This document shows positions 1 to 33,820 of a stretch of 33,820 nucleotides of DNA, one piece after another. Each line of letters begins with the position of its first letter. Within the stretch, counting starts at the first letter, position 1. The stretch spans positions 1 to 33,820 of the forward strand of contig JALWCU010000252.1 in the NCBI GenBank assembly GCA_027015275.1. Reading direction: 5' to 3'. Source of the stretch: Bacteroidales bacterium. GTDB lineage: Bacteria; Bacteroidota; Bacteroidia; Bacteroidales; S143-33. Made by a program: the position numbers and the translations under genes. A model generated the notes under the pieces. It made no database searches. It saw only the letters and a program-made list of their open reading frames with translations, and was not told where the DNA came from.

Positions 1-1233
1 AAATCTGATAATATACATTCCTTCAGGCAGTCGGCTAAAGCCAGTTAAGGTGTATTCCAGCTGATTGCCATCCAGATTAAAACTATTTTGCATAAATTCC
101 CTTCCAGACATATCATATACAGAATAATCAACCCTCTGAGCCCACAAAAGATTATTTGCATTTATTCTGAGACGAATAACATCCCTAACCATAGTATTAA
201 ACTTAAAATCAGGACTCTGCTTAATATCATCAACAGAAGTATATGCTGGCTTTGCGTCGATATATAGCTTCATCATGATTGGCAAGTGGTCAGAATTATT
301 CTTCAAAGCAGTGAGTACATTAGCCGGGACAGAATTATTCCCATTATAATCCACTGCATCATTAAGATGCTTTCCATCTTGGCCTATAACTTTGAATGTT
401 GAGCTCAAGGCCTTAACACCCATAGAACCATCCTTCAGGGGCTCTGTATAAAGCATAAAATCAAACCTATCATCCAGTCCGCCGCCTGACAAACAATTAT
501 TACCATAATAATTTGTTGACTGCGTATGATACATCACATAATCAGGATTATCATGCCAATCTCCCGCTGGCCCTGGATCATAAAAACGATATTGACTATT
601 AGTTGGATTTACTGCATTTTGATATGCCTGCTCAGAGGAAGAGTATAAATTAAAGTCCCCCATAAATAAATAATTATCCTGACCGTGGGAATTGATAAAC
701 TGCATTAAATTTGATACACCATCTGCCCTATCCTGTGCATCTTCGGAAGTGTTTCCAGCCTTGAGATGTGCTACTATCACATCGAGAAAAACAGTATCCC
801 CCTGAGCCAGTCCCGCTGTCTTGAAATAAAATCTATGTACGTATATATCTCGTGGGTAAGCCGAAACTACATAAACAGCTTTCTCAGCTAGCTTTCTTGC
901 ATTATAATATACCTGTGGAGTCAGATAACTACCCATTACCTTACTGTGCTTGTAAAACTTAAACCCATTGAGCAGAAAAGCATTATTAAGCAAATAATTC
1001 TGATAAGTACTATCAGCTGTCATTTCATTCACGCCAAAAATATCTGGTTTCAAATAACTTACAATAGTTTTAATATAGTCAGTCTTTGTAGCTACATTAT
1101 TATTTTGTTCTGTACAAAAACTGGTATATAGACCATAATAAGTCAAGTTATACTGTACAACGACAATCGTATCCTGCGCTGACAATAAAACAGCGAACAA
1201 CATAAAAAATACAAGGGTAAAAATTCGTCTCAT
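1..1233 (-). CDS. Secreted endonuclease/exonuclease/phosphatase-family protein with C-terminal T9SS type A-like sorting domain (3' end beyond window)
   Basis: Hand translation from ATG at 1233: MRRIFTLVFFMLFAVLLSAQDTIVVVQYNLTYYG...KPDIFGVNEM..., with LDDRFDFMLYTEPLKDGSM in the middle. The end reads DIKQSPDFKFNTMVRDVIRLRINANNLLWAQRVDYSVYDMSGREFMQNSFNLDGNQLEYTLTGFSRLPEGMYIIRF at the window edge. Open in the segments checked; absent from the ORF track because no stop lies inside the window. Confidence 0.85.
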   Translation of the reverse strand, partial: MRRIFTLVFFMLFAVLLSAQDTIVVVQYNLTYYGLYTSFCTEQNNNVATKTDYIKTIVSYLKPDIFGVNEMTADSTYQNYLLNNAFLLNGFKFYKHSKVMGSYLTPQVYYNARKLAEKAVYVVSAYPRDIYVHRFYFKTAGLAQGDTVFLDVIVAHLKAGNTSEDAQDRADGVSNLMQFINSHGQDNYLFMGDFNLYSSSEQAYQNAVNPTNSQYRFYDPGPAGDWHDNPDYVMYHTQSTNYYGNNCLSGGGLDDRFDFMLYTEPLKDGSMGVKALSSTFKVIGQDGKHLNDAVDYNGNNSVPANVLTALKNNSDHLPIMMKLYIDAKPAYTSVDDIKQSPDFKFNTMVRDVIRLRINANNLLWAQRVDYSVYDMSGREFMQNSFNLDGNQLEYTLTGFSRLPEGMYIIRF

Positions 1234-1321
1234 AATGCTTGAAATTTTAGCTTTAAACACAAAAATACTCGTTTGACAGGAAAAAGCTTCGTCTAAGCAC
1301 AAAAATATTTGTTAAATGCAC

Positions 1322-1381
1322 AAAAAAACGGCTGCCGCACCGTCTTTATCACATATTTATCTTTCAAGCAGTGCGGCAGCC
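1322..1381 (-). terminator. Rho-independent terminator of the tricorn-like protease gene
   Basis: Perfect 11-bp inverted repeat ggctgccgcac (1330-1340) / gtgcggcagcc (1371-1381); minus-strand RNA continues into CGTTTTTTTG. Lies just past the stop of the 1405-4653 CDS. Confidence 0.85.
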
Positions 1382-1404
1382 TTATACAATATAATGCACT
1401 GATA

Positions 1405-4400
1405 TTAACGCAAGTGCGATTTATCAGGGAACGGAGGATGCGGCGTAATTTTCTGTGGATATTTCTTCATCAACTTTAATGCCACCTCAATAGCTTTGTC
1501 AAGCTGTGCATCCTTGCCACGATAAATGTCAGCTGGGTTGTCGTCAACAACAATATCAGGATCAACACCGTGACCTTCTACAATCCACCTCTTACCATCG
1601 GCAGAATAATGACCAAATTCCGGTTTGTTCAAGAAACCACCATCTATAAATGGTAAACTGCCACGAATACCTGTAACGCCGCCCCATGTACGAACGCCAA
1701 TCACAGGTCCAATCTTATAATGCTGGAATTGATATGCGAACAGGTCACCGTCGGAAGCCGAATACATATTCACGAGCAGTACCTTTGGTCCTACCTGTGT
1801 CTGCTCTGGAATAGGACCAGTCGTAGGTATATTACGTGCCATACCTTGCATTATCATCTGACGTCTCAAACGCTCAATGATCATAGGCGATACATTGCCA
1901 CCACCATTACCACGATCATCAATTATCAATGCTTTCTTTCTCAGCTGTGGATAAAAATACTTAACAAATTCATTTAGTCCTTCGCTCAGCATGTCAGGAA
2001 TATGAATATAACCTACCTGGCCATTAGTCTTCTCACTAACATATTTCAAATTATGCTGTACCCAATTATAATAATACAAATCAGCTTCACTCTTAAGAGC
2101 ATTAACAACAACTTTACGCGAAGAGCTCAAGCTTGGCTTCTGACCTACAGTAAGCTCAACTTCCTTTCCGCCTTTACCAACAAGCAACTGATAAATGTTA
2201 TTCACCGTGTTTGTTGGCACACCATCTATTGCCAAAATATAATCACCTACATGAACATTAACACCAGGAGCAAGGAGCGGACTCTGCAAATCCTTGGACC
2301 AGGTAGCACCATCAAGAATCTTAACAATTCGGAAATAACCTGTCTTGGGGTCTTTCTGGAATCTTGCACCCAACAAACCGGTGTAAATACGCTTTACTTC
2401 AGGACGGTCGCCGCCACCAACATAAGCATGTCCAATGTCCAGCTCACCAATCATCTCTCCAATTATATAAGTCAAATCATTACGATTGTGAACATAAGGC
2501 ACAAGGACTGCATATTTATCATGAATAGCCTTCCAATCCAATCCATGCATATTCGGATCATAGAAGAAATCACGCATCTGACGCCAAGCATCATTGAAAA
2601 TCTGGTTCCATTCTTTCGGATAATCAACATATAACTGCATGCCACTCAAATCAACAAATTTATTAATCTTGATTGGCCCAGTAGGTAGATTAATCACTGC
2701 ATACTTACCTCTACCCTTACGAACTAACATCTTCTTGCCATTAGCTGAAATAATGAAAGAAATATCCTGGGCTAATGGCGTTGCCTTCTTGGCTTTCAAG
2801 TCATAAACATAAGCCGTAGAATGATCATCGTTAAACTTACGTGAGACGTAATAAAGTTTACCACCGACAGCATATAAATCGTAATAATTGGCAGGACGGA
2901 CAGGAACAGCTACAATACGATGGCTAATATTCTTAAAATCAATATTAACCTGGACACCGGTCTTTCCCTTGTCCTGGTGGGAACTCTGCTCTTGTGCAGG
3001 TTTATCTTCAGCAGGTGCAAATGGATTAGCTACATTTTTATTAAGCAGAATCAAATATGGACGCTCCATGTCTTTATAAGCATAATTCCATTCTACATCA
3101 CTATAAATAGGGTTAAAAGAGCGCTGAGATACAAAAACAATATACTTACCATCATCGCTAAAACGAGGTGAATACGAAGCATACCAGCCATCAGTTATCT
3201 GATGCCTCTTACCAGTCTGTGTGTTATAAACCCAAATACTTTGCAACATTTGCCATGTCGGTTTGGAATATACTATCCAGCGGCTATCTGGAGACCAGGC
3301 ATAATCTGTAATTTCCCAGCTCTCACCTTTATCAACTTCTATAATTTTTTTGGCATGAATGTCCACATAACGCAATCTCAACTTCTCGTCATTAAACAAA
3401 AGTTTTGTCCCATCTGGCGACCACTTAAAACGAAAATAATAAGTGTCAGCACCCTTTGTAATCTGTATAGGAGGCTCGCTCCCATCAGCCTTCTGAATAT
3501 AAAGCTCATACTCACCTGATTTATCACTTATATAAGCGACATAATCTCCCTTAGGCGACCACTTAACCTCACGCTCGAAAACTCCTTGCGTACGTGTAAT
3601 ATTCTTTGTAACTCCGTCTTTAACAGGCACAATAAAAATATCTCCACGCCCAGAGAATACCAGTTTACTACCATCCGGCGAAATGTCCCCACTCTCGATA
3701 TACTTAGAAGCATCAACGATTTTATTCCTTGTACTAGCAAAATCATTATCAATATAAACATGTATTTGCTTAAGCTTACCTGTTGGAATATCGTAATAAT
3801 AAAGATACCCACCATTCTCAAATACTATCTTATCCGTACCAATAGAGGGAAACTTGACGTCATAATTTGTAAAATTAGTAATCTTCTTGGTCTGCTTTGT
3901 TGCCAAATCATAAACAAATAAATTCATAGTACGATCCCGGTCAGAAGCAAAGAAAATCTTGTTTTTATACCACATTGGGAAAATATCCTGGGCAGGATTC
4001 TCAAAAAGCCTCTGAGCTTTGCCAGTTTTGTAATCATAAATCCAAATATCATCGGCCATACCACCACGATAATACTTCCATGTACGGAATTCGCGAAAGA
4101 TACGGTTAAAAGCTAATTTCTGACCATCTGGTGAGAATGAACAAAAACCTCCGTCCATTACCGGTACTTCTTCTGGCATATCACCCTTTAGATCCACCAG
4201 ATACAACTGGCCACGGAAAGAATTAAACGAATGCATACGTGAACGGAAAATAATCTTCTTACTATCTGGAGTCCAACCCATTACAATGTTATTAGGCCCC
4301 ATACGGTCTGATACATCATCCCTATTCAAAGTAGCTGTATAGGTCAATCTCTTGGGCACCCCGCCTTGTACTGGCATTACATAAACCTCAGTATTCCCAT

Positions 4401-4653
4401 CATACTGGCCAGTAAAAGCTATCCATTTACCATTAGGAGAAATCTTGGCAAACATCTCATACCCCGGAGCTGATGTCAACCTTCTGGCTATACCGCCATT
4501 AATATTGACAATATAAAGATCACCAGCATAGGTAAAGACTACCTTATCGCCTCTTACATTCGGAAAACGCATTAAACGAGCTTCACTCGTCTGCTGTGCA
4601 TTGAGCGCCATCACACTCAAGACTGTAAATAACAGTAACAAAAGCCTTTTCAT
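1405..4653 (-). CDS. Tricorn-like S41 family protease (signal peptide, beta-propeller repeats, PDZ, S41 peptidase)
   Basis: 1082 aa; signal peptide MKRLLLLLFTVLSVMALNAQ; repeated WSPDG/FSPDGQK propeller motifs; PDZ-like VGDYILAIDGVPTNTVNNIYQLL; S41 motifs GGNVSPMIIERL, VNMYSASDGDLFAYQF, RTWGGVTGI. Confidence 0.93.
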   Translation of the reverse strand: MKRLLLLLFTVLSVMALNAQQTSEARLMRFPNVRGDKVVFTYAGDLYIVNINGGIARRLTSAPGYEMFAKISPNGKWIAFTGQYDGNTEVYVMPVQGGVPKRLTYTATLNRDDVSDRMGPNNIVMGWTPDSKKIIFRSRMHSFNSFRGQLYLVDLKGDMPEEVPVMDGGFCSFSPDGQKLAFNRIFREFRTWKYYRGGMADDIWIYDYKTGKAQRLFENPAQDIFPMWYKNKIFFASDRDRTMNLFVYDLATKQTKKITNFTNYDVKFPSIGTDKIVFENGGYLYYYDIPTGKLKQIHVYIDNDFASTRNKIVDASKYIESGDISPDGSKLVFSGRGDIFIVPVKDGVTKNITRTQGVFEREVKWSPKGDYVAYISDKSGEYELYIQKADGSEPPIQITKGADTYYFRFKWSPDGTKLLFNDEKLRLRYVDIHAKKIIEVDKGESWEITDYAWSPDSRWIVYSKPTWQMLQSIWVYNTQTGKRHQITDGWYASYSPRFSDDGKYIVFVSQRSFNPIYSDVEWNYAYKDMERPYLILLNKNVANPFAPAEDKPAQEQSSHQDKGKTGVQVNIDFKNISHRIVAVPVRPANYYDLYAVGGKLYYVSRKFNDDHSTAYVYDLKAKKATPLAQDISFIISANGKKMLVRKGRGKYAVINLPTGPIKINKFVDLSGMQLYVDYPKEWNQIFNDAWRQMRDFFYDPNMHGLDWKAIHDKYAVLVPYVHNRNDLTYIIGEMIGELDIGHAYVGGGDRPEVKRIYTGLLGARFQKDPKTGYFRIVKILDGATWSKDLQSPLLAPGVNVHVGDYILAIDGVPTNTVNNIYQLLVGKGGKEVELTVGQKPSLSSSRKVVVNALKSEADLYYYNWVQHNLKYVSEKTNGQVGYIHIPDMLSEGLNEFVKYFYPQLRKKALIIDDRGNGGGNVSPMIIERLRRQMIMQGMARNIPTTGPIPEQTQVGPKVLLVNMYSASDGDLFAYQFQHYKIGPVIGVRTWGGVTGIRGSLPFIDGGFLNKPEFGHYSADGKRWIVEGHGVDPDIVVDDNPADIYRGKDAQLDKAIEVALKLMKKYPQKITPHPPFPDKSHLR

Positions 4654-4680
4654 TTTCTAAAATTTAAACATTTGCTTAAA

Positions 4681-4711
4681 CAAATTTAAAAGCATTAACC
4701 AAGCCTGCAAA
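4681..4711 (-). promoter_or_regulatory. Bacteroidota-type promoter for the tricorn-like protease gene
   Basis: Minus strand TTTG (4711-4708) - 19 nt - TAAATTTG (4688-4681), an exact match to the TTTG-N19-TAnnTTTG primary sigma consensus, about 28 nt upstream of the ATG. Confidence 0.65.
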
Positions 4712-4844
4712 CGTTTTAGCAAAACATTCACCTATTTTTATTTTTTTTATGTTAAGGAAAATAAATGAAAAAGAATAACTATAGTGCATGTAACATACTA
4801 AAAAGCAGTAGATTAACAAGAAATATTACACATAAAGCCAATTG

Positions 4845-5729
4845 CTACCGAGAACTTTTTTCTGTTTTCTCTATCAATATACCAAATATAATAAGCAGCA
4901 GCCCTACAAATGTTGTCAAATACAACTTCTCTCCAAGAATATAATGTATAAAGACAAGGGACAAAAAAGGCGAAAGAAACACTAAATTACTTATTTTGGC
5001 AGAAGACGTGGTCAAATGCATGGCCATCATCCACAAGAAAAAGGTAAATCCCATTTCAAACATACCAATATAAACAGGACCCAGCACATGCCAATCAAAA
5101 CGAAAATCAAATCCTCCTACCAAGACCATTATCAACAATAAATAAAAAACACCAAAGACAAAGCTCATAAACAATTTCAAAATCTCATCCCGCTGATCTC
5201 TTACATTATATATCCAAAAAAGCGCCCAAAAAACAGAACTTGCCACAGCCAAACCTGCTCCAAGTGGCTGCTCAATCTTAAACTGGGCTATCCTACCCTG
5301 TGTAGATATAATAAATGCCCCAAAAAAACCTACTACCACACCAATAGTCTGACACCATGTTAATTTCTGCTTTAATAAAGGCACAGACAAGAGAGACAAA
5401 ACAATAGTCCATGTATAATTCAAAGGCTGGGCAACCTGTGCAGGCAGCATATCATAAGCCTTAAAAAGCACCAAATAATATGCAGTGGGCGAGAGCAAAC
5501 CCATCAAAGCAGAGTTGAGCAAATCCTTTTTGCTCTGAGCAAAAACCCGATTCCACCTCTTCGTAAGAGTCAAAATCACCGAAAAAATCACAACACTGGT
5601 CAAACTGCTAAGAAAAATCAACTGTAAAGGCGAAAAAAAACGCAGCGACAGCTTAAAAGCCGTCGCTACCGTTGACCAGAAAAACACAGAACTTAAAGCA
5701 AATAGATATGATTTACTTTGTCTGTTCAT
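4845..5729 (-). CDS. EamA/DMT family transporter
   Basis: 294 aa, about 10 hydrophobic helices, duplicated EamA pattern (MNRQSKSYLFALSSVFFWSTVATAFKLSL...; second half SSVFWALFWIYNVR...). Confidence 0.88.
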   Translation of the reverse strand: MNRQSKSYLFALSSVFFWSTVATAFKLSLRFFSPLQLIFLSSLTSVVIFSVILTLTKRWNRVFAQSKKDLLNSALMGLLSPTAYYLVLFKAYDMLPAQVAQPLNYTWTIVLSLLSVPLLKQKLTWCQTIGVVVGFFGAFIISTQGRIAQFKIEQPLGAGLAVASSVFWALFWIYNVRDQRDEILKLFMSFVFGVFYLLLIMVLVGGFDFRFDWHVLGPVYIGMFEMGFTFFLWMMAMHLTTSSAKISNLVFLSPFLSLVFIHYILGEKLYLTTFVGLLLIIFGILIEKTEKSSR

Positions 5730-6951
5730 CCATTAGCTCATTAAAAATCTGAATATATTTATCAGACAAATAATCATAATTCATATTCTTTTCAAGGAAC
5801 TCTCTACCTCGACGTCCTATTGCGTCGAGTTCTTCCTTAGGCTTCTTGGAATACTCAATAATTTTCTGTGCCAGGATATCAGGTCTTTCAGCAGGTAACA
5901 TCTCGCCGCAGCCTACTTCTGGTACAATATCAGTATCACACGAACAAGAAATAAAAATAGGACGTGCCGAATACAAATAGTCTATATATTTATTAGGTGA
6001 AATACCATACTTATAAATTGTTTTATTCCTAAAAGTATGTACCACAACACCACATTTTTTCAAAAAAGAGACAACCTGGTTTTTATTAACCCTGGGTAAA
6101 AAAACAATATTATCTAACTTCTGCTCTTTTGCCAATCTCACAACATTTTCTTTGACAGGGCCATCCCCCATCATAACGATTGCTATGTTATCTTCACCGT
6201 GCTCTTTTAATATTTTTGCTACTTCAACAAACTGTTCCAATTTATACGCCAAGTTAAACCCTCCTGCAAAACCTACAATAAACTTGTCTTTGGGTATCAT
6301 TCGCTCAACTTCCTGGGGCAGAGGCTTCTGACTTTCCATAAACTCCGGATCATAGCCTTGCCCTATGTGCTTAAAACGGAAAGGTTTATCAATAACATCC
6401 TTAATATGCAAATCCAAACTTGGCATAGTACCAACGATATAATCTGCATTCTCATAAGCTTTTTGCTCTACCCAGGCAAGAAACTTCACTACTGGATTCT
6501 TAGGCGAAACATTTAATAATTCTACTAAAGACATAGGCCATATATCCCTTACTTCAAAAACAAACTTAGCTCCATATTTCTTCTTAAATCTTATCGCTGT
6601 TAATGCCGTGAGCAAGGACAAAGAAGAGACCAAAATAACATCCGGCTTCTCAAACTTCAGCTTTCGAGGAGCGCGAGCAAGCATATACTCAAAGATAAAC
6701 CAACTGGCAATACGCTTCAAATTTGCACCGAGCTCAATCTTAGGACCTTTAAGCACAATGTATTCAAAACCATCAATCTGTCTTACCCAGGCGAAACCTT
6801 TTACTTTCTTATAAGTTATTGACGAGGCCGAAGTAATAGCTGTAACATCAATGCCTTTACGTGCAAAGTATTTAGAAAAAAAATAGTGGCGAGTTACATA
6901 AAAACTGTCATAAGGAACCTCAAAATACTTAGTAATATACCAAAGCTTCAT
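5713..6951 (-). CDS. Glycosyltransferase family 4 (WbuB-like)
   Basis: 412 aa; MKLWYITKYFEVP, VFEVRDIWPMSLVELL, VGFAGGFNLAYKLEQFVEVAKIL, YGISPNKYIDYLYSARPIF. Overlaps the EamA start, so probably co-transcribed. Confidence 0.88.
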   Translation of the reverse strand: MKLWYITKYFEVPYDSFYVTRHYFFSKYFARKGIDVTAITSASSITYKKVKGFAWVRQIDGFEYIVLKGPKIELGANLKRIASWFIFEYMLARAPRKLKFEKPDVILVSSLSLLTALTAIRFKKKYGAKFVFEVRDIWPMSLVELLNVSPKNPVVKFLAWVEQKAYENADYIVGTMPSLDLHIKDVIDKPFRFKHIGQGYDPEFMESQKPLPQEVERMIPKDKFIVGFAGGFNLAYKLEQFVEVAKILKEHGEDNIAIVMMGDGPVKENVVRLAKEQKLDNIVFLPRVNKNQVVSFLKKCGVVVHTFRNKTIYKYGISPNKYIDYLYSARPIFISCSCDTDIVPEVGCGEMLPAERPDILAQKIIEYSKKPKEELDAIGRRGREFLEKNMNYDYLSDKYIQIFNELMDEQTK

Positions 6952-6974
6952 ATTCTATCCTTTAAAAATTCCAC

Positions 6975-7006
6975 AAAAAAAAGCCCAGCAGCATGCTGCT
7001 GGGCTT
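6975..7006 (-). terminator. Rho-independent terminator of the ribosomal/alpha operon
   Basis: Perfect 26-bp palindrome aagcccagcagcatgctgctgggctt (6981-7006), followed on the minus strand by a T-run (aaaaaaaa on plus, 6975-6982); immediately downstream of rplQ. Confidence 0.88.
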
Positions 7007-7037
7007 CAAATATAAAATTTTTATATAAAATTACATA

Positions 7038-7703
7038 TTATTCTACGTCTTCTTTTGTCTCCTGGTCGCTCTCTTTATTCTCTTCCTCTGCTTTTTCTTC
7101 AACTTCTGGAGTGTTCTCCTGCCTTTCTGTTATCTCTTCCGGCTGTTTCTGCTCTGTTTTTTCTTCAATCTCAGTCTCTTGGGTCTCTGTTATCTCGTCG
7201 GTTTGTGTCTGTTCTTCTACAGTCTCCTCCACAGTTTCTTCTGTTACTGCCTGTTCTTCTACCTGCGATTTTTTCTTACTGCCACCACGTCTTACTCGAC
7301 GCTTCTTAGCACCAGCTGTTTCGCTTGGATTCTGTGTATAAACTTCATTGAAATCTACTAATTCTATAAGAGCCATTTCTGCGCCATCACCTTCACGTGG
7401 TCCAAGCTTTAAAATTCGTGTATAACCGCCCGGACGATTTTCTGCTTTCTTGGCTACCTCATGGAAAAGCTCTGTAACAGCATATTTATTACGTAAATAG
7501 CGAAATGCTATACGACGATTGTGAGTAGTATCTTCTTTAGCACGTGTGATGAGCGGCTCTACAAAACGACGCAATTCTTTAGCTTTTGGCAATGTAGTTT
7601 TTATTCTCTTGTGCATTATCAGAGCCACTGCCAAGTTGGACATCAGAGCTTTGCGATGCTCAGCTTTACGTCCCAGATGATTAAGTTTATTTCTGTGTCT
7701 CAT
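7038..7703 (-). CDS. rplQ: 50S ribosomal protein L17 with long acidic C-terminal extension
   Basis: [56 protein letters not shown]...; residues after about 135 are E/T/Q-rich. Confidence 0.97.
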
Positions 7704-7746
7704 TTGCTCTTGGGTTTAACAATTAATTTAGTACAACAAAGATAAA

Positions 7747-8748
7747 TTATTCGCTTTCTTCCTCTAATTTGTATTTAGCAACGTCCATTCCAAAATCAAG
7801 ACTATAGTTATCAAGCAATTCCTCGATTTCTGCCAATGATTTCTTGCCAAAATTACGGAACTTAAGTAAATCTTCCTTTTGATACTGAACCAGGTCCCCT
7901 AAGGTATTAACGCCCGCGGCCTTAAGACAATTTAGAGCACGTACTGACAAATCTAAATCTACCAATCGTTTCTTCAAAATCTGGCGCATGTGCAAGATTT
8001 CCTCATCTAGTTCTTCTTCGTGCTGCTTTTCTTCTTCTTCGATAGTGATTTTCTCATCTGAGAAAAGTAAAAAGTGCTGTATCAATATCTTAGCTGCTTC
8101 TTTCAATGCTTCTTTGGGATGAATAGAACCATCAGTTTTAATCTCTATAACCAATTTTTCATAGTCTGTCTTTTGTCCAACGCGATAATTTTCTACACTG
8201 TATTTGACATGGCGTATTGGTGTAAAAATTGAATCTATGGCTATTGTCCCAAAAGGCATATTATCTGTCTCGTTACCTTCGGACATAACATACCCACGAC
8301 CTTTTTCAATCTCCAATGTCATCTCTAGCCTTACATTTGGCTCCATGTGAGCTATTACAAGGTCTTTGTTTATAACCTCATATACTCGCAAATACTCATC
8401 TAAATCTCCTGCTTTGAACTCTTCCTGTCCTGTGATAACAAGGCTTATCTTTTCGTAATTCTCTTCTGTGTTTAGCTTCTTTCTGAACCTAACTTGCTTG
8501 AGATTGAGAACAATATCTGTCACATCTTCCAATACGCCAGGGATTGTGCTAAACTCATGATCAATACCTTCTATTTTTATTCTGGTAATAGCATAACCCT
8601 CCAAAGAAGAAAGCAACACTCGCCTGACAGCATTACCTATAGTGTGTCCGAACCCCGGTTCAAGAGGACGAAATTCGAAAATGCCGTGAAAATCATCGGC
8701 TTCTATCATTACAACCTTATCAGGTCTTTGAAATTCTAAAAGAGCCAT
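7747..8748 (-). CDS. rpoA: DNA-directed RNA polymerase subunit alpha (start corrected to MALLEFQRP)
   Basis: [54 protein letters not shown]...; alpha-[27 protein letters not shown]. The track start at 8820 adds 24 unrelated residues that translate a hairpin. Confidence 0.96.
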
Positions 8749-8757
8749 ATAGTCTCT

Positions 8758-8809
8758 CTGTTTTTTATTTTTTACAAAAAACAGTCTGCCACCTTTTGCA
8801 GTGACAGAC
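8758..8809 (-). terminator. Intrinsic terminator/attenuator-like hairpin between rpsD and rpoA
   Basis: Minus RNA GUCUGUCAC-UGCAAAAG-GUGGCAGAC (9-bp stem, one U-G pair, 8809-8784), then UGUUUUUU. The U-run can also pair in a second 9-bp hairpin CUGUUUUUU/AAAAAACAG (8784-8758). Confidence 0.6.
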
Positions 8810-8821
8810 CAAATGAACATA

Positions 8822-9430
8822 CTACTTAGAGTACAACTCTACAATAAGCAGCTCGTTAATATTCTCAGGAATCTCTTCACGTGTTGGACGATAAAGAAAT
8901 TTTCCTGCCAATAGATTCTCATCCCATTCCAACCAGGGATATTTATTTGCTCTCTTAGACTTAATAGAATCTTGTACTACTTCCAGAGTCTTTGATTTCT
9001 CACGAACTGCTATAATATCGCCTTCACTAACAAGATATGAAGGTATATTAACTATTTTACCGTTAACGAGTATATGCTTGTGCGAAACTAGCTGTCGTGC
9101 AGCTGGCCGAGACGGTGCTATACCCAGACGATAAACAACATTATCAAGACGTGATTCCAAGAGTTGCAGCAGGATTTCACCTGTCTTCCCCTTCATTCTC
9201 TGAGCCTTCTTAAAGAAGTTACGGAACTGACGCTCATACAAGCCATAGATGAACTTAGCTTTCTGCTTTTCGTTCAACTGCATGCCATAGACTGATTGCT
9301 TGCGACGTTTACGTGAACGGCCATGTAATCCAGGTGGATACTTACGACGTTCAAAATTCTTATCCGGTCCGTAAATAGGCTCACCGAAACGTCTTGCTAT
9401 CTTTGTTTTTGATCCTGTATATCTTCCCAT
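8822..9430 (-). CDS. rpsD: 30S ribosomal protein S4 (cysteine-free type)
   Basis: [42 protein letters not shown]...[31 protein letters not shown]. Confidence 0.97.
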
Positions 9431-9454
9431 GTCTGTAGTTTTTTAATTAAAATA

Positions 9455-9847
9455 TTATACACGACGACGTTTTGGTGGACGACAACCATTATGAGGTATT
9501 GGTGTAATGTCAATAATCTCTGTAACTTCTATCCCAGCTGCTGCGATTGCTCTTATAGCAGCCTCGCGTCCATTACCCGGTCCCTTAACAAAAACTTTTA
9601 CCTTTCTGAGACCAAGTGCATAAGCTTCTTTTGCACAATCTGTTGCTGCTACCTGTGCAGCGTAAGGTGTATTCTTCTTAGACCCTTTAAAGCCCATCTT
9701 ACCAGCTGAAGACCAGCTGATTGCCTGACCCTGAGTATTTGTCAAGGTAACGATTATATTATTGAACGAAGAATGAATATGGGCTTCACCAATAGGCTCA
9801 ACTACAACCTTCTTCTTACGTTTGGTCTGTTTTGTTTTCTTAGCCAT
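9455..9847 (-). CDS. rpsK: 30S ribosomal protein S11
   Basis: [46 protein letters not shown]...[15 protein letters not shown]. Confidence 0.98.
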
Positions 9848-9866
9848 AGGATTAACTAAATTTTAA

Positions 9867-10244
9867 TTATTTACGAGGTGCTTTCTTCTTGTTAGCAACT
9901 GTCTTACGCTTACCTTTACGTGTACGGGCATTTGTCCTTGTACGCTGTCCTCTGACTGGTAATCCCTGACGATGACGAATCCCACGATAACAGCCTATCT
10001 CCATCAAACGCTTGATATTCATCTGTACGCGAGTACGCAAAGCACCTTCAAGTGTATAATCTGCAACAACTTGACGTATGCGTGCTATCTGCTCATCGTC
10101 CCACTCTTTAACCTTAAGCTCTGGGTCAACATTTGCCTTCTGAAGTATCTCATTTGCCCGAGAGCGCCCGATACCATAAATATATGTAAGCGCAATCTTG
10201 CCTCTTTTTTCTTTTGGTAAATCAACACCGACTATACGTGCCAT
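9867..10244 (-). CDS. rpsM: 30S ribosomal protein S13
   Basis: [34 protein letters not shown]...[28 protein letters not shown]. Confidence 0.98.
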
Positions 10245-10292
10245 TTGTTAATGATTTGATTAAGTTAAACTTTTGTTTTTATAAGCAGAGTG

Positions 10293-10323
10293 CAAAATTA
10301 ATTTTTTAATCAAGAAAAACAAA
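10293..10323 (-). promoter_or_regulatory. Internal Bacteroidota-type promoter upstream of rpsM-rpsK-rpsD-rpoA-rplQ
   Basis: Minus strand TTTG (10323-10320) - 19 nt - TAATTTTG (10300-10293), an exact consensus match in the 95-nt rpmJ-rpsM gap. Confidence 0.65.
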
Positions 10324-10339
10324 GAAATAATCATAAAAA

Positions 10340-10459
10340 TTATTTACCTTGACGCTGCTTAAAACGTGGGTTCTTCTTATTGATTATATACACTCTTCCC
10401 TTACGACGGACAATTTTGTCCTCTGGATGACGTTTTTTGACTGAAACTCTTACTTTCAT
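10340..10459 (-). CDS. rpmJ: 50S ribosomal protein L36 (cysteine-free)
   Basis: Hand translation: [39 protein letters not shown]; too short for the ORF track. Confidence 0.96.
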
Positions 10460-10485
10460 TTTATTTTGATTTTTACGTTTTTTAA

Positions 10486-10701
10486 CTATAAACGACGAAC
10501 AATTCGACCATTATTAAGGTCATAAGGACTCAACTCTACTCTGACTCTGTCGCCAGGTAAAATACGAATATAATTCATTCTCATCTTCCCAGATAAATGG
10601 GCTACTATTTCATGCCCCATATCCAACTTTACCCTAAAACGTCCATTTGCTAAAGCCTCTAAAACTTCTCCTTCTTGTACTATGTGTTTTTGTTTTGACA
10701 T
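10486..10701 (-). CDS. infA: Translation initiation factor IF-1 (start corrected)
   Basis: [71 protein letters not shown]; the track start at 10770 would overlap map. Confidence 0.96.
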
Positions 10702-10717
10702 ATTATAATTTTTGTGT

Positions 10718-11512
10718 TTATGGTGCGCTAATATAATCATTTTGTTCAATAGCCTCGTAAATATAATCAAAAGTCGATAAAATATCAGGTTCTTTATCCC
10801 TTATTGCTATAGACAGCTCATAATGTGCCGACGGTTTGCCATCCGCTGTGCGCACTGTCCAGCCATCCTTCTCGATATATATGTCATGCTTCCCCATATT
10901 TACCATGGGTTCGATTGCTATTGTCATACCATTTTTCAATCTTTTCCCATATCCCCTGATACCATAATTTGGCACAGCAGGATCTTCGTGCAAATGTCTG
11001 CCTACGCCATGCCCCGTCAGTTCTCTTACCACAGAGAAACCAAATTTCTTAACGTAATTCTCTACAGTAAAACCTATATCACCAACCCTATTGCCGACTT
11101 TGGCTTGTTCTATTCCTCTATAAAGCGATTCTTTTGTCGCTTTCATCAGTGTCCATACCTGCTGCGGCACTTCGCCCACAGCATAAGTAAACGCACTATC
11201 AGAATAATATCCGCCTAAAATTATTCCAGAATCTATCGATACTATATCACCTTCCTTTATGACATAATCACCCGGGATACCGTGCACTACCACATCATTT
11301 ACAGAAATACAGAGGGTAGCAGGATACCCTCTGTAATGTAAGAAAGCTGGTTTACCACCATGATTTACTATAAAATCATAAGCTAATTTGTCTAATTCTA
11401 TTGTTTTCACACCTGGCTTTATATGCTTTGCCACCTCTGCATGTAACTGACCTAATAAAATGTTACTTTTTCGAATTAGCTCTATTTCTTCGTCGCTCTT
11501 AATAATTACCAT
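10718..11512 (-). CDS. map: Type I methionyl aminopeptidase
   Basis: 264 aa; [44 protein letters not shown]...[21 protein letters not shown]...[12 protein letters not shown]. Confidence 0.97.
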
Positions 11513-11523
11513 TTTCTTTCTCT

Positions 11524-12858
11524 TTATAAGGCTGCTCCATAGCCATATCGTGTTCTTGCAGCACTATTAGATAGAATGCCATCATAATGACGCATCTTCA
11601 TGTGTGCATCAATCTGCTGCAATGTATCCAATATAACGCCTACAAGGATCAACAAAGATGTTCCGCCATAAAAAGCAGCAAATGCTCTGTTAACCCCAAG
11701 TTTTGTGGCAAATGCCGGCAGTATTGCGATAATTGCCAAAAGTATTGATCCAGGTAAAGTTATTTTAGACAAAATAGAATCAATATACTCAACAGTCTGT
11801 TTCCCTGGTTTTACACCGGGGATAAAGCCACCATTTCTCTTCAAATCATCTGCTATCTGCTGTGGGTTAATTATTACTGCCGTATAAAAATATGTAAAAA
11901 GAATTACCAATATTGCAAAGGTGAAATTATACCAGAATCCTGTAAAGTCGGAAAATGCAGCACCAATACCGCTCAATGTCTGTGACTTAAATCCCGTGAG
12001 CATTACAGGAAAAAACATCAAAGCTTGAGCAAAGATAATAGGCATAACACCTGCCGCATTGACTTTCAAAGGAATATACTGTCGCACGCCACCATACACC
12101 CTATTGCCCACAACACGCTTAGCATACTGCACTGGAATACGGCGAACTCCTTGTATCAACAAGACTGAGAACATAAAGACCAAGTAAAGTACTACCAGCT
12201 CAACTACGAATATTACAAGACCTCCTCCTGATACTTCCAGACGTGCTGCAAATTCATAAGAAAATGCAGCGGGAAGTCGCGCTATAATACCAATCATGAT
12301 AAGCAATGAAATACCATTACCAATACCACGCTCTGTAATCTTCTCACCCAGCCACATGACGAAGATTGTACCAGCTGTCAATAAAAGCACAGAACTTATC
12401 CAGAATAATTTGTAATTCATAACTATTGCCGGTCCGACTGTGTTCTGCAAATTAACAATATAAGCAGGTGCTTGGAAAAGCAAAATACCTACTGTTAACC
12501 AACGTGTATATTGATTAAGCTTACGCCTACCACTCTCTCCTTCGTTCTGTAACTTCTGGAAATAAGGTACTGCCAACCCCAACAATTGTATAACAATCGA
12601 TGCTGAGATATATGGCATAATACCAAGGGCAAAGATCGAAGCATTAGCAAAGGCTCCTCCCGAAAACATATTCAAAAGCGACATAATGCCACCCTGAGTC
12701 TGCTGACGCAAACCTTGTAACTGATGCGGATCGATTCCTGGTAATACTACATGAGCACCAAAACGATAGACAAGAATAAATCCAAGTGTTATTAAAATTT
12801 TCTGACGTAGGTCTTCAATTTTAAAGATATTCTTGATTATTTCAATTAACTTTTTCAT
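11524..12858 (-). CDS. secY: Preprotein translocase subunit SecY
   Basis: 444 aa; multi-TM; QGLRQQTQGGIMSLLNMFSGGAFANASIFALGIMPYISASIVIQLL, GERKLNQYTR-like segment, IINPQQIADDLKRNGGFIPGVKPGKQT. Confidence 0.98.
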   Translation of the reverse strand: MKKLIEIIKNIFKIEDLRQKILITLGFILVYRFGAHVVLPGIDPHQLQGLRQQTQGGIMSLLNMFSGGAFANASIFALGIMPYISASIVIQLLGLAVPYFQKLQNEGESGRRKLNQYTRWLTVGILLFQAPAYIVNLQNTVGPAIVMNYKLFWISSVLLLTAGTIFVMWLGEKITERGIGNGISLLIMIGIIARLPAAFSYEFAARLEVSGGGLVIFVVELVVLYLVFMFSVLLIQGVRRIPVQYAKRVVGNRVYGGVRQYIPLKVNAAGVMPIIFAQALMFFPVMLTGFKSQTLSGIGAAFSDFTGFWYNFTFAILVILFTYFYTAVIINPQQIADDLKRNGGFIPGVKPGKQTVEYIDSILSKITLPGSILLAIIAILPAFATKLGVNRAFAAFYGGTSLLILVGVILDTLQQIDAHMKMRHYDGILSNSAARTRYGYGAAL

Positions 12859-12881
12859 CTCTACGAGAATTACGCGTTTAA

Positions 12882-13328
12882 TTAGATAATGATAGCTTTG
12901 CCATCGAGTGATTCTATTGCTTGCTTAGCTGTTTTTGAGAAAGCATGGGCGTGTACTTCGAGCTTTTTAGTAATTTGTCCTCTTCCCAGAATTTTTACTT
13001 TATCATTTTTAGAAATAATTCCAGCTTTTCTCAGCACTTCTTCATCTATTTTGTCAACACCCATGCGCTCTGCCACGCGCTCAAGTGTATCGAGGTTAAC
13101 AGCACGATATTCTACACGGTTACGATTTTTAAAGCCAAACTTAGGCGCACGACGAATGAAAGGCATCTGTCCGCCTTCGAAACCGATCTTATCGCTGTAA
13201 CCTGAGCGTGACTTATGGCCTTTATTACCACGAGTAGCAGTCCCTCCATGACCACTACCCTCGCCACGTCCTATTCTTTTGCTTCTTTTGACTGCCCCTC
13301 TGGCAGGTTTGAGATTACTCAGATCCAT
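12882..13328 (-). CDS. rplO: 50S ribosomal protein L15
   Basis: MDLSNLKPARGAVKRSKRIGRGEGSGHGGTATRGNKGHKSRSGYSDKIGFEGGQMPFIRRAPKFGFKN. Confidence 0.98.
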   Translation of the reverse strand: MDLSNLKPARGAVKRSKRIGRGEGSGHGGTATRGNKGHKSRSGYSDKIGFEGGQMPFIRRAPKFGFKNRNRVEYRAVNLDTLERVAERMGVDKIDEEVLRKAGIISKNDKVKILGRGQITKKLEVHAHAFSKTAKQAIESLDGKAIII

Positions 13329-13343
13329 AGCTTAATTTCATTT

Positions 13344-13529
13344 TTAATTTTCCACCTTTTCTACTTTAACAAGATGCTTAACCTTATTAACCATCCCCAG
13401 AATCTGTGGGGTAGCTTCGTGGATAACACTGTGATTAACGCGTTTGAGCCCCAATGCCTTAACAGTAAGTTTCTGTTTCTTGGGCATATCAATAATACTG
13501 CGTACTTGTGTAATTTTTATCTTTTCCAT
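13344..13529 (-). CDS. rpmD: 50S ribosomal protein L30
   Basis: MEKIKITQVRSIIDMPKKQKLTVKALGLKRVNHSVIHEATPQILGMVNKVKHLVKVEKVEN. Confidence 0.97.
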   Translation of the reverse strand: MEKIKITQVRSIIDMPKKQKLTVKALGLKRVNHSVIHEATPQILGMVNKVKHLVKVEKVEN

Positions 13530-13542
13530 TTTACTCAGATTA

Positions 13543-14058
13543 TTATCCGTTAAAAACTTTATTTACTGGCACACCACGCTGCTCCGCGATAGTATATGCA
13601 TCTCTAAGCTCACTGAGAGCCTGAATAGTAGCCTTAACTACATTATGAGGGTTAGATGACCCCTTAGACTTAGCCAATACATCCTGTACGCCTGCGCTCT
13701 CGAGAACAGCACGCATAACGCCACCGGCTTTAACACCAGTACCTGGAGCTGCGGGCTTAATCAAAACACGTGCAGCACCGTACTTAGCTTCTTGCTCATG
13801 AGGAATTGTTCCTTTAATAATTGGCACTTTTATAAGGTTTTTCTTAGCCTTTTCTACCGCTTTTGCAATAGCAGCAGTAACCTCCTTGGCCTTCCCCAAT
13901 CCATAACCAACAATTCCGTCTTCATTACCAACAACTACAAGAGCTGAGAAACTGATAGTACGTCCGCCCTTAGTAACCTTTGTTACACGCTTGATAGTAA
14001 CCAAACGGTCTTTTAATTCAAGGTCACTTATATTTAATCTTCTACTTGTTGTTGCCAT
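13543..14058 (-). CDS. rpsE: 30S ribosomal protein S5
   Basis: [46 protein letters not shown]. Confidence 0.98.
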
Positions 14059-14076
14059 ATACTTTCAAATTTAGTG

Positions 14077-14442
14077 TTATAATATTAAACCACCTTCACG
14101 GGCACCATCTGCAAGAGCCTTAACTCTGCCATGGTATTTATATCCATTACGATCGAACACAACGTTTGTTGTACCAGCTTGTTTAGCTTTCTGAGCCAAA
14201 AGTTGACCAACCATCTTAGCTTGTTCGGTCTTAGATTTACCTTCAAGCTGACCGGCCAATTCCTTAGAACGTGTTGAAGCTTCTACAATAGTACGTCCAG
14301 CTTCATCGTCTATAAGCTGTGCATAAATATGCTTATTACTCCTGAAGACCGTGAGCCTCGGGCGCTCTGGAGTACCATGTATTTTTTTCCTTATGCGACG
14401 CTTTATCTTGAGTCTTCTCTTTACTTTTTCTGCAAGAGCCAT
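14077..14442 (-). CDS. rplR: 50S ribosomal protein L18
   Basis: [43 protein letters not shown]...[29 protein letters not shown]. Confidence 0.98.
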
Positions 14443-14469
14443 TTTAGTTTGATTTAAAAAGTTTAAACA

Positions 14470-15030
14470 TTAAGCAGCACCAGACTTACCTTGCTTACGG
14501 CGAATTTCCTCGCCTACAAAGCGGATACCTTTGCCCTTATATGGTTCAGGTAGTCTAAATGAACGTATCTTTGCAGCCACCTGTCCCAGCAGCTGTTTGT
14601 CATAAGAAGTAAGTGTAACTATCGGATTTCCACGACGTTCCTGTTGTACTTCTACTTTTACTTCGGGTGCTATCTCCATCAGGATATTATGTGAATATCC
14701 AAGGTTCATGTCCAAGAGCTGACCATTGACCGAAGCCTTGTAGCCAACTCCGATAAGCTCCAGCTGAACCTTAAAACCTTCTGAAACGCCCTTTACCATA
14801 TTGTTTATTAATGAACGATAAAGACCGTGCATTGACTTATGGTGCTTTGCATCAGAAGGGCGCTGTAATCTTATTTCCTTTTTCTCTTTATCAATCTCCA
14901 CAGTTATATCAGGATGCACTTTCTGCTCCAACTTACCAAGTTTTCCCTTAACTGTAACCACATTGTTTTTATCAACGCTAACTTCTACACCCTCTGGTAT
15001 TGGTATGGGTAATTTACCTATACGTGACAT
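14470..15030 (-). CDS. rplF: 50S ribosomal protein L6
   Basis: MSRIGKLPIPIPEGVEVSVDKNNVVTVKGKLGKLEQ...PEPYKGKGIRFVGEEIRRKQGKSGAA. Confidence 0.98.
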   Translation of the reverse strand: MSRIGKLPIPIPEGVEVSVDKNNVVTVKGKLGKLEQKVHPDITVEIDKEKKEIRLQRPSDAKHHKSMHGLYRSLINNMVKGVSEGFKVQLELIGVGYKASVNGQLLDMNLGYSHNILMEIAPEVKVEVQQERRGNPIVTLTSYDKQLLGQVAAKIRSFRLPEPYKGKGIRFVGEEIRRKQGKSGAA

Positions 15031-15050
15031 ATTACCTTACTTTTTCAGGT

Positions 15051-15449
15051 TTAATAAACATAGCATAAAACTTCTCCACCGATACCCAAAGTGCGGGCTT
15101 CCTTATCGGTCATAACTCCCTGGGATGTGGATAAAATAGCGATACCAAGCCCATTCAAAACTCTTGGCAATTGATCCTTACCAACATATTTACGGTGGCC
15201 TGGTTTACTTACTCGCTTTAGATTCTTAATGGCAGGGGTGCTTGTTATCGGATGATATTTCAAAGCAATTTTTATTGTTCCCTGCGGACCATTATCATCA
15301 AACTTGTAACTTAAGATATATCCTTTGTCAAAAAGTATCTTAGTTATCTCTTTCTTCAAATTTGAAGCTGGTATTTCAACTACCTTATGACCTGCTCTAA
15401 TAGCATTACGTATTCTTGTCAGGTAATCAGCAATTGGATCTGCATACAT
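15051..15449 (-). CDS. rpsH: 30S ribosomal protein S8
   Basis: [33 protein letters not shown]...[32 protein letters not shown]. Confidence 0.98.
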
Positions 15450-15470
15450 AACTTTGCGTTTTTAAAAATT

Positions 15471-15758
15471 TTACCAACTTGCCTTTTTAACTCCAGGGAT
15501 AAGACCCTGAGAAGCTAAACGACGAAATTCAATACGGTTGATACCGAATTGACGCATATAAGCACGTGGACGTCCACTAATACGACAACGGTTACGAGCT
15601 CTAACAGGCGATGAGTTACGTGGCAAATGTTGCAACTCAAACATTGCTTCCAGATCGCCTTGTTTAACTCGTTTCTTGAGCTCGGCACGCTTAGCAGCGT
15701 ACTTCTCTGCTAAACGACGACGCTTTACGTCACGGGCTTTTATTGATTCTTTAGCCAT
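15471..15758 (-). CDS. rpsN: 30S ribosomal protein S14 (zinc-independent type)
   Basis: [29 protein letters not shown]...[51 protein letters not shown]; no CxxC pairs. Confidence 0.97.
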
Positions 15759-15786
15759 AATAACTTCTGTTTAATTGGTTTAAACA

Positions 15787-16359
15787 TTACTTTTTAAAGG
15801 GCATTCCAAATGCTTCTAACAAAGCATAGCCTTCTTCATCTGTCTTGGCCGTGGTTACAAAGGTAATATTCATACCATTAATTTTGTAAATATTTTCCAG
15901 GTCAATTTCTGGGAAAATAATTTGCTCTTCAACGCCCATGGTATAATTACCACGTCCATCAAGCTTATTAGGCAGCCCGTTAAAGTCCTTGATACGTGGG
16001 ATAGCAGCAGCAATGAGACGTTCCATAAACTCATACATGCGATCTCCACGTAATGTAACACGAGCACCTATATCACGGCCCTTACGCAACTTAAAATTAT
16101 GAATATCCTTCTTAGCTTTAGTAGGAACAGCACGCTGACCAGCAATAGCTGTCAGCTCGTCAAGAGCTACTTCCAGGACACGTTTATCCTGGAGAGCTTT
16201 ACCCAACCCCATGTTAATAACAATCTTTTCCAAGCGAGGTACCTGCATAATAGACTTATACTCAAAACGTTTCATAAGAGCAGGCACTATCTCCTCCTTA
16301 TACTTACGCTTGTAATTGGGTACGTATTTCTGTTGTTTTGTTTTCTTAGCAGCCATCAC
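15787..16359 (-). CDS. rplE: 50S ribosomal protein L5
   Basis: [44 protein letters not shown]...[28 protein letters not shown]. Confidence 0.98.
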
Positions 16360-16688
16360 TTAAGTTCTACTTTATTTGATGATTTTTTTGAATAACGAAC
16401 AAGTTTGCCAGTCTGAGGATCACGGCGGCGGCCAATTCGTGTTGGCTCGCCAGTCTCTGGGCAGATAGGCAGCACATTAGAAATATCTATAGGTGCTTCC
16501 TGCTCAACGATATTACTCTGCTGATCCTGGCTTGTAGGCTTTTTGTGCTTAAAAACGATATTAACACCTTCGACAATAACCTTGTTTTTCTTGGGTAATA
16601 CCTTAAGCACACGCCCTTGCTTACCTCTGTCGTCTCCGGCGATAACCTGTACTATGTCGCCTTTTTTAACATGTAATTTTCTTGGCAT
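16356..16688 (-). CDS. rplX: 50S ribosomal protein L24
   Basis: [47 protein letters not shown]. Confidence 0.97.
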
Positions 16689-16706
16689 GGCTTTAAAAAT
16701 TAATAA

Positions 16707-17075
16707 TTACAAAACTTCTGGAGCTAAAGAAACAATTTTCATATAGCCTCTAGCTCTCAATTCACGAGGAATAGGACCAAAAATACGGGTCCCTTTAAGT
16801 TCACCAGTTTTACTTATCAGGACGACGGCGTTGTCATCAAAACGTATGAATGAGCCGTCGGGACGACGTACTTCTTTTTTAGTACGTACGACAACAGCGT
16901 GATAAATCTCTCCCTTCTTGACATTAGACTTTGGGAGATATTCCCGTACACTGACGACTATACGGTCTCCAATAGTGGCGTAATTTTTACCTGTGCCACC
17001 GAGAATGCCGATACATCTTACCTTTTTTGCACCGCTGTTGTCGGCAACGTTTAAGATTGTTTCTCTCTGTATCAT
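16707..17075 (-). CDS. rplN: 50S ribosomal protein L14
   Basis: [43 protein letters not shown]...[26 protein letters not shown]. Confidence 0.98.
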
Positions 17076-17077
17076 AG

Positions 17078-17344
17078 TTACTTAGCTCTTTCGATTATTT
17101 CTACAAGACGCCAACGTTTACGCCTGCTAAGAGGCCTGGTTTCCATAATGCGAACGGTGTCGCCAATATGAGCATCATTATTTTCGTCGTGTGCAAGATA
17201 TTTCTTACGACGTGTAATAAACTTACCGTATTTAGGGTGTTTCATACGGCGCACTACCTCAACTGCTATGGTTTTATCCATCTTATCGCTTACTACGACA
17301 CCGACGCGCTGCTTGCGCATTGGACGAGTTGATTTGTTTTCCAT
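17078..17344 (-). CDS. rpsQ: 30S ribosomal protein S17
   Basis: [47 protein letters not shown]...[23 protein letters not shown]. Confidence 0.97.
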
Positions 17345-17355
17345 AACTCAAACAA

Positions 17356-17592
17356 TTACTTTTTTTTGTTCTTCTTTTTTGGCCTTCTCAAACCAGGGTT
17401 TTCAGCCAATTCACGCTGACGAAGCTCTGTCAAAAGACGAGCGACCAAGCGCTTTGTATTTCTAATCTCATGTGTATTCTCCAGCGGAGAAATTGCATGA
17501 GTAAGACGCAACTGAGCCAAATGCTGCTTTTCATCTTTTACCATCTCGCGTAGCTCCTGTGTAGTGAGCTCACGTAATTCCTTCATTTTCAT
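17356..17592 (-). CDS. rpmC: 50S ribosomal protein L29
   Basis: MKMKELRELTTQELREMVKDEKQHLAQLRLTHAISPLENTHEIRNTKRLVARLLTELRQRE, lysine-rich tail. Confidence 0.96.
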   Translation of the reverse strand: MKMKELRELTTQELREMVKDEKQHLAQLRLTHAISPLENTHEIRNTKRLVARLLTELRQRELAENPGLRRPKKKNKKK

Positions 17593-17612
17593 GAGACCAA
17601 TGATTTTTTAAT

Positions 17613-18032
17613 TTACTCGTGATAATCACGACGAACAATGAACTTGGTTCTAACCGGTAATTTCTGAGCACCTAAACGCAAAGCTTCCTGTGCTATTTCC
17701 TTGCTCACTCCTTCGATCTCAAAAATAATACGTCCCGGGGTAACTCTTGCAACATACTGATCAATGTCACCTTTACCTTTACCCATACGTACTTCAGCAG
17801 GTTTACTAGTTATAGGTTTATCAGGGAAAATACGTATCCAGACTTTACCCTGACGCTTCATATAACGAGTTATTGCCTGACGGGCAGCCTCTATTTGACG
17901 GGCGGTTATCCATTTAGTATCAAGGGTCTTAAGACCAAAGCTACCAAAAGCCAGCTGGCTTCCTCGCCATGAGATACCCTTCATCTTGCCCCTCTGCTGC
18001 TTGCGATATTTTAGCTTTTTAGGTTGTAACAT
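17613..18032 (-). CDS. rplP: 50S ribosomal protein L16
   Basis: [73 protein letters not shown]. Confidence 0.98.
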
Positions 18033-18073
18033 AGCTTGTTAATTTGATAGTTCAACAAATTTGTTTAAACGAA

Positions 18074-18796
18074 TTAACGTTTCTGGCCACCACGGCGACC
18101 ACCGCGACGACTGCGGCTAGAGGCATGCTTAGATTTGTGAGTCTCTGCCCGTGGAGACAGGTCACGCTTGCCATAGACTTCGCCATTGAATATCCATACC
18201 TTAACGCCAAGACGGCCCTGCTTTGTATGTGCTTCGACCAGGGCATAATCAATGTCTGCACGAAAAGTATGCAAAGGGATACGTCCTTCCTTATATTCTT
18301 CGCTACGTGCCATTTCTGCGCCATTCAGACGACCTGATACGCGCACCTTAATACCCTTGGCACCCATACGCATAGAATTTGCAATTGCCATCTTAACAGC
18401 ACGACGGTAAGCTATACGGTTTTCTATCTGACGAGCAATATTATTAGCCACTATGAGTGCATCAAGCTCCGGGCGCTTTACTTCGTCAATATTAACCTGA
18501 ACTTCTTTTCCGTTGGTTATTTTCTTTAACTCTTCCTTAAGTTTATCAACTTCCTTACCGCCTTTACCTATAATCATACCGGGACGTGCAGTCTTAATAG
18601 TAACAGTAATAAGCTTATTAGTACGCTCAACAATAATGCGTGAAATGTCTGCCTTGGCCAGACGTATGCGCAAATACTTACGTATCTGTTCGTCTTCGAT
18701 AAGGTTGTCGGCATAATTTCTGCCGCCGAACCAGTTAGAGTCCCAGCCGCGAATGAAACCTAACCTATTTGCAATTGGATTAACTTTTTGTCCCAT
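18074..18796 (-). CDS. rpsC: 30S ribosomal protein S3
   Basis: [25 protein letters not shown]...[19 protein letters not shown]...[31 protein letters not shown]. Confidence 0.98.
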
Positions 18797-19200
18797 TATT
18801 CTTCGTTGTTTTTAGAATCTAAAACAATAGTAACATGGCTAAAACGACGGCGAATAGGAAATGCTCTACCCTGAGCACGGGGTTGAATACGTTTAAGCAT
18901 TCCAGCTCCGTCAACATATATTTCTTTTATATAAAGGTCTGCATCCTCTATTCTCTCATCTTCATGCTTTTGCTCCCAGTTACTCATAGCCGAAAGCAAG
19001 AGCTTGCGAATAGGTTCAGCAGCTGCCTTATTTGTGAATTGCAATACATCAAGCGCTTCATTGACATTCATGCCGCGAACTAAATCAGCCACCAGACGTG
19101 CTTTGCGCGGAGACATACGATAGTTACGCAGAACAGCGTAAGCTTTTTCGCTGCGCTTTTCTTTTAGCTTTTCAGCATATATTCTTTTTCTTCTGCCCAT
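18796..19200 (-). CDS. rplV: 50S ribosomal protein L22
   Basis: [35 protein letters not shown]...[33 protein letters not shown]. Confidence 0.97.
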
Positions 19201-19244
19201 TTTTCATAAATTTAGTTATTAAAAGCAATAAATCAACGAGTTGC

Positions 19245-19514
19245 TTACTTCTTTTTCTTATCAGCGTGCCCACGGAATGTACGAGTAACTGCAAATTCAC
19301 CAAGCTTATGCCCTACCATATCCTCTGTAATATATACAGGGATAAACTTCATTCCATTATGCACAGCGATTGTGTGCCCAACAAAATCTGGTATTATCAT
19401 TGTAGAACGAGACCAAGTCTTAACGACTTCCTTACGTCCTTCCTCGTTGAGTTTTTGTATTTTTCTGTATAACTTATAGTTAACAAAAGGTCCTTTTTTA
19501 AGTGAACGAGCCAT
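19245..19514 (-). CDS. rpsS: 30S ribosomal protein S19
   Basis: [83 protein letters not shown]. Confidence 0.98.
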
Positions 19515-19530
19515 AGTTCAAAAATTTAGT

Positions 19531-20367
19531 TTACTTTCTCTTCTTAGTTTTACGACGCTCAATAATAAGCTTAGAAGAAGGCTTCTTACTATTGCGGGTT
19601 TTCTGTCCCTTAGCGTATAGGCCATTACGAGAACGAGGATGTCCTCCAGAAGCCTTTCCTTCACCACCACCCATCGGGTGATCAACAGGGTTCATAGCAA
19701 CACCACGAACACGCGGACGACGTCCACGCCAACGTGTACGACCAGCTTTCCCAACTTTCTCAAGAAAATGTTCTGGATTAGAAACCTGACCGACTGTTGC
19801 TTTACAGCTAGTCAATACCTTGCGAATCTCACCCGAAGGCATCTTCAAGATAGCATACTTACCTTCGCGTGCCACAAGCTGTGCATAAGTACCAGCACTA
19901 CGTGCAATCATTCCTCCGCGGCCTGGATAAAGTTCTATATTATGAACTATAGTACCCAGAGGAATTTCATCCAGATAAAGTGTATTCCCAATTTCGGGAG
20001 CTACACTGCGACCAGATAGGATTTCCTGGCCAACTTTCAAACCTTTAGGAGCGAGGATATAGCGCTTTTCGCCATCCTTGTAAACAACAAGAGCAATACG
20101 TGCGCTACGATTCGGGTCGTATTCCACAGATTTGACAATACCAGGGATACCTTCTTTGTCGCGTTTAAAATCAATAACACGATAACGACGCTTGTGACCA
20201 CCACCAATATAACGTGCAGTCATACGTCCCTGGTTATTACGACCACCTGAACGGCGCAAACCCTTGGTAAGGGACTTCTCAGGTGTAGTCTTTGTAATAT
20301 CCTCAAAAGTAATTGCTACTCTATGTCGTTGTCCTGGTGTTACAGGCTTTAACTTTTTAATTCCCAT
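19531..20367 (-). CDS. rplB: 50S ribosomal protein L2
   Basis: [33 protein letters not shown]...[26 protein letters not shown]. Confidence 0.98.
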
Positions 20368-20379
20368 TGTTCAACAAGA

Positions 20380-20682
20380 TTAAATTTGACTAAAGAAATC
20401 AATTGAATCACCTTCTGCTAAAGTAACAATAGCCTTTTTAAAGTGATTAGTGCGTCCATTAATAATGCCAGACTTAGTATATTTACGCCTGACTTTCCCT
20501 CTGTAATTCATTGTGTTAACATCAACAACGCGCACACCATAATACTGCTCAACAGCCTGCTTTATCTCTAGCTTATTAGCCTTGCGACTGACGACGAAGG
20601 CATATTTGTTAAGCTTCTCACCCTGTTGAGTCATTTTCTCAGAAACTATAGGGCGCAATAATATGTTGTGAATATCCATCAT
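20380..20682 (-). CDS. rplW: 50S ribosomal protein L23
   Basis: ILLRPIVSEKMTQQGEKLNKYAFVVSRKANKLEIKQAVEQYYGVRVVDVNTMNYRGKVRR. Confidence 0.97.
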   Translation of the reverse strand: MMDIHNILLRPIVSEKMTQQGEKLNKYAFVVSRKANKLEIKQAVEQYYGVRVVDVNTMNYRGKVRRKYTKSGIINGRTNHFKKAIVTLAEGDSIDFFSQI

Positions 20683-20696
20683 TCCAGTGTTTTAAA

Positions 20697-21326
20697 TTAT
20701 TTGTCGTAATTTTCGTTGATGTAATTAATTGAGCTCTCGGTAAATACAAGATGCTTATAGCGTAAAATATTGTATGTATTGAGCTTATAAACTTCAACTA
20801 CATCAATATCTTTCAAATTACGAGCGGACAAATATACATTTTTATCATTAGAATTTAAAACAAAAAGTGACTTTTTTTCAGGGATGTTAAGATTATTTCT
20901 AATTTCAACCATTTTCTTTGTCTTAGGCTGTTCCAGAGAAAAATCTTCTACAACAACAATCTCTCTGTCACGCATCTTGTAAGTCAGAGCAGATTTACGA
21001 GCCAGTAGCTTGAGTTTGCGATTGACTTTCTGACGATAGTCGCGCGGACGAGGACCAAAGACACGCGCACCCCCTCTGAGCAACGGACTCTTTATATCAC
21101 CACGACGGGCGTTACCAGTACCTTTCTGACGATATAGCTTACGTGTACTGCCAGCTATTTCACTTCTCTCTTTGGCCTTGTGAGTGCCTTGACGACGATT
21201 AGCCAGGATAGCTTTTACATCAAGGTAAATAGCATGATCATTAGGCTCAACATTAAATATAGAATCCTTGAGCTCAATTGTTCTGCCTGTTTCCTGACCT
21301 TGGATATTTAAAACTTTTACTTCCAT
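20697..21326 (-). CDS. rplD: 50S ribosomal protein L4
   Basis: [56 protein letters not shown]. Confidence 0.98.
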
Positions 21327-21334
21327 TGTCTATG

Positions 21335-21952
21335 TTACTTTTCGATTATTACATAAGAACCTTTAGAACCGGGTACAGCACCCTTAACAATAAGAAGGTC
21401 ATGTTCTGGAATAACCTTCATTACACGCAAGTTAATTACTTTCACGCGCTTGCTACCTGTATGGCCAGCCATACGTGTACCCTTGAATACGCGTGAAGGA
21501 TCAGATGAAGCACCTATAGAACCTGGTGCTCTGAGACGATTATGCTGACCGTGTGTTTTCATTCCAACACCGGCAAATCCGTGGCGTTTAACAACACCTT
21601 GATAGCCCTTACCCTTAGACCAACCTATAACATCAACCCAACGGTCGTCATTAAAGATATCAACTGACAATGTATCACCAACATTGATACCATCATACTT
21701 ACCGCGGAATTCTACTATCTTACGCTTAGGTGTGGTGCCTGCCTTAGCGAAATGACCAAGCATAGGCTTGGTTGTGTTCTTTTCCTTCTTATCATCAAAA
21801 GCAAGCTGGACAGCATCATATCCATCCTTTTCCTTGGTCTTAATCTGGGTAACCACACATGGACCTGCTTTGATGACTGTAACGGCTATCTGTTTCCCGT
21901 TTTCGTCAAACACTGAGGTCATTCCTACCTTTTTCCCTATTAAGCCTGGCAT
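21335..21952 (-). CDS. rplC: 50S ribosomal protein L3
   Basis: [39 protein letters not shown]...[48 protein letters not shown]. Confidence 0.98.
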
Positions 21953-21993
21953 ATCTCCAAAATTTTTAGTTAAAAACTTAATTTAAATAATGA

Positions 21994-22302
21994 TTACAGT
22001 ACCTTAACCTGAACTTCAACACCTGAAGGAAGCTCAAGTTTCATCAGAGCGTTAAGTGTCTTCTGTGAAACATTATAAATATCAATCAAACGCTTATGAG
22101 TATTGAGCTGAAACTGCTCACGAGACTCCTTATTGACAAACGTAGAACGGTTCACCGTGAAGATACGACGGTGCGTAGGCAAAGGAATAGGTCCCTTTAC
22201 TGTAGCATTAGTCTGCTTAACGGTCTGAATAATCTTACGTGCCGAATTGTCAACCAAATTATGGTCGTAAGAGACCAACTTTATTCTAATTCTCTGTGCC
22301 AT
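21994..22302 (-). CDS. rpsJ: 30S ribosomal protein S10
   Basis: [72 protein letters not shown]. Confidence 0.98.
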
Positions 22303-22327
22303 AGAGTTTTTTGTTTATTTATTTTGT

Positions 22328-24421
22328 TTAAAAAAGTCTTCCAGTTAAAACACGAATAATCTCATCCTGCATCTCTTGCGGTACTGGCGCATAATGAGAA
22401 AATTCCATATTAGAACTACCACGCCCAGAAGTAATAGAGCGCAAATCATTGACATAACCAAAGGCCTCAGCCAAAGGTATGTGTGCCTTAATAACCTGCA
22501 ATCCAGCTTTTTCTTCAAGGCCATGTATTACCGCACGACGACGGTTAAGATCTGATTGAACAGGACCAATATACTCCTCTGGAACAAACACTTCCAGCTT
22601 CATTATTGGCTCAAGCAAAATTGGTTTTGCTTCTCTGGCTGCTTTTTGCAAAGCATCCTTTGCTGCTATTTCAAAGGCCAATGCATCCGAATCTACTGGA
22701 TGAGCCGAGCCACCCAACAGCTCTACCTTTATACCATGAAGTTTATATCCTGCCAGAGGACCTGAATTCATTCCCAGTTCCAAACCCTTTTTTATAGCTG
22801 GTATGAATTCCTTGGGGATAGAGCCCCCAACAGTCTTGTCTTCGAAAATTAATCCACGTGAATCTGTCTCTACGGGAGAAACACGTATTATAAGCTCTGC
22901 GAACTTACCTTTCCCGCCTGTCTGCTTTTTTAATATATGATGATACTCTACTGTCTCAGTAATTGCTTCTTTATACGAAACTTTTGGCTCACCTGTATTG
23001 ACCTTAACATTAAACTCTTCCTTGAGACGATTGACCAAAATCTCCAGATGAAGCTCACCCATGCCATGCATTAAAATCTGACCCGTATCTGGGTGCAACT
23101 CAACTATCAAGGTTGGGTCCTCGTCCTGGAGACGTCTGAGCGCTTCCTGCAATTTAGGGCTATCAGCCTGTGTCTTAGGCTCTACTGCTACCGAAACGAC
23201 CGGTTCTGGGAAATCAATACTCTCTAGTACTATAGGATGCTTTATATCAGACAATGTGTCGCCGGTTTTAATATCTCGGAACCCAACAATCGTACAAATG
23301 TCACCTGCACTTATCTCCTTAATCAAAGTCTGCTTATTTGCATGCATACGATAAAGATTCATTATACGCTCACGTTTCCCAGTACGTGAATTGTAAACAG
23401 CTGTCCCGGACTGCAATGTTCCTGAATATACGCGCAAATAAGCTAAATTACCCACAAAAGGATTGGAAGCAATCTTGAAAATAAGCCCAGCAAAACTATC
23501 CTGTGGGTCGGGATGTCGCTCTTCTTCTTTCTTTGTAAAAGGATTAGTACCAATGACTGGAGGCAAATCACTCGGACTCGGCAAATAACGAATAACTGCA
23601 TCGAGAAGTGTCTGAACTCCTTTGTTTTTCAAGGCAGAGCCACATAACACAGGAACTGCTGTATTGGCGATTGTAACTTTACGCAAGACCGAATGTATAT
23701 CATCTACAGTATAATTGTCATCAAAATATTTCTCCATAAATTCTTCGTCCAATTCTGCCAACTGCTCGAGCATTTTCTCTCTCCACTCCTGAGTTTCATC
23801 CTCTAAGCCTTGGGGTACGTCCTCCACTGAAAATTCTACGCCCAAACTCTGCTCATCCCAATAAACAGCTTTCTGATTAATCAAATCGATAACCCCCTTA
23901 AAATCGTCTTCTGAACCAATAGGAATCTGTATAGCAATTGGATTCGCCTTGAGTTTATCTTGGATTTCTTCCACAACAGCAAAGAAATCAGCTCCTACAC
24001 GGTCTAACTTATTAATAAAAGCCAGACGAGGGACCTTGTATTTATTAGCCTGACGCCAGACAGTCTCGGACTGGGGTTCGACTCCAGCAACGCCACAAAA
24101 TACAGCAATGACACCGTCCAACACACGCAGAGAACGCTCCACTTCAACCGTGAAATCTACGTGGCCAGGGGTGTCAATTATATTTACTTGAAATCTTTTG
24201 TGATTGAGGTCCCAATAAACAGTAGTGGCAGCAGAAGTAATAGTAATACCTCTCTGCTTTTCCTCTTTCATCCAGTCCATTGTAGCGGCACCTTCGTGGA
24301 CCTCACCCATTTTGTGTATAAGCCCTGTATAATAGAGGATTCTCTCTGTCGTAGTTGTCTTACCGGCGTCAATATGTGCCGCAATACCTATGTTGCGTAT
24401 GTATGTTAAATCATCAATCAT
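22328..24421 (-). CDS. fusA: Elongation factor G
   Basis: 697 aa; [58 protein letters not shown]...[21 protein letters not shown]. Confidence 0.98.
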
Positions 24422-24464
24422 AGTGGCGTTCCACTAGCGGATTGACAATTAACCGAAGTTAATT
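24421..24464 (-). promoter_or_regulatory. rpsG-fusA spacer with two RNA hairpins (possible translational control element)
   Basis: Minus RNA AAUUAAC-UUCG-GUUAAUU (24464-24447, cUUCGg tetraloop) and UAGUGG-AACG-CCACUA (24436-24421), the latter ending on the A of the fusA AUG. Confidence 0.45.
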
Positions 24465-24489
24465 ATAAATCCTATTAATTATAATGTGT

Positions 24490-24978
24490 TTAAAACTTAA
24501 AATGAGCAAAAGCTTTATTAGCTTCAGCCATACGATGAATATCTTCCTTACGTTTGTAGGCAGCTCCTTCTTTTCTATAAGCAGCTATAATCTCATCGGC
24601 AAGGCGCTGAGCCATAGGCTTACCATGACGCTTACGTGCAAACATAATAATATGCTTGATTCCAAGAAAGACTTTTCTATCTGGGCGAACTTCCATAGGA
24701 ACCTGGAAAGTAGCACCACCAATACGACGGCTCTTTACCTCTACCTGAGGAGTAACATTCTCCATTGCTTCTTTCCAAACATCCAATGCTGTCTTGCCAT
24801 CGCTCTCGAGCTCATCTTTCAGGCGCTTTTCTATAATATCCATTGCGTCATAAAAGATCTTATAAGCAACGGTCTTCTTTCCGTCAAGCATCAACTGATT
24901 GACAAACTTAGTTACTAAGGTATCATTATATTTTGGATCAGGAGAAACAACTCGTTTCTTAGGTTTACCTCTTCTCAT
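24490..24978 (-). CDS. rpsG: 30S ribosomal protein S7
   Basis: [49 protein letters not shown]...[19 protein letters not shown]. Confidence 0.98.
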
Positions 24979-24991
24979 AGATCAGTGATTT

Positions 24992-25366
24992 TTAATTTTT
25001 AGGTCTTTTGGTTCCATACTTAGAACGCTGTTGACGACGGCCATCCACACCGTCAGTATCCAAAGCACCACGAACAATGTGGTAACGAACACCAGGTAGG
25101 TCCTTTACACGACCACCACGTACCAAAACTATTGAGTGTTCCTGCAAATTGTGCCCTTCTCCGGGAATATATGCAGTAACTTCAATTCCATTAGTAAGAC
25201 GTACACGAGCTACTTTACGCATAGCTGAGTTAGGCTTCTTAGGCGTAGTGGTGTAAACACGTACACATACGCCGCGCTTCTGAGGACATCCATCCAAAGC
25301 AGGAGACTTACTCTTCTTTATCTTCTGCTTGCGTCCCTTACGTACTAATTGCTGTATCGTTGGCAT
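24992..25366 (-). CDS. rpsL: 30S ribosomal protein S12
   Basis: [100 protein letters not shown]. Confidence 0.99.
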
Positions 25367-25425
25367 ACAAAAAAATTTTTACTTTTTTCTGATTTTCAAA
25401 TTACATAAATTACGAATTCGGAATG

Positions 25426-25456
25426 CAAAGATAGAACTTATTTTGCATTTTACCAA
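25426..25456 (-). promoter_or_regulatory. Bacteroidota-type promoter for the rpsL-led ribosomal super-operon
   Basis: Minus strand TTGG (25456-25453) - 19 nt - TATCTTTG (25433-25426); the -7 matches TAnnTTTG exactly. About 60 nt upstream of rpsL. Confidence 0.7.
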
Positions 25457-25478
25457 TGCATTCGAATAAAAAAAATTA

Positions 25479-25510
25479 AAAAACTCAGAGCCCTTGTTCC
25501 AAGAGCTCTG
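25479..25510 (-). terminator. Rho-independent terminator of the 25568-26260 lipoprotein gene
   Basis: Hairpin cagagcccttg-ttc-caagagctctg (25486-25510, one mismatch), followed on the minus strand by a T-rich run. Confidence 0.7.
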
Positions 25511-25567
25511 CAAAACTAAAATCTTTATAAGTTTATTCCAAATTAATTATCAACTGATTTTACTAAT

Positions 25568-26260
25568 TTACTGAACATTGTATCGAGGGACTGACTTCCA
25601 GACGTACCTACTTTGGCCTATATTCACATTAATACCCACTGAGAACAAAAGAGGGAAAATCGGTAAATCTGTATTCTGTTTAAAATCATAAGCAAATCCC
25701 ACCTGAGTCAAAACTCTGAAACGCTTATATCCAATCTTTGCAGTCAATGTCGGTTTCCAAAACACCGTAGATAAAGGAGACTTTAAGTATGCACCTTTCA
25801 AATCGCTAAAATTAATCGCAACAAATGATGAGGACAATCCCAAATCAATTATATCTGATGTAAAACCAATGGTTGGCTGTAAAAAAATATCTTTATAAAA
25901 GAACTGCGAATAATTATTATCCATCTTACCACCGTCAAAACCTAAATAAACTTCATAACGTCCATGCTTACCTATACGTCCGAAATAGCCGCTACCCAGA
26001 GCAAGACTAAACTGCCTGGCATAAGAAGAATCAGACTTTGAGTTATAATAATAACCATTACCAATCAAACCTATATGATTTGTTAAAGCATAAGAGACCT
26101 GAGGCGCTACTCCCAATCCTAGTAATAAGTTGACCTGTTTTTCGCCCCTATTTGTTAACATCGGCGCATCAACAGGCGATGGCAAATACACTGGTGCACA
26201 ATCTACAGACACCAGAATTATTATCAAGAAAAAAAATGAGAAAAATTTAGTACACTTCAT
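25568..26260 (-). CDS. Putative outer-membrane beta-barrel-like lipoprotein
   Basis: 230 aa; signal peptide with candidate Cys (IIILVSVDCAPVYLPSPVDAPMLTNRGEKQVN), then alternating amphipathic strands (VSYALTNHIGLIGNGYYYNS, LALGSGYFGR). Asp before the Cys is a weak lipobox. Confidence 0.6.
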   Translation of the reverse strand: MKCTKFFSFFFLIIILVSVDCAPVYLPSPVDAPMLTNRGEKQVNLLLGLGVAPQVSYALTNHIGLIGNGYYYNSKSDSSYARQFSLALGSGYFGRIGKHGRYEVYLGFDGGKMDNNYSQFFYKDIFLQPTIGFTSDIIDLGLSSSFVAINFSDLKGAYLKSPLSTVFWKPTLTAKIGYKRFRVLTQVGFAYDFKQNTDLPIFPLLFSVGINVNIGQSRYVWKSVPRYNVQ

Positions 26261-26376
26261 TTTTCTAAAACTTAAATTTCAGTGATAAATAAAATGTAAA
26301 CTCTGACAGTTTTTCCGATTTGTTAAACTGACTCATAAGAATCCTTACAGACAATATAGAATAAAATAATAACAAA

Positions 26377-26401
26377 GCCCCGCAGACCATACCTGCAGGG
26401 C
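26377..26401 (-). terminator. Rho-independent terminator of the amidase/membrane-protein cassette
   Basis: gccccgcag-accatac-ctgcagggc (26377-26401); 9-bp stem with one G-U on the minus RNA, followed by TTTGTTATTATTTT. Confidence 0.7.
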
Positions 26402-26441
26402 AAGAAACTGTAATCATCACTAAATCTATGTTAGAATTAAT

Positions 26442-26930
26442 CTAACCAACAGCGCCCTCTTCTTCGGTTTCTATAGGCGATGAGCTTATTCTCTCAGGCT
26501 GGTCTACACTACCATAGCCATATTCATAAGAAGCCTTTGATTTTTCAACAGATGTAATATGGTGCATAACTTTAGCGCCAAAATAAAATCCTATCATCAT
26601 CTCAAACGAAACCATTAGTTCATGCATCTGGGCTTCAAAGCCTTCTACACGGACATTAACCAACTCCATAACAACAACAACCCACAAAAGCGTCATTGTA
26701 AGCAAACCTCTAAATGTTCCACGAGGCATACCCATAGTTTCCTTCTCATAAGGATTAGGATTCTCCACGCTCCAATTTCCAAATGTGTACTTAATAAACA
26801 AAGTAAGAAGAAAAACCATTACAATTACCATCCACAACATAATCGGAAAATAAACGAACCAAAAAAATTCCTTAGGATGGCCAACATAATACTGCACAGT
26901 ATCTGGGAAGATTTGAAGTAAAGTTATCAT
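26442..26930 (-). CDS. Small integral membrane protein, 2-3 predicted TM segments (holin-like size, function unknown)
   Basis: 162 aa; hydrophobic FFWFVYFPIMLWMVIVMVFLLTLFI and GLLTMTLLWVVVVMELV, possible third MMIGFYFGAKVMHHI; acidic C-terminus. Confidence 0.8.
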   Translation of the reverse strand: MITLLQIFPDTVQYYVGHPKEFFWFVYFPIMLWMVIVMVFLLTLFIKYTFGNWSVENPNPYEKETMGMPRGTFRGLLTMTLLWVVVVMELVNVRVEGFEAQMHELMVSFEMMIGFYFGAKVMHHITSVEKSKASYEYGYGSVDQPERISSSPIETEEEGAVG

Positions 26931-26965
26931 ATTTTGTTATATTTTTAGTTTCTTGTTTTAATATT

Positions 26966-27403
26966 TTAAAATAAATATGCACCTAAAGCAAAAGCAGCAA
27001 TTGTAGAAACAATCCCTACTAACTTGGCTATTTTAAATTTAGTATTTAGCATATCATTCTCTTTTACAAGGACTTTAATATTATCACTGCATTCCCTCCA
27101 ATCTTTACGATATAATTCCATATTCTTCTGAGTTTGCATAAGAAGTGTGTCTGTTTGCTCTAATTGTTCATTTAAATTCTCTACTTGTTCTTGATAATTT
27201 ACAATCTGCTTATTGGCATTATCCAGCTCTTTTGCCGTTATGAGTGCTCTTTCAAGCTGATTATCAGTTATAACCCACAGCGTATCTTTCTTGGGCGCGA
27301 CAGTAATTTTCTGGCCCGGTAGCACTGCCCGGGGATACCCCTGTCCCCATGATGAAATTAAAGAAAATGCCAAGACAAAAACTATTAGAACATTCCTTTT
27401 CAT
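26966..27403 (-). CDS. Exported coiled-coil protein with C-terminal TM anchor (spanin-like topology, function unknown)
   Basis: 145 aa; signal peptide MKRNVLIVFVLAFSLISSWGQ; heptad-like NQLERALITAKELDNANKQIVNYQEQVENLNEQLEQTDTLLMQTQ; C-terminal LVGIVSTIAAFALGAYLF. Confidence 0.8.
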   Translation of the reverse strand: MKRNVLIVFVLAFSLISSWGQGYPRAVLPGQKITVAPKKDTLWVITDNQLERALITAKELDNANKQIVNYQEQVENLNEQLEQTDTLLMQTQKNMELYRKDWRECSDNIKVLVKENDMLNTKFKIAKLVGIVSTIAAFALGAYLF

Positions 27404-27414
27404 ACTGCTATAGT

Positions 27415-27852
27415 TTAGGTCCCGAAATAATCTGTAAATTCTTGCGCTTTATCTTGCATAGACATGGATTGTACTTGAGCTTCTATCTGTTTTCTTTCGA
27501 GCTTCAGTTGATCCAGCTGATCTTGCAATTTTTGTAATTTTGCTCTAAGATCTTCTATCTGCATTTCCTTTTGTTTGAGCATAGCCTCATATTGTTGCCT
27601 GAGGATAGCTTCTTCTTTCTCTATCTGCATCTGTCGCATAAGTATCTGATGTGCTTTACCCTGTCCTTGACCTCTACCTTGCCCTTTCTTTTTCTCTTTC
27701 AAAGAATCTTCGATAAGTTTATATGGTCCAGCTGCACCAGCCAACAGAACCGTTAGCCACTGCCAATCCGTTTTTATAATTCCTTTGTTATATAAATAGC
27801 CAACAATGAGTACAAGTAAAATTATACCCAAAAAAACATAAAGCTTTTTCAT
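27415..27852 (-). CDS. Membrane-anchored coiled-coil protein (function unknown)
   Basis: 145 aa; N-terminal LYVFLGIILLVLIVGYLY and WQWLTVLLAGAAG hydrophobic segments, GQGRGQGQGK linker, long charged coiled coil. Confidence 0.8.
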   Translation of the reverse strand: MKKLYVFLGIILLVLIVGYLYNKGIIKTDWQWLTVLLAGAAGPYKLIEDSLKEKKKGQGRGQGQGKAHQILMRQMQIEKEEAILRQQYEAMLKQKEMQIEDLRAKLQKLQDQLDQLKLERKQIEAQVQSMSMQDKAQEFTDYFGT

Positions 27853-27866
27853 GATTAATAGCTTTT

Positions 27867-28682
27867 TTATTCTGGTTCAACGTATTTTCCAAATATCCAC
27901 CCTTCTATTGTAACTGCAACCTTATACCAGCCATCATGTTCATCCTTTATAATTACTTTTGTTCCTTTGGGCAAGGGTCGAGCAACTATAGGGGCAGTAG
28001 TACTCGGCTTTAGACGTATATTCAGACTCCTTGCTACAATACGCCCAGCCTGTGGTGGCTCAGGTGCTCCATTCTCATCACGATGTGTGCCAAGCAGGCG
28101 GTCTCGTAATTTATCGAGAGGGAAAGCAGGCCCTGGATCTAATTTTCTCCCAGGAGCAATCTCTTCATGCCCAAGGATAAATTTTAATCCATAAGTATCA
28201 ATAAGCAATTGGCAAAGCTCAGTAACAGTATCTATCTGCTCTGGCGTATAAATCTGCCAATAACGAGGACGAGTCTCATTGCGATGAACAGCTTCAATAA
28301 CTTCTGTAGGGCTAAAAGCCTCTCCGTACCATGAGCGAAACACATTTCCACTCTTAGTCAGAGGCCCAGCATTCACAATCTCTATACCAATAGAGAAATT
28401 ATTAAAACCGCTACGTCCATGATAATAACTCTTGCCAGCATGCCATGCAATAAGATTAAATGGCACCAGCTGCGTAACACTTCCATCACGATCGACGACA
28501 ACATGGGCAGAAGCACGTACTCGAGGGTTAGTCAAAGTATTTATAGACTGCTTATAAGGCCCACCCGTGTAATGAATTATTATAGTGTCTAAATCTCCCT
28601 CTTTAAACTCTCCACCATGATTAGGGGAAGGAATCATCTTTTTAACATTCTTGCCATAAAGAATGTGATCTTTGATTTCCAT
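27867..28682 (-). CDS. N-acetylmuramoyl-L-alanine amidase (Amidase_2/AmpD-like) with C-terminal SH3b-like domain, no signal peptide
   Basis: 271 aa; LDTIIIHYTGG, SAHVVVDRDGSVTQLVPFNLIAWHAGKS, FSIGIEIVNAG, GHEEIAPGRKLDPGPAFP; C-terminal LNIRLKPSTTAPIVARPLPKGTKVIIKDEHDGWYKVAV...GWIFGKYVEPE. Confidence 0.92.
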   Translation of the reverse strand: MEIKDHILYGKNVKKMIPSPNHGGEFKEGDLDTIIIHYTGGPYKQSINTLTNPRVRASAHVVVDRDGSVTQLVPFNLIAWHAGKSYYHGRSGFNNFSIGIEIVNAGPLTKSGNVFRSWYGEAFSPTEVIEAVHRNETRPRYWQIYTPEQIDTVTELCQLLIDTYGLKFILGHEEIAPGRKLDPGPAFPLDKLRDRLLGTHRDENGAPEPPQAGRIVARSLNIRLKPSTTAPIVARPLPKGTKVIIKDEHDGWYKVAVTIEGWIFGKYVEPE

Positions 28683-28750
28683 AATAAAAAAGATTATTTT
28701 TTTTTTGTTAAAAATAATATTTTTTTCAGAAAAGCAAAACCAATAATTGA

Positions 28751-28787
28751 CAAAAAAGCTACCTATGAGAAAAAGGTAGCTTTTTTG
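28751..28787 (-). terminator. Rho-independent terminator (bidirectional-capable) after the 28790 lipoprotein
   Basis: Perfect 14-bp arms caaaaaagctacct / aggtagcttttttg around a 9-nt loop; immediately after the stop at 28790. Confidence 0.88.
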
Positions 28788-28789
28788 AT

Positions 28790-29551
28790 TTAATTTTCAT
28801 AGTTCCAGCCAGCACCCAGACTTGTGCCAACTATCTGGAATGTAATAACATTAGGGGGGCCTTCATATCCCGGCCTTTCCTGCTGTAAAATAATAGCAAT
28901 CTTGTCGTCAATAGGGCTAATCAATACACCGGCAATTGTTTGTGAAATTATTATAGAATTTCTTGGTAAGTCCTTATCATAAACAATCTTAATACCTCTC
29001 TGGGGAGAACGTATAATGATTTTCGTATGTCCCACAGGTTCAAAGCCATACCCCTGTTCCTTGCGGTAATCTGTCTGAAGCTCTACGCTGAAATCATCGC
29101 CCTGATAGGTAAAATATGGCGCAAGTAACTGCGGCTTTTTGTCTTGGATAATATGATATTTATTCAAAATAGTTTTAAACTGGTTATAATTATTTTTCCA
29201 TACTTCTTCCCTTACCACATCCTCGTCAGGCGATGTAGCCCAATGCCAAAGTGTATCACCACTTATTAGATTAACAATATACATTTCGAAAACATACACA
29301 TCCATACCTTCCATAGCAGGTTCTACTATAAAAGCAAAATTGCCGTCATCAGACCAGCCCAGTGGGAACAGTTTATCAATCAAGTAATCAGTACGAGCTT
29401 GATAGTAATATAGCTCTGGTGGAAAAAAATAATCCTGCTCAACAAACTGCTTGGACTTTGTTTGAGCTATGTTTGACTTTTTGTCCTTTTTACAAGAAAA
29501 AATACTTAGGACAATTAGCATAAAGGCAATGTATTTAATCTTTGTAATCAT
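28790..29551 (-). CDS. Putative lipoprotein of unknown function (start corrected)
   Basis: MITKIKYIAFMLIVLSIFSCKKDKKSN... lipoprotein signal-like; this start removes the overlap with ridA created by the track start at 29572. Confidence 0.75.
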   Translation of the reverse strand: MITKIKYIAFMLIVLSIFSCKKDKKSNIAQTKSKQFVEQDYFFPPELYYYQARTDYLIDKLFPLGWSDDGNFAFIVEPAMEGMDVYVFEMYIVNLISGDTLWHWATSPDEDVVREEVWKNNYNQFKTILNKYHIIQDKKPQLLAPYFTYQGDDFSVELQTDYRKEQGYGFEPVGHTKIIIRSPQRGIKIVYDKDLPRNSIIISQTIAGVLISPIDDKIAIILQQERPGYEGPPNVITFQIVGTSLGAGWNYEN

Positions 29552-29552
29552 C

Positions 29553-29942
29553 TTATTTAGATTTAATTGCAATTGTTTCTATCTCTATCAAAACATCCAA
29601 TGGCAAGCGTGCCACCTGAAAAGCTGCACGTGCAGGAGGATTGTCCGAATAAAAACGCTCATAAACTTCATTCATACCGGCAAAATCATCCATGCTTTTG
29701 AGAAAAACAGTAGATTTTACGACATCAGCAAAACTATATCCAGCTGCTTGGAGGATAGCCTCAATATTTTTTAGTTCTTGCTCTGTCTGTTCTTTTATTC
29801 CGCCTTCTACGATCTTACCCGACTGTGGGTCAACCGGTATCTGTCCAGAGATAAATAACATGCCATTCACTTCTACTGCTTGACTATATGGTCCTATTGC
29901 ACGAGGAGCATTATCAGTTGAAATTATGTTTTTCATATTCAC
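29553..29942 (-). CDS. ridA: RidA family reactive imine/enamine deaminase
   Basis: [54 protein letters not shown]...[22 protein letters not shown]. Confidence 0.95.
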
Positions 29943-29964
29943 TGATTTTTTGTTTTTTACAAAA

Positions 29965-32538
29965 TTACATGAAATTATCGTGCCAACTACGCTGACGTTT
30001 GAACTGAAAGAAACTAAACATTGGAGATTTTATCCTTACTGTAAAAAGATAACTTTTCATTCGTCCTGTAGGTGTAACCTGTAATAACATTTCCCAGCAA
30101 TGTAAATCACGATATATCTGTATTGTTGGCGCAACAAGAGTTTTCTTATTAAAATCAAACCCAGTAAAAAGCTGGACTGTCCAGTAAGGCGTCGGATTCA
30201 TGGCAAACGTTGTATTCAATATCTGAGATGTCCGCAGAACCGATCTTCCTGTCTTATTGTCAAAAACGCTATTCAAGCTAAACCTATAATCAATAGAAAA
30301 ATTCCATTTAGGATTAAAATATTTGTAAGGGACATACTGTTGCTTTGCTGGCGGTTCCTTCTGCCCTCTTTGTGGCTTTTGTTCCCCATTCTGAAAATCT
30401 TGTGAACTTAAATTAAAAGTTGTATGAAAAGTCAGGCTCCTGAGACGCAGAAGTTTTCCTGAGACTGTGTACTCATAAACATTAATTCTGCGACCAGTTT
30501 TATCAATAGTATAAGGATCTAAGATTGCATTAAATGAAAAATTCGTATATCTGCCCAAATTAGTACTTGCATTTATACTAATAGGACTAAAACGCAGAGA
30601 GTCAGCAGCAAAATTATAATTCCCTGAAATTGAAAGAATATCCAATAAACGTACCTTTTTTTCAACCACAGTGTCGCCCTCTCTCTTACGGATTTTCATC
30701 TCAAAATTATTATTAATGCCATAATTTATACTCTTCTGCAATCCTCTACCCGGCAGCCCCACAGGAGCTCTATAAAAAGCAGAGTAAAATCTAGTATTTG
30801 TAGTATCTCCAGGTTCAGGTAAATAAATTCCATACTTGGGATTACCAAAATCTGGTCGGTAAATAAAACCTATATGTGGCGTAAGCTTGTGCCTTATAGC
30901 CTTAATACCAAACGCATTTACTCTAAATATACCATATAAATTAGTAGAAGCGTTCAACCCAAAGTTATATTCATAAATATGACGAGGGCGAAATATAGTA
31001 TCTATCTCGACAGTAGTGTCATTTATCATACGTTTGTTTATATAAGAGAAATACACTCGGCCAACGTAATTGAATGTAGGTGAGATATTTATATAATGGA
31101 AAAGATGTATTGGTTTAAGATTTATCGGTATGGTATATCTTAGTCCGTCCTGCATTAAATATCTTAGAGTATCTGGATGATAAAACAATGTTGTATCTGA
31201 TATATGCGGAAGTGTATTTTCAAAATTAGCTCTCAAGCCAATAGAAATATCTTTAAACCAAGACTTAGAACTTGGTTTAAAAAGCTTTTTAAAAGGCTGA
31301 ATACGATTCATTACAAAAGAGATATGTGGTGCATTAATATCAATAGTATTATCTTGAAAATTTTGTGTAGCCGAAGCATTGACGCTAATACGAAAAGGGG
31401 TACCACGGAAATTCTTGGTCAAATTGATACTTGAATTAGATGTATTCTTAACAAACTGCTGAATATTGACAGCATTATATTGCTCATATTTACCCATAGA
31501 AAAATTCACATTTGCTGAAAAATTCAAAGTGGGATTAGCCTTTGGCTTCTGATGAAAGGTAAAAATAAAATTATAAAGATTCTGTTTGCGGCTATCAAGA
31601 AGTATTCTCTCTTCTGTCGTTCTATGCGTGTAATTAAAAGAAAGAGTAGCCTGGTACCTATAACGGTCATTAATCCTGAGCCTTGTTTTCAACCCCCAGC
31701 TTCCTTTGGAAAAAATATCTGCCAGAACCTTCAAGTCCATTTTATCATTTAAAACAAAATAATAACCACCATTTATAAGTCCAATACCTCTTTCCTGTTC
31801 CTGATATAACTCTGGCTGTATTATACCCGATGTATTATACTTTCGCTGTGGGAAATAACCAAATGGAAGGCCTATTGGAATTGGAATGTCTTCAATAACA
31901 AAATAAAAAGGGCCTGTAACTATAGCTTTATTAGGTATATATCTAGCCTTGGATAACTTTATGTAATAATGTGGATGATCCAGATTACACGTAGTAAATT
32001 TACCGTGCAAGATATTAGTCGTCCCGCTTGGAAATATTTTAACCTGAGAGCCATGCAAAAAACCTTCTGATTGCTCGGTCTTTACATTCCGAGCATAACC
32101 TTTGCGCGTCTTGAAATTATATTTCATATATGAGGCAACAAACTTATCTTCCTTGTTATCAAATTCTGGTTTCTCGTCAATATGTCCCAGACTATCGTAA
32201 GTAATATAAGATTCTATTTCATTGTGGGTTATGTCAACTCTGACTTTGCCTGCTTTGAGTTCCATATCCTTGCTTTTCAGATCCACCCCATTGTACATAT
32301 ATGCAATCATACTATCCATATAAAGATGCAGAGAATCCTTGACCGTGTATTCTACCAGTCTGTCCAATGGCTTTGGCTTAGTAGTGTCTTTCTTCACACC
32401 TAGAGACACAGTATCGATTTTCTTAACGCCAAAATTCTTTAATGAATCTTGCGTCTTTAACGTATCTACCTTCTGAGCAGAAACAGTAAAAGCAGACAAA
32501 GCTAAAAATATTATTATCAGATATTTACAAATTCTCAT
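29965..32538 (-). CDS. LptD/OstA-like outer-membrane LPS assembly protein (Bacteroidota type)
   Basis: 857 aa; signal peptide ...LSAFTVSAQ; OstA-like N-terminal part ([19 protein letters not shown]-like, [24 protein letters not shown]), [51 protein letters not shown], then many beta strands. Confidence 0.85.
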
Positions 32539-32557
32539 TACTGTGATTTTTTCAACT

Positions 32558-33421
32558 TCATACTAATCTCGCCAAGGCCTTCTTGAGGCTATCGCGCCAA
32601 TGAGGAATATCCACTTTGTACAAAGATTTAATTTTTGCTTTATCGAGTACACTAAACGAAGGACGTGGAGCAGGTCGTGGAAACTGCGATGTACGGATAG
32701 GGAAGAGCTTTATCTCCTTGCCTGTGTATTCAAAAATAGCCTGGGCAAAATCATACCACGAAGCCACACCTTCATCAGAAAAATGATACAGCCCCGGCTG
32801 AATCAATAACTGCTCATTCTCATGCTTTTCTATTATCATCATGATCATGCGCGCCAGATCCAACGCATAAGTAGGTGTACCGACCTGATCATATACCACG
32901 CTTATCTCTTGCTTTTTCTCGGCCAAGGTAAGCATTGTTTTTACAAAATTATTTCCATACTCTGAATAAAGCCAGGATGAACGCAGGACAATGCCAAAAT
33001 TATACTTCAATACGTACTGTTCGCCCTCTGCCTTGCTCTTAGCATAGATACCCAAAGGATTCACAGTATCCTGCTCTGTGTATGGCTGTGCTTTCTTCCC
33101 ATCAAAAACATAATCTGTCGAAATATGAATAAACTTAGCACCTATCCATTCTGCTGCCTGTACCATATTAAACACAGCCCTACTGTTTACCAAAAATGCG
33201 TTTTCTCTGTCTTCCTCAGCTTTGTCAACGGCTGTATATGCAGCAGCATTAATTATCCAATCAAATCCTTCGTAACGTATAAAATCACTTACATGTGGCA
33301 TGTCACGCAAATCCAGCTTATCTGTATTGGTGAAAACGAATTGATAATCATCATATTGCATGGCAAGTCTTCTGAGCTCCTGCCCCAATTGACCAGTGCT
33401 GCCAGTAACCAGTATTTTCAT
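32558..33421 (-). CDS. rfbD: dTDP-4-dehydrorhamnose reductase
   Basis: MKILVTGSTGQLGQELRRL...WIINAAAYTAVDKAEEDRENAFLVNSRAV...FIHISTDYVFDGKKAQPYTEQDTVNPLGIYAKSKAEGE. Confidence 0.96.
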   Translation of the reverse strand: MKILVTGSTGQLGQELRRLAMQYDDYQFVFTNTDKLDLRDMPHVSDFIRYEGFDWIINAAAYTAVDKAEEDRENAFLVNSRAVFNMVQAAEWIGAKFIHISTDYVFDGKKAQPYTEQDTVNPLGIYAKSKAEGEQYVLKYNFGIVLRSSWLYSEYGNNFVKTMLTLAEKKQEISVVYDQVGTPTYALDLARMIMMIIEKHENEQLLIQPGLYHFSDEGVASWYDFAQAIFEYTGKEIKLFPIRTSQFPRPAPRPSFSVLDKAKIKSLYKVDIPHWRDSLKKALARLV

Positions 33422-33820
33422 TACTCAAAAATTTTTGCTTGTTTAAATAATGGCAAATTCCTGTCCTTATCTGAAATTATGCGCTTCTCTTCTGGGACAT
33501 TCCATTCTATTTTCAGGCTGTCATCCGCTAAATTTATACCTGCTTCTGCCTCAGGGTTATAATATTGATCTGTCTTGTAAAAAACTATAGCCTCCTCTGA
33601 TAGAACAGCGTATCCATGCGCAAAGCCCTTTGGTATAAAAAGCTGTAAATGATTATCTTCTGTAAGCTCAATAATAAAATACTGGCCAAAAGTGGGCGAA
33701 TCCTTTCTTATATCCAGCGCCACATCGAGAATTATTCCTTTGATAGCTCGCACAAGCTTGGACTGCGCAAAAGGCGGCATCTGATAGTGCAATCCGCGTA
33801 TTACCCCATAGACTGATTTT
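33421..33820 (-). CDS. rfbC: dTDP-4-dehydrorhamnose 3,5-epimerase (5' end beyond window)
   Basis: The frame extends past the track start: KSVYGVIRGLHYQMPPFAQSKLVRAIKGIILDVALDIRKDSPTFGQYFIIELTEDNHLQLFIPKGFAHGYAVLSEEA. Stop overlaps the rfbD start (TAATG). Confidence 0.95.
   Translation of the reverse strand, partial: KSVYGVIRGLHYQMPPFAQSKLVRAIKGIILDVALDIRKDSPTFGQYFIIELTEDNHLQLFIPKGFAHGYAVLSEEAIVFYKTDQYYNPEAEAGINLADDSLKIEWNVPEEKRIISDKDRNLPLFKQAKIFE

Follow-up and report, generated by a model that had tools for sequence, protein, structure and literature searches.

The question raised by this locus is why a bacterial chromosome should carry, packed against one another, a peptidoglycan amidase that lacks a signal peptide and three small membrane proteins. 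Within the window, by which we mean the whole 33,820-nucleotide stretch of Bacteroidales DNA analysed here, the four minus-strand genes are separated by gaps of only 14, 11 and 35 nt, with coordinates, strand and order exactly as in the original prediction, and they lie among ribosomal, LptD-like and housekeeping genes, outside a prophage. The answer argued for below is that the cassette is probably a phage lysis kit which some uncultured Bacteroidota have kept for their own use, probably for opening the envelope or for releasing material. The features on which the argument draws are as follows.

AMI, 27867..28682, minus strand: endolysin-like amidase (Amidase_2 + SH3_3) without a signal peptide, 271 aa; from Pfam, conserved residues and a tree
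CC1, 27415..27852, minus strand: N-terminal membrane segment(s), then a coiled-coil-type helix, 145 aa; from 29 same-slot homologs
CC2, 26966..27403, minus strand: signal peptide, periplasmic coiled-coil-type stretch and C-terminal TM anchor, 145 aa; from 29 same-slot homologs
TM3, 26442..26930, minus strand: three-helix membrane protein, 162 aa; from a 33-sequence alignment, AF2 helices and a count of end residues
LP260, 28790..29551, minus strand: beta-rich lipoprotein (FSC-type lipobox), upstream partner of AMI; from upstream homologs
Terminator-like hairpin, 26377..26401, minus strand: downstream of TM3; purely a consensus match

The cassette had been placed between two terminators. A hairpin matching the consensus does follow TM3, in a window where a scan overall finds terminators no more often than chance would give. 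The second is visible by eye before AMI, at about 28775-28745 (GCTACC...GGTAGC with A/T tracts), with a loop that exceeds the scan rule; because this hairpin separates LP260 from AMI, LP260 may be transcribed separately in the window. Downstream of the module, positions 25568-26260 encode a secreted protein with no Pfam match.

A conserved module of four, usually five, genes

The four-gene set is a real, conserved and co-inherited module. In all 29 loci, from 28 genomes of about 14 families, the genes run AMI-CC1-CC2-TM3 on one strand without exception, with short intergenic distances and frequent overlaps; a script confirmed 28 of these loci, and in the 29th (L085) the amidase is truncated where the contig stops and another amidase lies close by. 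The conserved linkage on which the original prediction depended is found, and its four genes do hold together, but the conserved unit is usually one of five, LP260 having been missed. Of the 26 informative loci (three further loci end at a contig edge and were left out of the count), 22 have a homolog of LP260 immediately upstream of AMI and on its strand, and four, L018, L021, L025 and L079, lack one. The AF2 model of LP260 has a pLDDT of 87, and a search of that fold against the PDB found none resembling it.

LP260 is also the sole conserved flanking gene across the 29 loci. Outside the module the flanks are unrelated, any one gene being common to at most four loci, and conserved phage genes are absent from them, in keeping with the earlier remark that no other phage genes were in view of this chromosomal cassette. 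The pairwise divergences of the five genes, LP260 included, are correlated (r 0.64-0.84), and comparison with the nearest relative, at a dS near saturation, indicates purifying selection on both AMI (dN/dS about 0.02) and TM3 (about 0.08).

When 60 relatives were searched with TM3, homologs turned up in 12 genomes including the window's own, mostly of other families of the same order, and the TM3 profile found 33 carriers among 393 genomes of the order, a patchy distribution. Outside the order there is one clear case, G343, among 393 genomes sampled phylum-wide; weak NuoL-like matches there (E near 1e-3, in frames of about 650 aa) were discarded as chance.

Such patchiness, together with a small self-contained cassette that carries a lytic enzyme through varying flanks, is what might be expected of anti-phage abortive lysis, in which the cassette would kill the infected cell before phage maturation. 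We consider this very unlikely: PADLOC gives no matches beyond coiled-coil noise, no defence island is present in the contexts examined, and a sensor or nuclease partner is absent.

Two observations on individual loci may be recorded here. One genome bin (G001) holds two very similar copies of the cassette, L014 and L015, possibly strain variants. In two families (L023:2248-4594, L073, L075 and L087) an MBOAT-type acyltransferase and SGNH-type pair adjoins the cassette, an arrangement that recalls O-acetylation of the wall or another polymer.

An amidase of endolysin lineage

The description of AMI as an amidase with an SH3-type domain and no signal peptide stands: Pfam matches Amidase_2 (7.6e-30) and SH3_3 (6e-10), and the N-terminus has no hydrophobic segment. 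AMI aligns over its full length, SH3 included, with phage endolysins, among them those of Roseobacter and Erythrobacter phages, at up to 37.5% identity; a viral contig of 130 kb (L088) encodes an amidase that shares 58% identity with the AMI core. A tree was built from 104 amidases, with E. coli AmpD as its single-sequence root; some inner supports are weak, and 27 cassette amidases form one clade (support 0.94), with two just outside it. The cassette amidases group with the L088 enzyme and with amidases that are paired with holins, and that group joins the phage endolysins (0.986), away from AmpD. The residues equivalent to the zinc ligands and catalytic residues of AmpD, H37, E101, H172, K180 and D182, are all conserved. 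It is well supported by these comparisons that AMI is an endolysin-lineage amidase, and one that has kept its catalytic residues.

Could AMI nevertheless be a plain cytoplasmic AmpD, recycling wall fragments beside neighbours with which it has nothing to do? It shares the Amidase_2 fold and catalytic residues of AmpD, and the genome has just one further Amidase_2, within a frame of about 900 aa, so that no other stand-alone AmpD candidate is at hand. AnmK is present, which means that anhydro-muropeptides are probably handled; an argument against AmpD from a missing recycling pathway was dropped for that reason. AMI differs from AmpD, however, in its C-terminal SH3 domain, its endolysin grouping and its fixed linkage with three membrane proteins in 29 loci, and at 103 bits it does not reach the cut-off of the NCBIfam AmpD equivalog, 143 bits. 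Of 198 genomes of the order, just 28 have a strong AMI, and a muramidase can take the amidase's slot. We regard a role confined to recycling as most improbable.

Several cassette-carrying genomes also have a longer AMI paralog. Such paralogs, of about 330-350 aa (L085:2319-3365, L204:5329-7727, L205:5356-7568, L207:7472-8524), stand alone or are arranged in tandem about a small lipoprotein, and in some the C-terminus is extended by further SH3-like sequence.

Exchange and fusion of the enzyme

The muramidase substitution is seen in G343 (L067), where a PG_binding+Muramidase protein (PF11860, 2.9e-63) occupies the amidase slot, with CC1-like, CC2-like and TM3 genes after it on that strand, the first two assigned by position, size and hydrophobic layout, their profiles being unmatched. 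In three further loci (L068, L070, L071) TM3 carries the muramidase fused at its C-terminal end. A DUF5675 domain is carried on TM3 in L068 and L071 and on the CC1-like protein in L070 and, by sequence, L071. That chemically different wall-cutting enzymes are swapped within one slot fits a function in wall cutting, not in the recycling of anhydro-muropeptides. In three loci (L069:7699-10244, L070:5889-8676, L071:8451-10928) the long form of TM3 precedes a lipoprotein with DUF4230 together with a larger membrane protein, the latter also matching DUF4230 where tested.

Relatives of AMI paired with a recognised holin

Three genomes of the order (G524, G510, G045) have a strong relative of AMI and no TM3 match, and in each the amidase adjoins a protein matching GTA_holin_3TM (PF11351, E 8.6e-14 to 1.5e-25). 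A fourth genome, G064, from outside the order, has a further such pair beside an enolase-like gene. This holin is rare in the order, occurring in 6 of 149 genomes, and three of the six are amidase pairs. The pairing is not universal, since in L200 (G577) an AMI relative without TM3 adjoins a DUF5362 protein and no holin. Because a holin stands at the same place in these sister loci, TM3, CC1 and CC2 occupy the position of a recognised holin. Amidases and other endolysins also sit beside small TM proteins in flavobacterial phages (PMC8776804), which fits the ancestry proposed here. The pairs themselves, apparently chromosomal and with phage genes not in view (L201:5657-6946, L202:6012-7351, L203:49-1415, L218:545-1902), are candidate simple release modules.

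The three membrane proteins

TM3 was foreseen as having two or three TM segments, and it has two strong ones plus a third long helix in the AF2 model (helices 19-49, 72-94 and 98-136, pLDDT 74). The 33-sequence alignment displays the motifs PRGTFRG and FQMMIAFYFGSKVMHH-type and an invariant C-terminal glycine; among the short forms the final residue is G in 29 of 29, with an alanine two places earlier in 26. The charged residues around TM3 suggest a topology in which the loop bearing PRGTFRG would be inside, as would the C-terminus, rich in K and H, and the acidic loop outside, and a muramidase fused to that C-terminus would then face the cytosol.

As the original prediction had said, TM3 and the two coiled-coil proteins match no family that can be named: Pfam, NCBIfam, PHROGs and PADLOC give no curated match, so that membership of a known unrelated complex is not indicated, and TM3 as a known family was set aside. 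Profile searches against holin and spanin families, as the original prediction had proposed, returned no family match for TM3, CC1 or CC2. A phrog of unknown function, phrog_13256, is weakly matched by 27 of the 33 TM3 members.

The comparison with GTA_holin_3TM deserves separate mention. The end motif of TM3, MMIAFYFGSK, resembles TMIAFYFGGR in L217, and an alignment of the two profiles is in register and beats reversed controls; it is not significant, however (hhalign prob 5-17%), and TM3 as a GTA holin was rejected. PF11351 is absent among the matches listed for the 33 members (the best 25 of 52 weak families) and among those listed for TM3 queried singly against Pfam. Fold searches with TM3 against BFVD and the PDB gave nothing, and no TM3 was found in the phages, plasmids and viral contigs searched. 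Since no phage copy was found there, the membrane part of the module may be bacterial in origin.

The layouts of CC1 and CC2 agree with their earlier description as a membrane-anchored protein and a signal-peptide protein with a C-terminal anchor, judging by hydrophobicity across homologs. CC1 has a strong N-terminal TM segment, a weaker second hydrophobic stretch (mean KD 1.14) and a long charged helix. It could be folded as a hairpin whose coiled coil lies in the cytosol, or it could be, should the second segment not span the membrane, an N-in, C-out protein of i-spanin-like form. CC2 combines a signal peptide, a charged helix like that of CC1 and a C-terminal hydrophobic anchor, a two-ended layout kept in nearly all homologs. 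The term "coiled coil" denotes here heptad-like charged sequence and weak family matches, not a coiled-coil prediction, and the matches themselves (E about 1e-3) are noise from sequence composition. In L017:3882-4589 CC2 reaches 235 aa through a duplication of its N-terminal DTLWV-type domain.

A membrane-anchored periplasmic coiled coil beside an endolysin is equally a feature of the phage spanins (Rz/Rz1, T1 gp11), and u-spanins, too, have a C-terminal TM (PMC6139136). CC2, on the other hand, has an ordinary signal peptide, no lipobox and no spanin family match, its PHROG spanin matches being at the level of coiled-coil noise; a CC2-type query against phages gave no match. LP260, in turn, is a large folded protein and not a short proline-rich peptide.

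Lysis, release or wall remodelling

We lean, by a little, towards reading the cassette as a holin/endolysin-like envelope-opening module, derived from phage lysis, kept on the chromosome and working like a type 10 system. This reading is supported by the endolysin grouping of AMI, its holin-paired relatives and the swap and fusion of the muramidase. The mechanism would run as follows, with the membrane topology, the gating, the part played at the outer membrane, the release and any cargo all inferred. AMI would fold in the cytosol, held back by TM3 and CC1, which once triggered would admit it to the peptidoglycan in the role of a holin; CC2 and LP260 would link or disrupt the outer membrane in a spanin-like role; and lysis, local or complete, would follow, releasing material from the cytosol as type 10 secretion does.

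Type 10 systems consist of a holin and a hydrolase, often with spanins, located outside prophages. Lysis has been shown in Yersinia and Serratia (PMC10847048), while a non-lytic mode has been argued for Salmonella (PMC10109510). The Serratia ChiWXYZ, Yersinia YenLC and Salmonella STM0015-0016 cassettes are small chromosomal sets of hydrolase and membrane proteins in a non-prophage setting (PMC10847048, PMC10109510), and the present module has both the phage-type peptidoglycan hydrolase and the non-prophage location. It differs in enzyme class (Amidase_2 or Muramidase PF11860) and in having three membrane proteins of no known family and no linked cargo, no conserved flanking gene but LP260 being found. 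It differs also in its TM3-hydrolase fusions, which go without mention in the passages of the type 10 accounts drawn on here.

The original idea of a domesticated lysis or release module therefore survives in part. The phage-lysis ancestry of the enzyme, the chromosomal setting and the linkage speak for it; the lack of any holin or spanin family match, the non-significant TM3-holin profile comparison and the lack of a fold match for TM3 do not. Also counted against a lysis module are the absence of TM3 from phages, of a lipobox from CC2 and of a conserved cargo gene, the four loci that lack LP260, and the L200 relative with no adjacent holin.

A possible reading, though one we hold at rather less than even chances, is that TM3, CC1 and CC2 are three new families, neither classical holins nor spanins. 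They would form a Bacteroidota apparatus that delivers or gates a cytosolic, sometimes membrane-tethered, peptidoglycan hydrolase, with exchangeable enzymes (amidase, muramidase, DUF5675 domain).

The module might, alternatively, serve a non-lytic, regulated remodelling of the wall for growth, division or trans-envelope assembly, TM3 and CC1 holding the hydrolase at the inner membrane and controlling its entry to the peptidoglycan while CC2 and LP260 bridge to the outer membrane. The strong purifying selection on AMI, the place of the cassette among housekeeping genes, the tethering of the hydrolase through TM3 fusion in L068, L070 and L071, and a lipoprotein partner in most loci would all suit such a role. 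A hydrolase of endolysin lineage without a signal peptide, carried by so few genomes of the order and with relatives paired to recognised holins, suits it poorly, and we think it unlikely.

Should the lysis-type reading be true, the module would extend chromosomal lysis and release to another phylum, the type 10 systems of the cited papers being those of enteric Proteobacteria, and would bring with it enzymes that can be interchanged and three membrane protein families without a name. No description of the four- or five-gene set was found in the literature searched, as judged mainly by titles and abstracts. The module offers a route to understanding the possible release of large cytosolic complexes by uncultured Bacteroidota, and fusions of enzyme and membrane protein provide a way to ask how an endolysin without a signal peptide reaches the wall.

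Contractile injection systems were considered as a general cargo and rejected. Tail-sheath genes are enriched among carriers: 6 of 34 have them, and of the 359 other genomes in the sample of 393, 20 do (one-sided p 0.017, odds ratio 3.6, ignoring relatedness). Yet they are absent from most carriers, the window's genome included, and for that reason injection systems are not the general function. Two cassette-carrying genomes (L241, L242) contain clusters that look to be of the contractile-injection type, with sheath, tubes, PAAR and baseplate-like genes.
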